A stretch of DNA of 64,000 bases. Origin: an uncultured Bacillota bacterium (lineage in GTDB: Bacteria; Bacillota; Clostridia; Oscillospirales; Oscillospiraceae). How positions within the stretch are numbered: the first letter of the stretch is position 1; each line of letters opens with the position of its first letter. Positions 1 to 64,000 of this stretch are shown one piece after another. The stretch spans positions 62,001 through 126,000 of the forward strand of contig CANSDP010000001.1 of the NCBI GenBank assembly GCA_947645675.1, in the 5' to 3' direction. The position numbers were made by a program, and so were the translations under genes. The notes under the pieces are model-generated. The model had not been told where the DNA came from. It saw only the letters and a program-made list of their open reading frames with translations, and ran no database searches.

Positions 1-3000
1 AGTCCATCCGCTTCTTGAAGGACATCGCCCCCGAGGGGCTGACTGAGCCCAACAGCGTGGTGAAAAACCTGTCCGCCATTCCCGGAGACGGTCAGGTGAC
101 GCTGCGGTGGAACGAGCTGCCCAACGTGTCTGGCTATCGGGTGGACTATTGGGAGAAGGGCAAGGAGACCGAACGCCGTCAGCTCAATGTGGATACAGCC
201 TCCGCCCAGGTGACGGGGCTGGATAACCTGAAGGTCTACTGCTTTACCGTCACCCCCACCGACGGAAGCTGGGAGGGGACGGCCTGCGCCCCCGTGGAAG
301 CCGCGCCTCAGCCCGCCAAGGCCCCCGACGCCCCGGATATGGTGAGTGTCACCCCTCTGGACGGCCAGCTGGCGGTGTCCTGGAAGAAGGGGTCCAGCGC
401 CCTGTGGTATGAGGTGTATTACACCACCCAGGCCAACGCCCCCATCTCCGCCTATAAGCAGGCCGGCGGACGGGTCATGGAACCCAAGCTGACCGTGACC
501 GGTCTGATCAACGGGACCACCTATTATCTCTACGTTGCGGCGGGCAACGATGCGGGCCGCAGCGGCCCGTCCAAGATCGCCGAGGGCACCCCCAAGGCCA
601 CTGACTACAGCCGTCCGGCGGGCATCCCAGCCGAGGGCGTTCTGGAGGCCGAGGACATTGAGCGGGTATGGCTGGCCGACAACGGCAACGTGTCTCCCAG
701 CTCCTACTCCTCCGACCAGCCCTTCCGGACCGAGTACATGAACGACGGCGACCTCCGGACCCACTGGACCTCCCAGTCCTGGGATGACGGCAACTGGGCC
801 AGGAGCAAGCAGGTATTCGCCTCCTTCAAGAATCCGGTGGACCTGAGCAGCGTCATCTGGGTGCCCCGGCTGGACGGAAGCTATTCCGGCAATCTGCGGC
901 TGTATACCGTCACTGTCTGGCGGAGCGGGGACGACCTGGAGGGACCGGGGACCCTGGTGTCTCCCAACCCCCTCCAGGGGGGCAGCGGCTCTGACCACAA
1001 CACCTGGCTGCCCGTGGGGAACGACCCCGCCAGGACCAGATTTGCCGTCCTGCCCTTCCAGCCTGTCACCGATGTGGTGAAGGTGGCAATTACCATCGAG
1101 CCGGTGGGCTATTCGGCTATCAGCCTGTCGGAGCTGATGTTTATGGAGTATGACCCAGCCCACAGCCTGCCCGACAACATCGCCGGCCTCTTCGCCGGCG
1201 AGCTGCGCACCCAGCTGAAAGCCGGCGTGAAGCAGGCGGACATTGACGCCCTTGAGGCCCGCCTGAACAGCGACGAGATCAAGTACTATCTGAACCCCCA
1301 GACGCTGGCCGACGAGCTGGCCCTGGCTCAGGAGCTGCTGAGCGGCAAGTCCACCAGCGGCGTGGTGCTGGACGGCGTCCAGTCCCGGAGCAGCGCCGCC
1401 GACGGCGCCAAGTACAGCCAGGGGGGCAGCGACCTCCAGCCCCTGGGCGTGGCCGCCAAGGCGGGTGAGGAAATCACCATTTATGCCACCGGCATCCCGG
1501 AGGGAGAGGCGGTGAACGTCCGGGCCACCCAGTTCCACGCCGAGGCCTCCACCTGGCAGGCTTCGATCGGCTCCCTCTCCAACGGCAGAAACGTCCTCAC
1601 CGTGCCTAAGATCGCCAGTCAAGCCACCGAGCGGGGCGGCAGCCTCTACCTGACCTACAGCGGCTCCAAGCCTGAAAGCATCAAGCTCCACATCCGCAGG
1701 GCGGTGGACATCCCCGTGCTGGAGCTGTCCGACTGGTACAAGCTGGACGAGAACACCCGCAAAGCCCGCATCGGGGCCTATGTGGACGAGCTCACCGCCT
1801 ACGCGGCGGCGCAGAACCTGACCGGCAGCGGTCTTGAGAACAAGTGCCTCAACGTGACCGAGATCTCCACCCCCACCGTACTGCTCTCCCTCCCCGCCGC
1901 CGCGGTGCTGGGGGCCAACAGCGCGGACCGGAGCGGAAAAATCGAGAATCTGTATCAGGACGTGCTGGCCTGGGAGGACATCATGCACATCTGCAAGACC
2001 ACCCAGGGCATCAACAACACCTATGACAAGAACGACATGACCTCCCGCCAGAACATCCGGTGTATGCAGATGTTTTCCGGAGCCTTCATGTACGCGGCGG
2101 GCAGTCACATCGGCATCGGCTACGGCTCCTGCGCCGGAATGGTCAGCGGCCTGCCCATCGCCAAGCTGCCCGAGGGGGCCACCGCCAACAGCCTGTTCGG
2201 CTGGGGCATCGCCCATGAGATCGGCCACAACATGGACAAGCTGGGCCGGGCGGAGATCACCAACAACATCTACTCCATTATGGTCCAGACCTACGACGGG
2301 AAGGACAACACCTTTGCCTCCCGCCTGGAGAACAGCGGCAAGTACCCCGCCATCTTTGCCAAGACCGCCCAGAGCCAGCCCGGCGCGTCCAACAACGTCT
2401 TTGTCCAGCTGGGCATGTACTGGCAGCTCCACCTGGCCTACGACGGCAAGCAGGGCGAAGCCCACGGCCCCATGTGGTTCTATAACCAGTTCTTCCAGGA
2501 CTGGAAGGCAGGCACCTACACCAAGGACTTCACTGGCCTGAGCTACGACGACAAGGTGGCCCTCACCGCCTCCGGCGTGGTTCAAAAGGACCTGACCGAG
2601 TTCTTCGAGCGTTGGGGCATGTCCCTCAGCGCCGAAACCAAGAATAAGCTGAAAACCTATGGGAAAGAGGATCGCGCCCTCTGGTACCTCAGCGACCGGA
2701 GCCGCCGGGAGCGTCTGGCGGGGACCGCCGCCGCCACAGGCACCCTCACCGCCCAGGCCAAGCTGGAGGGGGACAATAAAATTATCGTCACCGTCACCTC
2801 CGCCATCACCGGCAAGATCCAGGGCTATGAGATCATCCGCAACGGCAAGTCCATCGCCTTTGCGATCCCCAGTGTGGACGGCGTGGTCAGCTATGAGGAC
2901 GTGATCGGCTCGGGCAACCACCGGACCTATCAGTATCAGGCAGTCGCCTATGACATCCTGGGCAACCGGATTAGCTCCGCCAACACCAATGAGGTCCGGG

Positions 3001-3890
3001 TGGCCTACGACAAGACGGTGGACCCCACCGCCTACACCATGACCCGGAATGGGGACACCGTCACCTTCCGGTTCAAGGAGCCCACCTCCATCTCCGGACT
3101 GAAGATCACCGGGGACAAGAAGCCCGCCAGCGGGAGCTACACCGTCACCGTGGAGGCCAGCTTCACCGATGAGGACAAGAAGCCGGTGAACAAGACGGTT
3201 ACCGCCCGGGCGGGGGACTTCAGTGCCGGAAATCAGGCGGCAGACGGCAGCTATCTCACCTACTTCCAGAAGCCGGGAGCAGCCTCCGACGACACCCGCA
3301 TCTGGACCTATGACGCCAAAACCGTTACCGTGGCCGGTATCCCGGCGGATGTGGCTGATAAAGATATTCTCCTGGTCAGCTACGCCGGAGACGACGTGGC
3401 CTTCTGGGAGAACGGGGCGGCGGGCCGCCTCAGCGCCGACTACCGCTACGGAGACGGGGCGGACGACGTTATCCCCAAGGGCACCCTGGTCATTGTGGGC
3501 ACCTACCGGGGCGATCCCAGGTTCAACACCGTCAAGGTGAAGGGCTTGTTCACCAAGACCACCGACGAGGGGGTCGAGCTGACCGGCGAGGAGCGGTATC
3601 TGGACGGCTACGCCCTCATGTTTGCCGAGATTCCGGCGGACAAGCAGGTGAGCGATATCAGCGACGGCCTGTTCCTCTTCGTCCCCAACGTGCAGAAGGA
3701 GGCGGAGCTCCAGGAGGTCAGCCACTGTGACGGCGTCAACCTCCTGCCCAGTCAGATGAAGGTGGTGCTCTCCCGCACCGACCTGCCCGACTCCACCGAG
3801 TCTCAGCGGGTGACGGCGGAGACCCTGTGGACTTTGGCCCCCGGCGGGGAGGACCTGCCTGTAATCGTACTGGAGGGCGGAAACGGATGA
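1..3890 (+). CDS. M60-like (enhancin/gluzincin-type) metallopeptidase with fibronectin type III repeats and an F5/8C-like region; 5' truncated by window edge
   Basis: Frame is open to base 1 (S-I-R-F-L-K-D-I). Motif GWGIAHEIGHNMDKLGRAEITNN fits HExxH plus downstream E of M60; FN3-like repeats (SVTPLDGQLAVSWKKG...) at N-terminus. Confidence 0.8.
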   Translation, partial: SIRFLKDIAPEGLTEPNSVVKNLSAIPGDGQVTLRWNELPNVSGYRVDYWEKGKETERRQLNVDTASAQVTGLDNLKVYCFTVTPTDGSWEGTACAPVEAAPQPAKAPDAPDMVSVTPLDGQLAVSWKKGSSALWYEVYYTTQANAPISAYKQAGGRVMEPKLTVTGLINGTTYYLYVAAGNDAGRSGPSKIAEGTPKATDYSRPAGIPAEGVLEAEDIERVWLADNGNVSPSSYSSDQPFRTEYMNDGDLRTHWTSQSWDDGNWARSKQVFASFKNPVDLSSVIWVPRLDGSYSGNLRLYTVTVWRSGDDLEGPGTLVSPNPLQGGSGSDHNTWLPVGNDPARTRFAVLPFQPVTDVVKVAITIEPVGYSAISLSELMFMEYDPAHSLPDNIAGLFAGELRTQLKAGVKQADIDALEARLNSDEIKYYLNPQTLADELALAQELLSGKSTSGVVLDGVQSRSSAADGAKYSQGGSDLQPLGVAAKAGEEITIYATGIPEGEAVNVRATQFHAEASTWQASIGSLSNGRNVLTVPKIASQATERGGSLYLTYSGSKPESIKLHIRRAVDIPVLELSDWYKLDENTRKARIGAYVDELTAYAAAQNLTGSGLENKCLNVTEISTPTVLLSLPAAAVLGANSADRSGKIENLYQDVLAWEDIMHICKTTQGINNTYDKNDMTSRQNIRCMQMFSGAFMYAAGSHIGIGYGSCAGMVSGLPIAKLPEGATANSLFGWGIAHEIGHNMDKLGRAEITNNIYSIMVQTYDGKDNTFASRLENSGKYPAIFAKTAQSQPGASNNVFVQLGMYWQLHLAYDGKQGEAHGPMWFYNQFFQDWKAGTYTKDFTGLSYDDKVALTASGVVQKDLTEFFERWGMSLSAETKNKLKTYGKEDRALWYLSDRSRRERLAGTAAATGTLTAQAKLEGDNKIIVTVTSAITGKIQGYEIIRNGKSIAFAIPSVDGVVSYEDVIGSGNHRTYQYQAVAYDILGNRISSANTNEVRVAYDKTVDPTAYTMTRNGDTVTFRFKEPTSISGLKITGDKKPASGSYTVTVEASFTDEDKKPVNKTVTARAGDFSAGNQAADGSYLTYFQKPGAASDDTRIWTYDAKTVTVAGIPADVADKDILLVSYAGDDVAFWENGAAGRLSADYRYGDGADDVIPKGTLVIVGTYRGDPRFNTVKVKGLFTKTTDEGVELTGEERYLDGYALMFAEIPADKQVSDISDGLFLFVPNVQKEAELQEVSHCDGVNLLPSQMKVVLSRTDLPDSTESQRVTAETLWTLAPGGEDLPVIVLEGGNG

Positions 3891-5170
3891 AAAAATATCT
3901 TGCGCTTCTGTTAATCCTGACCATGGCCCTGATGTGCCCCACGGTCTCGGCGGCGAACGGTATCGTTCTGGAAATTCGCAGAGGGAGCGGGGATACCGCT
4001 CACCTCACCCTGGGAAATCTGGGGAACAAGGAGGTCAACAGCGTACAGCTGGAGCTGACCTTCGGAGAGAGCTACCCCAACGCCTCCTTCGCCGACGAGG
4101 GCGGCGAGGGGCGGTACAGCCGCTGTAAAGTGAACACGTCGGGCAGTCGGACAGTCATTACCATCTACATCGATGGGGCAACGTCGATGAACCGGGGGGG
4201 CTCGGCCCCCCTGGGCACCCTGACGCTGGGCGGCGGCTATACCGCCCCCAGCTCCGTCCGGCTGACCACCCTCGGCCATAATCTGGGCGAAGGCGGCGGA
4301 GCGGCGCTGGAGAGCATTTCTGTGGAAAATATCTCCAGCGACTCCTCCGGCTCCTCCGGTTCCTCCAGATATGCCATCCGGGTGACCGACGCGGAGCACG
4401 GCTCTATTACCGTCAAGCCGTCCCGGGCGGAGCGGGGAGATACGGTGACCATCACGGCCCGTCCGGATGCCGGCTTCTGCCTGTCTCAGCTGACCGCCGC
4501 CGCGAGCGGACGCCAGCTGGAGCTGAAAGACAAGGGGAACGGGACCTATACCTTCACCATGCCCGGCTCTTCCGTGGAGGTGCGGGGGACCTTTGCGGCC
4601 TTGGACCCGGCGGACCTGCCCTTTACTGATGTGGCAGAGGGCATTTGGTATGAGGACGCAGTGCGGTATGTCTATGAGAATAAGCTGATGGCCGGCACCG
4701 GCAGCGACACCTTCGGCCCCGACCTGGCCACCAGCCGGGGCATGATTGTCACTATCCTCTACCGTATGGCCGGTTCCCCCGCCGTGGGGGCCTGCGGCTT
4801 CACCGACGTGGCCGCCGGTCAGTACTACACCAGCGCCATCGCCTGGGCGGCCGAGAAGGGCGTGGTCAGCGGCTACGGCGGCGGCCTCTTCGGGCCCGAC
4901 GACCCCATCACCAGAGAACAGATGACTCTGATCCTTCAGGGCTACGCCCGTCTGTCTGGCAAGGACGTGAGCGCCCGGGCGGACCTGTCCGCCTACACGG
5001 ACGCGGGGGAGATCAGCGGCTACGCTCAGGAGTCCATGAGCTGGGCCCGCGCCGTGGGCCTGGTCAACGGCACCAGCGAGACTACCCTGACCCCCTCGGG
5101 CACCGCCACCCGTGCCCAGGCGGCAGTCCTCTTTCAGGGCTTCTGCGAAAATGTGATGGCCGGAAAATAA
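3887..5170 (+). CDS. Secreted S-layer homology (SLH) domain protein
   Basis: Signal peptide MKKYLALLLILTMALM; three C-terminal SLH repeats (FTDVAEGIWYEDAVRYVYENKLMAGTG...); ATGA overlap with upstream stop. Confidence 0.88.
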   Translation: MKKYLALLLILTMALMCPTVSAANGIVLEIRRGSGDTAHLTLGNLGNKEVNSVQLELTFGESYPNASFADEGGEGRYSRCKVNTSGSRTVITIYIDGATSMNRGGSAPLGTLTLGGGYTAPSSVRLTTLGHNLGEGGGAALESISVENISSDSSGSSGSSRYAIRVTDAEHGSITVKPSRAERGDTVTITARPDAGFCLSQLTAAASGRQLELKDKGNGTYTFTMPGSSVEVRGTFAALDPADLPFTDVAEGIWYEDAVRYVYENKLMAGTGSDTFGPDLATSRGMIVTILYRMAGSPAVGACGFTDVAAGQYYTSAIAWAAEKGVVSGYGGGLFGPDDPITREQMTLILQGYARLSGKDVSARADLSAYTDAGEISGYAQESMSWARAVGLVNGTSETTLTPSGTATRAQAAVLFQGFCENVMAGK

Positions 5171-5173
5171 ATC

Positions 5174-5220
5174 AAAAACCGCCCCCTGACGCGTCTTGTT
5201 CACGTCAGGGGGCGGTTTTT
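5174..5220 (+). terminator. Rho-independent terminator
   Basis: aaaaaccgccccctgacg...cgtcagggggcggttttt. Confidence 0.9.
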
Positions 5221-5253
5221 AGCTTAAAATTTGGAAGAATTTCGGAAAATAAT

Positions 5254-5282
5254 TTGACACCGGGGGCGAGATGGAGTAAACT
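5254..5282 (+). promoter_or_regulatory. SigA-type promoter for rex-SLH operon
   Basis: TTGACA - 17 bp - TAAACT. Confidence 0.6.
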
Positions 5283-5314
5283 AGGCGTACAGCACAAGAA
5301 ATGGAGAACAAAAT

Positions 5315-5980
5315 ATGAAGCGAAACGCTAAGGTCTCCACAGCGGTCATACGCAGGCTGCCCCGGTACTACCGCCACCTGTCTGAATTGCAGGAGGACGG
5401 TGTGGTGCGCATTTCCTCCAGCGGATTGGGCAAGTCTATGGGGCTGACGGCCTCTCAGATCAGGCAGGACCTCTTCTGCTTCGGTGGGTTCGGCCAGCAG
5501 GGCTATGGCTATAAGGTGGACAGCCTGAAGGAGGAGATCGGCGAGATATTGGGCATCAGCCGGGGACATACCCTGGTGGTGCTGGGCACCGGCAACCTGG
5601 GCCGGGCCATCATTCAGAATTTCCGTTTTTCCAGCAACGGTTTTCGCCTCCTGGCCGCCTTCGACGTCAACCCGGACATGGTGGGAACCCAGGTCGCCGG
5701 CGTCCCCGTCTATCACACGGATGAGATGGAGGCCTTCGTGTCCAGCCGGCAGGTGGATGTGGGCCTGCTCACTGTGCCCATCGCCGCCGCCCAGCAGATG
5801 GGGGACCGGCTGGTCCGGGCCGGGGTGAAGGGCATCTGGAATTTTACCAACTATGAGCTGACCTGTTCCCAGCCCGGTGTGGTGGTGGAGTCGGTCCACT
5901 TCTCTGACAGTCTGCTCACCCTGAGCTATCTGATCTCCCAGCAGGAGGTTTTGGAAAAAACACAGGAGGAACACCCATGA
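5315..5980 (+). CDS. rex: Redox-sensing transcriptional repressor Rex
   Basis: N-terminal wHTH (STAVIRRLPRYYRHLSEL...SASQIRQDL-type) and Rossmann motif VLGTGNLGRAI. Confidence 0.93.
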   Translation: MKRNAKVSTAVIRRLPRYYRHLSELQEDGVVRISSSGLGKSMGLTASQIRQDLFCFGGFGQQGYGYKVDSLKEEIGEILGISRGHTLVVLGTGNLGRAIIQNFRFSSNGFRLLAAFDVNPDMVGTQVAGVPVYHTDEMEAFVSSRQVDVGLLTVPIAAAQQMGDRLVRAGVKGIWNFTNYELTCSQPGVVVESVHFSDSLLTLSYLISQQEVLEKTQEEHP

Positions 5981-7077
5981 AAAAGTACATTCGCCCTCTG
6001 GGGACCGCCCTGGTCCTGGCCCTCCTGGCCGTGGGGGCCTACGCCGCCTCCGCTGACGACAGCCTGATCTCCCTCAGCTATCTGCGGGATACCTTTTTCC
6101 CAAAAGCTGTCCAGACTGGCGGACAGTCGGCTGACCAGGCCATCCAGGGCGTCTATGAGAATGCCCTGGACGAGCTGGACGCCATTCACAGCGCCGCCGT
6201 CAACGGCGGGGGAGGGGGCAGCGGAGACGGCTATTACAGCGACACCCTCCAGCCCAGAAGCTGGTCTGACGGCCAGACCATCTCCCTGCCCACCGGCTCC
6301 GGCTTCCTGATGCTGGAGGGGGCGGCGGCGGTCAGCCATAGCGGCGTAGTGGTGGATACCACCGATGGGATGGAGACGGACTCGGGCGCTGTTCTTCGCC
6401 CTGGCCACCGGTACCTAGTGGGAGAGGACACCGCCGCCAAGGTGACCGTTTTCTCGGGACAGGCCCGCCTGGGCGTCCAGGGGGGATACACCCTGTCCCC
6501 AGGCCGGGGGCAGCACACCCCGTTTTTCGACGTAAACCAGAACGACTGGTTTTACACCCCGGTGAACTACGCCTATGAGAGAGGCCTGTTCTCCGGCATG
6601 GACGAGAACCACTTTGATCCCGGCGGCTCCATGAATCGGGCTATGCTTATGTCGGTGCTCCACCGGCTGGCCGGGGCTCCCGCCGGCGGCGGCGGGCTCT
6701 CCTTTGCCGACGTGCCTGACGGCCAGTGGTACAGTCAGGCCGTCCGCTGGGGCGCGGACCAGGGGATTACCTCGGGCACCGGCGAGGGCGTTTTCTCCCC
6801 CTTCAACCAGGTCACCCGGGAGCAGACGGTGGTCATGCTCTACAACTACACCACCAAGTACCTGAAACAGGGGACAGGGGCGGTGGCCAATCTGTCCGAC
6901 TATCAGGACCTGGACCGGGTCAGCGAATGGGCCCGCCCCGCTATGGCCTGGGCCGTGGGTCAGGGCATCGTCAGCGGGGTGAACAACGGCGGCCTCCTTA
7001 CCCTGGAGCCCCAGCGGGGGGCCACCCGGGCGGAGATGGCCACCATGCTCCAGGCGTTCAGCGAAAAAATTTTGTGA
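5977..7077 (+). CDS. Secreted SLH domain protein
   Basis: Signal peptide; SLH repeats FFDVNQNDWFYTPVNYAYERGLFSG, FADVPDGQWYSQAVRWGADQGITSG; ATGA overlap with rex. Confidence 0.87.
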   Translation: MKKYIRPLGTALVLALLAVGAYAASADDSLISLSYLRDTFFPKAVQTGGQSADQAIQGVYENALDELDAIHSAAVNGGGGGSGDGYYSDTLQPRSWSDGQTISLPTGSGFLMLEGAAAVSHSGVVVDTTDGMETDSGAVLRPGHRYLVGEDTAAKVTVFSGQARLGVQGGYTLSPGRGQHTPFFDVNQNDWFYTPVNYAYERGLFSGMDENHFDPGGSMNRAMLMSVLHRLAGAPAGGGGLSFADVPDGQWYSQAVRWGADQGITSGTGEGVFSPFNQVTREQTVVMLYNYTTKYLKQGTGAVANLSDYQDLDRVSEWARPAMAWAVGQGIVSGVNNGGLLTLEPQRGATRAEMATMLQAFSEKIL

Positions 7078-7174
7078 TTGGAAAAGAAGCACCCATTTCC
7101 CTCTCAGGCCATATGATAGGATTGAGAGCGGCAGACAGCCCTCTTAATACTTTCATAATCAGGAGGTACTCATT

Positions 7175-7321
7175 ATGGGGTGCTGCAATAACAACTGGGG
7201 CGGCAGCAGCTGCCTGTGGATCATCATCCTCATCATTATCCTGTTCGGCTGCGGCGGCTGGGGCGGCAATGGCTGCGGCTGCAATAACAACTGCGGCTGC
7301 AACAACGGCTGCGGGTGCTGA
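7175..7321 (+). CDS. Small Cys/Gly/Asn-rich single-TM peptide (48 aa), sporulation-type small protein candidate
   Basis: aggaggt RBS then ATG; MGCCNNNWGGSSCLWIIILIIILFGCGGWGGNGCGCNNNCGCNNGCGC*; followed by a terminator; below the ORF-track length cutoff. Confidence 0.75.
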   Translation: MGCCNNNWGGSSCLWIIILIIILFGCGGWGGNGCGCNNNCGCNNGCGC

Positions 7322-7322
7322 G

Positions 7323-7373
7323 CAAAAAACGGACCGGGGCGCGGAGAGTTTTTCTCCGCACCCTGGTTTTTTG
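7323..7373 (+). terminator. Rho-independent terminator
   Basis: aaaaaacggaccggggcgcggagagtttttctccgcaccctggtttttt. Confidence 0.7.
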
Positions 7374-7425
7374 TGCTGAGGTCACAGCTCCCGCCTGCCA
7401 TTACTCAGCGGCGTTCAAATTTTTC

Positions 7426-7454
7426 TTTACAGTGGAGTAGGTTTATGCTACAAT
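7426..7454 (+). promoter_or_regulatory. SigA-type promoter with extended -10
   Basis: TTTACA - 17 bp - (TGc)TACAAT. Confidence 0.65.
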
Positions 7455-7460
7455 GTGAGG

Positions 7461-7577
7461 GATAATTTAAACAAGTAACGGTTGCGGCGACGTATCTTTT
7501 TCGGTGCCACAGCTCGGCTGTGGGATGAGATGCAGGAGAGAAACACCGTATGAAAATGCGGTGTTTCTTGTTTTTTA
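7461..7577 (+). ncRNA. Putative structured leader RNA / attenuator ending in an intrinsic terminator upstream of rsmD
   Basis: Strong promoter just upstream; internal hairpin ccacagctcggctgtgg; terminator agaaacaccg..cggtgtttct followed by tgttttttat (7539-7577). Confidence 0.5.
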
Positions 7578-7613
7578 TCCCGCGGAGGACCGTCCAAGAA
7601 AGGAAGATGCGAT

Positions 7614-8171
7614 ATGCGGATCATCTCTGGTCTGGCCCGGGGCCGAAAGCTGAAGGAGCCCCAGGGACTGGATACCCGGCCCACCACCGGAAAGGTGAAG
7701 GAATCGCTGTTCAATATCATTCAGTTTGAGCTGGAGGGCCGGCGGGTGCTGGACCTCTTCGCCGGCACCGGCCAGCTGGGTCTGGAGGCCCTGTCCCGGG
7801 GGGCGGAGCACTGCACCTTTGTGGACCAGCGGCGGGAGGCCGCCGCCCTGGTGCGGGAGAATATCGCCCTGTGCCGCTTTGAGAGCCAGAGCCGGGTGGC
7901 CCAGGAGGAGGCGCTGTCCTTCCTGGCCTGCTGCCGGGAACGGTTCGACGTGGTATTCCTGGACCCGCCCTATCAGAGCGGTTTGTTGGAAAGAACCCTG
8001 GAGCAGCTGACGCGGTTTGACATTTTGCGGGAACATGGTATAATAGTGTGTGAGAGCGGGGCCGATTGGACCCTGCCCCCTGTTCCGTCCCCCTATGAGG
8101 CGGGGCGGGAGTACCGGTACGGACAGATCAAGCTGACGATCTGCCGCCGGTCCGGGAGCGTGAGAGGATGA
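7614..8171 (+). CDS. rsmD: 16S rRNA (guanine(966)-N(2))-methyltransferase RsmD
   Basis: MRIISGLARGRKLKEPQGLDTRPTTGKVKESLFNI...VLDLFAGTGQLGLEALSRGA...VFLDPPY. Confidence 0.93.
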   Translation: MRIISGLARGRKLKEPQGLDTRPTTGKVKESLFNIIQFELEGRRVLDLFAGTGQLGLEALSRGAEHCTFVDQRREAAALVRENIALCRFESQSRVAQEEALSFLACCRERFDVVFLDPPYQSGLLERTLEQLTRFDILREHGIIVCESGADWTLPPVPSPYEAGREYRYGQIKLTICRRSGSVRG

Positions 8172-8665
8172 GCGTGGCCATCTATCCGGGCAGCTTCGAC
8201 CCGGTGACGCTGGGACATCTGAACATCATCAAGCGGGCGGCCGCCTGCTTTGACCGGCTGATTGTCTGTGTGATGGTAAACTCCAAAAAGATGGGGATGT
8301 TTACCCCGGAGGAGCGGGTGGAGCTTCTGCGCAGGTCTACCGCCCGGTTCCCCAATGTGGAGGTGGACTTCTCCGACGAGCTGCTGGCGGCCTATGCCAA
8401 GCGCCGCCGGGCCCGCGTGGTGGTCAAGGGCCTGCGGGCGGTGTCCGACTTTGAGCAGGAGGTCCAGATGGCGGTCATCAACCGCCACCTGAATCCCAGA
8501 CTGGAGACCATGTTCCTGGCCTCCAGCGAAAAATATACCTATCTCAGTTCCACCATTGTCAAGGAGATGGCCCGCTATGGTGCCAACCTGGGGGACTTCG
8601 TCCCTCGGGAGATTGTAGATGATGTGAACCGGCGCATGAGGGAAATGGAAAGAAAGGAAGATTGA
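8168..8665 (+). CDS. coaD: Phosphopantetheine adenylyltransferase
   Basis: SVAIYPGSFDPVTLGHLNIIKRA...YLSSTIVKE. Confidence 0.95.
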   Translation: MSVAIYPGSFDPVTLGHLNIIKRAAACFDRLIVCVMVNSKKMGMFTPEERVELLRRSTARFPNVEVDFSDELLAAYAKRRRARVVVKGLRAVSDFEQEVQMAVINRHLNPRLETMFLASSEKYTYLSSTIVKEMARYGANLGDFVPREIVDDVNRRMREMERKED

Positions 8666-8668
8666 CCT

Positions 8669-9223
8669 ATGGCAAGCGGTGTGGAAGAACTTTTGGATAT
8701 GCTGTTTGAGATGATCGACGAGGCGAAGAACGCTCCCCTGTCCAGCGATAAGTGCATCGTTGAGCGGGACCGGGCGCTGGACCTGATCGACGACATCAGG
8801 AGCCAGTTCCCCATGGAGCTGACCGAGGCCCGGAAGATGATGGCCCGCCGGGCGGAGATGGAGGCGGAGGCCAAGCGGAAGGCGGATTCCATCGTCCGGG
8901 CGGCGGACGAGCGGGCCAAGCAGATGCTGGCCGCCGACACCATCGCCCTCCAGGCCCGCCAGCGGGCCAACGACATGATGCGTCAGGCGGAGGAGCGCAG
9001 CCGGGAGCTGAAGCGCTCCGCCAACGAGTACTGCGAGGATGCCCTGCGCCGGACCGAGGAGGCCGTGTCCGAGGCCTATAACGAGATCAAGCAGTCCCGG
9101 TCCCGGTTCCGCGCCGCGGCGGCGGCCACCGCCGGGGGAGCCCCCGCCGGGAGAGGGGCCGCCCCGCAGCCGGGAGCCTCCGGCGGAAGCCCCCGTTCCG
9201 TGTATGACGCGGACAGAGATTAA
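8669..9223 (+). CDS. Coiled-coil (ATPase/DivIVA-like) protein of unknown function
   Basis: Long charged coiled-coil (EARKMMARRAEMEAEAKRKADSIVRAADERAKQ...); located downstream of coaD. Confidence 0.6.
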   Translation: MASGVEELLDMLFEMIDEAKNAPLSSDKCIVERDRALDLIDDIRSQFPMELTEARKMMARRAEMEAEAKRKADSIVRAADERAKQMLAADTIALQARQRANDMMRQAEERSRELKRSANEYCEDALRRTEEAVSEAYNEIKQSRSRFRAAAAATAGGAPAGRGAAPQPGASGGSPRSVYDADRD

Positions 9224-9230
9224 CAAATTA

Positions 9231-9281
9231 CCGGCCTGTCGCGGGAGAAGCGTGCCTGCGGCAGGCCGGTTTATATTTTTT
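9231..9281 (+). terminator. Rho-independent terminator
   Basis: ccggcctg...caggccgg followed by T-rich tract. Confidence 0.75.
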
Positions 9282-9332
9282 TAGGGAAATGAAAAATTTG
9301 CCCGCTCTGCTCCGTGTTAAGGGTGAAGGGAG

Positions 9333-9821
9333 TTGAGGAGCATGGTCACGACCGGTACCGAAGAGACCGTATGCCGCCTTGTGCGGGAGTACAGCGATAT
9401 GCTGCTGCGCCTGGCCTGTACCCGTCTGTCCTCCGTCAGTGACGCGGAGGACGCGGTGCAGGAGGTGTTTCTGCGGCTGCTGTCCGCTCCCGTCTCATTC
9501 CGGGACGCCGGACATGAGAAAGCGTGGCTGATCCGAACCACCCTTCATCGCGCCAGTGATATCCGCCGCCAGGCGGAAAAGCGGAATCTCCCTCTGGAGG
9601 AGGCGGCCCAGACAGCTGCCCCTGAGCCGGGGACGGACCTGCTTCAGGCGGTACAGGCCTTGCCGGAGAAGTACGGCGCCGTGATCCATCTGCATTACTA
9701 TGAGGGATATTCCATCCGGGAGATTGGAACGCTTCTGGGCTTGCCCGCCGCCACGGTGGGCACCAGACTGGCCCGGGGCCGGGAACGGCTGCGGGAACTG
9801 CTGAAGGAGGAGATCAAATGA
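9333..9821 (+). CDS. ECF-type RNA polymerase sigma factor
   Basis: Region 2 (SDAEDAVQEVFLRLL) and region 4 (YYEGYSIREIGTLLGLPAATVGTRLARGRERL). Confidence 0.85.
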   Translation: MRSMVTTGTEETVCRLVREYSDMLLRLACTRLSSVSDAEDAVQEVFLRLLSAPVSFRDAGHEKAWLIRTTLHRASDIRRQAEKRNLPLEEAAQTAAPEPGTDLLQAVQALPEKYGAVIHLHYYEGYSIREIGTLLGLPAATVGTRLARGRERLRELLKEEIK

Positions 9822-10633
9822 ACTGGAATGACTACCGAAAGGCTGTAGACGCCCTTCCCCTTTCCGGCGATTTCCAGGAGCGGACGGAGGAGCTGGTGCG
9901 CCGAACCGCCAAAATCGTCAAACTTGAAAAGGAGTGTATTTCTGTGAAAAAGAAAGGTTTTGTCAAAGCTGTTTCCATCGCCGCGGCGGTGGCCCTGTTA
10001 ACCATTTCTGCCTATGCCGCGTCCCGTTTGCTCAGTCCGGCCCAGGTGGCGGACATACATGGGAACGCCGCTCTGGCCCAGGCCTTCGAGAGCGAGGACG
10101 CGGTCAAGCTCAACCAGTCGGTGCAGACGGAAAAGCTCTGCGTCACCCTGGCAGGATTGGTCTCAGGGGAGAACCTGTCCGAGTGGACCGATCAGGCCGA
10201 CCAGTCCCGCACCTATGCGGTGATGATTTTGGAAAGTCTGGACGGCACGCCGCTGGATATAGATGACTTCTCGATCACCGAGTATACCTTCACGCCTCTG
10301 GTGGCCGGGTTTACCCCCTGGTCTGTGAACAACTGGACCCTGGACGCCGGCGTCTCCCTTCTGGAGCGGGACGGTGCGCTCTATTATCTGCTGGACACGC
10401 GGAATATTGAGATGTTTGCGGACCACACGGTGTATATGGCCTTCTACCAGGGGAGGCTGCCCGACCCGGATATCTTTACTATGACTGAGGACGGGACCAT
10501 CTCTTTTGCGGAAAGCTTTGAGGGCCCCCAGGCTCTGTTCACCCTGCCCTTGGACGAGAGCAAGGCCGACCCCGCCGCTGTGGAGAAATTCATGAATGAC
10601 AGCGGCTTTGACCGGGAGTGGTTTACCTCCTGA
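9818..10633 (+). CDS. Putative anti-sigma / membrane protein partnered with upstream sigma factor
   Basis: ATGA overlap with the sigma gene; single TM (GFVKAVSIAAAVALLTISAYAA). Confidence 0.55.
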   Translation: MNWNDYRKAVDALPLSGDFQERTEELVRRTAKIVKLEKECISVKKKGFVKAVSIAAAVALLTISAYAASRLLSPAQVADIHGNAALAQAFESEDAVKLNQSVQTEKLCVTLAGLVSGENLSEWTDQADQSRTYAVMILESLDGTPLDIDDFSITEYTFTPLVAGFTPWSVNNWTLDAGVSLLERDGALYYLLDTRNIEMFADHTVYMAFYQGRLPDPDIFTMTEDGTISFAESFEGPQALFTLPLDESKADPAAVEKFMNDSGFDREWFTS

Positions 10634-10762
10634 TCGCGGGGATGACAAGCGCAGCACTTCAGTATAACACATTTTTCCCATTTTGTAAGGCACACTTTCC
10701 CAACCTCCGCATAGGATGAAACAGCCGTGAACGGCAAATTTAAAGGGAGGGGAGGCGTGTTC

Positions 10763-10834
10763 ATGGGTATCGTGGTGGTACGTTCCCCCCGGTGCCTGCG
10801 GGGGCTGCTGCGCAGGATTTTTAAGGTGAAATAG
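10763..10834 (+). CDS. spoVM: Stage V sporulation protein SpoVM candidate (23 aa)
   Basis: ATG preceded by gggaggggaggcg RBS; MGIVVVRSPRCLRGLLRRIFKVK*, an amphipathic Pro-containing peptide matching the clostridial SpoVM pattern (M-x-IVVVKSP-x-hLxGhLRxhF). Confidence 0.8.
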   Translation: MGIVVVRSPRCLRGLLRRIFKVK

Positions 10835-10974
10835 GGCATACATCAAGACTCCCGGACATATAGTGTCAACAAAGTGATGAGTCCTTGAAGGAGGCCTGTA
10901 TTCCCGTCTTTTTTGGGGAATAGGGGGCCATGTGAGGGGACGCGGGCTGATACTATGACAAGGGAGAGGACACA

Positions 10975-12495
10975 ATGGAATTTGAACGTGATACGATGAT
11001 AGGTTATGAGACGGTGGCGGAGGTGTCGCTGTGCCAGGAGGAGACGCTGGAGAGCATCGTGCCCGACGCCTGCCCGGATATTCTGCGAATTGTGGATGTT
11101 TGCGGACAGGCGACCCTCAGCGGCAAGCAGGCCCGGGAGGGGGCGGCTCAGGTCAGCGGAGTGGTCCGGGCGGTGATCCTCTACCAGCCCGAGGGAGGCG
11201 GCGGACTGCGGCGGATGGAGGCCAGCCTGCCCTTCACCTGTCAGGCGGAGGCTCCCGGCCTCACCGAGCGGGGCGCCGTGCTGGCCTGTCCCCGGCTTCG
11301 AGGGGCGGAGGCCAGGGCGCTGAACCCCCGGAAGGTGCTGCTGCGGGTGGACCTGGTGGTGGATGTGACAGCCTGCCAGCCGGTGGAGCGGCCGGTGTGC
11401 AGCGGGGTGACAGCCCCGGAGGAGAACGGAGTCTGTCAGAAGCAGTACCGGGGGGAGCACTATCTGCTGTGCGCTGTACAGGAGAAGCCATTTACCTTCT
11501 CCGACCAAATCAGACTGCCCACCGGCTCCGGGGAGGCCCCCATACTGCTGGCCGCCCGGGTACAGCCGGAGTGTACCGAGAGCAAGCTGATCGGCTCTAA
11601 GCTGATCTTCAAGGGGATGGCGGAGATATCCCTGCTCCTCCAGGAGGCGGAGGGGGGGCTGACCTCCTGCTGTGAGTCCATGCCCTTCTCCCAGGTCATT
11701 GAGACGGCGGGCGCCGGCGAGGAGGGGGACTGCCAGGTGACGGTAGAGGTGGCCTCCTTCCGGTGCGAGCAGACCCCGGGGGATGGCCGGGAGGTCAGCG
11801 TGGATCTGGAGCTGCTGGCCCAGGCCCAGGTGAGAGGACTGCGGCCGGTGACCCTTTTGCAGGACCTGTACAGCACCAGTAACCTGATGGAGGTAGACCG
11901 GGAGAATCAGGCCCTGTGCCGGCTGAGCGAGCAGTCGGTACGGCCCCAGGCCGTCCGGGAGCTGCTGGAGACAGGGGAGCTGGTCCGCTCAGTGGTGGAC
12001 GCCAGGCTGGCCCTGGGCCAGGTGCGTCAGAGCCGGGAGGGCAAGGAGCTGGCGTTGACGGTGGACGCCTGGCTTACGGTGATGTATCTGGATGAAAATG
12101 AGCTGGTCCAGTGTGTCCGCCGGTCCATCCCGGTGTCCTGCCGCCTGGACTGTGCGGAGGGCGTCCGGTGCTCCTGCTTCTGCGGATGCCCTGGGGAGGT
12201 CTTTGCGGCCCCTGCCGTGGGCGGGGTGGAGGTCCGCTTTACCGTGGAGTTCCACTGCCTGGCCACCGAGACTGCCGCCGTGCCTGCCGTCACCGCCGCC
12301 CGGATGGGGGAGGCCCGGAGCGCGGGAGAGGGGACCCGGCCCTCTGTGGTCCTGCGGATGCCGTCACCGGGGGAGGAGCTGTGGGATATCGCCAAGGCCC
12401 ACGGCACCACCATGGAGCAAATTCTCCAGGCCAACGAGCTGGAAGAGGAGGTCCTGCCCGCGGGGCGGATGCTCCTGATCCCCAGCGCGAGGTAA
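10975..12495 (+). CDS. DUF3794/SPOCS domain protein with C-terminal LysM (SipL-like)
   Basis: Repeats VPDACPDILRIVDVCGQATLSG...; C-terminal LysM PGEELWDIAKAHGTTMEQILQANELEEEVLPAGRMLLIP. Confidence 0.85.
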   Translation: MEFERDTMIGYETVAEVSLCQEETLESIVPDACPDILRIVDVCGQATLSGKQAREGAAQVSGVVRAVILYQPEGGGGLRRMEASLPFTCQAEAPGLTERGAVLACPRLRGAEARALNPRKVLLRVDLVVDVTACQPVERPVCSGVTAPEENGVCQKQYRGEHYLLCAVQEKPFTFSDQIRLPTGSGEAPILLAARVQPECTESKLIGSKLIFKGMAEISLLLQEAEGGLTSCCESMPFSQVIETAGAGEEGDCQVTVEVASFRCEQTPGDGREVSVDLELLAQAQVRGLRPVTLLQDLYSTSNLMEVDRENQALCRLSEQSVRPQAVRELLETGELVRSVVDARLALGQVRQSREGKELALTVDAWLTVMYLDENELVQCVRRSIPVSCRLDCAEGVRCSCFCGCPGEVFAAPAVGGVEVRFTVEFHCLATETAAVPAVTAARMGEARSAGEGTRPSVVLRMPSPGEELWDIAKAHGTTMEQILQANELEEEVLPAGRMLLIPSAR

Positions 12496-12501
12496 CATAA
12501 T

Positions 12502-12534
12502 AAGAGACGGGCCCTTTTCGGGTCCGTCTCTTTT
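12502..12534 (+). terminator. Rho-independent terminator
   Basis: aagagacgggccc ttttc gggtccgtctctttt. Confidence 0.85.
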
Positions 12535-12539
12535 CGTGT

Positions 12540-14204
12540 TTATTTCAGCCGGAAGGTGCTGACCAGCTCCTTCAACAGGCTGGCCTGGTTGGACAGCTCG
12601 CGGCTGGCGGCGGCGCACTCCTCGCTGGCGGAGGAGTTGCTCTGAACCACGGCGGAGATCTGGTCGATGCCCTCGGTGATCTGGGAGATGGCGGTGGTCT
12701 GGTTTTCCACCGCGTCCACCACAGCGGACATTCGTTCAGTTACACCGGCGGCGCTCTGGCTGGTGCGCTCCAGGGACTGGGTGACCTGGGACACCACGTC
12801 GCTGCCCTCGTTGACCGAGGTGAGGGAGCCCTCAATCAGCTCCTTGGTGGCCTTGGCGGCCTCGTCAGACTTGTTGGCCAGGTTGCGGACCTCGTCGGCG
12901 ACCACGGCGAAGCCCTTTCCGGCGGAGCCCGCCCGGGCGGCCTCCACGGCGGCGTTTAGGGCCAGGATGTTGGTCTGGAAGGCGATGTTCTCAATGGTGG
13001 CGATGATTTTGCGGATCTCCTCGGAGGAGCTGGAAATTTTCCCCATAGCTGTGTTCAGCTGATGGACATAGTCCACGCTGACGCTCAGGTGTCCGCCGGC
13101 CTCGTCCACGAATTTGCCAGCCTCCTTGGTGCCGTCGGCGGTGCGTTGGGCGTTGCCGGAGATCTCGCTGGTGGTGGCCGCCAGCTCCTCCACAGAGCTG
13201 GCCTGCTCCGCGGTGCCCTGGGCCAGGGACTGGGCGCTGCTGGACACATGGGTGGAGCTGAGCGCCACCTGCTCGGCACTCTCCCGGATGTGCTTCACCG
13301 TGTCGTTAAGGTGGTCGCCGATGGTGTCCATGGACTGGCGGATGGAGGCGAAATCCCCCACATAGCTCTGCTGGGCGCTGTGGGTCAGGTCGCCGCTGGC
13401 AATGGAGCCCAGCACGTTGGAAATTTCCCCAATATAGGACCGCAGGCGCTGGATGGTGTCCTTAAAGATAAAGGCCAGCTCCCCGATCTCGTCCTGGGAG
13501 CGGACGTTGATATTGACCTCCTCGCCGGTGCTCAGGCCCAGATTGCCCGCCACCAGCCGTCTGGCCACCTGGGTGATCTCGGCCAGAGGGGAGGAGACGG
13601 TCTTTTTCAGATAGGCGGCCATAATCAGACTGCACACAATGATGATGCCCAGGCTTACGACAGAGGAGGCGACAATGGTGTTAAAGGTCTGCCTGTTTGC
13701 CTCCGCCACAGAGATGCCGGCGAAGAGCAGACCGTTGATTTTGCCGTTTTCATCCCTGGTGGGGACGTAGGAGGCTAAGTATTCCTCGTTCAGGATGGTA
13801 GCTTCACCCACAAAGGATTTGCCCTGCTGGAGTATCATGCTGGACAAATCGGAGGACAGCTTGGTCCCCGTGGCCCGCTTGCCGTTCTGGACCACGGTGG
13901 TGTAGGCCCGGGTGTCGCCCTCAAAAATGGTGAATTCGCAGCCCATGCGGTCCTTCAGCTGGTCTAAAAGAGAATCCATCTCCACTCCGCCCTGCGACTG
14001 GCTGAGAAGGTAGGACAGCATGTCGGTACCGCTGACACAGCGCTCTTCCAGAATCCCTGTGGTCAGGGAGCGAAACATGGTTACGCACATGGCAACCGCG
14101 AAGAATACCGATACCATCTGCATAAGGATGACCACAAGGCCGACCTTCCGTCCGATTCCCCGGCGCCGCTGGTGCTGGGGCTGCTGAATTTCTTTCATAC
14201 TCAT
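12540..14204 (-). CDS. Methyl-accepting chemotaxis protein
   Basis: TM segments, HAMP, and signalling tip [55 protein letters not shown]. Confidence 0.95.
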
Positions 14205-14639
14205 TCACTCCGTTTATTAAGTTTTGTGAGCGGGCAGAAAACCCAACTGCACCTAGTATAGTATGGAGTTCAGCCTTTTGCAAGCCTTTTTTGTTCTTGC
14301 GCGGGTTCGGAAAATTTCCGATTTTTTGAATAAAAAAATGAAAATTTATGTAGAAAAAACCAGCTGGCAAAGGCGCGAAAAAATGCCGGTCCTGAGAGCG
14401 GCAAGGGGAGGTTCAGATGATGGCCGGTCCGATGGACCGCTCCCCGGTTGCCCATTCACCGAGAGAATTCGCAGTTTATTCGGTGAAAAATGAAAAATAG
14501 GATATTTTACCCCTCCATTTCCGCTGGCAGAGGGGGAGGCTGGCCCACAGTGCGGAGGGCAGGCCGGCCAGCGGGAGGTACAGCGGCCCCAGCTGCACTG
14601 GACCAGAAGGTAGAGCGGCGTTCTCAGACCTGTCATTCT

Positions 14640-15323
14640 TTAATTGGAAATCCCGGAGGCCTCTTTGGCCTGCCGGACCAGCGTATTGATTTTATCATCG
14701 GCAGCCTGCCTGGCATTTTTGGCGGTCTCCTCCACGGTGGGGATATGGATATCCTTTAAAGCGTAGGGGTCGTTGAGCCGCAGGCCGGAGCCGGTGAGCA
14801 TGGCCCGCACCTGGGTGTAGGTCCACTGCCGCTCTCCCGCCGGCATGCTGGTGTCAAAGTAGTCGGACCAGGAGCACTGATACTTGCCGGCGATAAAATT
14901 CAGCTGACTGGGCAGGTCCCGCCCCAGCGGGCTGTTCAGTGCCTCCTGATAGGGGTCGGCGTAGTAGTCTTTGATGGCGCGCTCGGCGGCGGCGCGAAAC
15001 TCCGTGACTTGGGAGGCGTAGGAGTCGAAATAGCTTTTGCACCAGATTTGCCCGTCCGGGTCCACTGCGGCGTTCCAGTTGATCTCCAGCTTCTGTTCGC
15101 CCAGCTGCTCCCGGACCATGGACATCAATTCGTCTTTGGTCATATTGACCCAGCCGTGGTCAAGACCAGGCGCTTCCTCGGCGGCCTGCCGGCCCTCTGG
15201 GGAGAGCTCCAGTTTGTCCTGGGATTGCTCCGCAGATTGGTCCGCTTTTTCCTCCGGGACGGCAAACCGGGCCGTCCGCATGGGAGAAATTTGCCTGGCT
15301 CCGGGATTGAACATAATTTCCAT
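14640..15323 (-). CDS. Hypothetical protein
   Basis: Single long ORF with plausible coding composition; no recognised domain. Confidence 0.5.
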   Translation of the reverse strand: MEIMFNPGARQISPMRTARFAVPEEKADQSAEQSQDKLELSPEGRQAAEEAPGLDHGWVNMTKDELMSMVREQLGEQKLEINWNAAVDPDGQIWCKSYFDSYASQVTEFRAAAERAIKDYYADPYQEALNSPLGRDLPSQLNFIAGKYQCSWSDYFDTSMPAGERQWTYTQVRAMLTGSGLRLNDPYALKDIHIPTVEETAKNARQAADDKINTLVRQAKEASGISN

Positions 15324-15424
15324 ATGCGGCTCACTCCTTTGTGATGGCTGATACCATATATATCGGCAAAAAAATGGGAAAATTAAGCGGCTGTCCCGGT
15401 TCAGGGGACAGCCGTCTGCCGCTG

Positions 15425-17191
15425 TTATTTTACCCGCAGCCGCTTGGCCAGCTCCCCGTCGGGGGTGACCTGGGCGGTCTCATAGGTGGTGTAGATCACC
15501 ATTCCCGGCCGGGCGCCCCCCGGCTTTTTCACATAGCGGACGGGGGTGTAGTCCACCGGCACCTTGCTGCTCTCCCGGGCCTGGGAGAACCAGGCGGCCA
15601 AAATGGCGGCCTCGTTGAGGCTCTGGAGGTCGGGGGCCTCCCCGCCGGTCCAGAGGATAACGTGGGAGCCGTGAATCTTCTGGGTGTGGAACCAGATGTC
15701 CCCCTTGCCCGCCAGCTTGCAGGTGAGCAGGTCGTTCTGACTGTTGTTCTTGCCCACCGAGATACGCAGGCCGGCGGTTGACATAAATTCCATGGGCTTC
15801 GACACGACCCGCTTGCCCCGCTCCCTGGCCTTGCCGGGGCGGCGGAGGTAGCCGGTGTCGGCCAGCTCCTGGCGAATCTCCGCCAGGTCCCGCTCCCCCT
15901 CGGCCAGGGAGATGTTCTCCAGCACGCTGTTGAGGTAGTCCAGCTCCTTCCGGCCCTTCTCCAGCTGAATGGTGAGCATTTCCTCCGCCTTTTTGGCCCG
16001 GTTGTAGTCCTTGTAATACTTGGCGGCGTTTTGCTGGGGGGTGAGGAGGGGGTCCAGCTTGATGTCAATCTCTTTGCCCTCGGGATCGTAGAAGTCCACA
16101 GCCCGCAGGCGGGCCATGCCCTTCTCCATCTGGTAAAAATTGCTGGTGAGGATATCTCCCAGCTGACGCAGCCGGTCCCGGTCTTTGGTGGCGGCTAGCT
16201 CCTTCTCCTGGTTGGCAATTTTCCGTTTGACCCGCTCCCAGGCGTTGGTGACCGATTTGATCAGATCCTGGCCCCGCTGCTTGATTCGGTCCTGGCGCTC
16301 CCGCTGCTCAAAGAAGGCGTCCAGCAGGGGAGAGAAGGCGGGCCAGCTCTCCACCTGGGCTGCTCCCTCATATTGTCCCACAGGCAGGAAGGTGAAGTCC
16401 TTGGGACGGCCCTCCAGGGAGATCATGGTGGGGGCGTACCGCCCTGACGCCACAATTTCCTTCAGTCCCTCCAGCCGGTCCAGCAGCCGGGTCCGGCCTT
16501 GGGGGCCCAGGATGTGGAGCCGCGCGTCAGTGGCTCCGGCGGCTTGGTGGACCAGCTCCCGGCAGATCAGGGGGGACAGTCCGCCGAAGGCGTCCAGCAG
16601 CCATTTGTCCGCCTGGGCCTCCTCCGGGGCGGCGGACAGGAGAGACTCCAATCTCTCCCGGTCGGCTGTCAGGGGATTTTCCTTGTCAACCCCTGGGGGG
16701 AGCCGGTAGAACATCCCCGGCTGGAGGATACGTCCGGTAGTGACGTCTCCACCAGTGTGCCGGATGCAGTCCAGAATGCGGCCGTCGCCGTCCAGCAGGA
16801 CTAGGTTGGTCTTGTGGCTGATGGCCTCCAGCACCAGCCTGCGCTCCACCCGGTCGCCCAGCTCGTTCAGCGCCTCGAAGCGCAGAACGGCGGCCCGCTC
16901 CAGAGGGGGCTGGACGAGCTCCAGCAGGCGAGCTCCCGACAGGTGCTTGCGCAGAAGCATACAGAACATGGGGGGCTTTTCCGGGTTCTCCAGGGGCAGG
17001 GTGGTCAGGTGGAGCCGGGGGTGGGCCGGGTTGGCCGACAGCAGCAGCCGCACGTTGCCCGCGCTCTGGGTCCGCAGAGCCAGCACCACCTCGTCCCGCC
17101 CGGGCTGATAAATCTTGTCCACCCGGGCCCCGGCCAGGCTTGTATTCAGTTCATGGATCACGCCCGACAGGCATAACGCGTCTAAAGGCAT
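15425..17191 (-). CDS. rqcH: Rqc2/RqcH-family NFACT protein (ribosome quality control; FbpA-like)
   Basis: NFACT-N PLDALCLSGVIHELNTSLAGARVDKIYQPGRDEVVLALR; NFACT-R DIWFHTQKIHGSHVIL. Confidence 0.9.
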   Translation of the reverse strand: MPLDALCLSGVIHELNTSLAGARVDKIYQPGRDEVVLALRTQSAGNVRLLLSANPAHPRLHLTTLPLENPEKPPMFCMLLRKHLSGARLLELVQPPLERAAVLRFEALNELGDRVERRLVLEAISHKTNLVLLDGDGRILDCIRHTGGDVTTGRILQPGMFYRLPPGVDKENPLTADRERLESLLSAAPEEAQADKWLLDAFGGLSPLICRELVHQAAGATDARLHILGPQGRTRLLDRLEGLKEIVASGRYAPTMISLEGRPKDFTFLPVGQYEGAAQVESWPAFSPLLDAFFEQRERQDRIKQRGQDLIKSVTNAWERVKRKIANQEKELAATKDRDRLRQLGDILTSNFYQMEKGMARLRAVDFYDPEGKEIDIKLDPLLTPQQNAAKYYKDYNRAKKAEEMLTIQLEKGRKELDYLNSVLENISLAEGERDLAEIRQELADTGYLRRPGKARERGKRVVSKPMEFMSTAGLRISVGKNNSQNDLLTCKLAGKGDIWFHTQKIHGSHVILWTGGEAPDLQSLNEAAILAAWFSQARESSKVPVDYTPVRYVKKPGGARPGMVIYTTYETAQVTPDGELAKRLRVK

Positions 17192-17194
17192 GGC

Positions 17195-17596
17195 TTATTC
17201 CCCCATCATGATCGCAAATAGCTCGTTCAGCCGCTGTGTCTTCCCCTGAAGGTACAGCCAGCCAAACAGGGCCTCCAGGCCGGTGGCGGTCTGGTACTGG
17301 GCCCGGCTGGCCGCTTTGGGGACGGAGTGGGGGGCGGTGTTCCGGCCCCGGCGGAATACGCCGGCCTCCTCCTCGGTAAGAACGGGCTGTATCTTCTCAA
17401 ACCGCTCCGCCTGGGCGGGAGCGGCCACATATTTCACCGTGGCCCGGTGGAGGTCCTTGGCCTTGGCCTTGCCGTGGAGCACCAGCCAGGAACGGACCAT
17501 CACCTCATACACCCCGTCCCCCAGGTGAGCCAGCCCCAGGGTGGACAGGGACAGGAGGGCGTCACGGTCGATATTCAAATGAAAATAGTCAGTCAT
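17195..17596 (-). CDS. mrnC: Mini-ribonuclease III
   Basis: LGLAHLGDGVYEVMVRSWLV...GRNTAPHSVPKAASRAQYQTATGLEALFGWLYLQGKTQRLNEL. Confidence 0.9.
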   Translation of the reverse strand: MTDYFHLNIDRDALLSLSTLGLAHLGDGVYEVMVRSWLVLHGKAKAKDLHRATVKYVAAPAQAERFEKIQPVLTEEEAGVFRRGRNTAPHSVPKAASRAQYQTATGLEALFGWLYLQGKTQRLNELFAIMMGE

Positions 17597-17785
17597 GGCG
17601 GACGCTCCTTTTGGAAATTGCCATGATTTTACCACAGCTTGACCAAAATGGCAAGGGAAATGCGATTTAAGGCGGGGAGCGGGTTTGCTCCGGCCCGCAA
17701 TAAAGTGACGATAGACCTGTTGGGCGAACTGTGCTATAATGGCGAAAAAGAGCGATGCGTATACCGAGTCGGAAGGGAGTCTTTT

Positions 17786-18649
17786 ATGGATATCAACCAG
17801 TTTTTCTCAAGGCTTGATACATTCTTCGCAAACAGGGAGATGCGGGAAGCGGAACTGTACATGAAGGAGAGCTTGGAGGCCGCGGAACAAAGCGGCGAGC
17901 TCAGGGCCGCCATCGCGATTTGCAACGAGCTTGGAGGCTATTACCGCAAGCTGTCTCGATACCAGGAGGGCGCGGAGCTCTATGAAAAGGCCCTTGCTTA
18001 TTTAGAGCAGCTTGGTCTCTCCAACAGCGAGCATTACGCCACTACCCTGATCAATTACGCCACAACCTGCACGCAGGCCGGTGAAAAAGAACGGGCGCTT
18101 TCCTTTTTCCAAAAAGCCGCCGCAATCTTTGAGGAAAAGGGGCTGACCACGGATTACCGCGTCGCGGCCTTACACAATAACATCAGCTCTCTGTACCAGG
18201 ATGCCGCCGACCTCCCAAATGCCGAAAAGCACCTTCGGATGGCCCTTTCCGTTCTGGAGGGCCTGACGGGAACTGAATCAGAGGCCGCGATCACCTACAC
18301 GAACTGGGCCCAGCTTTGCCTTGCCTCGGACCGGCTTGCCGACGCCGAAGAGAAGGCTTCACTGGCCCTTGCCGCCTTTGAAAAGACCGGCGGCGAACAT
18401 GACACCCACTACGCCGCGGCGGTCAATGTTTTGGGAAAAATCAGCTATACAAAGGGGGACTATACAGCGGCAATCGCTCGGTTCCAGGAGGCAATGAAGC
18501 TGATCGAGCAGGAGTTTGGCGGCGGGAACATGAGCTATGCGGTGCTTTGCGACAACACCGCCCGCTGTTATCAGAAGCTCGGCGACGCCGGCCTTGCGGA
18601 GACCTTCGCTGACAAGGCGAGGTCCATTTATGAGAGGCTGAGACCATGA
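17786..18649 (+). CDS. Tetratricopeptide repeat protein
   Basis: Multiple TPR motifs (GGYYRKLSRYQEGAELYEKALAYLEQLG...); extended -10 TGcTATAAT upstream (17735-17740). Confidence 0.85.
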   Translation: MDINQFFSRLDTFFANREMREAELYMKESLEAAEQSGELRAAIAICNELGGYYRKLSRYQEGAELYEKALAYLEQLGLSNSEHYATTLINYATTCTQAGEKERALSFFQKAAAIFEEKGLTTDYRVAALHNNISSLYQDAADLPNAEKHLRMALSVLEGLTGTESEAAITYTNWAQLCLASDRLADAEEKASLALAAFEKTGGEHDTHYAAAVNVLGKISYTKGDYTAAIARFQEAMKLIEQEFGGGNMSYAVLCDNTARCYQKLGDAGLAETFADKARSIYERLRP

Positions 18650-19605
18650 AGGGACTGGAGCTGTCTCAAAGGTATTATGAGGCCTATGGACGGGAAATGA
18701 TTGAACGGATCGACCCGGCTCTGTTTGCGCGGGTATCCGTCGGACTCTGCGGGGAAGGCTCTCAGTGCTTTGGCTTTGACGACCAAATTTCCCAGGACCA
18801 CGACTTTGCCCCCGGCTTCTGTGTCTGGCTCAGTGAGGAGGATTTTTCCCGCTATGGCCGCGCGCTGCGGGACGCGTATGACGGCCTGCCCAATGACTTC
18901 TGCGGGTTTTCGAGAAAAAACGTCATCGCGGGGGAGAGGCTGGGCGTTATGACCAGCGGGGGCTTTTACAAGCGCTTTACCGGAAACCCCGAGGGTCCCC
19001 AGAGCAATCTGGACTGGCTCATGACCCCGGAGGCCCACCTTGCCAGCGCCACGAACGGCCAGCTTTTCCACGATCAAAACCCGGCTTTTTCCAGGACCAG
19101 GGAGAGGCTTCTCGCGTTTTACCCCGAGGACGTGCGCCGCAAGAAGCTGGCCGCCCGTGCCGCCATCATGGCTCAGGCGGGGCAGTACAACCTGCTTCGT
19201 CTGATCAAGCGGGAGGACAAGGTGGCCGCAAGCCTTGCGCTGGCCCGCTTTACAGAGGCCTCCATCTCCATGGCGCACCTGTTGAACCGGCGCTACACCC
19301 CCTTTTACAAGTGGGGCTTTTACAGTATGCGGACCCTGCCCAAGCTGGGCGGAGAAATCGGGCCGCTCCTCTCCGCGCTGGTTCAGATCCCCGCCCTCAT
19401 AGGAGAAAAAACAGCTGGAGCGCTCCATGAGGAGGCGTTCCAGCTGACAGAGGAAATATGTATTTACGCCGCGGAGGAGCTGCGGGCGCAGGCGTTATCT
19501 CAGACGCGGAATAGCTTTTTACAAAGCCACGCCGGTGAGATTATGGAGGGGATCAGGGACCCTAAGCTCCGCGCGATGCACCCAATGACGGATTGCCGCA
19601 ACTGA
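18646..19605 (+). CDS. DUF4037-type protein (nucleotidyltransferase-fold candidate)
   Basis: VGLCGEGSQCFGFDDQISQDHDFAPGFCVWL resembles G[GS]..D.D motif; ATGA overlap with TPR gene. Confidence 0.75.
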   Translation: MKGLELSQRYYEAYGREMIERIDPALFARVSVGLCGEGSQCFGFDDQISQDHDFAPGFCVWLSEEDFSRYGRALRDAYDGLPNDFCGFSRKNVIAGERLGVMTSGGFYKRFTGNPEGPQSNLDWLMTPEAHLASATNGQLFHDQNPAFSRTRERLLAFYPEDVRRKKLAARAAIMAQAGQYNLLRLIKREDKVAASLALARFTEASISMAHLLNRRYTPFYKWGFYSMRTLPKLGGEIGPLLSALVQIPALIGEKTAGALHEEAFQLTEEICIYAAEELRAQALSQTRNSFLQSHAGEIMEGIRDPKLRAMHPMTDCRN

Positions 19606-19638
19606 ATGACCGAAGGAAACGGACAGGGAGGAAACAGT

Positions 19639-20253
19639 ATGGAAAAGGATATCAAGCTTATTGAGAGCATTATCAGCCTGGAATGGAATATGTTTCAGAA
19701 GGTGAAAAATATCGGCGGGAGGGCCAGCTGTCAGGACAATTATAAGACCTTTTATATCATGCGACGCAGTCAGTACGAAAACTGGACCGATGACATGCTG
19801 CGCTGCTATTATACATACGCCGCCTCCTGTGAAGCGAACGGCCGAAACCTGATGACCGAGAAATATGGCCGGATGATGGAATATACTGACCCGCATTACT
19901 ATCATGAATACATCGCGAGCCGCATGCCCTATGTGCCGGAAAAAAGCCGCCGCCTCATCGACGAAATCGTGGAAATTATGGTTGGCTGGGGGAAGGAGCT
20001 GGCAAAGCGGTACCCAAAGCTCTCCGGCGCCGGACGGCCCATTACCGCGGATGGCGACAGCGCAGGCTGTACCTCGCAGGAAACCTATGAGCGGGGCGAG
20101 CTCGCGACATACCCCGCCGATCTCTTGGAGCTCTACGCGGCCTACCTGAAGGAGCTGAAGGGTCAGGGCAGATCACTTGCCTACATGATCCAGGAGACCA
20201 TGGTCCATCTCTACGGCTTCAAGACCGTTGACGAGGCTGAGGCGAGCCTGTGA
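19639..20253 (+). CDS. DUF4125-type protein
   Basis: IISLEWNMFQKVKNIGGRASCQDNYKTFYIMRRSQYENW pattern; immediately downstream of the DUF4037 gene. Confidence 0.75.
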   Translation: MEKDIKLIESIISLEWNMFQKVKNIGGRASCQDNYKTFYIMRRSQYENWTDDMLRCYYTYAASCEANGRNLMTEKYGRMMEYTDPHYYHEYIASRMPYVPEKSRRLIDEIVEIMVGWGKELAKRYPKLSGAGRPITADGDSAGCTSQETYERGELATYPADLLELYAAYLKELKGQGRSLAYMIQETMVHLYGFKTVDEAEASL

Positions 20254-20449
20254 CAGGGGCATTTGCTTGCGGCGGGACCGTCCAATCGCCGCGCGGAAAT
20301 CATGGACGCCGCGTTTTTCTCCACCGAGTTGAGGATGACCCCTGCCAAACCGCGGGCTTAAAAGCTCCCTGTGACTTTTAAGCCTTGCTCCAGAATATAG
20401 TTTTTGAGGATGGCACAAGGTCCATGTGCTCCGGGTTCTGCCGCTCTGA

Positions 20450-21391
20450 TCAGAGCTCGTCTTGGGCGGGAAGAAACAGTTGGCCGGCCAAGTCTAGCAG
20501 TCTCTCCTGACTGGCTCCGGCGTCCACGCTGAGGCTGTAGAGCTGACCGGGGACCAGGTCGAACCAGACCACTTTGCCCGCGCCGCCGTCATTCCAGGCC
20601 AGCCGGGCCGGACACCAGCCCACCTCGGCCTGGGCGTGATGGGCGAACTCCTCCTCCACGCCGGAAATGTCGGCGAAGTCGGAGCTTGTCTCATAGGTGA
20701 GGGCGATGCGGTAGGCGCAGCTCACGCCGTCCAAGGTGAAGGTGGTCTCACCCACCGCCAGGCCGTCCAGATGGAAGGCGTTGTAGTGTATGTCCCCCGC
20801 GCCCTCCGGGGCATTGCTCAGCTGGCTGCCCAGGGTGGAGAAGATGCTGTCCACCGTGTCCAGCAGATCGGCGGGGGTCATGTCGGAACGGACAGACCAC
20901 TGGATCTGACCGGAGTACCAGCTGACCTGAGCGGTCTTGGCGTTGGAGCGGAGGGCCAAGGTGGCGCCGCCGGCGTTCCAGTCCACCTGGTCGGTCCAGG
21001 TCTCGCTGTAGAAGATGTCCTGAGGCTGTTCGGTTTTCCACGCCCGGAGGGTAACGGCGTGGCCGCCCCGGTCAAATTCCACCTGGGCGATGGGAATTTC
21101 GCTGGAGCTGGGCAGCAGATCGTAGCGCGCGTTCCTGGCGTCCGCCGGCAAGGGCAGCTCATAGCCGTATCCGGCCAGGTCTGCGGCGGTGACGCCGGAC
21201 TCCGGCGCCATAGGGGACCGGTCCTGCCAGAACAGGACGCCAAGGACCACGCACAGGCAGGCGGCCGCCGTGGCCAGACTTCTCCAAAGGACCGTGCGCT
21301 TATGCTTTGGAACAGCCAGGGCCTCCTCCAGCAGATCGTCGTCCACGGCGTTCATAAACAGCAGAAAACGTTCGTATATACGTTCACTCAT
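20450..21391 (-). CDS. Putative anti-sigma / membrane-anchored protein
   Basis: One TM (LATAAACLCVVLGVLFW) after ~40 aa cytosolic part; ATGA overlap with the upstream sigma gene. Confidence 0.55.
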   Translation of the reverse strand: MSERIYERFLLFMNAVDDDLLEEALAVPKHKRTVLWRSLATAAACLCVVLGVLFWQDRSPMAPESGVTAADLAGYGYELPLPADARNARYDLLPSSSEIPIAQVEFDRGGHAVTLRAWKTEQPQDIFYSETWTDQVDWNAGGATLALRSNAKTAQVSWYSGQIQWSVRSDMTPADLLDTVDSIFSTLGSQLSNAPEGAGDIHYNAFHLDGLAVGETTFTLDGVSCAYRIALTYETSSDFADISGVEEEFAHHAQAEVGWCPARLAWNDGGAGKVVWFDLVPGQLYSLSVDAGASQERLLDLAGQLFLPAQDEL

Positions 21392-21939
21392 ACATAGATC
21401 CCCTCCTCTTCCATAGCTTTGCGGAGCTTGTTGCGGGTACGGAACAGGGCGGACTTGACCTTTTCCTCCCCCACGCCGCACTCCTGGGCAATCTCCAGGA
21501 TGCTCATACCGTACCAGTACCGCCGGAGGAAATAACGGCGGTGCTCCTCGCTCTGCCGGCGGAGGAAGCGGTCGAGAAAATCATGGAAGATTACCTTGTC
21601 CGCCACTGTGTTCCCGGACTCCGGCAGGCTGTTGTTCAGCTCTTCAAAGGTTTCCACCAGGGTGGAGTCCCGCCTTTGGGCGCGGTTGTAGGTCAGCCGG
21701 TTCAGGGCCAGGTTCCGGGTGATGCGGCCCACAAAACTGCCTAAGTAGGCAGGCCGCTGGGGCGGAATCGCATTCCAGGTCTGGAGCCAAGTGTCATTGA
21801 CACACTCCTCAATATCCTGCTCGTCCCACAGGATGCGCCGGGCGATAGAACAACACATAGCGCCGTATTTTTCCAGCAGGTGCGCGATGGCTTCCTCCGC
21901 CCGCCGGAAAAACAGTTCAATAATCTGGGTATCTGACAT
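21388..21939 (-). CDS. ECF-type RNA polymerase sigma factor
   Basis: DEQDIEECVNDTWLQTWNAIPPQRP...RRYWYGMSILEIAQECGVGEEKVKSALFRTRNKLR. Confidence 0.88.
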   Translation of the reverse strand: MSDTQIIELFFRRAEEAIAHLLEKYGAMCCSIARRILWDEQDIEECVNDTWLQTWNAIPPQRPAYLGSFVGRITRNLALNRLTYNRAQRRDSTLVETFEELNNSLPESGNTVADKVIFHDFLDRFLRRQSEEHRRYFLRRYWYGMSILEIAQECGVGEEKVKSALFRTRNKLRKAMEEEGIYV

Positions 21940-22014
21940 CTCTTTACCTCCCTATGTATAGTTAGACAGATTTTTTGCCGCCTTCGTTGTGCCCGGACAA
22001 AATTTTTCTTTTCG

Positions 22015-22482
22015 ATGTTCTTCATCTCTCACAATACAACAACTTACCAGAATACCGGACGCCTGCGAAAGTATCCCCTGGTGGCGTTTCTAAAAAATCT
22101 GATGCTGCAAAAATATATGGGCGCTGAGCTTGCCGGAAGCCTGATTTATGACACTACTGGGATCGAAAGCTATGCTGCGGAAAATAATCCACAATTCTTT
22201 TCTTCAAAACTGCGGCAGGCGAAGCACATGGCAAAAACAAATCCGAGTACAGACCCATATCGGGCAGTTTACGGTCTGCTCTCCGACTGCGCCGCCGCCA
22301 ATCCGGCGGAGAAACAGCAGTACATGAGCGGCCATTTTTGCTATGCGCAAAAGGCGGGGCTGCTGACCAACGGCCTGGGAATCGTGCGCCACATCGCTTT
22401 TTTCGATGACTACCAAGGCCGACCTTTTCCTCGCTGGTATTGTCCAGCTCCTTTGCGTTGTGTTAGCCGATGTCCTTCATGA
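22015..22482 (+). pseudogene. Truncated transposase remnant (DDE type)
   Basis: N-terminal part only: TGRLRKYPLVAFLKNLMLQKYMG...DTTGIESYAAENNPQ...CYAQKAGLLTNGLGIVRHIAFFDD. Confidence 0.65.
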
Positions 22483-22706
22483 ACGTCAGCTTTTCGCCGT
22501 GTTCGCCGTCTTTCTGCCTGAGTAATCTCTTAATATCCTAAACCACACTCTCCGGTCCCCTGTGAGGGTGTAGTTGGTGTACGCTCTCCTCTTGATCGCC
22601 TCCGCCTGTTACTCCCTTCTTCATTCCTTTCCCTATCTGGACTGACTTTTGCTGGAGCAATTCTCAAAATAAACAATAACCAGTGTGGCGAAACCATCCA
22701 AGACAA

Positions 22707-22997
22707 TCATGCGAAGACACAACAAAAGGCAAATTGAATAGCTGTATCAAGCGCATCGGGAGAACGGGCCCGAAGCTTTCTCAAAGTGGCTTTTACCTTA
22801 GACCAAAGTTTTTTAATAGGGTTCAGGTCCGGGCTGCACACAAGTGGATAAAGGGGCTCCGCTCCGGCATCACGGGGCACCTCGCCCACCGCTTGGACGT
22901 GGTGAATCCTGAGATTGTCCATTACCACAATATCGCCTGTCAGGAGGGTGGAAATCAGAGCCTTTTTCTCATCTGCCTCCGCCCCTTCCCGCTCCAC
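22707..22997 (-). pseudogene. IS630-type transposase C-terminal remnant
   Basis: GDIVVMDNLRIHHVQAV...CSPDLNPIKKLWSKVKATLRK, a typical DDE endonuclease motif. Confidence 0.75.
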
Positions 22998-23058
22998 TAT
23001 TATAGCACTTTCCAGGACGGTTTGTTAGATGCTAAACAGGTTCTTAGGGCGACCTTGA

Positions 23059-23548
23059 AATACTATCGTCAGCTTCATCAATGCCGAGGTTATCAAAACC
23101 CGCGGCAGTTTGCTGGATGTGCTGAAACACGACATCGAAATGTCCAGCATGAAGCTGGAGCTCATGTATACCAAACCTGCGACCACCATCCAGAAGTTCC
23201 CGTATATCGTGGACAGCGTTGCTGGCCTGAAGAAAAAGCGGTTTGCCGTTATCATCGACGAGGCCCATTCCTCCACTGCTGGTAAGGATATGGCGGCTGT
23301 CACTATGTCGCTCGGCACTGGCAATCAGGAACATCCTGATGAAATCGGATAAATTAAAGACCAGTGCAAAGAACAACACCGTCAAAGACTTTGAGTGCTC
23401 TTATTTCGACGATATCGATGATGCGCTGATTGAAGGGCTGGAACAGAATCAGGACTTCTTCTTCATGCTTCTGAGCAATGATGAGATCAAGAGACAGGTG
23501 CTTGGCATCTTTACAGAGGAGATTTATACAAGCTTGCGAAATGAATAG
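23059..23548 (+). pseudogene. Type I restriction endonuclease HsdR remnant
   Basis: Helicase DEAH motif fragment (TIQKFPYIVDSVAGLKKKRFAVIIDEAHSSTAGKD) joined out of frame to the HsdR C-terminus (NTVKDFECSYFDDIDDALIEGLEQNQDFFFMLLSNDEIKRQVLGIFTEEIYTSLRNE). Confidence 0.7.
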
Positions 23549-23561
23549 GAGGAAATGACTC

Positions 23562-25955
23562 ATGTTTGACAAATTTCGTTTGAAGGATGTACTGGTAAAG
23601 TACAAGCAGGATTTTGTATCCACGCAGTGGGGCAATGAAAAATATAAATGGGAGGCAGTGAAGTGCTTTCAAGATAATTGGGATGTGAACGCAGCTGATT
23701 TTGCCGACATGCTCACACGATCTCTTGCCAAAACATATAACCTGCTGGCTTCCATGAATCATTATCCGGCACGAATGATTACGGGATTTGCCAAGACAGC
23801 ACCGGAAGAAGTACGCTCCATGTTCATTGCGCTTTTTGATGAGAATAAGGATGTGTATGAGCGGATCGATGCTTTCAAGATGCAGTCCTCCATCCTACTT
23901 GAAAAATACGGAAACAGTGCCGGTCAGCATTATCAGTACGAAAATGCCATAAGCACCTACTTGTGGCTTCGCTACCCGGACAAGTATTACATCTACAAGT
24001 TCGGTGAGATCAAAGCCGTGGCAGATGAGCTGGAAAGCGACTACCGTTTCAAAAAAGGTGCTTATGCAGATAACATCCGGAATTCTTATAAGCTCTACGA
24101 TGAGATTTGCGAGGAATTGAAACAGGACACAGAGCTCGTCAATCTGCTAAGAAGCCAGCTTACAGATACCTGCTATCCTGATCCGGAGCTGAAGACGCTG
24201 ACATTTGATGTGGGCTTTTACATTAGCCGCTACTATTCGCAGAAAAGCACTGCGGTGACCGAAGCGGAGTGGTTTCCGACCGATTATGATCCGGGCCTCT
24301 CAGTGGATGATTGGGTTGGCCTGCTCGGTGACGACGATGTATTCACTACCGGCAGTCTGGAAATTATGAAGCGTATGAAGGATTACGGTGGTCAAGCTAC
24401 CTGCACACAGCTCTCCGTTAAATACGGTGAAACAAAGAATTTCTACAATAGCGGGTCCGTAGCGCTTGCCCGCCGCGTTGCGGAAAAGACTGGCTGCCCA
24501 GTTATGGAGCGAGAAAACGAAAATTCAAGATGGTGGCCCATTCTTTACTTGGGCAGAAATGCCAGCAAGGATGAGGAGGGAAGCTACGTATGGAGGCTGC
24601 GCGATGAGCTCGCAGCTGCTTTGGATCAGGTCGATCTAAGCGGTGTGGAGCTTTATGCCGCTACGGCACCGGGCGAAGAAGATCATGGTTTTTGGTGGCT
24701 GAATGCGAATCCGAAGATTTGGAGCTTTTCCGAAATAGCGGTTGGTGAAGTGCAGTCATACACCTTGTTCAATGACAATGGGAACAAGCGTAGAATTTTC
24801 CAGAACTTTCTCGATGCCAAGGCCGGAGATATGATTATCGGCTACGAATCTTATCCTGTGAAGCAGATTGTGGCAATCGGTAAGATCAGCGCAGAGCAGG
24901 ATGGCAAGAAGATATATTTTGAGAAGGTTGAAGGGCTGACCTCTCCGATTGACTATGCGACATTGAAGGGATGCCCGGAACTGGAACGCATGGAGTATTT
25001 CCAGAATCCGCAGGGCAGCTTGTTCAAGCTGACCAGAGGTGAGTTTGAGTTTATCATCGACCTTATCCGTGAGGAAAATCCGCTGCAGCCAGAATCGACC
25101 ATTGACACCTACACGAAAGACGATTTTCTGGAAGAGGTCTATATGACCGAAGCGCGGTATGAGAATCTGATTGCAGTGCTCCGTAACAAAAAGAACATCA
25201 TTCTGCAAGGTGCACCGGGTGTCGGAAAGACATTTGCAGCAAAACGGCTCGCTTATTCCATGATGGGCGAGAAAGACGAGAGCCGTATCGAGTTTGTGCA
25301 GTTCCATCAGAACTACTCCTACGAAGATTTCATGATGGGCTATAAGCCAATCGAAGATGGCTTTGAGCTGAAGTACGGCATTTTCTATCGCTTCTGCCAG
25401 AAGGCCGTAAACCAGCCGGACAAGGACTACTTTTTCATTATCGATGAGATAAACCGAGGCAACATGAGTAAGATTTTTGGAGAGCTGCTCATGCTGATTG
25501 AGCGCGGCTACAGAGGCACGAAAACCACCCTTGCCTACAACGGGCTTACGTTCTCTGTGCCGGCAAACCTTTACATCATCGGCATGATGAATACGGCAGA
25601 CCGGAGCCTGGCTATGATTGACTATGCGCTCCGTCGCCGCTTTAGCTTTTTCGAGGTGGAGCCGGGGTTTGATTCCGATGGATTTATTCAGTATCAAAAT
25701 GACTTGAACAACGAGACTTTGAACGAGCTTGTGTCCAGAGTGAAGGATTTGAATAAGGAGATCGCGCTGGACAAATCACTGGGTAAGGGGTTCTGCATTG
25801 GACACAGCTATTTCTGCGGCAGAGATGTCTGCACTGAGGAATGGCTACATTCAATTGTTGATTATGATATTCTCCCGATGCTTTCTGAGTACTGGTTTGA
25901 TGATGCTACTAAACTTCAGCGCTGGGAGAATATCCTACAGGGTGTGTTTCAATGA
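23562..25955 (+). CDS. mcrB: EVE-domain McrB-type AAA+ GTPase, type IV restriction
   Basis: Walker A LQGAPGVGKT; Walker B YFFIIDEINRGNMSKIFGELLMLIE; EVE-like FWWLNANPKIWSFSEIAVGEVQSYT upstream of AAA. Confidence 0.88.
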   Translation: MFDKFRLKDVLVKYKQDFVSTQWGNEKYKWEAVKCFQDNWDVNAADFADMLTRSLAKTYNLLASMNHYPARMITGFAKTAPEEVRSMFIALFDENKDVYERIDAFKMQSSILLEKYGNSAGQHYQYENAISTYLWLRYPDKYYIYKFGEIKAVADELESDYRFKKGAYADNIRNSYKLYDEICEELKQDTELVNLLRSQLTDTCYPDPELKTLTFDVGFYISRYYSQKSTAVTEAEWFPTDYDPGLSVDDWVGLLGDDDVFTTGSLEIMKRMKDYGGQATCTQLSVKYGETKNFYNSGSVALARRVAEKTGCPVMERENENSRWWPILYLGRNASKDEEGSYVWRLRDELAAALDQVDLSGVELYAATAPGEEDHGFWWLNANPKIWSFSEIAVGEVQSYTLFNDNGNKRRIFQNFLDAKAGDMIIGYESYPVKQIVAIGKISAEQDGKKIYFEKVEGLTSPIDYATLKGCPELERMEYFQNPQGSLFKLTRGEFEFIIDLIREENPLQPESTIDTYTKDDFLEEVYMTEARYENLIAVLRNKKNIILQGAPGVGKTFAAKRLAYSMMGEKDESRIEFVQFHQNYSYEDFMMGYKPIEDGFELKYGIFYRFCQKAVNQPDKDYFFIIDEINRGNMSKIFGELLMLIERGYRGTKTTLAYNGLTFSVPANLYIIGMMNTADRSLAMIDYALRRRFSFFEVEPGFDSDGFIQYQNDLNNETLNELVSRVKDLNKEIALDKSLGKGFCIGHSYFCGRDVCTEEWLHSIVDYDILPMLSEYWFDDATKLQRWENILQGVFQ

Positions 25956-27004
25956 TAAAGGATAAGAGCATATTCATAAAAAACATCTACTACATGCTCT
26001 CCTATGCGTTTGCCATTTTGAATCAGGGTGGCTATGAGAATGTGGCAACGGAGGAGTTTGACAATCTGCATAATCTCTTTGCCGCAATTCTGGCCAAGGG
26101 AATCGGCAGACAGTTGAAACAGGGCCTCTACCGTGAATATCTAAACCGCAAGGAGAACGCGGCGGTAGTGCGTGGCAAGATTGATATGCCCGGAACGATT
26201 CAAAACCGTCTTTCCAGAAAGCGGATGATGACCTGCGAATATGATGAGCTTTCGGAGAATAACCCGCTCAATCAGATCCTGAAAACAACGGTGATGATTC
26301 TGCTGCACCATGCCAAGGTGGATACCGAATATAAGACGGATTTGAAAAAAGAAATGTTGTTCTTTTCGAATGTCGATACGATTGATCCGACCTCTATTCA
26401 CTGGTCCTCGATTCGCTTTCAGAGGAACAACAACACCTACCGAATGCTTGTCAGCCTTTGCCAGTTGGTACTTGAAGGCATGCTCCTGACCACAGACAGC
26501 GGGGAATACAGACTGGCGGCCTTTATTGACGAACAGCGGATGAATAGACTCTACGAAAAGTTCATCCTTGAATATTATGCAAAAGAGTGCCCGCAGGTAA
26601 AAGCAGCGGCATCACAGATACCGTGGGCCCTGGATGATGATATTGGTACTATGCTACCAGTCATGCAGAGCGATATTATGCTCTCGCAGTGTAACAAGGT
26701 ACTGATTATCGATGCCAAGTATTACACCCATACCACGCAAACGCAGTATGATGTTCACACCCTTCACTCGAATAACCTGTATCAGATCTTCACCTATGTG
26801 AAGAACAAGGACGCCGAGTTTGGCGAAAAACGACATACGGTATCCGGCATGTTGCTATATGCCCGGACGGATGAAACCATCCAGCCCGATAACATTTATC
26901 AAATGAGCGGTAATAAAATTAGTGTAAAAACGCTGGATTTGAACCAAGATTTTTCCAAAATTGCTGCGCAGCTGAATGCGATTGTAGATGAACACTTTGC
27001 GTAA
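25952..27004 (+). CDS. mcrC: McrC-type restriction nuclease subunit
   Basis: ATGA overlap with mcrB; FIKNIYYMLSYAF...VLIIDAKYY nuclease motif. Confidence 0.88.
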   Translation: MIKDKSIFIKNIYYMLSYAFAILNQGGYENVATEEFDNLHNLFAAILAKGIGRQLKQGLYREYLNRKENAAVVRGKIDMPGTIQNRLSRKRMMTCEYDELSENNPLNQILKTTVMILLHHAKVDTEYKTDLKKEMLFFSNVDTIDPTSIHWSSIRFQRNNNTYRMLVSLCQLVLEGMLLTTDSGEYRLAAFIDEQRMNRLYEKFILEYYAKECPQVKAAASQIPWALDDDIGTMLPVMQSDIMLSQCNKVLIIDAKYYTHTTQTQYDVHTLHSNNLYQIFTYVKNKDAEFGEKRHTVSGMLLYARTDETIQPDNIYQMSGNKISVKTLDLNQDFSKIAAQLNAIVDEHFA

Positions 27005-27177
27005 TGGTAGCAGTTGGTGAGCATTTTAGAAGATTTCTGTCGGTCGTATTACAATTTTCAAAATGGTGATCCTGCTCGGCAGTTGCGCTTTTGTTCAGAT
27101 TGGGTTATAAGATAGTCGCGCAGTGTTATCACGGTAAAAGCAAGATACATCAGAATACGACATAATGTAATTGTGAC

Positions 27178-27252
27178 CATTGACGTGGTGTGGCAAGGCA
27201 CGGTGTGGCTTGGCATGGTCAGGTGTAGCATGGCGTGGAACGGTCACAGGCA
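27178..27252 (+). repeat. Degenerate GGCATGG/GGCAAGG-type short repeats
   Basis: gtggtgtggcaaggcacggtgtggcttggcatggtcaggtgtagcatggcgtggaacggtca. Confidence 0.6.
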
Positions 27253-27286
27253 GCTGCCCTTCATCATTATTAAATGGAGGTACATT

Positions 27287-27427
27287 ATGAATTATTCAGA
27301 AAGCACCATCAGACGCAGAGCCTACAGCATCGGTTACCGGGCAGAGAAAGGCTTCCAGCATTTTGGGCAGTTTGTCTGCCACGACTCTTGTGGTGACCGC
27401 TTTACCGGCTATATGGTGAAAGGCTGA
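27287..27427 (+). CDS. Small conserved-looking ORF (46 aa) of mobile-element type
   Basis: atggagg RBS; MNYSESTIRRRAYSIGYRAEKGFQHFGQFVCHDSCGDRFTGYMVKG. Confidence 0.5.
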   Translation: MNYSESTIRRRAYSIGYRAEKGFQHFGQFVCHDSCGDRFTGYMVKG

Positions 27428-27629
27428 CTAACTTTCAAAAACTGTGAAAAGAAAACGTGCGCATAGCCCCTGGTTCCCTTGGGTAGCACCGGAGAAGGGT
27501 GCAAATTGCAAATCTCCCCTGATGGTGTCTTGACCCCACAAAACGAAAAAAGCGGGACGCCAGAGACCATCCGCACCCCCGGCATCCCGCTATCCCCTTG
27601 ATTTCAAGGTTTTTTCATAGGCAAAATTA

Positions 27630-27669
27630 AAAAGTCCTCAGTCGATTGTATCATCGACTGAGGACTTTT
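27630..27669 (-). terminator. Terminator downstream of tRNA-Leu
   Basis: Perfect hairpin aaaagtcctcagtcgat tgtatc atcgactgaggactttt; T-run on minus strand. Confidence 0.8.
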
Positions 27670-27670
27670 G

Positions 27671-27757
27671 TGGTGCGGCTGACGGGAGTCGAACCCGTAC
27701 GCCCGTCCGGACACAAGCACCTCAAGCTTGCCAGTCTACCAATTCCAGCACAGCCGC
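27671..27757 (-). tRNA. tRNA-Leu(GAG), CCA encoded
   Basis: Reverse complement GCGGCTGTGCTGGAATTGGTAGACTGGCAAGCTTGAGGTGCTTG...GGTTCGACTCCCGTCAGCCGCACCA; anticodon loop TTGAGGT. Confidence 0.93.
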
Positions 27758-27875
27758 AGAGCGTGACAGAAGCAAGTCACTTTTGATATTATACTGTCCT
27801 TGGCGGGATTTGTCAACGGGATTTTTCAATTCTGGGGCAAAAATTTATTTTTGCTCAGAAAGGCGATTTCCGATA

Positions 27876-27904
27876 TTGAAACATAAGCGCTCCGGTGCTA
27901 TGAT
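27876..27904 (+). promoter_or_regulatory. SigA-type promoter
   Basis: TTGAAA - 17 bp - TATGAT upstream of the GH13 gene. Confidence 0.6.
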
Positions 27905-27951
27905 AATCGCGGCATGGACCATGAATTTTGACCGGAAGGAGCGGGGATAGA

Positions 27952-29793
27952 ATGAAAAAGCAAACTGATTTTGACCGCCGTCTGGAGCGGCGCTACGACG
28001 AGCTGAAATGGCTGTACTGCGAGCTGTATCACAACGATACTCAGGCCTTCGGATACTTTTTAGAGATGCTGAGGAGCTGCTGGAACCAGCGGAAGCGGGC
28101 GCTCCGGGCCCAGGACAGCCTCCGGGAGGCCGACCCCGGCTGGTACCGCCGGCGGGAGCTGTTGGGCATGATGCTGTATGTGGACGCCTTTGCCGGAAAT
28201 TTGAAGGGAGTTAAGGGGAAGCTGTCCTATCTGGAGGAGTGCGGAGTGAACTACCTCCACCTGATGCCCCTGCTGGATACCCCCAAGGGCCGCAGCGACG
28301 GAGGCTATGCCGTCAGTGATTTCCGGTCCGTCCGGCCTGACCTGGGTACTATGGACGACCTGGAAAAGCTGGCCGATGCCTGCCGGAAGCGGGGGATCAG
28401 CCTCTGCCTGGACTTTGTGATGAACCACACCAGCGAGGACCATGAGTGGGCCCGGCGGGCACGGGCGGGGGAGAGCGGCTATCGGGAGCGGTATTTCTTC
28501 TACGACAGCTGGGAGATCCCCATGAAGTTTGAACGGACGGTCCCCCAGGTGTTCCCCACTACGGCACCGGGCAGCTTCACCCAACTGGAGGACGGGCAGA
28601 TCGTGATGACCAGCTTCTACCCCTATCAGTGGGACCTGAACTACGCAAACTCCGCGGTGTTCAACGACATGACGGAAAATCTGCTGTTCCTGGCCAACCG
28701 GGGGATGGACGTGCTGCGTCTGGACGCCATTCCCTACATATGGAAGGAGCTGGGGACCGATTGCCGGAACCTGCCCCAGGTCCACACCTTGTCCCGAATG
28801 CTGCGCATCGCCTGCGAGGTCGTCTGTCCCAGCGTTCTGCTGCTGGGGGAGGTGGTGATGGAGCCCTCCAAGGTGGCCGCCTATTTCGGCACCACCGAGA
28901 AGCCGGAGTGCCACATGCTCTACAACGTGACCACCATGGCTACCACCTGGCATACTCTGGCCACCGGGGATGTCTCCCTGCTGAGGAAGCAGATGGAGGC
29001 TGTGTGCGCCCTGCCCAAGAGCTTTCTGTTTTTGAACTACCTGCGCTGTCACGACGACATCGGCTGGGGGCTGGACTACCCCTGGCTCCGGCGGAGCTTT
29101 GGCATAGACGAGGTGGCTCACAAGCGGTATCTCAACGACTGGTTCACCGGCCGCTGGCCGGGGAGCGACAGCCGGGGGGAGCTGTATAACAACGACCCCC
29201 GTCTGGGAGACGCCCGACTGTGCGGCACCACCGCTTCCCTGTGCGGCCTGGAGGCGGCGGCCTTTGAACAGGACCCCTTCAAGGTGGAGCGGGCGGTGGC
29301 CTGTGACCTGACCCTCCACGCCTGGATGCTCTCCCAGAGCGGCATTCCCGTCGTCTACAGCGGAGACGAGGTGGGCCAGCTCAACGACTACACCTACCAC
29401 GACGACCCGGACAGGCGGGAGGACAGCCGGTATATCCACCGGGGGGCCTTCCAGTGGGAGCTGGCCGGCCATAGAGACGACCCGGACACCCCCCAGGGCA
29501 AGCTGTTCCAGGGCCTGCGGCGGCTGGAGCAGCTACGGGCGTCGGAGCCCTGCTTCGACGCCGGGGCGGACGTCTGGGTGGAGGACAGCGGCAGTCCCCA
29601 TGTGCTGGCCCTGTGCCGCCGGACCGGGGACCGGGAGCTGGTCTGTCTGTTCAATTTCAGCCAGAATTTTGTCCAGGCCGGGGTGAACCGGGAGGGGAGC
29701 TATACCGAGCTGATGTACGGCACGAGGCACGAGGACATCCACAGTATTCAGCTTTGGCCCAGCGGCTTTGCCTGGCTGCTGCGGGAGAGCTGA
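27952..29793 (+). CDS. Amylosucrase-like GH13 glycoside hydrolase
   Basis: GVNYLHLMPLLDTPKGRSDGGYAVSDFRSVRPDLGTMDDLE...MDVLRLDAIPYIWKELGT...LGEVV...FLNYLRCHDDIGWG; N-terminal helical region typical of amylosucrases. Confidence 0.82.
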   Translation: MKKQTDFDRRLERRYDELKWLYCELYHNDTQAFGYFLEMLRSCWNQRKRALRAQDSLREADPGWYRRRELLGMMLYVDAFAGNLKGVKGKLSYLEECGVNYLHLMPLLDTPKGRSDGGYAVSDFRSVRPDLGTMDDLEKLADACRKRGISLCLDFVMNHTSEDHEWARRARAGESGYRERYFFYDSWEIPMKFERTVPQVFPTTAPGSFTQLEDGQIVMTSFYPYQWDLNYANSAVFNDMTENLLFLANRGMDVLRLDAIPYIWKELGTDCRNLPQVHTLSRMLRIACEVVCPSVLLLGEVVMEPSKVAAYFGTTEKPECHMLYNVTTMATTWHTLATGDVSLLRKQMEAVCALPKSFLFLNYLRCHDDIGWGLDYPWLRRSFGIDEVAHKRYLNDWFTGRWPGSDSRGELYNNDPRLGDARLCGTTASLCGLEAAAFEQDPFKVERAVACDLTLHAWMLSQSGIPVVYSGDEVGQLNDYTYHDDPDRREDSRYIHRGAFQWELAGHRDDPDTPQGKLFQGLRRLEQLRASEPCFDAGADVWVEDSGSPHVLALCRRTGDRELVCLFNFSQNFVQAGVNREGSYTELMYGTRHEDIHSIQLWPSGFAWLLRES

Positions 29794-29819
29794 GGAGAGA
29801 GCACACAAAGCGTCTAATA

Positions 29820-29866
29820 ACCGGCGGGACCGGGCGAAAAAAACGCCCAGTCCCGCCGGTGCTTTT
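29820..29866 (+). terminator. Rho-independent terminator
   Basis: accggcgggaccgggcg aaaaaaa cgcccagtcccgccggt. Confidence 0.8.
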
Positions 29867-30019
29867 GGCATAACACACCCATTTTACGTTTTATACAAAT
29901 GAAATCCTGTAAAATTGTACAGATTCAATGAATTTTTTGGTTATATTCCAGGATGTTGCCTAAAACTGCATCAGATGCGCCATTTGCAACATTTGGGCAT
30001 ATTTGAAAAATTCAGCCTA

Positions 30020-30048
30020 TTTACACCCTTGGGAAGTCGTATTATGAT
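30020..30048 (+). promoter_or_regulatory. SigA-type promoter
   Basis: TTTACA - 17 bp - TATGAT upstream of sugar ABC operon. Confidence 0.55.
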
Positions 30049-30092
30049 TTTGGCACAACCGCGGTAACAACATCAAGCAAAGGAGTGGAGTT

Positions 30093-31409
30093 ATGAAGAG
30101 AATTATCCGAACAAGCGCCGTTCTTCTGACTGCTGTGCTGCTTCTGTCCCTGGCCGGCTGCGGCGCGTCAGACGGCAAGACGCACTTGAAATTCCAGATC
30201 TGGGACACCGCCCAGCAGCCGGGCATGGAGGCCATGTGCGCGGCCTATACCGCCCAGCACCCGGACGTGGTCATCGACGTGCAGATCGTCAGCTGGAACG
30301 AGTACTGGACCAAGCTGGAGGCTGCCGCCGAGTCCAACACCATGCCGGACATCTTCTGGATGCACACCAACCAGCTGCTGTACTACGCCGACTTTGGGAT
30401 GCTGGCCGACGTGACCGAGCTGTACGACGACGTAGAGGACGGCTACTATCAAAACCATTTCTCCGAGATCTCCCTGGGCAATGTCAGCGGCTCCGACGGG
30501 CGGTACTACGGCGTGCCCAAGGACAAGGACAACGGCGTCCTGGTATACAACAAGGAGATGTTTGACGACGCCGGTGTCTCCTATCCCGACGACGACTGGA
30601 CCTGGGACGACCTGGTGGACGCCTCCCAGAAGATTTACGACGCCACCGGAAACTACGGCTACCTGGCCTACCTGGATGACCAGCTGGGCTACTGGTCCTA
30701 CGTTTACCAGAACGGCGGGTATATCCTCAGCGCCGACAAGACCACCTCCGGCTTTGACCAGCCCGGCGGCAAAGAGGCCATGGAGTTTTACATCGGAATG
30801 CAGCAGGAGGAGTGGTGTCCCGACCAGAACTTCTTCACCCAGAACGGCGCCGGCGCCACCTTCTGGTCTGAGCGGGGCGCCATGTTCATGGAGGGCTCCT
30901 GGAGTCTGTTGGGCGCCATTGAGAACAATCCCCATATGGACGGCAAGTGGGACATCGCCAAGCTGCCCAAGGCCCCCAACCCGGTGAGCACCCCTGAGAG
31001 CCTGGACCAGGACGGCCGGGCCTGCATGTCCAACGGCCTGTGCTACGCCACCGCCGCCCACGGCAAGCACCGGGAGATTGCCATGGACGTGATCAAGTTC
31101 TTTGGCACCGAGGAGGCCCAGCTCATCCAGGGCCGGTCGGGGGCGGCCATCCCCGCCTATCTGGGCACCGAGGAGAGCTGGCGGGAGGCCTGGGACAAGT
31201 TCGACTATAAAATCAACATCGACTGCATCTTTGAACAGTTTGACTACGCCATTCAGGTGCCTTACAACTCCGCCAGCCCCCGCTGGAAGAGCCAGGTTTC
31301 GGATGTCCTGGCCCAAATCTACGCCGGCAACCAGGAGGTCAGCTCCGGGCTTGACAAAATAGCGGAGATTGTCAACACCGAGACCGCCAAGAAATTGGCG
31401 GACAACTGA
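30093..31409 (+). CDS. Sugar ABC transporter substrate-binding lipoprotein
   Basis: Lipobox LLSLAGCG; family 1 extracellular solute-binding features. Confidence 0.9.
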   Translation: MKRIIRTSAVLLTAVLLLSLAGCGASDGKTHLKFQIWDTAQQPGMEAMCAAYTAQHPDVVIDVQIVSWNEYWTKLEAAAESNTMPDIFWMHTNQLLYYADFGMLADVTELYDDVEDGYYQNHFSEISLGNVSGSDGRYYGVPKDKDNGVLVYNKEMFDDAGVSYPDDDWTWDDLVDASQKIYDATGNYGYLAYLDDQLGYWSYVYQNGGYILSADKTTSGFDQPGGKEAMEFYIGMQQEEWCPDQNFFTQNGAGATFWSERGAMFMEGSWSLLGAIENNPHMDGKWDIAKLPKAPNPVSTPESLDQDGRACMSNGLCYATAAHGKHREIAMDVIKFFGTEEAQLIQGRSGAAIPAYLGTEESWREAWDKFDYKINIDCIFEQFDYAIQVPYNSASPRWKSQVSDVLAQIYAGNQEVSSGLDKIAEIVNTETAKKLADN

Positions 31410-31423
31410 GAGGAGGGACAGCT

Positions 31424-32314
31424 ATGAAACTGAACAAACTGTCCGCCGCCGCCCGGCGGGAGGAAAACTGGGGCTGGTTCATGGTGGCCCCTACCATCAT
31501 CGGCCTGTTCGTGCTGAACATCTGGCCCTTCCTTCAGACCATCTACACCAGCTTCTGCGAGCACCTGGGCTTTGGTAAATACAAGTTCATCGGCCCCCAG
31601 AACTACATCGACATGTTTGGCAACACCGAGTTCTGGAAAGCCACTTGGAACACCATCTGGTTCTGCGTGCTCACCGTGCCCATTGGCATGGTGCTGGCCC
31701 TGTTCGTGGCTATGCTGCTGAACACCAAGGTCAAGTTCAAGGGCGGCTTCCGCACCATCTTCTTCCTGCCCCTGGTGTGCGCCCCTGCCGCCGTGGCCAT
31801 GGTCTGGCAGTGGATCTTCAACGGCGAGTACGGCATCCTCAACCAAATCCTGGGCACCAACATCCAGTGGATCACCAACCCCAAGACCGCCGTGCTGGCG
31901 GTGGCCATTGTCTCGGTGTGGAGCAGCGTGGGCTACGACGCAGTCCTCCTGCTGGCCGGACTGCAGAACATCCCCAAAACCCTCTATGAGGCCAACAGCA
32001 TCGACGGCGCGGGCAAGATCCGGCAGTTTTTTACCATCACCGTGCCCATGATCTCCCCCTCCCTGTTCTCCGTGCTGATCATGCGCCTGATGGCCTCCAT
32101 GAAGGTGTATGACCTGATCTACATGATGTCCGATGAGACCAACCCCGCTATGGCCGACATGCAGAGCCTGATGTATCTGTTCTATCGCTCCTCCTTCGTG
32201 ACGGGCGACCGCGGCTACGGCTCCGCTATCGTGATCTGGACCGTTTCCCTGATTCTGCTTGTGACCCTGATCCAGTTCTGGGGACAAAAGAAGTGGGTCA
32301 CCTACGACATTTAA
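31424..32314 (+). CDS. Sugar ABC transporter permease (MalF/UgpA type)
   Basis: Multi-TM; EAN-type loop YEANSIDGAGKIRQFFTITVPMI. Confidence 0.9.
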   Translation: MKLNKLSAAARREENWGWFMVAPTIIGLFVLNIWPFLQTIYTSFCEHLGFGKYKFIGPQNYIDMFGNTEFWKATWNTIWFCVLTVPIGMVLALFVAMLLNTKVKFKGGFRTIFFLPLVCAPAAVAMVWQWIFNGEYGILNQILGTNIQWITNPKTAVLAVAIVSVWSSVGYDAVLLLAGLQNIPKTLYEANSIDGAGKIRQFFTITVPMISPSLFSVLIMRLMASMKVYDLIYMMSDETNPAMADMQSLMYLFYRSSFVTGDRGYGSAIVIWTVSLILLVTLIQFWGQKKWVTYDI

Positions 32315-32327
32315 AGGAGGGACTGGA

Positions 32328-33152
32328 ATGAAAGGCTCAAACAAAAACGGAAAAATTCTTGTCTATGCGCTTCTGATCTTCGGCTCTCTCATCATGATTT
32401 TCCCCTTCGTCTGGATGTTCCTCACCAGCTTCAAGACCCCGGCAGAGAGCATGAGCATCCCGGCCACGCTTTTCCCCTCCGCCTTCCGGCTGGATAAGTA
32501 TATTGAGGTGCTGGGCAAGCTGCCCTTCGCCAAGCTGTACTGGAATACCATCCTGCTGGTGTTCTTCCGGGTGGTCTTCGCCGTGGTCTTCAGCTCCATG
32601 GCGGGCTACGCCTTCGCCAAGCTGAAGTTCCGGGGCAAGGGCCTGCTGTTTACCATCGTGCTTATGCAGATGTCCCTGCCCTCCCAAATCTTCCTGATCC
32701 CCCAGTATCAGATGGTGGCTAAGATGGGGATGGCCAACACCATCTTCGCCCTGGTATTCCCCGGCCTGGTCAGCGCCTTCGGCGTGTTCTTCCTGCGGCA
32801 GACCTATATGAGCATCCCGGAGGAAATCGGCGAGGCCGCCTATCTGGACGGCTGCAACCAGTGGCAGACCTTCTATAAGGTCATGTTCCCCCTCACCGGG
32901 ACCTCCGTGGCCGCCCTGACCATCTTCACCGCCGTGTTCGCCTACGGCGACCTGATGTGGCCCCAGATTGTCAACAACGACGTGACCAAGTTCACCCTCT
33001 CCGCCGGTCTGGCCACCTTGCGGGGCATGAATACCACCGACTTCCCCATGCTGATGGCCGGTTCCCTGCTGGCTATGCTGCCCATGGTTATCCTCTATCT
33101 CATCTTCCAGCGCCAGTTCGTGGAAGGCATCGCCGGGACCGGCGGCAAATAA
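32328..33152 (+). CDS. Carbohydrate ABC transporter permease (MalG/UgpE type)
   Basis: Multi-TM; loop EAAYLDGCNQWQTFYKVMFPLTGT. Confidence 0.9.
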   Translation: MKGSNKNGKILVYALLIFGSLIMIFPFVWMFLTSFKTPAESMSIPATLFPSAFRLDKYIEVLGKLPFAKLYWNTILLVFFRVVFAVVFSSMAGYAFAKLKFRGKGLLFTIVLMQMSLPSQIFLIPQYQMVAKMGMANTIFALVFPGLVSAFGVFFLRQTYMSIPEEIGEAAYLDGCNQWQTFYKVMFPLTGTSVAALTIFTAVFAYGDLMWPQIVNNDVTKFTLSAGLATLRGMNTTDFPMLMAGSLLAMLPMVILYLIFQRQFVEGIAGTGGK

Positions 33153-33180
33153 GCTTTCTCTCTTTTCTCTCCCCCTTTGG

Positions 33181-33214
33181 AACGGCCCCGGCATTGTAGC
33201 GTGCCGGGGCTGTT
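33181..33214 (+). terminator. Probable terminator
   Basis: aacggccccggca..tgccggggctgtt. Confidence 0.6.
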
Positions 33215-33268
33215 CCACTAAACAAATTACGCCGGGAAGGGCCGCGCCGATTTGGCGGTTATGCCCTC

Positions 33269-33297
33269 TTGCTTCCCGGAAGAAAATCCCTTACAAT
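33269..33297 (+). promoter_or_regulatory. SigA-type promoter
   Basis: TTGCTT - 17 bp - TACAAT upstream of GH36 gene. Confidence 0.5.
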
Positions 33298-33333
33298 CAC
33301 TCAGATAAATACTTTTGCAGGGGGTATCCCTTT

Positions 33334-35520
33334 ATGATCGCTCTTGATCAGGAAAAGAATCTTTTCACCCTTCACACCCAGAACACCACCTATCAGATGA
33401 AGGCCGATCAGTTCCGTGTGCTGACCCACACCTACTACGGCCCCAGGATCAAAGGCGGCGACCTGTCCTATCTGGTCCGGTACGCCGACCGGGCCTGCGC
33501 CCCCAACCCCAGCGAGGCCGGCCTGGACCGGACCTACTCGCTGAACACCATCCCTCAGGAATTTTCCACCTGCGGCGTGGGGGACTTCCGTCTGCCCTCC
33601 ATTGAGCTGGAGCTGCCCTGCGGCAGCTGCTCCGCCGACCTGCGCTATACCGGCTTCGAGCTGCGCCGGGGCAAATACGCCCTGGAGGGCCTGCCTGCCT
33701 TCCGGGGGACGGAGGAGGAGGCTGAAACGCTGGTCCTCTTTTTAGAGGATAACGCCGCCCGGGTCCGGGTGGAGCTGTATTACGGCGTCTTTGAGCAATA
33801 CGACCTCATCACCCGGGCCGTCCGGGTGGTGAATCTGGGGGAGGAGCCGGCGCGTCTGCGCCAGTGTGCCTCCCTGTGTCTGGATTTCCTCCGGTCTGAC
33901 CTGGACCTGATTACCTTCAACGGCTGCCATCTGATGGAGCGGTTCCCCGACCGGGCTCCGCTGCGCTCCGGCGTTCAGGGGGTGGGCAGCGTCCGGGGGA
34001 CCTCCAGCCACCAGCACAACCCCTTCGTGGTCCTCTGCGACCACAACGCCAACGAGGATTTTGGCCTGTGCTACGGGGCGGCTCTGCTGTACAGCGGCAA
34101 TTTCCAGGCCCTGGCGGAGGCCAGTCAGTATGACAACGCCCGGCTGGTCATGGGCATCAACCCCTATCAGTTCTGCTGGACCCTGGAGCCCGGCCAGAGC
34201 TTCACCGCCCCCGAGGCGGCTCTGGTCTGCTCCCCCTCCGGATTGGGCCAGATGAGCCGCCAGTTCCATCGGGCCATCCGGGCCCACCTGATTCAGGACC
34301 CCTATGAGGGCAGGCGCCACCCGGTGCTGATCAACAACTGGGAGGCCACCTACTTCGACTTTGACGCCGGCAAGCTGGTAGACTTCGCCAAGACAGCCGC
34401 CCCCCTGGGGGTGGAGCTGCTGGTGATGGACGACGGCTGGTTCGGCAAGCGGGACGACGACAACAGCGGCCTGGGGGACTGGACCGTCAACGAAAAGAAG
34501 CTGCCCGGGGGACTGGAGGCCCTGGTGCCCCGTATTCAGGAGCTGGGTATGTCCTTCGGTATCTGGATCGAGCCCGAGATGGTCAGCGAGGACAGCCAGC
34601 TCTACCGGGAGCACCCTGACTGGGCCCTGCGTATCCCCGCCCGAATCCCCGCCCGGGGCCGGAACCAGCTGGTGCTGGACTTTTCCCGCCCCGAGGTGCG
34701 CCAGCGGGTCTATGGGCAGATCAAGGCCGTTCTGTCCAGTGCCGACATCTCCTATGTGAAGTGGGACATGAATCGCAGTCTGTCCGACGTGTGGTCCGCC
34801 GCCCTGCCCCCGGAGCGCCAGGGGGAGGTGTTCCACCGGTACGTCCTGGGCGTCTATGAGATGCTGGACCAGCTCCGCCATGACTTCCCCCACATCCTCA
34901 TTGAGGGCTGCGCCGGCGGCGGCGGCCGGTTTGACGCCGGTATGCTCTACTACACCCCACAGATCTGGTGCAGCGACAACACCGACGCCATCGACCGCCT
35001 GCGCATCCAGTACGGCACCTCCTTCTGCTATCCCATCAGCGCTGTGGGGGCCCACGTCTCCGCCGTGCCCAACGAGGCGAACCAACGCGTCACCCCCCTG
35101 GAGACCAGAGGGACGGTGGCTATGTCGGGTACCTTCGGCTATGAGATGGACCCCAACAAGACCACTCGGGAGGAAAAGGAGGCCATCAAGGCCCAGACCG
35201 CCTTCTTCAAGGAGCACTACGACCTGATCCAGCGGGGGGACTACTACCGCCTCACCGACCCCTTCGCCGAAGGACCCTATACCGCGTGGGAGCACGTCTC
35301 TCCCGACAGGCGGGAGGCGCTGGTCTCGGTGGTTACCGGCCCGGCTCGGGCCGCCGCGCCCTTTATGACCCTGCGGCTCAAGGGCCTGGACCCGGAGCTG
35401 ACCTATCAGGTCAACGGGGAGGGGGCCTGCCCCGGCGACGTTCTGATGGAGGCCGGGTGGCCTCTGCCTGAGCTGCTGGGAGATTACCAGTCCTTGCAGC
35501 TCTGCCTGAGCGCCGTCTGA
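33334..35520 (+). CDS. Alpha-galactosidase, GH36
   Basis: LLVMDDGWFGKRDDDNSGLGDWTVNEKKLPGGL, FGIWIEPEMVSEDS, VKWDMNR, CAGGGGRFD. Confidence 0.93.
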   Translation: MIALDQEKNLFTLHTQNTTYQMKADQFRVLTHTYYGPRIKGGDLSYLVRYADRACAPNPSEAGLDRTYSLNTIPQEFSTCGVGDFRLPSIELELPCGSCSADLRYTGFELRRGKYALEGLPAFRGTEEEAETLVLFLEDNAARVRVELYYGVFEQYDLITRAVRVVNLGEEPARLRQCASLCLDFLRSDLDLITFNGCHLMERFPDRAPLRSGVQGVGSVRGTSSHQHNPFVVLCDHNANEDFGLCYGAALLYSGNFQALAEASQYDNARLVMGINPYQFCWTLEPGQSFTAPEAALVCSPSGLGQMSRQFHRAIRAHLIQDPYEGRRHPVLINNWEATYFDFDAGKLVDFAKTAAPLGVELLVMDDGWFGKRDDDNSGLGDWTVNEKKLPGGLEALVPRIQELGMSFGIWIEPEMVSEDSQLYREHPDWALRIPARIPARGRNQLVLDFSRPEVRQRVYGQIKAVLSSADISYVKWDMNRSLSDVWSAALPPERQGEVFHRYVLGVYEMLDQLRHDFPHILIEGCAGGGGRFDAGMLYYTPQIWCSDNTDAIDRLRIQYGTSFCYPISAVGAHVSAVPNEANQRVTPLETRGTVAMSGTFGYEMDPNKTTREEKEAIKAQTAFFKEHYDLIQRGDYYRLTDPFAEGPYTAWEHVSPDRREALVSVVTGPARAAAPFMTLRLKGLDPELTYQVNGEGACPGDVLMEAGWPLPELLGDYQSLQLCLSAV

Positions 35521-35527
35521 ACAAAAT

Positions 35528-35564
35528 AGCCCCCGCCGGTCCTGACAGGCCGGCGGGGGCTTTG
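35528..35564. terminator. Bidirectional terminator between convergent genes
   Basis: agcccccgccgg..ccggcgggggct. Confidence 0.75.
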
Positions 35565-35565
35565 C

Positions 35566-38500
35566 TTATGTCATGATATCGTTCAGAGTCTGGAGCAGCT
35601 TTTTGATGTCGATGGGCTTGGAGATGTGCCCATTCATCCCGGCCCGGAGGGCGTCCCGCCGGTCCTCCTCGAAGGCGTTGGCGGTCATGGCCAGGATGGG
35701 GACGGAGGCCAGCTCCCGATTTTCCAGGTCGCGGATGGCCCGAGTGGCGGTATAGCCGTTCATAATGGGCATTTGAACATCCATCAGCACCAGGTTGTAA
35801 TACCCGGGGCGGGACGCCTTGAGCATATCCACAGCGATCCGCCCGTTGGAGGCCACCTCCACAGTGAAGCCCGCCTCGGTGAGGATAGCGGTGGCAATCT
35901 CCTGGTTGAGCTCGTTGTCCTCCGCCAGAAGGATGCGGCCGGTGTGGCGCGCCTTGGGGAGTTGGACGGGTTCGGCCTCCTGCTCCACATTGGCGATGGC
36001 GTGGAGACAGGCCCGCAGCTCGGACATGAACAGGGGCTTGCTGCAAAAGGCGGTGACGCCGGCCTCACGGGCCTCGTCCTCGATGTCCTCAATGTCGTAG
36101 GCGCTGAGGACGATAATAGGAGCGGCTCCTCCCGTCTCCTTTTGAATCCGCCGGGCCACCTCGATGCCGTTCATGTCGGGGATGAGCCAGTCGATGATGT
36201 AGACGCCGTAGCTGTCCTCCCGCATGACGGCCTGACGGGTGCGCAGGACGGCCTCCTTGCCCGACAGGGTCCACTCCGCCCGCATCCCGAACTGCTGGAG
36301 CATATAGGACACGCTGTCACAGGTGTTGAAATCGTCGTCCACCACCAGAGCCCGGCAATTCCGAAGCTCGGGGATGATCTGGACCTCCTTGGGGCCGGTG
36401 TGGAGGCGGAAGTTGAACCGGACAGTGAACTCAGAGCCCGCGCCCTGCTCGCTGTGGACATGGATGGTGCCGTTCATCATGTCCACGATGTGCTTGGTGA
36501 TGGCCATGCCCAGGCCGGTGCCCTGAATGCCGCTGATGGTGGAGTTGCGCTCCCGCTCGAAGGGCTCGAAGATATGGGCGACAAATTCCTCGCTCATGCC
36601 GATGCCGGTATCCTTGATGCTGAATTCATAGGTGGCGCTGCCCTCCGGCGCGCCGGGGCGCTGGGCGATGCGCATGCTGACGGTGCCGCCCGCGCCGGTG
36701 TATTTGATGGCGTTGCTCAGAAGGTTCAGGAGGACCTGATTGAGCCGCAGCTTGTCGCAGTAGACGTCCTCATCCAGCACGTTTACCGTATCGACGAAAA
36801 ACTCCAGCTGCTTGGCCTGGATATCGGCCTGAATGATGCTGCGCAGGCCGTGGAGGATATCCGGGAGGCTGCACAGGGCCTCGTCCAGGTGCATTTTGCC
36901 GCTTTCAATGCGGCTCATGTCTAAAACGTCGTTAATCAGGCTGACCAGATGGTTGCCTGAGGTGAGGATTTTTTTCAAATATTCGCCCACCTGCTCCTTG
37001 TTGTCCAGGTGAGTGAGGGCCAGGGTGGTGAAGCCTACGATGGCGTTCATGGGGGTGCGGATGTCGTGGGACATGTTGGACAGGAAGGTGCTCTTGGCCC
37101 GGCTGGCCTGGTTGGCCTGGGTGAGGGCGTTTTTCAGGATGGTGGTCTTTTCCAGCTCCCGGCGGGTCTCGTCGTCCACATTGCGGAAGCCCAGGACCAC
37201 CGACCGGTTGTCCTCCCAGAGTCCGGCCCGGACGGCCTTCATCTGGAAGAATTTCAGCTCCTCGTCATGGAGGGTGCGGTAGTTGACGGTGTAGGAGGGG
37301 CTGTCAATGAGGGAGCGGTCCAGCTCCTCCGGGGAGAGGGCCTTGCGCAGCTGTTCCCGGTCCTCCGGGTGGACGCACTGGTCAATGTAGCTGCTCAGGC
37401 TTTCGGTAACGGAGGACTGGCCGGTGAAGAGCTGCTCCAGAACGCCCGACTCGCTGTCGTAGACCCGGAGGACGCCTCCCGCGCCGGTGTCCAGGTTGTA
37501 GTAGCACACCAGGCTGAAATCAATGCTCAGCGCCTGGACCAGCTCGGACTGGCGGCGCTCAAACTCGGTGCGCTCCTGCTGCTCCCGCAGCTTCTGGGCG
37601 GTGCAGTCCAGAAGGAAGCGCTGGTACACCAGCTCCCCGTCCTCCTCCAGAAGCTTGATATTGCCCATGATGTGCAGGACTGTACCGTCGGTATGCCGGA
37701 CCCGATACTCCAGGTTGACGCTGTCCCCCGGCTTTTCCAGGGAGCGAATGCAGTCCTGAAGCCGTTCCTGGTCATCCTCAAGAACGCTGGAGGCGATCAT
37801 CTGGAAGCCGTCGTCCTCCAGCTCCTCCCGAGAGGTGTAGCCCAGGAGGGAGAGGGCGGCCCGGTTGATGCTGAGAATGCGGGAGCCGTCCAAAGAGTGG
37901 GTGAGCACGCCGCAGTCCATGGTGGTGAACAGCCGTTCCAGGGCCTGGCTCTTCTGGAGGATCTCCGCCTCATAGGCCCGCTCCTGAGTAATGTCGATGC
38001 CCACGCCTACCGTGCCCATCACGGAGCCGTCCAGATCGTAGAGCGGAGATTTGTAAGTAGTGAGGGTCCGCATCCCCTCGCCGGTCTGGATGACCTCCTC
38101 GGCGACGCAGGTCTGTTCGGTCTCCATGACGATCCGCTCCGACTCGATACAGGCCGGGTCGTCCTGCTCCACATCCCAGATGTAGGCGTGGCCCTGGCCC
38201 TGGACCTGATCCTTGGTCTTGTTGACCGTGCGGCAGAAGCTGTCGTTTACCTTCTCATGGATGCCGTCCTTGGTTTTATACCAGATCAGGTTGGGCACGC
38301 TGTTGATGGTGGCGTCCAGAAAATGCTCCGACTGCCAAAGGTCCCGGCTCTGCTTATAGCCCTGCTGCCACCGCAGGAAGCGGAACCTTAAAAGCTCCTC
38401 CGACATGGGCACGGTCCAAACGTCGCTGAGGCGGGGCAGACTGTCCTCCAGAAGGGGGAGGTGCTCCGGGGCGGCCATCAGAATAATCTGCGCGCCGTCC

Positions 38501-38727
38501 TGCTTGGCCTCCAGAAGGGAGGGCAGGACGGCATATCCGCCCGGTCCCCGGAGGTCGGCCAGAATAACGTCAGCCCGGCCTGCCAGGGACAGGTCCGGTT
38601 GACTGCTCTCGGTAAAGCTGTGGGCAAAATGACGGAAAGGGGGCATTCCCTTCAGCGCTTCGGCGTCGGACCGGTCCAGCCCCACCATATAAATATGGAC
38701 AAAACAATGGTACATAATCAAACACAT
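35566..38727 (-). CDS. Hybrid sensor histidine kinase (PAS repeats, HisKA/HATPase, two receiver domains)
   Basis: FLSNMSHDIRTPMNAIVGFT H-box; ATPase GTGLGMAITKHIVDMM; receivers ALVVDDDFNTCD and ILLAEDNELNQEI. Confidence 0.93.
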   Translation of the reverse strand: MCLIMYHCFVHIYMVGLDRSDAEALKGMPPFRHFAHSFTESSQPDLSLAGRADVILADLRGPGGYAVLPSLLEAKQDGAQIILMAAPEHLPLLEDSLPRLSDVWTVPMSEELLRFRFLRWQQGYKQSRDLWQSEHFLDATINSVPNLIWYKTKDGIHEKVNDSFCRTVNKTKDQVQGQGHAYIWDVEQDDPACIESERIVMETEQTCVAEEVIQTGEGMRTLTTYKSPLYDLDGSVMGTVGVGIDITQERAYEAEILQKSQALERLFTTMDCGVLTHSLDGSRILSINRAALSLLGYTSREELEDDGFQMIASSVLEDDQERLQDCIRSLEKPGDSVNLEYRVRHTDGTVLHIMGNIKLLEEDGELVYQRFLLDCTAQKLREQQERTEFERRQSELVQALSIDFSLVCYYNLDTGAGGVLRVYDSESGVLEQLFTGQSSVTESLSSYIDQCVHPEDREQLRKALSPEELDRSLIDSPSYTVNYRTLHDEELKFFQMKAVRAGLWEDNRSVVLGFRNVDDETRRELEKTTILKNALTQANQASRAKSTFLSNMSHDIRTPMNAIVGFTTLALTHLDNKEQVGEYLKKILTSGNHLVSLINDVLDMSRIESGKMHLDEALCSLPDILHGLRSIIQADIQAKQLEFFVDTVNVLDEDVYCDKLRLNQVLLNLLSNAIKYTGAGGTVSMRIAQRPGAPEGSATYEFSIKDTGIGMSEEFVAHIFEPFERERNSTISGIQGTGLGMAITKHIVDMMNGTIHVHSEQGAGSEFTVRFNFRLHTGPKEVQIIPELRNCRALVVDDDFNTCDSVSYMLQQFGMRAEWTLSGKEAVLRTRQAVMREDSYGVYIIDWLIPDMNGIEVARRIQKETGGAAPIIVLSAYDIEDIEDEAREAGVTAFCSKPLFMSELRACLHAIANVEQEAEPVQLPKARHTGRILLAEDNELNQEIATAILTEAGFTVEVASNGRIAVDMLKASRPGYYNLVLMDVQMPIMNGYTATRAIRDLENRELASVPILAMTANAFEEDRRDALRAGMNGHISKPIDIKKLLQTLNDIMT

Positions 38728-38949
38728 CCTTATTCCGGCCCCTGGGGACCAGGACAGAGTGATCCATACTATAGTGTGGTTCACTATAACATAAGTAAAG
38801 GAGTAATGCAAGACCAGAGTGGCTAAAAGGCAAGGAAAATCAGGGGCCAACCGCCCCGGAGATGGGAAAGAAGAGGGGAAAGGGCCATAGTGCAAAATAA
38901 TAGTTTTGGCGACAGGTCAAAATACGGCAAAATTTTTTCAAGATAGGTA

Positions 38950-38978
38950 TTGAATTTTGCTTTCATTTATGGTATCAT
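38950..38978 (+). promoter_or_regulatory. SigA-type promoter
   Basis: TTGAAT - 17 bp - TATCAT. Confidence 0.6.
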
Positions 38979-39052
38979 CTCGTTGTGTAAAAGGGCGGGA
39001 CCTTTTACGAGCAACTTTACACACCTATTTAAATCTAAGGAGGAAAACAAGC

Positions 39053-40288
39053 ATGAAACTGAGAAAGACCCTCAGCACCCTGCTGGCTGCCGCTCTGATG
39101 TGCGGCATGCTCAGCATCCCTGCCATGGCTGCCTCTCCGGAGAAGATCACTGGCGGTACCTACTACAACACTATCGACCTGTCCACCGCTCTGAATGAGG
39201 GCACCGCCGTTCTGGGCACCTATCACAGCAACGAGGCTGCCCGTCCTGTCCGCATCTACACCGTGCAGGCCGGCACCACTCTGACCGTGACCGGCGACCA
39301 CTACATCACCGTTCACCCTGTCACCCTGCTGCCCGACGGCACCTATGAGTTCAAGTCCCTGGTTGGCAACAGCAATGACCCCGCCCTGAAGGACCAGAGC
39401 GAGCTGTGGCGCAGCTGGACCTGGTACACCGGTCCCGCCGACACTGTCGTGAACAATCGTTTCAGCTCCGTCGTTCTGAACAACAGCCACGCTGGTACCT
39501 GGATGCTCCAGGGCACCGACGTCATCCTGAAGGTTCTCCCCGTCCAGGTCGTTGACCAAGGCAACACCATCAGCGTTTACCAGGTTACCAGCCGGAACGG
39601 CCTGAACGTCCGCGCTGGCGCTGGCACCAACTTCGCCAAGGTCGGCTTCATGACCTACGGCACCCGTTTTGAGGTTGTTACCGCTACTGTCGCCAACGGC
39701 TGGGGCCAGCTGACCAACGGCAACTGGGTCTGGCTCGGCGGTGCTAGGTTCATCCAGTACAAGGGCTCCTGCGGCGTCATCGGCCGTCAGCAGGCTGTCT
39801 GGACCGCTGCCAACACCTACCGCGTTGTCGCTAACACCCTGTCCATCCACGACGGTCCCGCCGCCGGCCACGCTGTCGTCGGTTCCATCGCTAAGGGCAG
39901 CCTGGTCAATGTCACCGAGTACTACGGTGAGGACTGGGGCTACCTGGCCAATGGCGCCGGTTGGATCAACCTGGGCACCAACGGCAACAGCGCCAACGTT
40001 CAGTTCGCTGAGATCAAGTATGCCTCCAACATCGGCAACGAGATCATTGCCCCCGCTGGCACTCACGTTCAGGCTCGCCTGTTCGTCGCTTGCTCCGACG
40101 GCATCATGCCCATCCGCGCTTACAAGACCGCTGACAGCGTTGTGATCGGCTACCTGTTCAACCAGGCTGACGGCTCCGCTGTGGATCTGGTCGCTGTTGA
40201 CAACGACTGGGGCCAGCTGGCCAATGGCATGGGCTGGATCTACCTGCCCGGCGCCGGCACCGTCGTCGCTGGTGACCGTCTCGCCTAA
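39053..40288 (+). CDS. Secreted protein with bacterial SH3-type repeats
   Basis: Signal peptide; SRNGLNVRAGAGTNFAKVGFMTYGTRFEV...GWGQLTNGNWVWLGG and two further SH3b-like repeats. Confidence 0.82.
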   Translation: MKLRKTLSTLLAAALMCGMLSIPAMAASPEKITGGTYYNTIDLSTALNEGTAVLGTYHSNEAARPVRIYTVQAGTTLTVTGDHYITVHPVTLLPDGTYEFKSLVGNSNDPALKDQSELWRSWTWYTGPADTVVNNRFSSVVLNNSHAGTWMLQGTDVILKVLPVQVVDQGNTISVYQVTSRNGLNVRAGAGTNFAKVGFMTYGTRFEVVTATVANGWGQLTNGNWVWLGGARFIQYKGSCGVIGRQQAVWTAANTYRVVANTLSIHDGPAAGHAVVGSIAKGSLVNVTEYYGEDWGYLANGAGWINLGTNGNSANVQFAEIKYASNIGNEIIAPAGTHVQARLFVACSDGIMPIRAYKTADSVVIGYLFNQADGSAVDLVAVDNDWGQLANGMGWIYLPGAGTVVAGDRLA

Positions 40289-40362
40289 TTGTTCCCTGAC
40301 CTAATTTGAAAGGCCAATTTAGTTTAGTTTAATTCCTTTTAAAAGGTCCCAACCAAACCAAA

Positions 40363-40403
40363 CCAAACTCCCCGCCGGCTTATGCCGGTGGGGAGTTTGG
40401 CTT
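40363..40403 (+). terminator. Rho-independent terminator
   Basis: ccaaactccccgccggc..gccggtggggagtttgg. Confidence 0.75.
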
Positions 40404-40436
40404 ATCTCCGGATTTACCATTTCTTTCCGCAGATGA

Positions 40437-40465
40437 TTGACAGTCCGCAGTCCTGGCACTATAAT
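40437..40465 (+). promoter_or_regulatory. Consensus SigA promoter
   Basis: TTGACA - 17 bp - TATAAT. Confidence 0.8.
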
Positions 40466-40494
40466 AGACGTAAAGTAAACGGAGGAGGCGGATT

Positions 40495-41013
40495 ATGCGC
40501 AAGATATTACTGGTTATTGACATGCAGAACGACTTCATCAACGGCACTCTGGGTACCCCCGAGGCGGAAGCCATCGTGGACCGGGTGGCCAGGCTGATCG
40601 AGACCTACCCGTCCCAGAACGTGATTGCTACCCGGGACACCCATGCTGAAAACTATCTGGAGACCCAGGAGGGCCGCAATCTGCCCGTCACTCACTGCGT
40701 CAAAGGGACTCCAGGCTGGGAGCTCCATCCCAAGATCGCCGCCGCCTTCCGGAAAGCTGACGTGATTGACAAGCCCTCCTTCGGCTCCAAGGAGCTGGCC
40801 GAGCGTCTGCGTCTGATGGCAGAGGAGGAGCTGGACATCTCGCTGGTGGGCCTGTGTACCGACATCTGCGTAGTCTCTAACGCCCTGCTGGTGAAGGCCT
40901 TCCTGCCGGAAACCCCCGTTCATGTGATCGCCTCCTGCTGCGCTGGAGTGACCCCCGAGAGTCACCAGGCCGCTCTGAACACCATGCGGATGTGCCAGAT
41001 TCACATCCAGTAA
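40495..41013 (+). CDS. Cysteine hydrolase, isochorismatase/nicotinamidase family
   Basis: LLVIDMQNDFINGTLG...VIATRDTH...SLVGLCTDICVVSNALL. Confidence 0.9.
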   Translation: MRKILLVIDMQNDFINGTLGTPEAEAIVDRVARLIETYPSQNVIATRDTHAENYLETQEGRNLPVTHCVKGTPGWELHPKIAAAFRKADVIDKPSFGSKELAERLRLMAEEELDISLVGLCTDICVVSNALLVKAFLPETPVHVIASCCAGVTPESHQAALNTMRMCQIHIQ

Positions 41014-41014
41014 A

Positions 41015-41046
41015 AAACGCCCTGTACCGTGCGGTACAGGGCGTTT
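41015..41046. terminator. Bidirectional terminator
   Basis: aaacgccctgtacc gtgc ggtacagggcgttt. Confidence 0.85.
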
Positions 41047-41050
41047 CCCG

Positions 41051-41977
41051 TTATGTGGCCTTGACCCGGTGGCCCTGCCGCCTTCTCTGTTGGCCTCGTA
41101 CCACTACATAGACCATCATGATTACCGTGATAGCATAGGGAATGATGTTGGTCAGATCGGAGCTGATGTAGTCCTGGAGCCGCAGGCCAATGGCATCGAA
41201 GAAGCCAAACATGAGAGCGGCCAGATAGGCCTTACTCGGATTGGCGGCGCTGAAAATCACGCAGGCAAAGGCAATGTATCCCCGGGAGTTAGCCATATTT
41301 TCGGCAAACGTGCCCTGGAGCTGCCCCAGAGACAGGTGGGCCCCGGCCAGTCCGCAGAGGATACCGCACAGAATGCTGGCCAGCCATTTCATTTTCTCCG
41401 GTTGAATCCCAGCGGTGCGCAGGGTTTCCGGCTTTTCGCCAGCCGCCCGGAGCCAGAAGCCGTAGGGCGTCCGATAGACAAAGACCCACGCGGCGAGGAC
41501 CAGAAGCCAGGTCAGGTAAATGAATAGGGAGTTGTCGTTGAACACCGCCCCAAGGAAGGGGACCCGGTCCAGAAGCGGGATGTGGATGGTGGGGAGAGCG
41601 GGGTTGCCCTTGGTGCCCGCGGTACCGAAGATGGATCGGGAGAGGAAGGAGGTCAGCCCCAGGGCGAAGGTGTTGAGAGCGGTGCCGATGATGAACTCGT
41701 CCGAGCGGAACTGAACGGTGAACAGGGCGAAGAAGAGCCCCACCAGAACGCCCATAGCCAGCACCATCAGGATGCCCATTCCGGCGGACTGGAACATATA
41801 GCTGCCCCAAACCCCGAAAAAGGCCCCCATGAGGATCATGCCATCCATGCCGATGTTCATAATGCCGGCGTGCTCCGTCATTGCGCCGCCCAGGGCGGCC
41901 AGGGCCACCGGGGTAGCGCTGCGGAGCATCTGGTTAAAGGTGCCGGGGGAAAGAATGCTGCTGAGAATGTCATCCAT
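41051..41977 (-). CDS. ABC transporter permease (nucleoside/BMP type)
   Basis: Multi-TM; LAALGGAMTEHAGIMNIGMDGMILMGAF; downstream of BMP and ATPase genes. Confidence 0.88.
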   Translation of the reverse strand: MDDILSSILSPGTFNQMLRSATPVALAALGGAMTEHAGIMNIGMDGMILMGAFFGVWGSYMFQSAGMGILMVLAMGVLVGLFFALFTVQFRSDEFIIGTALNTFALGLTSFLSRSIFGTAGTKGNPALPTIHIPLLDRVPFLGAVFNDNSLFIYLTWLLVLAAWVFVYRTPYGFWLRAAGEKPETLRTAGIQPEKMKWLASILCGILCGLAGAHLSLGQLQGTFAENMANSRGYIAFACVIFSAANPSKAYLAALMFGFFDAIGLRLQDYISSDLTNIIPYAITVIMMVYVVVRGQQRRRQGHRVKAT

Positions 41978-43058
41978 GGGACTGCTCCTCCTTTCGCGCC
42001 AGAGCGGCCCGGGCTTTTTTCCGCTGGGCCCCTGCCTGAACCGAAGTGAAAATACCATTTTCAGCGGCCATAAAAAAGATAATGACCGTCTGAATGATGA
42101 GATAAATTTGGTTGGGCACCCCGGCGGACAACTCCATGCCCTGGGCTCCGATCTTCAAAATGGCGAAGAAGAAGGACAGGAGGATGACCGTCACCGGGTC
42201 ATAGCGGGCGATCATCGCCACGGTGAGGCCTTCAAAATAGTACTGATTGCTGATGCTGCTGCGGTAGAGGTGCTCCACGCCGTAGACCCGGAACATGCCC
42301 ACCAGGCCGCACATAGCTCCGGAAATCAGCATACAGAGGATCACGATTTTGTCCGTTTTGATGCCGGAGAAGAAAGCGAACCGGGGATTCTGACCGGTGA
42401 GCTTCATCTCAAAGCCCACGGCGGTTTTCTGCATGATGTACCAGGTGAGAAAGGCCATCACGGCGGCGATCAGAATGGCAGTGGACAGGTTGGAGCTGGG
42501 AATGAGGGTGGTGAACCAGTACTGGGGGTCCAGCTGCCCCGTGGCGGCCACCATATTTCGGTTGGGATTCTTCCAGGGCCCCTTGGCCAGAAACTGGCAG
42601 AAGCTGGCGGCGATGGTGTTCAGCATGATGGTGGTAATGACCTCGTTGACCTTGACCTTCACCTTCAGCACGCCGGGGATGAGGGCGTAGAACCCGCCCA
42701 CTGCCATAGCGGCCAGGGCGGCGCAGGGTAGGACAAGCCACTTGCTCTGTCCGTTCATCACCACCCCCACCTGACAGGCAGCAATGGCGCCCAGAAGCAG
42801 CTGGCCCTCTCCGCCCACGTTGAAGATGCCAACCCGAGAGCCCAGCACGCAGGCCAAGCCGCAGATACACAGCACCATGGCGTACTCCAGAAAATCCCCC
42901 ACGTGCCGGACGTTGGAAAAGGCGCCGTCCACCATGGCGGCGTAGGCCTGGACGGGATTGAAGCCGGCCACGGCCAAAATCACCGCGCCGATGGCGAAGG
43001 CCAGCAGGACGCTGAGGGCCAGACTGGCGAAATAGCTCCCTTTGTCCCGGTTTTTCAT
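41970..43058 (-). CDS. ABC transporter permease (nucleoside/BMP type)
   Basis: Multi-TM; FNVGGEGQLLLGAIAA. Confidence 0.88.
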   Translation of the reverse strand: MKNRDKGSYFASLALSVLLAFAIGAVILAVAGFNPVQAYAAMVDGAFSNVRHVGDFLEYAMVLCICGLACVLGSRVGIFNVGGEGQLLLGAIAACQVGVVMNGQSKWLVLPCAALAAMAVGGFYALIPGVLKVKVKVNEVITTIMLNTIAASFCQFLAKGPWKNPNRNMVAATGQLDPQYWFTTLIPSSNLSTAILIAAVMAFLTWYIMQKTAVGFEMKLTGQNPRFAFFSGIKTDKIVILCMLISGAMCGLVGMFRVYGVEHLYRSSISNQYYFEGLTVAMIARYDPVTVILLSFFFAILKIGAQGMELSAGVPNQIYLIIQTVIIFFMAAENGIFTSVQAGAQRKKARAALARKEEQSHG

Positions 43059-44602
43059 GTAGATTCCCCCTCTCCCTGGCGGGTGCCGGTCATGCGGAAG
43101 CCGATCTCCTCCTTGGAGAAGGAGGTAAATTCTCCGGTGATCCGGCCCTCATAGATAGTGATAATGCGGTCGGACAGGCGGAATACCTCGTCCAGGTCGG
43201 CGGAGCAGAGCAGGATGGCGCAGCCCTGATTCCGCTTTTCGATAATGCGGGTGTGGATGAACTCAATGGCCCCCACGTCTACTCCCCGGGTGGGCTGAGC
43301 GATGACCAGCACGGGGGTGTCGAAGGAAAATTCCCGGGCAATGACCACCTTCTGCATGTTGCCGCCGGACAGGTCGCCCACGGTGGCGTCGATGCCCGCC
43401 CCCCGCATGTCGAACCGGTCGTAAATCTCCTGGGCGTAGCGCTGGATGGTGGAGGTGCGCTGGTGGAAGCCGAAGGCGTTGAAGCGGCCCTCCCGGTGCT
43501 TGCCGGTGAGGAGGTTGTGGGAGACAGAGGCGGACCGGCTGACGCCGGTGGACAGGCGGTCCTCGGGCACATGGGCCAGCCCCACCGCCCGAATGTCCCC
43601 TGGGGAGCGCCCGGTCACGTCCTGCCCCCGGACGGTGATCCGCCCTGACTCCGGGGCCCGCATGCCGGTGATGGCCTCCAGAAGCTCGCTCTGGCCGTTG
43701 CCCTCGATGGCGGCGATGCCCAGAATCTCCCCAGCCCGGACCGAGAGGGACAGGCCGTTTACCGCCTTCAGTCCCCGGTTGTCCCGGACCACCAGGTCGT
43801 CCACCCGGATCAGCTCCTCGCCGGGGGAGCCCGTCTTTTGCAGCTGGTCGTAGAGGACGGGGCGGCCCACCATCATGGAGGCCAGCTGCTTTTCGTCCAC
43901 CTCGCTGGTGTTTTTCACCCCCACCAGCCTCCCCTTCCGCATGACGCCCACCCGGTCGGAGATAGCCATAACCTCATAGAGCTTGTGGGTGATGATGATG
44001 ACCGTCATGCTCCGCTCCTTCACCACACGGCGGATGACGGCGAAGAGCTCGTCGGTCTCCTGGGGAGTGAGGACAGCGGTGGGCTCATCCAAAATGAGGA
44101 TCTCGGCCCCTCGGAAGAGGGTCTTTAAGATCTCCACCCGCTGCTGCAGGCCCACGCCCAGCTCCTCGACCGGGGCGGAGGGGTCCACTACCAGGCCGTA
44201 TTCCTCCACCAGGGCCTGGGTCAGGGCCTCGGCCTTGGCGTTGTCGAAGAGGAAGCGGGCCCTGCGGGGCTCCCGGCTCATGACGATGTTCTGGGCCACC
44301 GTGAAGGAGGGCACCAGCATGAAGTGCTGGTGGACCATGCCCACCCCCAGGCCGATGGCTGTTTTGGGGTCGAACCGCTCCACCTCTCTGCCCTGGATAA
44401 AGACCCTGCCGTCAGTGGGGGTGTTGATGCCGTAGAGGATGTTCATCAGCGTGCTCTTGCCCGCGCCGTTCTCCCCCACCAGGGCGAATACCTCGCCCCG
44501 CTGGATCTCCAGGGAGACGTCGTCGTTGGCCAGCACGCCGGGGAAAGCCATGCTGATGTGTTCAAATTTTACTGCTGTATCCCGCAACGCGGTCCACCTC
44601 AT
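43055..44602 (-). CDS. ABC transporter ATP-binding protein, duplicated ATPase (nucleoside/BMP type)
   Basis: Two ABC modules: GENGAGKSTLMNILYG and LSGGNMQKVVIAREF. Confidence 0.92.
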   Translation of the reverse strand: MRWTALRDTAVKFEHISMAFPGVLANDDVSLEIQRGEVFALVGENGAGKSTLMNILYGINTPTDGRVFIQGREVERFDPKTAIGLGVGMVHQHFMLVPSFTVAQNIVMSREPRRARFLFDNAKAEALTQALVEEYGLVVDPSAPVEELGVGLQQRVEILKTLFRGAEILILDEPTAVLTPQETDELFAVIRRVVKERSMTVIIITHKLYEVMAISDRVGVMRKGRLVGVKNTSEVDEKQLASMMVGRPVLYDQLQKTGSPGEELIRVDDLVVRDNRGLKAVNGLSLSVRAGEILGIAAIEGNGQSELLEAITGMRAPESGRITVRGQDVTGRSPGDIRAVGLAHVPEDRLSTGVSRSASVSHNLLTGKHREGRFNAFGFHQRTSTIQRYAQEIYDRFDMRGAGIDATVGDLSGGNMQKVVIAREFSFDTPVLVIAQPTRGVDVGAIEFIHTRIIEKRNQGCAILLCSADLDEVFRLSDRIITIYEGRITGEFTSFSKEEIGFRMTGTRQGEGEST

Positions 44603-44619
44603 TTCTTTTATAGGAATAA

Positions 44620-44653
44620 AAAGGGCGTGACATGGGAGGTGTCACGCCCTTTG
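44620..44653 (-). terminator. Intercistronic hairpin/partial terminator
   Basis: aaagggcgtgaca tgggagg tgtcacgcccttt with T-run on minus strand. Confidence 0.65.
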
Positions 44654-44664
44654 CACACAGCGGT

Positions 44665-45732
44665 TTACCGGGTGGTCTCGACCTTGATCTCGCCGGAGGC
44701 GATCTTCCCGGCCAGCTCCTCCACGGCGGATTTCACCTCGTCGGGGACCTGCTGGGTGGAGCCCTCCTCGCCGTAGCCGATGCCCACATAGCCGGTGGAC
44801 ATATCGGCCACCCAGGTGGTGCCCCAGCGGCTGGAGTCCCCATCCAGAAGGGCGCTGACGGCGTCGTAGATGGAGCTGCCGACCTCCTTCTTCATGGAGC
44901 AGACGATAACCTCGGGGTCGATGTACTTCTGATCGGAGTCCACGCCGATGGCGTAGAAGCCCTTCTCCTTGGCGGCCTCAAACACGCCGTCGCCGGTGGC
45001 GGAGGCGATCTGGAAGATCACGTCAGCCCCCTGGTCGTTGAGGGCGATGGCGCACTCCTTGCCCACGGCGGGGTCGGTGTAGGAGTTGGCATAGTTCTTC
45101 ACCACGCTGATCAGGGCTCCGGTCTCGGAGGCGTAGTACTCGGCGCCCTGCTGGAAGCCTACGATAAAATCGTTGATGGTGGCCGCGTCCTCACCGCCCA
45201 CGGCGCCCACAACATAGGTCTTGCTGAGGGCGGCGGCGATGTATCCGGCCAGGAAGGAGCCCTCGTTCTGAGCGTAGGTGATGTTCAGCACGTTGGGCAC
45301 AGGGGCGCTGGTGGCGTTGTCGATCCAGATCCACTTCACGTCGGGGTAGTCGGGAGCCACCGTCTCCACGTCGTAGAACTCCCAGCCCACGCAGACCACC
45401 ACGTCGCCGGCCTTAGAGCCGTCGGCGGCGTTGCGCATCTGGGTGGTGTGGTTCTCGCCGTTGCACTCGATGGTCTTGACGGAGACGCCCTTGTCCGCGG
45501 CCAGCTTGTCCACGCCCTCCTTGGAGGAGTCGTAGAAGGAGCGGTCGCCGAAGGTGTCGGCCACCACCAGGGTGACCTGGAGGGCGTTGGCTTCGGGGGC
45601 GGCGGGCGCGCCGGAATTGGCGGGCTTGGACGCGGCGGGGGTACCGCTGCTGGCGGCCCCGCCCCCTCCGCAGGCGGCCAGACTCATGACCATGGCGGAG
45701 GAGAGCAGAAGTGCAAGAAGCTTCTTTTTCAT
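44665..45732 (-). CDS. BMP-family ABC transporter substrate-binding lipoprotein
   Basis: Lipobox MSLAACGGG; GDRSFYDSSKEGVDKLAADKGV...; AGYIAAALSKTYVVGAVGGED. Confidence 0.9.
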   Translation of the reverse strand: MKKKLLALLLSSAMVMSLAACGGGGAASSGTPAASKPANSGAPAAPEANALQVTLVVADTFGDRSFYDSSKEGVDKLAADKGVSVKTIECNGENHTTQMRNAADGSKAGDVVVCVGWEFYDVETVAPDYPDVKWIWIDNATSAPVPNVLNITYAQNEGSFLAGYIAAALSKTYVVGAVGGEDAATINDFIVGFQQGAEYYASETGALISVVKNYANSYTDPAVGKECAIALNDQGADVIFQIASATGDGVFEAAKEKGFYAIGVDSDQKYIDPEVIVCSMKKEVGSSIYDAVSALLDGDSSRWGTTWVADMSTGYVGIGYGEEGSTQQVPDEVKSAVEELAGKIASGEIKVETTR

Positions 45733-45788
45733 AATGATTACCTCTCATTCAAATTATTGACCCTTGGAAATCCGGGCCAATTTATTCA

Positions 45789-45817
45789 ATTATACCAAAA
45801 CTGGCCTCATTTTTCAA
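45789..45817 (-). promoter_or_regulatory. Consensus SigA promoter for BMP transporter operon
   Basis: Minus strand TTGAAA - 17 bp - TATAAT. Confidence 0.8.
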
Positions 45818-45876
45818 GCCCCGGCAAGCATCTTCGGAGGAAGAAGAGGAGCGGGGCTCCGGCCCCCGCCCTTTGC

Positions 45877-46332
45877 TTATTTATCCTTCAAAAGATTGTT
45901 CAGCTCGGCCAGGAAGGTGCCGATATCCTTGAACTCCCGGTAGACCGAGGCGAAGCGGACATAGGCCACCTCATCCAGCGCCTTCAGCCGCTCCATGACC
46001 AGCTCGCCGATCCGGGCGGTGCTGACCTCCCGGTCCATCTGGTTTTGCAGGACCTGCTCGATCTCGGCGGCCAGGGCCTCCATGGACTGATAGGGGACGG
46101 GCCGCTTCTCACAGGCCCGGATGACGCCGCTCATCACCTTGTTCCGGTCAAAGCTCTGGCGGCTTCCGTCCTTTTTGATGACCATCAGGGGCAGGCTCTC
46201 CACCGTCTCATAGGTGGTGAAGCGCTTGTGACAGGACAGACACTCACGGCGGCGGCGGATGCTGGCGCCCTCGTCAGCGGGGCGGGAATCGACGACCTTG
46301 CTCTCTAAATAGCCGCAGTAGGGACATTTCAT
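45877..46332 (-). CDS. nrdR: Transcriptional repressor NrdR
   Basis: [42 protein letters not shown] zinc ribbon plus ATP-cone. Confidence 0.95.
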
Positions 46333-46537
46333 GGCGCATACCTCCTGTTGTGTTTGTGGGTCCTTTCTTCCAGATTATAACACAACATGGGCGGTCACGC
46401 AAGGGCTGAAACGTCCAGTGGTTGGGGCTGCCCGGGTAAACTGGATAGCCGTCAAAAGGAAAGGCCTGGCCAGAAGTGGTGGACACCATGGGGTTGGCGG
46501 ACCGGTCATACCGGAAAGAGTCCTGGTAATAGACCAT

Positions 46538-46757
46538 CTACCGGCCGGCCTGCTCCACCCCCAACAGCCAGCCCACCGGGAGGGAGAAAATTTTGCTCAG
46601 CGTAATCAGCTTGTCGATCTCGGGCAGGGAGGCGTCCGACTCCCACTTATAAATCGCCTGCCGGGACACCCCCAGCCGCTCACCCAGGCCCTCCTGAGAC
46701 AGGCCCAACTCCTTGCGCTTCTGGGCGACGCTTGTGATATCGTCGTTCGCGTCCCGG
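46538..46757 (-). pseudogene. XRE-type HTH regulator fragment lacking a recognisable N-terminal start
   Basis: Minus frame: AQKRKELGLSQEGLGERLGVSRQAIYKWESDASLPEIDKLITLSKIFSLPVGWLLGVEQAGR*. Confidence 0.65.
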
Positions 46758-46788
46758 GTGATTTTAATATTGACGGTCGGGGGACAGT

Positions 46789-48216
46789 TTACCGCTCCGC
46801 CTCCCGCCGTTTCTGCCGGGTCTGCTCCTGCTGGTGTATGGTGGCATCGGTGTTCCGCTTCACCTGTTGGAATTTCCGCAGATCGTCCTGGATGGGCTTA
46901 TACTGCTCATACTCGGCCTGGTACCCTTGGTGAAGCCTCGCCTGCTCCTGTTCCCACGCATGGGCGGGGATTTTGCCAGCAGGGGAACGGTGCTTGTCCA
47001 GCTTCCGGCGGCCCATGTGGAACGTCCTCAGCTCGCCCTCATGCTCCCTCTCGAAGTTTTCCAGCTTGCCCTTCCACTTGATACCCTTCCACTCGTCATA
47101 GATGGGCTTGGTGTCCCGGTAAAGGTCAACAAGGCGAAGCAGTTCCTTCGACTCGTTCAGACGGTCGCGCTTTGCTTTCATGGACGTATTGATGGCCTCC
47201 GCCCGCTCACCCTGGGCGGCGATATGGGCCTCCAAATCATCCAGCGTGGCGATGCCCTTCTCGGTCAGAAAATTGACGGCCTCGGCAAAATCTTTGAGGT
47301 TTCCAATCCTGGCGTTGTGGCTCCATGCGACCGCGTTCCTGCCTTCATAGTAGCTGGTCAGCAGGGCGGCAAGTGTCGGGGCCTGGGGCTGGCTCAATTC
47401 TTCTTTTATGGCCTTTATCCAGTCCGTCAGGCCGGCAATTTTCTTCCGAATGTCCCGCAGAATATTGTTGGCCTTTCTTATCCAGCGGTTCAAATCGCCC
47501 TTGTCGGTGGGGATGCCCTTGGCCTCCATCTGACGGACGGCAACGCCCTCATGGACAGTAGGCAGCAGGTCAAGGCCCTGCCGCTCATAGGAGCGGTGGT
47601 CGATGCGGCACGTCAGCCCCTTTTCCTCAAACTTGGCGTTCACCATAGCGGCCCACGCCTCCCGCCAATGCTCCAATGTTTCCGGGCTTCCCCAGTTGGT
47701 AGTGGGAACAGCGTCAAAGAGGGGCTTGCCGTCCTCCTTGTCAGGCTGGTGGATGGCGAAGTCGGCAACCATGCCCCGGCCCACAAGCTGCTCGGACACA
47801 AATTGCCTTGCAAGAGCGATGTTTTCCTCCAAAGAAAATTCGTTCTGCAAAGCAATGTCAAAGCTATATTCAAGCTGGGCTTTCTTGCCGCGCTCGGCCT
47901 TCTCTACGGCGTTCCATAGGGTGGCGCGGTTCACTAAGGCGGCAACTTCCGTCAGGGAAAAGACCTTTTCCATCAAAAGAAAAAAGGCCCTTTCGCTCAT
48001 GTTTCGTATTTCCGGGACGATGCTCTCCACCGCTCCGCCACGGGTGATAAGGCGGTGATTTCGCTTCTTCCTATCGCCCTGGGTGTAGTAGCGGATGCAG
48101 TTCTCATACCGCTGGCCCCGGTGCTGGTACTGCTCCAGCTTGGCGGTGGCCTCGGCATACTCCTTTTCCAATTCCTCGCGTGATTTGTCCATCGTATTTG
48201 ATCTCCTTCTTGGCAA
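46789..48216 (-). CDS. Chimeric DUF3847-MobA/MobL relaxase-like protein, apparently lacking the HUH motif
   Basis: DUF3847-like N-terminus (EYAEATAKLEQYQHRGQRYENCIRYYTQGDRKKRNHRLITRGGAVES); MobL-like ATLWNAVEKAERGKKAQLEYSFDIALQNEFSLEENIALARQFVSEQ...FDAVPTTNWGSPETLEHWREAW; no NPHxHxM-like segment. Confidence 0.72.
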   Translation of the reverse strand: MPRRRSNTMDKSREELEKEYAEATAKLEQYQHRGQRYENCIRYYTQGDRKKRNHRLITRGGAVESIVPEIRNMSERAFFLLMEKVFSLTEVAALVNRATLWNAVEKAERGKKAQLEYSFDIALQNEFSLEENIALARQFVSEQLVGRGMVADFAIHQPDKEDGKPLFDAVPTTNWGSPETLEHWREAWAAMVNAKFEEKGLTCRIDHRSYERQGLDLLPTVHEGVAVRQMEAKGIPTDKGDLNRWIRKANNILRDIRKKIAGLTDWIKAIKEELSQPQAPTLAALLTSYYEGRNAVAWSHNARIGNLKDFAEAVNFLTEKGIATLDDLEAHIAAQGERAEAINTSMKAKRDRLNESKELLRLVDLYRDTKPIYDEWKGIKWKGKLENFEREHEGELRTFHMGRRKLDKHRSPAGKIPAHAWEQEQARLHQGYQAEYEQYKPIQDDLRKFQQVKRNTDATIHQQEQTRQKRREAER

Positions 48217-48278
48217 AATAAAGACCGTCTACCTGCTGTGTCGGGTAAACGGTCAAGGGTGACAGTATTCGGTTTTAG

Positions 48279-48488
48279 CCTCGCCGGAAAGGTGCGGGCG
48301 GGTCGCGGGTGTACCTTTCCAGCGAGGGTGCAGGGATAGCCGCGAAGCGGCGCAAGGGGTGCAGCCCCTTGTAGGTCGCGGAGCGACGCAAACAGCCCGG
48401 ACTTTCAGAAGTCCGGGCCGTAACCTCGCAGAGCGCACGCTACATGGTCGCAGACCATGTATAGAAGTGCGCCCTTTGTTCCAAAGGG
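48279..48488. repeat. Array of seven consecutive perfect or near-perfect hairpins
   Basis: Arms read directly: 48279-48327, 48339-48351, 48354-48370, 48375-48387, 48395-48418, 48433-48472 (nested 48441-48461), 48472-48488. Confidence 0.85.
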
Positions 48489-48528
48489 ATTTTTAACTCC
48501 CCGATAAACTGGAAGTTGTGATGTTTCA

Positions 48529-48795
48529 TTATTTAAGTAACAAAGAATTAACTTGTTCAATAACCTCCGCTTCAGAAATATCATACGCCATTAAGTCAAC
48601 ATCTTCAAAACCATAATTTGATGCGTATGAACGATTATCAGTCCACTCTAATACCCACCAGTTTTGAAGAAAGGTTACTTTGAAAAAATTACCGTTCAGT
48701 GTCCAACATTCGCCAGATGCCTGTAGTTCAATTTTATCAGCATCAAGTTCCAAAAAGCGTTTTTCACAAATTGTTTTGATTTCATCTTTAGTCAT
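48529..48795 (-). CDS. Small AT-rich hypothetical protein
   Basis: MTKDEIKTICEKRFLELDADKIELQASGECWTLNGNFFKVTF...; upstream start at 48834 also possible. Confidence 0.55.
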   Translation of the reverse strand: MTKDEIKTICEKRFLELDADKIELQASGECWTLNGNFFKVTFLQNWWVLEWTDNRSYASNYGFEDVDLMAYDISEAEVIEQVNSLLLK

Positions 48796-48826
48796 ATAAC
48801 TACCATCTTTACAAATGGAGATATAT

Positions 48827-49315
48827 CTATACAAGGAAATACAATACCTCTCTTATATCTTTCCCACCGATATTATCATCCCGAAATACTTCCGAATAAA
48901 TAAATCCGTTTTTTTCATAAAATTTTCTTGCTCTATGATTATCCTCCAAAACCCATAAAAGCACTTTACTAAATCCGCATTGTTTTAATTCTTTAATACA
49001 CTTGTTAAGCAATAACCTACCGTATCCTTTTCCAATGTAATCAGGCAAAAAATATATGGAAACGATTTCTCCATATTCGCTGTATTTTTTCCATCTTGAT
49101 TTACAGAAACTTGCAGTACCTATAAGACTCCCATGTTCTATCAGAACAAGGTTATTCATACCAATTTTATTGATACTATTAGCCCATTGTCCCGTTGGAA
49201 TACTATTAAGATAGTTTTGCGGAATAATGTTTTTATATGCGTATTTCCAACTACTTTCATATATTTTACTTATTTCAAGAGGATTATCATCTTTGGTGAT
49301 GTATCTAATTTCCAT
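48827..49315 (-). CDS. GNAT family N-acetyltransferase
   Basis: IVSIYFLPDYIGKGYGRLLLNKCIKELKQCGFSKVLLWVLEDNHRARKFYEKNGF. Confidence 0.88.
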   Translation of the reverse strand: MEIRYITKDDNPLEISKIYESSWKYAYKNIIPQNYLNSIPTGQWANSINKIGMNNLVLIEHGSLIGTASFCKSRWKKYSEYGEIVSIYFLPDYIGKGYGRLLLNKCIKELKQCGFSKVLLWVLEDNHRARKFYEKNGFIYSEVFRDDNIGGKDIREVLYFLV

Positions 49316-49524
49316 TTCAATAACTCCTTAAATGCTTATTTGTCGAGTTGTATCCATGACGAGTATAGCACAACAGCGCAACCAAATCAACCAGCCGGAG
49401 AGGAAACTTTCTTGGACTCCTTTGCGGCCCGCTGTGCCTCCCTCACCCGGCGCATACAAGGCCCGTCCACTGAAAAAAGTAGTGGACGCGACCGCATGGC
49501 TGTGGTAGAATGAAGTGAAAGAAG

Positions 49525-50475
49525 GTGAGAACGGTGGACGGGGAAACGACAATCGCCCAGGGACTGCACGTCACGGATGACAGCGCGGGCTATGACGCTG
49601 CCTGCAAGCGTGTCCTATCTGAAAAGGCAATCTTGGCGCGGATTATGAAGTCCTGCCTGGAAGAATACAAGGATTGCGATGTCAATGACATTGCCGAGAA
49701 GTACATAGAGGGCAAACCCCAGGTGTCCGCCGTCCCGGTGCTGCCGGACGAGGGCGGCACAGTCATCAGCGGTATGGACACCGAGGACAAATCTGTGCAT
49801 GAGGGGACAGTCACCTATGACATTCGTTTCCGGGCCATCGTCCCCGGCTCCGAGGAACAAATTGCCCTCATCATCAACGTGGAGGCGCAGAACGATTTTT
49901 ACCCCGGCTATCCGCTGATAAAGCGCGGCATATACTACTGTTGCCGGATGATTTCTTCCCAGTATGGCAGGGAGTTCACCGGCCCCCACTATGAGAAAAT
50001 CAAGAAGGTCTACTCCATCTGGATTTGCATGAAACCGCCGCAGTATCGGGAGAACACCATCACCCGGTATCGGCTGGTGGAGGAACACCTGGTAGGCGAG
50101 GGCAAAGAACCCATCAGGAATTATGATTTGCTGTCCATCATTATGCTGTGCCTTGGCGGGCCGGATGGGGCAAACTATGACGGCGTACTGCGGATGCTGG
50201 ACGTGCTTCTCTCCAACGAAACCAGCGAGGCGGAGAAGCGGAAGATTTTGCAGGACGATTACGACATACAAATGACGCAGACAATGGAAAGGGAGGTGTC
50301 GGTCATGTGCAATCTAAGCAAGGGCGTTAGGGAGATGGGCCGCGCTGACGGTATCTTATCCTCTCTCAAAAACCTAATGGAAACGATGGGCCTGACCATT
50401 GAGCAGGCTATGGCGGCTCTGAAAGTCCCGGAGGGCGAACGTCAGAAATATATGGATTTGCTGGAGCGGCAGTAA
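49525..50475 (+). CDS. Rpn-type PD-(D/E)XK nuclease / putative transposase
   Basis: VTYDIRFRAIVPGSEEQIALIINVEAQNDFYPGYPLIKRGIYYCCRMISSQ matches the D..E.Q nuclease core. Confidence 0.8.
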   Translation: MRTVDGETTIAQGLHVTDDSAGYDAACKRVLSEKAILARIMKSCLEEYKDCDVNDIAEKYIEGKPQVSAVPVLPDEGGTVISGMDTEDKSVHEGTVTYDIRFRAIVPGSEEQIALIINVEAQNDFYPGYPLIKRGIYYCCRMISSQYGREFTGPHYEKIKKVYSIWICMKPPQYRENTITRYRLVEEHLVGEGKEPIRNYDLLSIIMLCLGGPDGANYDGVLRMLDVLLSNETSEAEKRKILQDDYDIQMTQTMEREVSVMCNLSKGVREMGRADGILSSLKNLMETMGLTIEQAMAALKVPEGERQKYMDLLERQ

Positions 50476-50478
50476 CAA

Positions 50479-50515
50479 CGAAAACGCCACGGACTACTAT
50501 TGTCCCTGGCGTTTT
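50479..50515. terminator. Bidirectional terminator
   Basis: gaaaacgccacggac...gtccctggcgttttc. Confidence 0.65.
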
Positions 50516-50526
50516 CTGTATCCGCT

Positions 50527-51222
50527 TTAGCTGGCTTGGACGGCTTTGGCCTCGGCCTGTTTCTTCCTGTGGTAGTTCTCCCGCCTTACGGCAAGGAAAC
50601 GCTCATACCGGGCCTGGGCAAGTGCCTGAGAGCGTTTCTCTTTCTCGGCCTGTTCCTCCTGCTGGCGGCGTTCTTCCTCCTGCTCCATGGGGGGTACAAT
50701 GTCGGCGGGGACCTCAAATGCGCCGATAAAATTGAAGTAAAAATCCAACCGCTGACGGCGCTGTTTGCCTCATACAGCTTCTTCACCAATCCGTCCAGTT
50801 CGGCGTGGCGCTTCTTCGCCGTGGTGGGTCAGCTTCGCGCCGCAGTCGGCGCAGTAGAGCAATCCGGTCAGATGGTTGGGGCCGCTGCTCCGCTTGGGTG
50901 TCCGGCGCATGGTTTCCCGCAAACGCTGAACATTGTGCCACGTTTCCTCGTCAATGATGGCAGGGACGGCTCCCTCGAATACAAATTGTTCCTCCGATGC
51001 TGTCCTGCGGGTGCTTTTGGCCTTGATATAGACCGCCGCACGGATACAGGCCGCGCCAGTCAGACCCACAAGAAGGTCCTGGGGGTGGAAGCTGGGGAGA
51101 GGGTTGCGGGATATGATCTCCCCCAGGCTGGAAATTGCCCCCATGCTCTTTGCCGCCACATCTGCGCCAGCGGCCAGCCGGTAGCCCTCGCCCACGCGGT
51201 TGAAGAACCAGAAGATGAACAC
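50527..51222 (-). pseudogene. Large serine recombinase C-terminal remnant (TnpX/TndX-like), frameshifted
   Basis: HNVQRLRETMRRTPKRSSGPNHLTGLLYCADCGAKLTHH zinc ribbon, then VKKLYEANSA in another frame and FNFIGAFEVPADIVPPMEQEEERRQQEEQ tail. Confidence 0.72.
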
Positions 51223-51533
51223 AATAGAGAAACGGGAAGAGATCAGGAACGATCCTCAGCTTTCCGCCATTGACTACCGCATCAACCGCAGGCCCGGCCG
51301 CTTGCCCAGGGTTTCAGACAATTGCCATTGATTGGGAGCGGCATATTGAGAACCGCAAATCTTCCGTACGCTGCAAGGTGGAACACCCCTACCGAATTGT
51401 GAAGAGCCTATTTGGCTTCCGAAAGACCGTGTACCGGGGATTGAGAAAAAACCTCAACCGATTACACGTGCTCTTCGCCAGCGCAAATCTGTATATGTTT
51501 GCCAGAGCGGGCGGTTCACTCCGGCCCGCATAG
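51209..51533 (+). pseudogene. IS5-family transposase C-terminal remnant
   Basis: MNTIEKREEIRNDPQLSAIDYRINRRPGRLP then frame change to IDWERHIENRKSSVRCKVEHPYRIVKSLFGFRKTVYRGLRKNLNRLHVLFASANLYM. Confidence 0.78.
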
Positions 51534-51667
51534 GGCTTTTGCGTCCTTCGAGCTGGCTGGTGTACGAATTCCAGGGATTTCTCCCCTTAATTCGTTCCTT
51601 CCCTGGACATTTTCTTCTCTTTTGCCTGCTTGTCTTACTTTTCCTGCTTTAATCAGTGCTTCCTTAG
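51419..51667. repeat. Left arm of ~250-bp inverted repeat (IS 3' end)
   Basis: Near-identical in reverse complement to 53175-53424. Confidence 0.8.
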
Positions 51668-51842
51668 TACACCTTCCTTGATTTTTCAAACTAGGCCTAG
51701 TCATTGTCGAAAAAAATATCGAAAAAATCGTTGGTTCGATAATCAGACAGGTGCTCTCTTGGTGTATATGGCATTAGGAGACGTTCCTGTCATTCCAGGT
51801 GGTGCCCCTGGACTTGTGCCAGTGGTACCATAGAAAGGTGAG

Positions 51843-52745
51843 GTGCTTTTAATGAAATTAAAGGATGCCGTCTTAAATGTATTTGCTCCTCCGTTAAATA
51901 AACTTGGATTTGAGTTAAAAGAAGATAACCCAAAACACTACTGTTTCAGTAATGATTCTACTGGAATTGATGTAACTATTACAGTACCTCCAATATATCC
52001 ATTTGAAGTTGTCAATGAATATTTATCAAATGTTGAACAAAAGCAACAGAACAACTTCTACATTGAAAAAAATATTTATGTTTTAATGGAGTACTCGGCC
52101 CGATTGCTAGAAGGAGGTTATGTCAATTTAACACCGCATATGTTTGAATCGTGTATGGGAATTAATGGAGGGTGTATTTTTTGTAATTCTAAAGAATTAG
52201 GAGAAAAAAGTGCTCAAGCGATACAAGAAACGGTTTCTGTCGTTATACCATATATGGAAAGGTTATCAAAGCGATATGTTATCCCCGACTGTTCAAGAGA
52301 ACTTTCGGAAATGTTTTCGTCAACAATGTTTATTTCTCATTACGATACATTAGCGAGAAAAGTAATTGAGCAGTTTGGAATTCCTGATGATTATTCTCTT
52401 GGCTACAGAAAAATTGAACCTGCCTTATTAAATCTTCGTGGCGAAAGAGAAGAGGAGTGGAAAAACATATTTTTCCAGAACCCAGATTATATAGCAGGAT
52501 TTGCAGCATATCTGGCCAAGTGTATTGAAAAAACAGCTGTTACTACAGAATGGTTTTTGGAGACAACACCAGAAATCCAAACAAGCGAAGGAATTGTTGA
52601 AAGCAGAAAAATGCTATACTTTTCTGCAAATTATGAGAATGATACCCAAAGCGATTTTAACCTCTTACAAATCATCTGCGATTTATGGAATTACTATCCC
52701 CATGTGAAGTGTAGGCATATTGACTCAATTATAGAGAGAACATGA
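51843..52745 (+). CDS. AT-rich orphan protein of unknown function
   Basis: 300-aa ORF with RBS-like aaaggtgagg; composition differs from the host; no recognised domain. Confidence 0.65.
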   Translation: MLLMKLKDAVLNVFAPPLNKLGFELKEDNPKHYCFSNDSTGIDVTITVPPIYPFEVVNEYLSNVEQKQQNNFYIEKNIYVLMEYSARLLEGGYVNLTPHMFESCMGINGGCIFCNSKELGEKSAQAIQETVSVVIPYMERLSKRYVIPDCSRELSEMFSSTMFISHYDTLARKVIEQFGIPDDYSLGYRKIEPALLNLRGEREEEWKNIFFQNPDYIAGFAAYLAKCIEKTAVTTEWFLETTPEIQTSEGIVESRKMLYFSANYENDTQSDFNLLQIICDLWNYYPHVKCRHIDSIIERT

Positions 52746-52806
52746 GATGACTATGAACTTCCATAAAGTCCAACTTACGGTCGGCCGAAGTTGTTTCAGA
52801 AGCTGT

Positions 52807-53169
52807 TTAGCATCTATTCAAAAGCAAACGAATAAAAGCGAGAGAAAACATTTGAAAAGAGTTCTGCAATATGCGCTCACAGTTTTTCCAGAGTCTGCGG
52901 TATTTATCGATCCAAGCAAAAGAGCGCTCGACAATCCAGCGTTTTGGCAGAACTGCAAAGGTGTGGAGTTCACTGCGTTTAACGACCTCAACATCTGCTC
53001 CGGAAAGAGTGTTGATGGCGTTGGCAAAATTTTCTCCTGTGTAACCTCCATCTACCAAAACCTTCTGGAGCATAGACAAATGATTCGTTACATCACAATA
53101 ATAATCAACCATGTCAATTGCTCCGTTCCGGTCCATCATATTGGCAGTTGTTACCATGATCATGTGGGG
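52807..53169 (-). pseudogene. IS5-family (IS427-like) transposase C-terminal remnant
   Basis: MIMVTTANMMDRNGAIDMVDYYCDVTNHLSMLQKVLVDGGYTGENFANAI...LHTFAVLPKRWIVERSFAWIDKYRRLWKNCE. Confidence 0.8.
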
Positions 53170-53174
53170 CAGCC

Positions 53175-53424
53175 CTAAGGAAGCACTGATTAAAGCAGGA
53201 AAAGGCGAGGTAAGCAGCCAAAAGAGAAGAAAATGTCCAGGGAAGGAGCGAATTGAGGGGAGAAATCCCTGGAATTCGTACACCAGCCAGCTCGAAGGGC
53301 GCAAAAGCCCTATGCGGGTCGGAGTGAACCGCCCGCTCCGGCAAGCATATACAGATTTGCGCTGGCGAAGAGCACGTGTAATCGGTTGAGGTTTTTTCTC
53401 AATCCCCGGTACACGGTCTTTCGG
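53175..53424. repeat. Right arm of ~250-bp inverted repeat (IS 3' end)
   Basis: Near-identical in reverse complement to 51419-51667. Confidence 0.8.
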
Positions 53425-53560
53425 ATTTCTCTATTCCAAGATATGCGCTGTCCCCGTAGACAACCTCATCGTCCTCCCGCAGCAGCTCCGCCGCGACGGT
53501 GGCGTCGTGGACATTGGCGGCGGTGGCCTCCACTGTGTGGACAAAGCCACTCAATGAAGT
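53425..53560 (-). pseudogene. IS5-family transposase internal remnant
   Basis: Minus frame: GFVHTVEATAANVHDATVAAELLREDDEVVYGDSAYLGIEK, joined to the right arm after an internal deletion. Confidence 0.72.
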
Positions 53561-53773
53561 GTACCTGGGCAATATCATCAGTATGCGCTATTCCACCAAA
53601 TCGTACAAGAATAAACGAAAGATCGAGCGTCCGCGAGAGGAATGTCTGGTGTTTGAAAACACCCACAGCCAGGTGCAAAAGATGCTCTGCTTCCGGGACC
53701 GTCAGACTGCCTGGAACACGGGCAGTGAAGTCCGGTATGCCTGGGCTGTGACCTGTCCAGGTTCCGCTTTGAT

Positions 53774-54022
53774 TTGCCTTCGTTTACCTCTCTGCTTTTA
53801 CACAGCTTTTTCTGGAGAACCCCAAAGGGCGATTCTCTGATCTCGGGTGAATCATTTTCTACCTTTGTCAGTTCTATCCGCCAGCCCATTGAGTGCTTTT
53901 TCAACTGGCTCAATCACATGTCTTTGGTCGTATTGCCGCCGCTCAAAAAATCCGCCGGGAAAACTGAAAAGTCAAAAGGCATTTCCTTCGGCCCTCGATT
54001 GCGGTATAATTTTCAAAACTGA
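53774..54022 (+). pseudogene. Transposase C-terminal remnant
   Basis: SGESFSTFVSSIRQPIECFFNWLNHMS resembles DDE transposase ..IRQPIESFFNWL.. Confidence 0.5.
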
Positions 54023-54036
54023 GAGGAGGCTGTCCC

Positions 54037-54708
54037 ATGCCCCGCATTCTGATTATCGAAGACGATACCGACATCAACAACTCTACCGCCGCGTATCTGC
54101 GCCGTCAGGGCTGTGAGTGCGTCCAGGCTTTTTCCGGCACCGAGGGCCGTCTGCTGTGGCAGGCGGGCGGCATTGACCTGCTGTTGGTGGACCTGATGCT
54201 CCCGGGCCTGTCCGGCGGCGAGCTCATTGCGGAGATCCGCGGAACCAGCCAGACGCCGGTAATCGTCCTGTCCGCCAAAACCGAGCTGTCCGACAAGGTG
54301 GAGCTGCTGGGCCAGGGGGCGGACGACTACCTGACCAAGCCCTATCAGCTGGAGGAGCTGTGGGCCCGGATTTTGGTCCAGCTCCGCCACGCCAGCGCCG
54401 CCCCTGTGGAGGCGTCCCTGCGCTATCGGGACTGGGTGCTCAACCTGGAGGAGATGACCCTCACCGCCGCCGGCCAGCCGGTCAGTCTCACCGCCCACGA
54501 ATTTAAGATCGTGGAGCTGCTGGCCAGCCGTCCCAAACGGGTCTTTACCAAGCAGCAAATTTATGAGGCCGTCTGGCAGGAGAATTACGCCATAGAGGAC
54601 AAGACTATCACCGTCCACATCAGCAACATCCGGGCCAAGCTGCGGCCCAGCGGCACGGACGGCTACATCCAGACCGTGTGGGGCATCGGCTTCAAGCTGG
54701 CCGAGTAA
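54037..54708 (+). CDS. OmpR-family response regulator
   Basis: ILIIEDDTDINNSTAAYL...VDLMLPGLSGGELI...; C-terminal winged helix. Confidence 0.93.
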   Translation: MPRILIIEDDTDINNSTAAYLRRQGCECVQAFSGTEGRLLWQAGGIDLLLVDLMLPGLSGGELIAEIRGTSQTPVIVLSAKTELSDKVELLGQGADDYLTKPYQLEELWARILVQLRHASAAPVEASLRYRDWVLNLEEMTLTAAGQPVSLTAHEFKIVELLASRPKRVFTKQQIYEAVWQENYAIEDKTITVHISNIRAKLRPSGTDGYIQTVWGIGFKLAE

Positions 54709-54795
54709 ACTTTATACTTTCTTTACCTTTCCTTTGCGATGTTTGGGCACTTGTCTGTTAAACTGAACCCGCAAACAAAAAAGGAGGTCATCCTA

Positions 54796-55707
54796 ATGAC
54801 AGTGATACAGACAACGGGCCTGTCCAAACGCTACAAGAGAAGATGGGCGGTGGACCACCTGGATCTGGCGGTGGAGCAGGGGGACATCTACGGTTTCATC
54901 GGTCAGAACGGCGCGGGCAAGTCCACCACCCTGAAGCTCCTGTGCGGGCTGGCCCGGCCCACCCAGGGGAAGGCCCTGATTTTCGGCAAACCGGTCCGGG
55001 ACTCGGTGGCCCGCCGCCGGGTGGGGGCCCTCATTGAGCAGCCGGGGCTCTACCCCGACCTGAGCGGCCGGGAGAATCTGCGGCTCTGCGCCGCCCTGCT
55101 GGGTCTGGACAGCCCGGAGCGGCAGGTGGAGGAGATATTGAGGACCGTGGGCCTGGCCCCCGGGGAGAAGAAGCCGGTGCGCCACTACTCCATGGGCATG
55201 AAGCAGCGGCTGGGTGTGGCCCTGGCCCTGCTGGGCGGGCCGGACCTTCTCCTGCTGGACGAGCCCATCAACGGCCTGGACCCGGAGGGTATCCGGGAGA
55301 TGCGGGAGCTCCTCCTGCGGCTGAACCGGGAGCGGGGCCTGACCATTCTGGTCAGCTCTCATATCCTGGGGGAGCTGAGCAAGATCGCCACCCGGTACGG
55401 CATCATCCAACAGGGGCGGATGGTGGAGCAGATCACCGCCGCCGAGCTGGGGCAGAAATGCACCGACTACCTGCACCTGAAGGCAGACCAGTCCCAGAAG
55501 GCGGCGGCCCTGCTGGAGCGGGAGCTCCGGCTCACCCGCTGGGAGATGCGCCCGGAGGGGGAGATCCGGATTTATGAAGCCGTGGACACCAGAGCGGTTG
55601 GACACCTCCTCACCCAGGCGGGGCTCGCGGTTGAGGAAATGGGCCTGCACCGGCAGGACCTGGAGGGCTATTTTCTGGAGCGGATGGGAGGAAACGATCA
55701 TGTTTAA
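54796..55707 (+). CDS. ABC transporter ATP-binding protein (BcrA-like)
   Basis: GQNGAGKSTTLKLLCGL; YSMGMKQRLGVALALLGGPDLLLLDEP. Confidence 0.92.
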   Translation: MTVIQTTGLSKRYKRRWAVDHLDLAVEQGDIYGFIGQNGAGKSTTLKLLCGLARPTQGKALIFGKPVRDSVARRRVGALIEQPGLYPDLSGRENLRLCAALLGLDSPERQVEEILRTVGLAPGEKKPVRHYSMGMKQRLGVALALLGGPDLLLLDEPINGLDPEGIREMRELLLRLNRERGLTILVSSHILGELSKIATRYGIIQQGRMVEQITAAELGQKCTDYLHLKADQSQKAAALLERELRLTRWEMRPEGEIRIYEAVDTRAVGHLLTQAGLAVEEMGLHRQDLEGYFLERMGGNDHV

Positions 55708-56506
55708 CCTGTTGAAAATGGATGTTCGGCGGCTGTTCAAGAGCCGGAGCTTTTATATTATCCTGGGCGTGACAGCTGTGCTGCTGATTATGGTGACTGT
55801 GATGGCTTACGCTGTCGCGGACCCGGAAATGATGGACGCCATGGAAGCGCAGGGGGCGGATATCACAGAGTCTGACCGCATGATGAGCGAGTATATCCAC
55901 AGCATGTCACAGCTGGACCTCATGCACGAAACCCTGGGAAGCGGCTTTTTGCTGGTTATGACCGGGATTGGGATGACGCTGTTTGCAGGCGGCGATTTCT
56001 CCAGCGGCTTTATTAAAAATATCTATTCCGCCAAGCCCCGCCGCCGGGATTATGTGCTGTCAAAAATTCTGCTGGCGGGCGTTTACAGTGGAATCATTAC
56101 CGTTTTATCCGTCCTGCTGATGCTCTTGTCCCCCGTGCTGATCCATATGTACCCGGCGCCGGATTCAATTTCGCAGATTTTGCGGTATGTCCTCTGGATG
56201 TGGCTGCCCCACTGGGCCTTTGCCCTGATGCCCCTTACTCTGGTCCTGCTGACCAGAAGCACCACGCTGGGCATCATCCTCTCCCTGGTGGCCGGAAGCG
56301 GACTGACGGTCGCTCTGATGGCGACGCTGGGCAGACTGCTCCGCTGGCCTCCTCTGGAGCAGTATTTTCTTGCCGCAGTGGTAAAAGGCGTTTATACCCC
56401 TGAGAGCGGGCTTGCTCCGATTGGAATAATTCTGGTCTGCGCCGCCGCCTGGGCGGCCATCTACGGGATCGGAAGCCTGCTGACGATGGAGATGCGGGAT
56501 ATTTAA
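55700..56506 (+). CDS. ABC transporter permease
   Basis: MFNLLKMDVRRLFKSRSFYIILGV; six TM-like segments; overlaps ATPase end. Confidence 0.85.
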   Translation: MFNLLKMDVRRLFKSRSFYIILGVTAVLLIMVTVMAYAVADPEMMDAMEAQGADITESDRMMSEYIHSMSQLDLMHETLGSGFLLVMTGIGMTLFAGGDFSSGFIKNIYSAKPRRRDYVLSKILLAGVYSGIITVLSVLLMLLSPVLIHMYPAPDSISQILRYVLWMWLPHWAFALMPLTLVLLTRSTTLGIILSLVAGSGLTVALMATLGRLLRWPPLEQYFLAAVVKGVYTPESGLAPIGIILVCAAAWAAIYGIGSLLTMEMRDI

Positions 56507-56518
56507 GGAGGAATTTCC

Positions 56519-57400
56519 ATGCTGTCCGCCCTGATTTTGACCCTTGCCGCCCTGGGGGCCGCGGTTTTGCGCCTGTGGGCCTACCGGGCCCAAATGCTGG
56601 AGATGGCCCGGACGCTGGAGGAAACGACCGCAGAGAGCAATCTGCGCCTGACGGTCCGGATGTCCGGCGCGGCCCCCCGGCGGCTGTGCCAAGCGATGAA
56701 CGCCCGGCTGGAGGAGGGGCGGCGGCTCCGCATAGAGACCCAGAAGGGGGAACAGGAGCTGAAATACACCATGGCCTGCATCTCCCACGACATCCGCACC
56801 CCTCTGGCCGGAGCCATGGGCTATTTGCAGCTGCTGGAGGGGGAGCCGGAGCGTCAAGCAGAGTATCTGGCCATCGTGGGCAAGCGGCTGGAGGAGCTGG
56901 AGGAGCTGTTAGAGGAGCTGTTCCTCTATACCCGCTTACAGGGCGGCTCCCTCCCCCTGGAATGCGGGGAAATGGCGGCTCTGCCGCCCCTGTGGGACGC
57001 TCTGGCGGAGTTTTACCCCCAGCTGGAGGCGGCGGGGGTGGAGCCGGAGCTGCGGTTTGACCGGGAGGATATGGCGGTCTGGGCCAGCCCGGAGGCCCTG
57101 GGGCGGGTGTACCGGAACCTGATCGCCAACGCCCTGCGCCACGGCGGCGGGGGGCTGACCGTCTCCGGCGGGGACGGGGCGGTCCGCTTTTCCAACGCGC
57201 TGCCTCCCGGCCCCAGGCCCGACCCGGAGCACCTGTTTGGCCGCTTCTATCAAAGCAGCCCCGCCCGGGCAAGGGGCGGGGCCGGTTTGGGTCTGTCCAT
57301 CGTGCGGGAGCTGATGGAGCGGATGGGCGGACAGGTGTCCGCCCGGATCACAGAGAACACGCTGGAGATCAAGCTGTCGTTTGCGGGCGCTCATAAATAG
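56519..57400 (+). CDS. Sensor histidine kinase
   Basis: MACISHDIRTPLAGAMGYLQLL; GGAGLGLSIVRELMERMGG. Confidence 0.92.
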   Translation: MLSALILTLAALGAAVLRLWAYRAQMLEMARTLEETTAESNLRLTVRMSGAAPRRLCQAMNARLEEGRRLRIETQKGEQELKYTMACISHDIRTPLAGAMGYLQLLEGEPERQAEYLAIVGKRLEELEELLEELFLYTRLQGGSLPLECGEMAALPPLWDALAEFYPQLEAAGVEPELRFDREDMAVWASPEALGRVYRNLIANALRHGGGGLTVSGGDGAVRFSNALPPGPRPDPEHLFGRFYQSSPARARGGAGLGLSIVRELMERMGGQVSARITENTLEIKLSFAGAHK

Positions 57401-57423
57401 GGCAAGGGCCCTGCCCGTTGGGC

Positions 57424-58107
57424 TTATCTCTCCGGCATTTTGAAGCCTGCGAGCGCTTTGTTCAGATAGTCGTTGAACGGTTTCATTTGATGGAAAATAT
57501 CTGCCGCCTTGGACAGGAACAGCTCACCGTCCGCGAGCTCCTCGTCCCGGATGGGATATTCCAGATACCAGCTCTTATATTTCAGGTATTCGGCCTGGGG
57601 ATGGTCCTTTTCGTATCCGGCCGGGACATTCTTCAGCGCTGATCCGCCCACGGTAAAATGCTCCTGAAAGGACGGGGCGGTGATGATCTGCTCCCACTGG
57701 CCGCCGTGCTCCGAGATATAGTCCCGGACCATCCGGGTGGCGTCCTTGAACATGTCCGCGAACAGGCCTCCGCCCAGGAAGGACTGCCCGCCCGGCTTGA
57801 GCATCAGGTAGTAGCCCACCGGGATGGGGAGCTTTCCCATGGACGAGATATGCGCCCGGAAGGCGGGGTTATAGGGGGACTTGTCGTGGCTGAATCTGGT
57901 GTCCCGCACCAGCTTGAAGGTCAGCTCCTTGGGGGCGTAACCGAGGATACTGCCGTCAAACTCCCCAATCCGAAGCATCAGAGCCTGTATCAGCTCCTCA
58001 AACTGCCCGTTGGCCGCCTGATACTCGGCCTTGTGGGCGTGGTACCACTCCCGGTTATTGTTGGCGCTCAGCTCGGTCAGATAGCCCAGGATCATCTGTA
58101 TATTCAT
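57424..58107 (-). CDS. DUF2461 domain protein
   Basis: LSANNNREWYHAHKAEYQAA...RDTRFSHDKSPYNPAFRAHISSMGK. Confidence 0.85.
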   Translation of the reverse strand: MNIQMILGYLTELSANNNREWYHAHKAEYQAANGQFEELIQALMLRIGEFDGSILGYAPKELTFKLVRDTRFSHDKSPYNPAFRAHISSMGKLPIPVGYYLMLKPGGQSFLGGGLFADMFKDATRMVRDYISEHGGQWEQIITAPSFQEHFTVGGSALKNVPAGYEKDHPQAEYLKYKSWYLEYPIRDEELADGELFLSKAADIFHQMKPFNDYLNKALAGFKMPER

Positions 58108-58964
58108 CTCTCCACCCCCCGCGCTTCCGCCACCGTGGAGAAGGCCGGACCGTTCAAAAAGTCTTGGATCATCTGCTTCAGCCGCTCTGTGGACTGATAG
58201 GTCCGGCAGAAGGAGAACTGCTGAGAATACCCGTCGATCTCCTCCAAGGCCGCCGTCACCTCCACAGCGGTGCCGCTGGGTCTGGCGGAGGTAAAGTCCA
58301 GCCGGTCGGGCGCGATACGGTGGTTCTGTATCGCGTAGTTGACCCGGTCACTACAACGGCAGGCGCCCTGCCCGTACTCCCCGCAGTATTCCGACAGAAA
58401 CTCGGCCATCCTCTTCCGCGCCCGGGAGAGGCGCTGGCGGTAGGCCTCCGGGGTGATTCCCAGGATATCCCCGGCAATCCGGCTGTCAAGCCGGAACATG
58501 GTGCCCAAGATGAAGATGCACCGGCTCTCCGGGTCCAGGCACTGGAGCATGACGTTCGTGCAGGACAGCTTCAGCTCCTCGGCCAGAATCGCCCGCTCCA
58601 CATTCTGGGTCAGGTCGGGCACATCCTGAATCTTTCCGTTGCGGATGTCGTCCCCATAGAACTCAAAGCTGAGAGGAAGCTGGGCGAACATGTGCTTTTT
58701 ATAGTCCTTGAGATGGTTCGCCGCGATGCGGAATACCCAGGTGGTAAAGGCGCTGTCCCCCTTGAAGGAGGAGAGGTGGGTCATTACCTTCAGAAGGATA
58801 TCCTGGGACGCGTCCTCCGCGTTATGGAATGTGCCCAGCATCCGCAGGGACAGGTTGAATACCAGATCCTGCACGCCGGCCAGCACCGTCTCCAGCGCGG
58901 CCCTGTCCCCGGCGGTGGCCTGTCCGATCAGAGCGGACAGCGCCTGATTTTCTTTTGTGTTCAT
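58104..58964 (-). CDS. Sigma-70 family RNA polymerase sigma factor with C-terminal Cys-containing extension
   Basis: FHNAEDASQDILLKVMTHLSSFKGDSAFTTWVFRIAANHLKD; region 4 ILGITPEAYRQRLSRARKRM; extension CGEYGQGACRC. Confidence 0.82.
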   Translation of the reverse strand: MNTKENQALSALIGQATAGDRAALETVLAGVQDLVFNLSLRMLGTFHNAEDASQDILLKVMTHLSSFKGDSAFTTWVFRIAANHLKDYKKHMFAQLPLSFEFYGDDIRNGKIQDVPDLTQNVERAILAEELKLSCTNVMLQCLDPESRCIFILGTMFRLDSRIAGDILGITPEAYRQRLSRARKRMAEFLSEYCGEYGQGACRCSDRVNYAIQNHRIAPDRLDFTSARPSGTAVEVTAALEEIDGYSQQFSFCRTYQSTERLKQMIQDFLNGPAFSTVAEARGVER

Positions 58965-59032
58965 AAAAACACCTCCTGCAGCATTAGACTGGCATAGAAC
59001 AAATTTGTGACAACTTTTTTCAGAGGATAAGA

Positions 59033-59083
59033 AACCGCCCCGCTTGGTCAGACAGGTGAGCTGTTCTGAAGGGCGGGGCGGTT
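59033..59083. terminator. Terminator hairpin
   Basis: aaccgccccg...cggggcggtt. Confidence 0.65.
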
Positions 59084-59087
59084 CTGA

Positions 59088-62000
59088 TTATTTCCGGTTC
59101 AGGTATTTCACATATCGGGCCAGAATTGAGGCAGACTGGGCGCGGGTGGTGCTGGCGCCGGGGGCGATAGAGCCGTCTCCATAACCGCTGAGGATACCAT
59201 TTTCCACGGCCCATTGGACCGCGTCCCGGGCATAGGGGCTGATCTCGCCGGCGTCATAGAACCAGAATTCCCGGCCAGCGGGGGTGGGGCTGCCGGCGTA
59301 GCGGTACAGCATGGTGACAAACTGTTCCCGGGTGGCGTAGCCGTCTGGGTTCTGGCCGTCGCTGATCCCGTGGGCCGCCGCCCAGGCCATGCCTTTGCCG
59401 TAGGCATCTCCAGAGGTGTCCGCGCCGTCCAGCCGGGCCAGCACGGTGGTCAGCATAGCCCGGCTCAGGAGGGTCTCGGGGCCGAAGGCAGCGGCGGTTT
59501 CACCCACGAATAGCTCCCGGGCGGTAACAAAGGCGATGGACTCCTCGGCCCAGTGGCCGCTGGTATCATCGAAGCTGCGAACGTTGTCCCGCAGGCGCAC
59601 CGTGGCTCCATCAGGAACACTGACGGTGATCTGTCCGTCGTCCAGGACGGCGGTTTTTAACATAGTCTCATTACCGTCCTTGTCCACCAGGTAGGCCACG
59701 GTGGTGACAGACCCCTCGGCGGGGATCTCTATCGGGACGGGCCGGCTGGCGCCGGTGTGGACGGTGATGTCAGCCACCGCGTCGGACAGTGAGGAGACGG
59801 GCAGGGCGGGGATGGGCAGGGGAACGGCGTCCCCCTCGGCCCCCTGAATCACCTTGGAGGGGAGCCGGACCTCCGCTTGGGCACTGCTCAAGGTTGTGGT
59901 AACTGAGGCGGTGAGGCCGTTGGCCTGCTTAATGGCAATTTCCACCGTGCCGTTGGGGTGGTCCACCGTCTTGATGGTGGAGCCGTCCTTCGCCGTGTCC
60001 AGAATGACGACGGTGCCGTCCTCCTTAGACTCAACCACCGTCTTGGAGCCGTCAGGCCGCTTGGTGGTCTCGGTCGTGGCGCCGGTGGTCTTGTTTACGC
60101 TGGTGACAGTGGTAGAACCGTCTGGGTTCTTGACGGTGGAGCTGCTGCTGCCGGAAGAGGACCCAGAGGACCCAGAGGACCCAGAGGACCCTCCTCCCGT
60201 AGACCCGCCGCCGGTAGAGCCGCCTCCCATGGACCCTCCTCCCGTAGACCCGCCGCCCGTAGACCCGCCGCCGCTGGGAGCCGGGACGGTAACGGTCACG
60301 GAAGCGCCCGCCTTGTGGGTGGCCGTCTCCTGATACCGGACATAGTAGGTCCCGGCGGCCAGACCGGTGGTCTCACCCGCGCCGCAGCTCTGTGCGCCGG
60401 AGAAGCTGGCGCTGCCCGCGTATTCCATCCCGCCGGTGGTGCCGGTGATTTTGCCGTCCGAGCGGCCCACCGCGGTGGGCGCGCCCCCAGCGAGCCCGCT
60501 GGGGGCAGAGGGGCCATCAGCCTTGTCAATGCTCCAGGAGATGGTCTTGGAGCCCGTAGAGCCGTCCAGCCACTGATACCCGCTGACCAGCGTGGCGGAC
60601 GCCGTGTAGCTGCCCGCACCGGTTCCCTTGTGTCCGGTCAGCGTGTAGCCCGTCCCTTCGCTTACGCCGGTTTGCTCCTCGCCGGTCCATTTCAGTCCGG
60701 TGTTTGCCTGGGGGACAGGGATGATTTTGACACCGGGGTCAGGCGGCGTAACGTTACCGCCAGTAACGGTCAAGGTAAATGTATCTTTAAGCGTCCCGCT
60801 TGTTCCGTTGTATTTCTGAGGAATGGTAACGCTAACACTGTATTTGCCGGCAGAATATTGGCGGTCCGGGGTAATGAGAAGCGCGTTATCTACAACTGTC
60901 ATTGTCAGTACACCGGATTGATATGTGTAAATATAGTAGCCCGGATTGTCTGGATTTTCTCTTCTGACAAGATCTTTTCCATCTACAGCAATTGTTAAGG
61001 GGATAAAATCCAGAAATGGCCATTGTTCTGTTTCGAAGGTGGCTTCCATATCAATTTCCGCATCTTTGGCCATGGTTATTGTACAGTCATCAGGTTGAAT
61101 CTGGAAACTTGTTACACGGTTTATAGTCTCACCGGAAGACCCGCCTGATACCTTCCACTCGCCGGTATCAGAGTCCCGCTCCAGCTTTACTTCAGAACCT
61201 GTAGGAGGCAGGAGAACAAAACTGTCATCCTGAGAGTTGGGAGCCTTGATATAGGTATGATTTGTTTGAGGAGTCGTTTGGGAAGCGTTGTTGAAGATGC
61301 CTCCTATACCGACAGTCGTTTGTCCCTGCACATCACCGGTAATTTCCACGGTCTGGGACTGACCCAGTATCAGGGAGCCGCCGCCAGTGAAGTCGCCGAT
61401 TGTGCTGGTAAGTTTTGAAATATCCATCTGAGCTCCGGAGAGTACGGAGAGAGACTGTCCGTCCCGGAGGCTGCTTCCTTCTCCTAAAACCAGCTTGCCC
61501 TGTTCCATCCTTAGACTGGAAATGTTTTCAAATGTAGTCGTAGGCGTGGAATTTGGGCTTGCATTATAAATGACATTCGTCGTATCAGCGCCCGCACCGT
61601 CCACATCGGGAAGCATATTTGTGCCAGTGACAGTAACGGTACCATTTACAGTATATTTCTCAGGGTCTGGGGTTGTAGGCTTTTGTCCGTCCACATGATA
61701 TGGATTCCTCTGCTGTGCGCCGCCAGCATAAATCTTGCCCAATGCAGGCGATGTGCCGCTAAGACTCCTGTGGTTTTCAACATGAATAGTCGGATTTCCC
61801 TTGAATTCATTAGGGGTACCGTCATAGTCCTCATTTGGCCCTGGAGCGCCCATGGCCAAACTGCCAGCATAGATGCTGCACGCACCCACGACATTTGTGT
61901 TGGCGTCTCCGTTTTCGCCTCCCCGCAAATCGGTCTTTCCCTGGATTGTGACTGTGTTTCCCGTTCCAGGGGTTGGAACATCAAATGTTTCAGATTTATT

Positions 62001-62444
62001 TTTCAGAAGTGTACCACAGAAAACATTAAAAACATATCCACTGTTGCTGGCTGTTACACCATCTAGGGTCAAATTATATCCATTGGCAATAATTGCATTA
62101 TGCATGGGGGTTGTAAATGTCAACACCGTATCTTTAAAGGTCACATCCGCGCCCAGCAAAATGCCGCCCCGGTAAATACTAAGCTGTCCACCTTCTATGG
62201 TAATGCTTTTGCTTATAACCCAGGGATCATCGCTTGCGTTTGCGCTGGCACCAACCGATATGAGGCCCGAACATTTAATGATATCACCATCATTTATGGT
62301 ATGGTCTCGAAGATAAACAAACAAATCTGTGCCAGCCGTAAGTGTGTGAATGTTTCCCCCCGCCGCCAGTCCCACTGGGGGAGCTGCCGTAGAAAGCACG
62401 CAGAAGGCCAGCAAGGCCGCGATCAGCCTAAAAGTTTTTTTCAT
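59088..62444 (-). CDS. Large secreted SLH-domain surface protein with Gly/Ser linker
   Basis: Signal peptide; GGGSTGGGSTGGGSMGGGS linker; C-terminal SLH repeats (FDDTSGHWAEESIAFVTARELFVGE, FYDAGEISPYARDAVQWAVENGILSGYGDG). Confidence 0.85.
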   Translation of the reverse strand: MKKTFRLIAALLAFCVLSTAAPPVGLAAGGNIHTLTAGTDLFVYLRDHTINDGDIIKCSGLISVGASANASDDPWVISKSITIEGGQLSIYRGGILLGADVTFKDTVLTFTTPMHNAIIANGYNLTLDGVTASNSGYVFNVFCGTLLKNKSETFDVPTPGTGNTVTIQGKTDLRGGENGDANTNVVGACSIYAGSLAMGAPGPNEDYDGTPNEFKGNPTIHVENHRSLSGTSPALGKIYAGGAQQRNPYHVDGQKPTTPDPEKYTVNGTVTVTGTNMLPDVDGAGADTTNVIYNASPNSTPTTTFENISSLRMEQGKLVLGEGSSLRDGQSLSVLSGAQMDISKLTSTIGDFTGGGSLILGQSQTVEITGDVQGQTTVGIGGIFNNASQTTPQTNHTYIKAPNSQDDSFVLLPPTGSEVKLERDSDTGEWKVSGGSSGETINRVTSFQIQPDDCTITMAKDAEIDMEATFETEQWPFLDFIPLTIAVDGKDLVRRENPDNPGYYIYTYQSGVLTMTVVDNALLITPDRQYSAGKYSVSVTIPQKYNGTSGTLKDTFTLTVTGGNVTPPDPGVKIIPVPQANTGLKWTGEEQTGVSEGTGYTLTGHKGTGAGSYTASATLVSGYQWLDGSTGSKTISWSIDKADGPSAPSGLAGGAPTAVGRSDGKITGTTGGMEYAGSASFSGAQSCGAGETTGLAAGTYYVRYQETATHKAGASVTVTVPAPSGGGSTGGGSTGGGSMGGGSTGGGSTGGGSSGSSGSSGSSSGSSSSTVKNPDGSTTVTSVNKTTGATTETTKRPDGSKTVVESKEDGTVVILDTAKDGSTIKTVDHPNGTVEIAIKQANGLTASVTTTLSSAQAEVRLPSKVIQGAEGDAVPLPIPALPVSSLSDAVADITVHTGASRPVPIEIPAEGSVTTVAYLVDKDGNETMLKTAVLDDGQITVSVPDGATVRLRDNVRSFDDTSGHWAEESIAFVTARELFVGETAAAFGPETLLSRAMLTTVLARLDGADTSGDAYGKGMAWAAAHGISDGQNPDGYATREQFVTMLYRYAGSPTPAGREFWFYDAGEISPYARDAVQWAVENGILSGYGDGSIAPGASTTRAQSASILARYVKYLNRK

Positions 62445-62676
62445 GTTCAGAAATTCTCCCTTTCTAAGTGTTAAATGGGGGCAATTCTTAGAATAACATT
62501 ATAACATAAAACTTCCAACTTGACAACATATATCCTACCAAAATTATAGGAATATTATCCGGCAATATCTGCGGACCTGGAGCCCGGTCTTGAGGTTGAC
62601 GTTTACAGCCGGTAATGGTATGATGAGTGTATCAAAATATCTGCCGCTGTCCGTTTGGCGGCGGAAGGGAGCGCAT

Positions 62677-63233
62677 ATGGAACAGAAGAAATTGGCCCTG
62701 GTGGGCTGTGGATTTTTGGGAGGCATCGTGGCCGATGCCTATGCCAAGGGGCTGCTGGAGGGCTATGAGCTGGTGGGGCGTTCAGCCGGACGGCGGAGAA
62801 AACGGCGGCGCTGGCCGCGCGGACGGGCTGTAAGGCCTGCGCCTCTCTGGACGAGCTGCTGACCCTTGAGCCCGACTACGTGGTGGAGACCGCCTCGGTG
62901 GAGATGGTGAAGCGGATGGCTCTGCCGGTGCTCAGCCATGGGGCGAGCCTGGTGCTGATCTCCATCGGGGCGCTGGCAGACGAGGAGTTCCGGGCGCGGG
63001 TGGAGTCGGCGGCCCGGGAGAACGGGGTAAAGGTGCATCTGGCCTCCGGAGCGGTAGGCGGCTTCGATGTGCTGCGGACCGTTACCCTCATGGCCCAGGC
63101 CCAGGGCCTGCCGGAGACCGCCGAGATCGACGGCGTAAAGGCGCTAGTGGACATCTACTCCCGCACCTCCGCCATTGCCAGCTGGAGCGTGGTGGCCCTG
63201 CTGCGCAACCTGGCTTCGCCGATTATGATGTGA
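62677..63233 (+). pseudogene. Aspartate dehydrogenase (DUF108-type), frameshifted and probably internally deleted
   Basis: LALVGCGFLGGIVADAYAKGLLEGYELVG then frame change to AFSRTAEKTAALAARTGCKACASLDELLTLEPDYVVETASVEMVK...SGAVGGFDVLRTVTLMAQAQGLPETAEIDGVKALVDIYSRTSAIASWSVVALLRNLASPI. Confidence 0.65.
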
Positions 63234-63247
63234 CGGGAGGGCGTGTG

Positions 63248-64000
63248 ATGTTTAAAAAATTAGTGGCCATTGAGCCGGTCAGCCTGGTCCCGGAGGCGGA
63301 GCGGGCGCTGTACCAGTACGCCAAGGAGGTCGTCCTCTATCCCGACGTGCCCGGGAGCGACGAGGAGATTGCCGCCCGGATCGGCGGCGCCGATACCGTT
63401 CTGCTCAGCTACACCTCCCGTCTGAACGGCGCGGCTATGGAGCGGTGCCCCAACCTGCGCTATGTGGGGATGTGCTGTTCCCTCTACTCCGAGGAGAGCG
63501 CCAACGTGGATATCCCCTGCGCCCGCGCCCGGGGCATCGACGTGCGGGGCATTCGGGACTACGGAGACCGGGGCGTGGTGGAATATGTCCTGTGGCAGCT
63601 GATCGAGATTCTGCACGGCTTCGGCGGACGCCCCGGCTGGGAGGACCTTCCCCGCGAGCTCACCCGCCTCCGGGCCGGCGTGATCGGTCTGGGGACCTCT
63701 GGGGGTATGATCGCCGATGCCCTGCGCTTCATGGGTGCGGACGTGCGGTATTTCAGCCGGACCCGCAAGCCAGGGGCCGAGGAAAAGGGCCTGCGCTATC
63801 AGCCGATGGAGGAGCTGCTGGAGGAGTGTGAGGTGGTGTTCACCTGCCTGAACAAAAATGTGATTCTCCTCCATGAGGAGCAGCTTGCCCACCTGGGCAG
63901 CCACAAGATCATGTTCAATACCTCCATCGGCCCCGCCGCTGACCTGGCGGCGCTGTGGCATTGGCTGGACGACCCCAGCAATCTGTTCTGCTGTGACTCG
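63248..64000 (+). CDS. D-2-hydroxyacid dehydrogenase family protein, 3' truncated by window
   Basis: NAD-binding AGVIGLGTSGGMIADALRFMGADVRYFSRTRK; open to window edge. Confidence 0.8.
   Translation, partial: MFKKLVAIEPVSLVPEAERALYQYAKEVVLYPDVPGSDEEIAARIGGADTVLLSYTSRLNGAAMERCPNLRYVGMCCSLYSEESANVDIPCARARGIDVRGIRDYGDRGVVEYVLWQLIEILHGFGGRPGWEDLPRELTRLRAGVIGLGTSGGMIADALRFMGADVRYFSRTRKPGAEEKGLRYQPMEELLEECEVVFTCLNKNVILLHEEQLAHLGSHKIMFNTSIGPAADLAALWHWLDDPSNLFCCDS

Follow-up and report, generated by a model that had tools for sequence, protein, structure and literature searches.

A probable spoVM micro-ORF beside a sipL-like gene in an uncultured member of the Oscillospiraceae

SpoVM is a small protein that marks the membrane of the developing spore, and SipL is a coat-building partner. 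The window (the whole 64,000-nucleotide stretch of contig CANSDP010000001.1 that was analysed) carries a 23-codon open reading frame upstream of a gene with the domains of SipL, which raises the question of whether the small frame is a genuine spoVM and what its place beside sipL signifies. The preferred answer, to which a probability of about 0.92 was assigned, is that the micro-ORF is a true spoVM ortholog whose product, to judge from the family, would anchor SpoIVA to the forespore, and that this coat-basement locus was relocated beside sipL. The features of the locus are as follows.

10710-10718, + strand: candidate sporulation-sigma-like -10 element CATAGGATG upstream of spoVM (CATA...T conserved in a 12-locus alignment)
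10744-10755, + strand: ribosome-binding site of spoVM, AGGGAGGGGAGG (direct reading; near-invariant in 12 aligned loci)
10763-10834, + strand: spoVM, 23 codons, MGIVVVRSPRCLRGLLRRIFKVK (profile matches, linkage and codon statistics)
10836-10864, + strand: candidate sigma-E-like sipL promoter, GCATACA - 14 nt - CATATAGT (12-locus alignment and motif counts)
10975-12495, + strand: sipL-like SPOCS-LysM gene, 506 codons (domain matches)
11077-11271, + strand: first SPOCS match (PF12673) of SipL
11548-11769, + strand: second SPOCS match (PF12673) of SipL
12367-12483, + strand: LysM domain of SipL, residues 465-503
12502-12532, + strand: terminator-like hairpin closing the spoVM-sipL pair (13-pair stem, T-rich tail, -27.6 kcal/mol, z -6.9)

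The micro-ORF, its match to SpoVM and the sipL gene

The sequence-only reading had described a strong ribosome-binding site followed by a short frame with the pattern of SpoVM, and both were found in place. The AGGGAGGGGAGG site is strong and lies 7 nt 5' of the ATG, and the frame ends at a TAG read from the window. The ATG was preferred as the start because it yields the register with Pro at residue 9; a GTG two codons upstream was rejected, as it is not conserved and is replaced by TTT in most relatives. Pro9 is the SpoVM register, is invariant in all 44 rows of the family SpoVM alignment, and is given as the sole fully conserved SpoVM residue in PMC5607322. Residues 10-22 are predicted to form a strongly amphipathic basic helix; the hydrophobic moment is 0.90, a level reached by 1.7% of shuffles, and the net charge is +7.

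The likeness to known SpoVM (NF033436; B. subtilis structure 2mvh) extends to length, Pro9, the basic amphipathic C-terminal half and a colinear full-length alignment. The window protein differs in having Gly2 for Lys2, Val6 for Ile6 and Leu15 for Ile15 (B. subtilis residues from PMC5607322). Residue 2 (window 10766-10768) is likewise Gly rather than Lys in most of the nearest loci. In B. subtilis the change of Lys2 to Ala blocks cortex formation via the CmpA pathway, and CmpA is restricted to the Bacillales (PMC5607322).

The NCBIfam SpoVM_broad model (NF033436) aligned with the frame end to end and colinearly (model positions 1-23 of 26) at 16.4 bits (E 0.0067), below the curated cut-off of 31 bits, and a Pfam search of the ORF returned no match. 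The sub-cut-off score would account for any omission of the ORF from a public record. A profile of 47 family SpoVM rows from which the genus was excluded (left out: the window, L032, L033 and L030) gave the micro-ORF 38.1 bits (E 1.4e-10). With this profile no other of the 2322 window frames scored above 10.0 bits, and the maximum on ten shuffled windows was 10.6 bits. A second profile was built from a 44-row alignment, A1 (left out: the window, L032 and L033 of the same genus, L003, L009, L010 and L030), in which the C-terminal tails of two rows were trimmed; it was trained on family loci that all turned out to lie beside sipL, though sipL played no part in their choice. When the window's own genome (82% complete) was searched with A1, the micro-ORF was the sole SpoVM match, at 37.6 bits, and no second or better SpoVM was found in it, including beside rpmB. 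Against solved structures, the family profile matched only B. subtilis SpoVM (2mvh).

The curated cut-off was treated as a naming threshold, not as a defining feature. Of 150 family genomes, 12 have a SpoVM that passes it, whereas 72 have one by the family profile, which makes it probable that most SpoVMs of the Oscillospiraceae are overlooked by automatic annotation.

The next gene had been assigned the architecture of SipL, and this was upheld by matches to PF12673 (SPOCS; E 1.1e-22, three stretches) and, at the C-terminus, to LysM PF01476 (E 1.2e-8). The same architecture is seen in C. difficile SipL, which binds SpoIVA in a LysM-dependent manner (PMC5607322). The 82%-complete genome yielded no other PF12673 gene, and a gap of 140 nt separates this one from spoVM. 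The neighbourhoods differ: the window sipL has spoVM as its upstream neighbour, whereas in C. difficile spoVM is near rpmB and shares a transcript with CD25622, which precedes it (PMC5607322).

Selection on the frame and linkage to sipL

The spoVM frame was open in all 41 of the nearest named loci. Codon differences to the window totalled 158 synonymous and 94 non-synonymous, a synonymous share of 0.63 against 0.33 expected; the counts come from 41 of 79 named loci that share ancestry and are not independent. Across 42 sequences, 11, 4 and 21 of the 23 columns were variable at codon positions 1, 2 and 3. Median identity to the window was 0.86 in the ORF and 0.80 in the 30 nt 5' of it. Further upstream (30-200 nt) it was 0.58-0.63, and the spoVM-sipL gap gave 0.53-0.68. 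The frame is under purifying selection.

A sipL homologue was located downstream on the same strand in 50 of 50 SpoVM loci from family genomes (the 30 best, and 20 chosen by hand from nearly full-length weaker matches, drawn from 150 genomes). Of 73 family-profile matches, found in 72 of the 150 genomes, 71 precede a co-oriented sipL by 83-324 nt (median 103 nt), and the two lying elsewhere are weak (E about 0.005). Starting from sipL instead, the micro-ORF was present at 79 of 80 named loci; at the sole exception, L193, a contig end leaves just 72 nt upstream. The adjacency of spoVM and sipL in the family is real, and the sequence-only reading, which paired two coat-basement components in one locus, was if anything somewhat understated: the SpoVM is constrained, and in many relatives the locus holds spoIVA as well. 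None of the three outcomes that would have spoken against that reading was seen: similarity to SpoVM was found by HMM, the 82%-complete genome gave no better SpoVM, and the micro-ORF recurs at orthologous loci.

Among the 125 sampled family genomes with a sipL, 53 gave no SpoVM match to the family profile. From these 53 genomes, 40 of 54 upstream stretches were read; a diverged micro-ORF occupied the same place in 4 and none was seen in 36. The gene is thus not universal: part of the family has lost it, carries it elsewhere or has a version too altered to be recognised. The diverged SpoVM-like micro-ORFs (L226, L232, L235 and L245), which lie 5' of sipL where the family profile finds none, may mark a relaxed or altered function.

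The 53 genomes lend some weight to the view that the window ORF descends from spoVM but is a relic nearing loss that no longer serves this lineage, as does C. difficile, in which SpoVM is largely dispensable and its gene nearly so (PMC5607322). A relic would hardly be expected to show the strong synonymous excess seen here, with only 4 of 23 second codon positions variable over 42 sequences, or to retain a conserved ribosome-binding site and promoter-like element, and this explanation is considered very improbable.

Position outside the family and transcription signals

The neighbourhood of rpmB is the usual location of spoVM (PMC5607322). Among the best-scoring matches fetched at each rank, rpmB was found within 1.5 kb of spoVM and convergent with it at 27 of 27 loci at phylum level and 16 of 23 at class level, and at none of 31 from the order or family. 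A sipL gene was near spoVM at 0 of 50 loci outside the order, where a distant SipL could escape the profile used, at 6 of 29 from other families of the order, and at 2 of 2 in the family; of the six order-level cases, one has sipL on the opposite strand and two have it about 1 kb away. In 40 further sister-family loci, some from genomes that overlap with the preceding set, sipL followed spoVM in the same orientation in 7, was divergent from it in 4 and was not in the stretch in 29, and rpmB was found in 0. In the four divergent cases (L266, L278, L281 and L292) spoVM and sipL share an intergenic region.

The small gene of the spoVM-rpmB locus in Bacilli and most Clostridia is the same as that of the Oscillospiraceae, where it differs in adjoining sipL. 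The window gene departs from known SpoVM (NF033436) in this respect, as it precedes sipL and is not beside rpmB, and in its score below the cut-off. To judge from the neighbour counts of these locus surveys, spoVM seems to have departed from rpmB no later than the origin of the order. The sipL link is the rule in the family and scattered in the sister families.

Upstream of spoVM, CATA...T was found within the 85-nt stretch at 47 of 79 named loci, against a mean of 3.4 in shuffles, but at only 7 of 49 in a wider family set. The spoVM-sipL gap contains it at 75 of 79 loci, where shuffles gave a mean of 4.6, and at 54 of 79 a -35-like [GT][ACT]ATA lies 15-18 nt away. The CATANNNT element was presumed to be a mother-cell sigma -10, on the basis of the sigma-E and sigma-K consensus. 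Given the conserved sigma-E-like promoter in the gap, sipL probably has a transcript of its own as well. In C. difficile, spoVM, sipL and spoIVA all depend on sigma-E, and expression of sipL and spoIVA exceeds that of spoVM 50- to 100-fold (PMC5607322); a separate sipL promoter fits such an unequal demand for SipL and SpoVM. The two genes are probably co-regulated, although not necessarily in one message only. Given the promoter-like element of sipL itself, any "functional unit" here denotes linkage and is not proof of a single transcript.

These elements bear on the proposal that the ORF encodes a leader peptide whose translation controls the expression of sipL, and that it resembles SpoVM only by convergence, both being short, basic and amphipathic. 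A short ORF 5' of a larger gene at a conserved spacing (83-324 nt, median 103) is what would be expected of a leader. With a promoter-like element inside the gap at 75 of 79 loci, however, many sipL transcripts would not include the micro-ORF; the same peptide is moreover divergent or distant from sipL in sister families, and outside the order it is encoded beside rpmB. The leader peptide was rejected on these grounds as barely credible. That the ORF is merely a non-coding basic stretch resembling SpoVM by chance, for which the sub-cut-off score of the curated model might be cited, was dismissed as negligible in view of 38.1 bits (E 1.4e-10) with the genus-excluded profile against at most 10.6 for shuffles and 10.0 for the next frame, conservation at 79 of 80 named loci and the codon statistics of 41 loci.

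spoIVA and the coat basement in the Oscillospiraceae

In the window, spoIVA is absent from the spoVM-sipL cluster; the SpoIVA of the same genome (PF20439, E 1.5e-36) is encoded by a 492-aa ORF on a different contig (G000:C23). In 39 of the 119 family genomes having both, the SpoIVA C-terminal domain follows sipL by less than 2.6 kb on the same strand, a placement that can be recognised only where spoIVA is on the same contig as sipL; spoVM precedes sipL in 26 of the 39. Both same-genus genomes sampled (G039 and G128) are among those with sipL and spoIVA adjacent. Where the named loci had enough flank, spoIVA followed sipL in 58 of 75; in 46 of these it is the next gene, and in 12 an insert intervenes. 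The order spoVM-sipL-spoIVA was also seen in loci of sister families f3, f5 and f142. Examples with the three genes in a row on one strand are L033 (G128), L032 (G039) and L181 (Flavonifractor plautii ATCC 29863).

At locus L141 the order is coaD - orf184 - spoVM - sipL - spoIVA, which is the upstream order of the window with spoIVA in place, and the window therefore looks derived. We infer that genes were inserted on both sides and that spoIVA has gone from the cluster. Between coaD-orf184 and spoVM the window holds an ECF-type sigma factor and then a protein without a family match (9333-10633). This pair was present in the flanks of just 3 of 80 named loci and looks like a lineage insert. 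Just after sipL, on the opposite strand, lies a chemoreceptor gene (Cache, HAMP and MCP signal; 12540-14204), in the place held by spoIVA in many relatives; the flanks of the 80 named loci showed no such gene.

In the preferred reading, a relocated but true spoVM, the protein would be made in the mother cell early in sporulation. By analogy with the family, the short amphipathic peptide would insert shallowly into the convex forespore membrane, sensing its curvature, and would hold the SpoIVA ATPase scaffold there. SipL, from the next gene, would bind SpoIVA through its LysM end and carry further coat proteins, and a physical cooperation of SpoVM with SipL may be supposed. In the order spoVM seems to have gone from rpmB, and in the Oscillospiraceae and several sister families it stands beside sipL. 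Counting against this reading are the sub-cut-off NF033436 score, the absence of a Pfam match, Gly2 in place of Lys2, the 53 of 125 genomes without a profile match and the small need for SpoVM in C. difficile.

A broader idea, tentative and on balance doubtful, is that the coat basement of the Oscillospiraceae is one spoVM-sipL-spoIVA module in which SpoVM is matched with SipL and SpoIVA. Marker, scaffold and adaptor would then have co-evolved and be co-expressed, with SpoVM and SipL filling the role of SpoVM and SpoVID in Bacillus.

The protein is of a known kind. Its arrangement with sipL was not reported in the literature searched: the passages and opening parts of abstracts covered, including those of PMC5607322, PMC6436350, PMC3533761, PMC9542656 and PMC10659427, contained no report of spoVM-sipL or spoVM-sipL-spoIVA adjacency. 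The sipL-anchored position offers a practical route to these tiny genes, which the curated model and the family profile recover so unequally. It also puts three coat-basement genes side by side in gut bacteria, Flavonifractor plautii among them, so that a single locus would suffice for a test.

Follow-up and report, generated by a model that had tools for sequence, protein, structure and literature searches.

What is the function of seven hairpins that follow one another with almost no spacer, between the remains of a relaxase gene and an AT-rich cargo? The question is raised by the array at 48279-48488 of the window, as we call the whole stretch of 64,000 nucleotides analysed here, for which an earlier note had offered two kinds of answer, a site that acts as single-stranded DNA (an oriT, a single-strand origin or a recombinase site) or a multi-stem RNA. 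All seven palindromes are present there and fold as the note had drawn them, and the space that separates the array from the mob genes holds an eighth hairpin, which it had missed, shortly before the start codon of DUF3847 (48192). This last hairpin is not among the matches of a consensus terminator scanner. As single-stranded DNA, the region 48216-48529 folds with -75.3 kcal/mol. Its dinucleotide shuffles average -50.4 ± 4.1 kcal/mol, and none of 100 reaches the native value (z -6.1). The features of the locus are collected in Table 1.

Table 1. Features of the hairpin array and its surroundings, in window positions.
Feature	Position	Strand	Remarks
Decayed mob gene (in-frame fusion of DUF3847 with MobA/MobL)	46789-48192	-	
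Eighth hairpin, GACCGTTTACCCG..CAGGTAGACGGTC then TTTATTTT	48223-48254	-	intrinsic-terminator-like, by eye
hp1, CCTCGC..GGAAAGGT / ACCTTTCC..GCGAGG	48279-48327	+	large hairpin
hp2, GCCGC-GAA-GCGGC	48339-48351	+	conserved GGGATA before it; 4 of 5 pairs covary
hp3, CAAGGGG-TGCAG-CCCCTTG	48353-48371	+	6 of 7 pairs covary; 96.6% paired
hp4, GTCGC-GGA-GCGAC	48375-48387	+	not conserved
hp5, GCCCGGACTT-TCAG-AAGTCCGGGC	48395-48418	+	9 of 9 modelled pairs covary; 92.9% paired
hp6, outer GCGCAC/GTGCGC, inner TACATGGTC-GCA-GACCATGTA	48433-48472	+	nic-proximal inverted repeat of the putative oriT
MOBQ nic motif, AAGTGCGCCCT	48465-48475	+	predicted cut between 48471 (G) and 48472 (C)
hp7, CCCTTTG-TTC-CAAAGGG	48472-48488	+	first bases of the predicted transferred strand; 82% paired
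Dyad, GATAAACTGGAAGTTGTG	48503-48520	+	flanked by hp7 and the stop codon of the cargo; other copies have related dyads at this place
AT-rich cargo, two genes	48529-49315	-	both reading toward the array
Cargo gene 1, 101-aa ORF	48529-48834	-	no function assigned
Cargo gene 2, GNAT acetyltransferase	48827-49315	-	
Candidate second dyad, AAATGCTTATTTGTCGAG	49330-49347	+	lies upstream of the cargo; by eye, resembles AAATTCCGATTTGT weakly
Large serine recombinase fragment (Recombinase and Zn-ribbon domains)	50770-51222	-	

The array is neither unique to this locus nor free of compensatory change in its stems, the two outcomes that the note had named as speaking against a function. A DNA search found it, whole or in part, in 54 of 251 genomes of the window's family, and a covariance model, R1 (158 positions, built from 14 rows), found it in 71 of these 251 and, in a sample of 392 genomes of the class, in 23. 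In 94 aligned arrays from Clostridia (88 distinct), 89.8% of the cells are paired and 36 of the 42 pairs have changed on both sides, with 418 double-change cells against a shuffle mean of 120 and a covariation score of 0.308 against 0.037-0.059 for structures with slid partners. Since this alignment was fitted to R1, a 14-row MAFFT alignment is the cleaner check, and there 16 pairs covary, with 31 double-change cells compared with 7.1 and 10.0 in shuffles (0/500). Because hp5 and hp6 vary in length, RNAalifold was misled into a long-range fold on a mixed alignment (A1), which was replaced by a type-A alignment (A2) and a hairpin-by-hairpin structure.

Across the 94 homologues, compensatory change maintains hp2 (94.7% of cells paired), hp3, hp5, hp6 and hp7; a hairpin also stands at the place of hp1, with a wholly different sequence, and AGYGACGCAAA(A)CA, just 3΄ of hp4, is conserved and unpaired. 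The fourth hairpin does not belong to the general design and is mostly peculiar to the window copy (a stem of at least 4 bp in only 15 of 88 homologues). The weight given to GNA loops and to the GCGAAGC mini-hairpin finds no support in the homologues either: the loops GAA, GCA, GGA and GCA are present in the window and are not conserved elsewhere. Of 88 homologues, 13 have a GNA triloop in hp2 and 11 have GNNA there, and the loop rule that holds is a final A (76 of 88).

Is the array selected as RNA or as DNA? In a stem that evolves as RNA, G-U intermediates accumulate on the functional strand. We restricted the count to internal pairs with Watson-Crick pairs on either side and found 32 G-T and 50 A-C cells in the array (27 vs 38 distinct helix variants, p = 0.21), whereas the small SRP RNA of the same genome family gave 31 G-U and 1 A-C by the same rule. 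G-T cells are about as frequent as A-C cells in the array, against 31:1 in the SRP RNA, so that selection acts on DNA and not on RNA, and the multi-stem RNA of the note is disfavoured by this matched control. (A raw count on the covariance-model alignment, 112:117, was superseded by the present one to avoid alignment bias.) A structured RNA in the mob or cargo transcripts of the minus strand, be it a leader, an attenuator or a 3΄ UTR, would agree with the strong RNA fold of the region 48216-48529 (z -6.1 on the plus and -7.5 on the minus strand), with the reading of both mob and cargo genes through the array on the minus strand, and with the terminator-like stem that precedes DUF3847. However, neither strand has the G-U excess of an RNA, a search of Rfam with the array gave no match beyond chance at gathering or permissive thresholds (a radC match of 13 bits, E 3.5, was dismissed as chance), hp1, hp5 and hp6 change their sequence freely, and the array is kept in copies without any mob gene; we regard such an RNA as very improbable.

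The kind of DNA site is suggested by the right part of the array, where hp6 and hp7 (48433-48488) have the form of a MOBQ-type nic region, with AAGTGCG^CCCTT at 48465. In the reference sequence of pSK41 the nic stretch is GCACGCGAACGGAACGTTCGCATAAGTGCGCCCTTACGGGATTTAAC, and the geometry, a hairpin, then the matching part ATAAGTGCGCCCTT, then a gene for a relaxase of the MobA/MobL family on the opposite strand reading away, is identical in the window. Cleavage in pIP501 occurs at a GpC dinucleotide (PMC4981023), which, taken with the pSK41 match, leads us to predict the nic at 48471^48472 and the plus strand as the transferred one, a short motif and its context being the basis of the prediction. 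hp7 starts exactly at the predicted nic, base 48472 being common to hp7 and the outer stem of hp6, and since it is followed by ATTTTT it is also terminator-like on the plus strand. AAGTGCGCC is present in 78 of the 94 homologous arrays and the nic core AAGTGCGCCC in 62; this core stands beside an inverted repeat, and a cognate MobA/MobL (MobQ) relaxase is encoded nearby, as in a MOBQ oriT, the relaxase of the window copy being degenerate. MobQ or DUF3847 lies near 44 of the 94 arrays, mostly in one fixed geometry. The nic match, these neighbours and the covarying stems support the view, already an option of the note, that the array is a MOBQ-type origin of transfer. Tn1549 was considered as the closest relative and dropped, its relaxase being reported as MOBP (PMC6856555) and that of the family being MobQ by NCBIfam, a comparison of classes and not of sequences.

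It could be argued that only hp6, nic and hp7 make up this oriT, and that hp1-hp5 lie beside it by chance, as transcription terminators or as palindromes bound by proteins in double-stranded form. Equal G-T and A-C would suit symmetric duplex palindromes, and a purely plus-strand, single-stranded role of hp1-hp5 might predict a slight excess of G-T over A-C, which is not seen; terminators would fit the short minus-strand T run after hp5 in many homologues (AAAACA before hp5 on the plus strand) and the obvious terminator at the left end of the small elements described below. Yet the sequences of hp1, hp5 and hp6 have turned over in a way that is incompatible with a protein reading the duplex, and both the single-stranded spacers and the fixed order next to nic are conserved, which makes a chance neighbourhood unlikely.

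In the window the mob genes have decayed. The relaxase remnant that the note had recognised left of the array is indeed one: its MobA/MobL match starts only at profile position 45, and compared with an intact MobQ of the family it lacks residues ~1-63 (catalytic Tyr) and 133-175 (HxH). Intact MobQ matches the pSK41 nicking enzyme structure 4HT4 across the whole catalytic domain (E 3e-26) and scores 257.9 bits with the NCBIfam MobQ equivalog (cut-off 200); the parts lost in the window correspond to the N-terminus of 4HT4, which holds the catalytic tyrosine, and to the HxH (PHFH) motif. With both regions lost, the local relaxase should be unable to nick. The AT-rich cargo on the right was also correctly described. 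The serine recombinase fragment, 2.3 kb away, may be what remains of the recombinase of the window's element or of another one, and a search of the window from 36 to 62 kb for terminal inverted repeats or a split terminator gave no convincing element ends. An integrative mobilizable element (IME) has its own recombinase, relaxase, oriT and defined ends; with a dead relaxase, only a fragment of a recombinase and no ends found, we read the window copy as a decayed IME with an intact-looking oriT.

Other remains lie around it. Right of the cargo (49525-51533), a PD-(D/E)XK transposase-family gene and a DDE transposase fragment overlap the recombinase fragment on the other strand, in a heap of mobile-element remnants. 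By eye, the interval between an NrdR-like gene and the mob remnant (46500-46800, minus strand) holds an XRE-like helix-turn-helix coding remnant with a broken frame. The same genome has a second, truncated hp1-hp3 copy (contig C25:1988-2120; L002:1501-1633), 92% identical and with no nic, between a truncated transposase start on the left and tRNA-like genes on the right, both read by eye.

About half of the arrays stand alone, with no relaxase in the vicinity: where the sequence extends for 4 kb or more to either side (56 arrays), MobQ and DUF3847 are both absent in 25. Many such orphan arrays have no recognisable ends and may be plain debris. Several variants of the surroundings were observed. 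In seven copies (L048, L050, L051, L062, L075, L140, L196) the cargo right of the array is apparently a large surface protein, judged by eye from a C-terminus with S-layer-homology-like repeats. Type B copies L067, L145, L154, L160 and L151 carry 0.6-0.9 kb of extra DNA between the DUF3847 gene and the array, as if another cargo had entered the mob side too. In a third sub-type (L053, L056, L149, L152, L155, L194, L195) the DUF3847-like match lies on the other side of the array (~+72), with MobQ mostly directly to the left.

Where do the elements that carry the array end? In pairwise comparisons of arrays, similarity stops sharply on the left and on the right. The left limit is formed by a host gene, half of its intrinsic terminator and then GTGTCCGTAAAACAGTTAA, and the right limit by an inverted copy of this terminal repeat and then the other half of the same terminator, as in L148 (AAAAAGCGCACCCCGGATAGACGG-GTGTCCGTAAAACAGTTAA ... 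AATACTGTCTTACGTACAC-CCAGCTATATCCGGGGTGCGTTTTTT). A search for paired ends gave a first set of 12 small elements of 0.86-2.0 kb with split stems of 11-20 nt (L042, L047, L069, L073, L142, L148, L150, L153, L158, L159, L169 and L174), to which L327 (1.1 kb) is added for a total of 13; L173 (1.28 kb, with an alpha/beta hydrolase as cargo) has the same pattern by eye and was left out of the 13. Three large elements, L041 (13.9 kb), L059 (9.6 kb) and L064 (10.6 kb), have such ends too. End pairs with 9-nt stems were discarded as chance. In a control with a stricter motif and stems of at least 11 nt, own end pairs reached this length in 11 of 18 cases, compared with 0 of 18 for reversed sequence and 4 of 334 for permuted partners. 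Loci from named genomes, each of at most 8 kb, gave ends in only 2 of 80 cases, one of which (L293) repeats L042, the cassette of Flavonifractor sp. AGMB03687. L047 is inserted behind ilvC (named by eye), and the related genome of L220, 97% identical there, has an uninterrupted terminator; the two terminators differ in sequence, so that this compares orthologous positions and is not an exact empty site.

The small elements thus sit in loops of intrinsic terminators of the host, and each consists of terminal inverted repeats, the hairpin oriT and cargo, usually a single AT-rich gene. From the left, the order is terminal repeat, often a terminator of their own, hp1, array, nic, hp7, in many a short dyad, then cargo, a right-end stretch and the inverted terminal repeat. 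The cargo has 38-44% G+C, against 51-67% in the flanks, and varies in kind (CDP-alcohol phosphatidyltransferase, peptidase S51, a glyoxalase-like protein, HTH plus membrane protein); a single gene is the rule, not a law, more than one ORF being present in L047, L153, L159 and some others. The large elements have at their left end a serine recombinase of 572-579 aa (Resolvase, Recombinase, Zn-ribbon and DUF4368 domains), followed by MobQ and DUF3847; L041 and L059 also have an HTH regulator at their right end, and MobQ of L059 is truncated to 148 aa. Judged from ORF lists, no genes for a transfer channel or type IV secretion system were recognised in these 9.6-13.9 kb. L041, L064 and L059 accordingly have the recombinase, relaxase, oriT and defined ends of an IME. 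The 13 small elements have kept att ends and have no integration or transfer genes, as in a CIME, and additionally keep the oriT, which lies outside the CIME definition.

We read the small elements as non-autonomous cassettes moved in trans. Nine genomes bear them, six with a relative of MobQ and eight with a relative of the recombinase (many of the latter distant); no MobQ relative was found in the other three, some of the assemblies being incomplete. They could instead be deletion remnants of IMEs with no independent mobility: gene loss between conserved ends is a known route to CIMEs (PMC5704250), and the window itself is such a decayed copy. However, L148, L150, L153 and L069 are related and share the same terminal modules, with different cargo and different insertion sites, which movement as small units explains better than deletion, and copies without a relaxase still keep a covarying oriT, so we hold simple remnants to be rather unlikely. 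A search of open-licence papers gave no description of terminator-loop targeting by such a recombinase, nor of such cassettes, an absence that does not prove novelty.

A hairpin site conserved in structure and variable in sequence, beside a foreign, AT-rich and often single-gene cargo, also recalls the attC of integrons, and an analogous recombination site of a gene-cassette system might be proposed in place of a conjugation origin. The first ORF on the right of the array lies on the minus strand and reads toward it in 70 of 89 copies (by heuristic ORF calling), often stopping within 50 nt, and dyads flank the cargo in several copies. Against this, the nic motif is a MOBQ match and MobQ/DUF3847 are recurrent neighbours, the elements end outside the array, at separate terminal repeats, and not inside the hairpin site, the recombinase of the large elements is of the serine type and not an integron tyrosine integrase, and the copies are scattered in terminators, with no tandem cassette arrays seen. 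We consider an attC-like site quite improbable, and the array better read as an oriT.

In several copies a GACAAACTGGAAGTTGTC-like dyad follows the stop codon of the cargo and a AAATTCCGATTTGT-like one stands just before its ribosome-binding site; the latter motif occurs in 15 of 76 right flanks, some of these 15 not at a gene start, compared with 4 of 74 left-flank controls. In the window, the first dyad and a weak candidate for the second flank the two cargo genes; this candidate was not picked out by the motif search for the AAATTCCGATTTGT type. These inner dyads could be exchange sites or regulatory sites, and we take them as a lead only. Their position allows a more speculative scheme, a two-level gene-cassette system of Clostridia, which we think possible while doubting it. 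At the first level, enzyme-less elements below 2 kb, with serine-recombinase ends and a hairpin MOBQ oriT, would hop between intrinsic terminators and between cells with the aid of helper IMEs and, since each brings a terminator of its own, would leave the genes next to them unharmed. At the second level, the cargo ORF would be swapped between GACAAACTGGAAGTTGTC after the stop codon and AAATTCCGATTTGT before the ribosome-binding site, acting as integron-like exchange sites.

An exact-pattern scan of named genomes gave at least 119 stretches. The matches listed are mostly from Oscillospiraceae, Lachnospiraceae and other Clostridia, and include records titled Holdemania, Peptoniphilus, Granulicatella, Lacticaseibacillus and Bifidobacterium subtile, as well as MAGs named Desulfovibrio and Alphaproteobacteria. 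Some of the matches may stem from MAG binning or from contaminated assemblies. A search of a phage collection with the array gave no match. Campylobacter coli plasmids carry the full array with MobQ and DUF3847 beside aminoglycoside-resistance genes. One of them, pCC14983A-1 (NZ_CP017026.1, L077:6074-8239), has the complete array together with DUF3847, MobQ, TnpW, TnpV and recombinase genes and aminoglycoside phosphotransferases, and this region is a mobilizable element of Gram-positive type in a Campylobacter plasmid. In C. jejuni pTHJ057_1 (AP025984.1, L080:6001-6101), a type B oriT fragment (the part from hp5 to hp7), with no recognised relaxase, adjoins catA13, between aph(3΄)-IIIa and tet(O).

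We propose that the array, which many gut bacteria share, is very probably the oriT of a MOBQ-type IME that has decayed here, the same module being carried by IMEs of 9.6-13.9 kb, with their DUF4368 large serine recombinase, MobQ and DUF3847, and by enzyme-free terminator cassettes of 0.9-2.0 kb. From the motifs and their arrangement we infer the following course. A MobQ relaxase, which for the window would have to come in trans from a helper because the local one is dead, would bind hp6, cut the plus strand at AAGTGCG^CCC and stay on the 5΄ end. The plus strand would then leave toward the cargo side and the hairpin array would be transferred last, so that the nic hairpin would again be present, single-stranded, for rejoining in the recipient; hp6 would serve both recognition and rejoining. 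The role of hp1, hp2, hp3 and hp5 would lie in their DNA secondary structure, which would most probably provide a single-strand origin or a relaxosome platform with which the transferred strand is made double-stranded; the position of hp1-hp5 and their conservation at the DNA level are compatible with a single-strand origin (sso/ssi). The cassettes, which encode neither enzyme and must therefore borrow both recombinase and relaxase, would be excised and inserted by the helper's serine recombinase via their terminal repeats, into the loops of host intrinsic terminators.

That small relaxase-less cassettes in terminators also carry the array is not visible from the sequence of the window alone. 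With an oriT defined at the sequence level by R1, searches can now be made for mobilizable DNA that easily escapes notice, and hairpins of an oriT that evolve as DNA offer a clean contrast to a true RNA. Cassettes that lack relaxase and recombinase and enter terminators would provide a directly testable route for the spread of single genes among gut Clostridia, and the same route could spread resistance genes too.

How does this system compare with those already known? With the MOBQ oriTs of pSK41 (nes) and pIP501 (traA) it shares an inverted repeat followed by AAGTGCG^CCCT and a relaxase of the MobA/MobL family, and, as in MOBQ (IncQ-type) oriTs, the nic lies on the strand opposite the relaxase gene; the nic of RSF1010 (mobA) is presumably of the same kind. 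In pSK41, however, the stretch examined has one hairpin before nic, whereas here there is a multi-hairpin array of ~200 bp, conserved across genera. The large elements resemble IMEs and ICEs of the Tn4451/Tn5397 type in their large serine recombinase with Resolvase, Recombinase, Zn-ribbon and DUF4368 domains, which we take to be kin to TnpX/TndX, and differ from them in the module of MobQ plus DUF3847 and in the insertion in intrinsic terminator loops. Tn4451 is described as recombining at 2-bp identities (PMC5704250), and the word terminator does not occur in that source. Similarly to CIMEs and to relaxase-less IMEs and MGIs (MTnSag1, tISCpe8, SXT-related MGIs), the cassettes would depend on other elements, and MTnSag1 and tISCpe8, with 1.7-2.0 kb, are of similar size (PMC5704250). 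MTnSag1, in contrast, has a DDE transposase gene of its own, and its oriT is unrelated; a CIME is by definition an element that has lost its integration and transfer genes and retained its att sites, whereas the cassettes, without recombinase and relaxase, have a full covarying oriT and both ends. The sequences thus point to a known kind of element, an IME or CIME with a MOBQ oriT, in which the hairpin array as the putative transfer origin of enzyme-free, terminator-inserted cassettes would be the new part.
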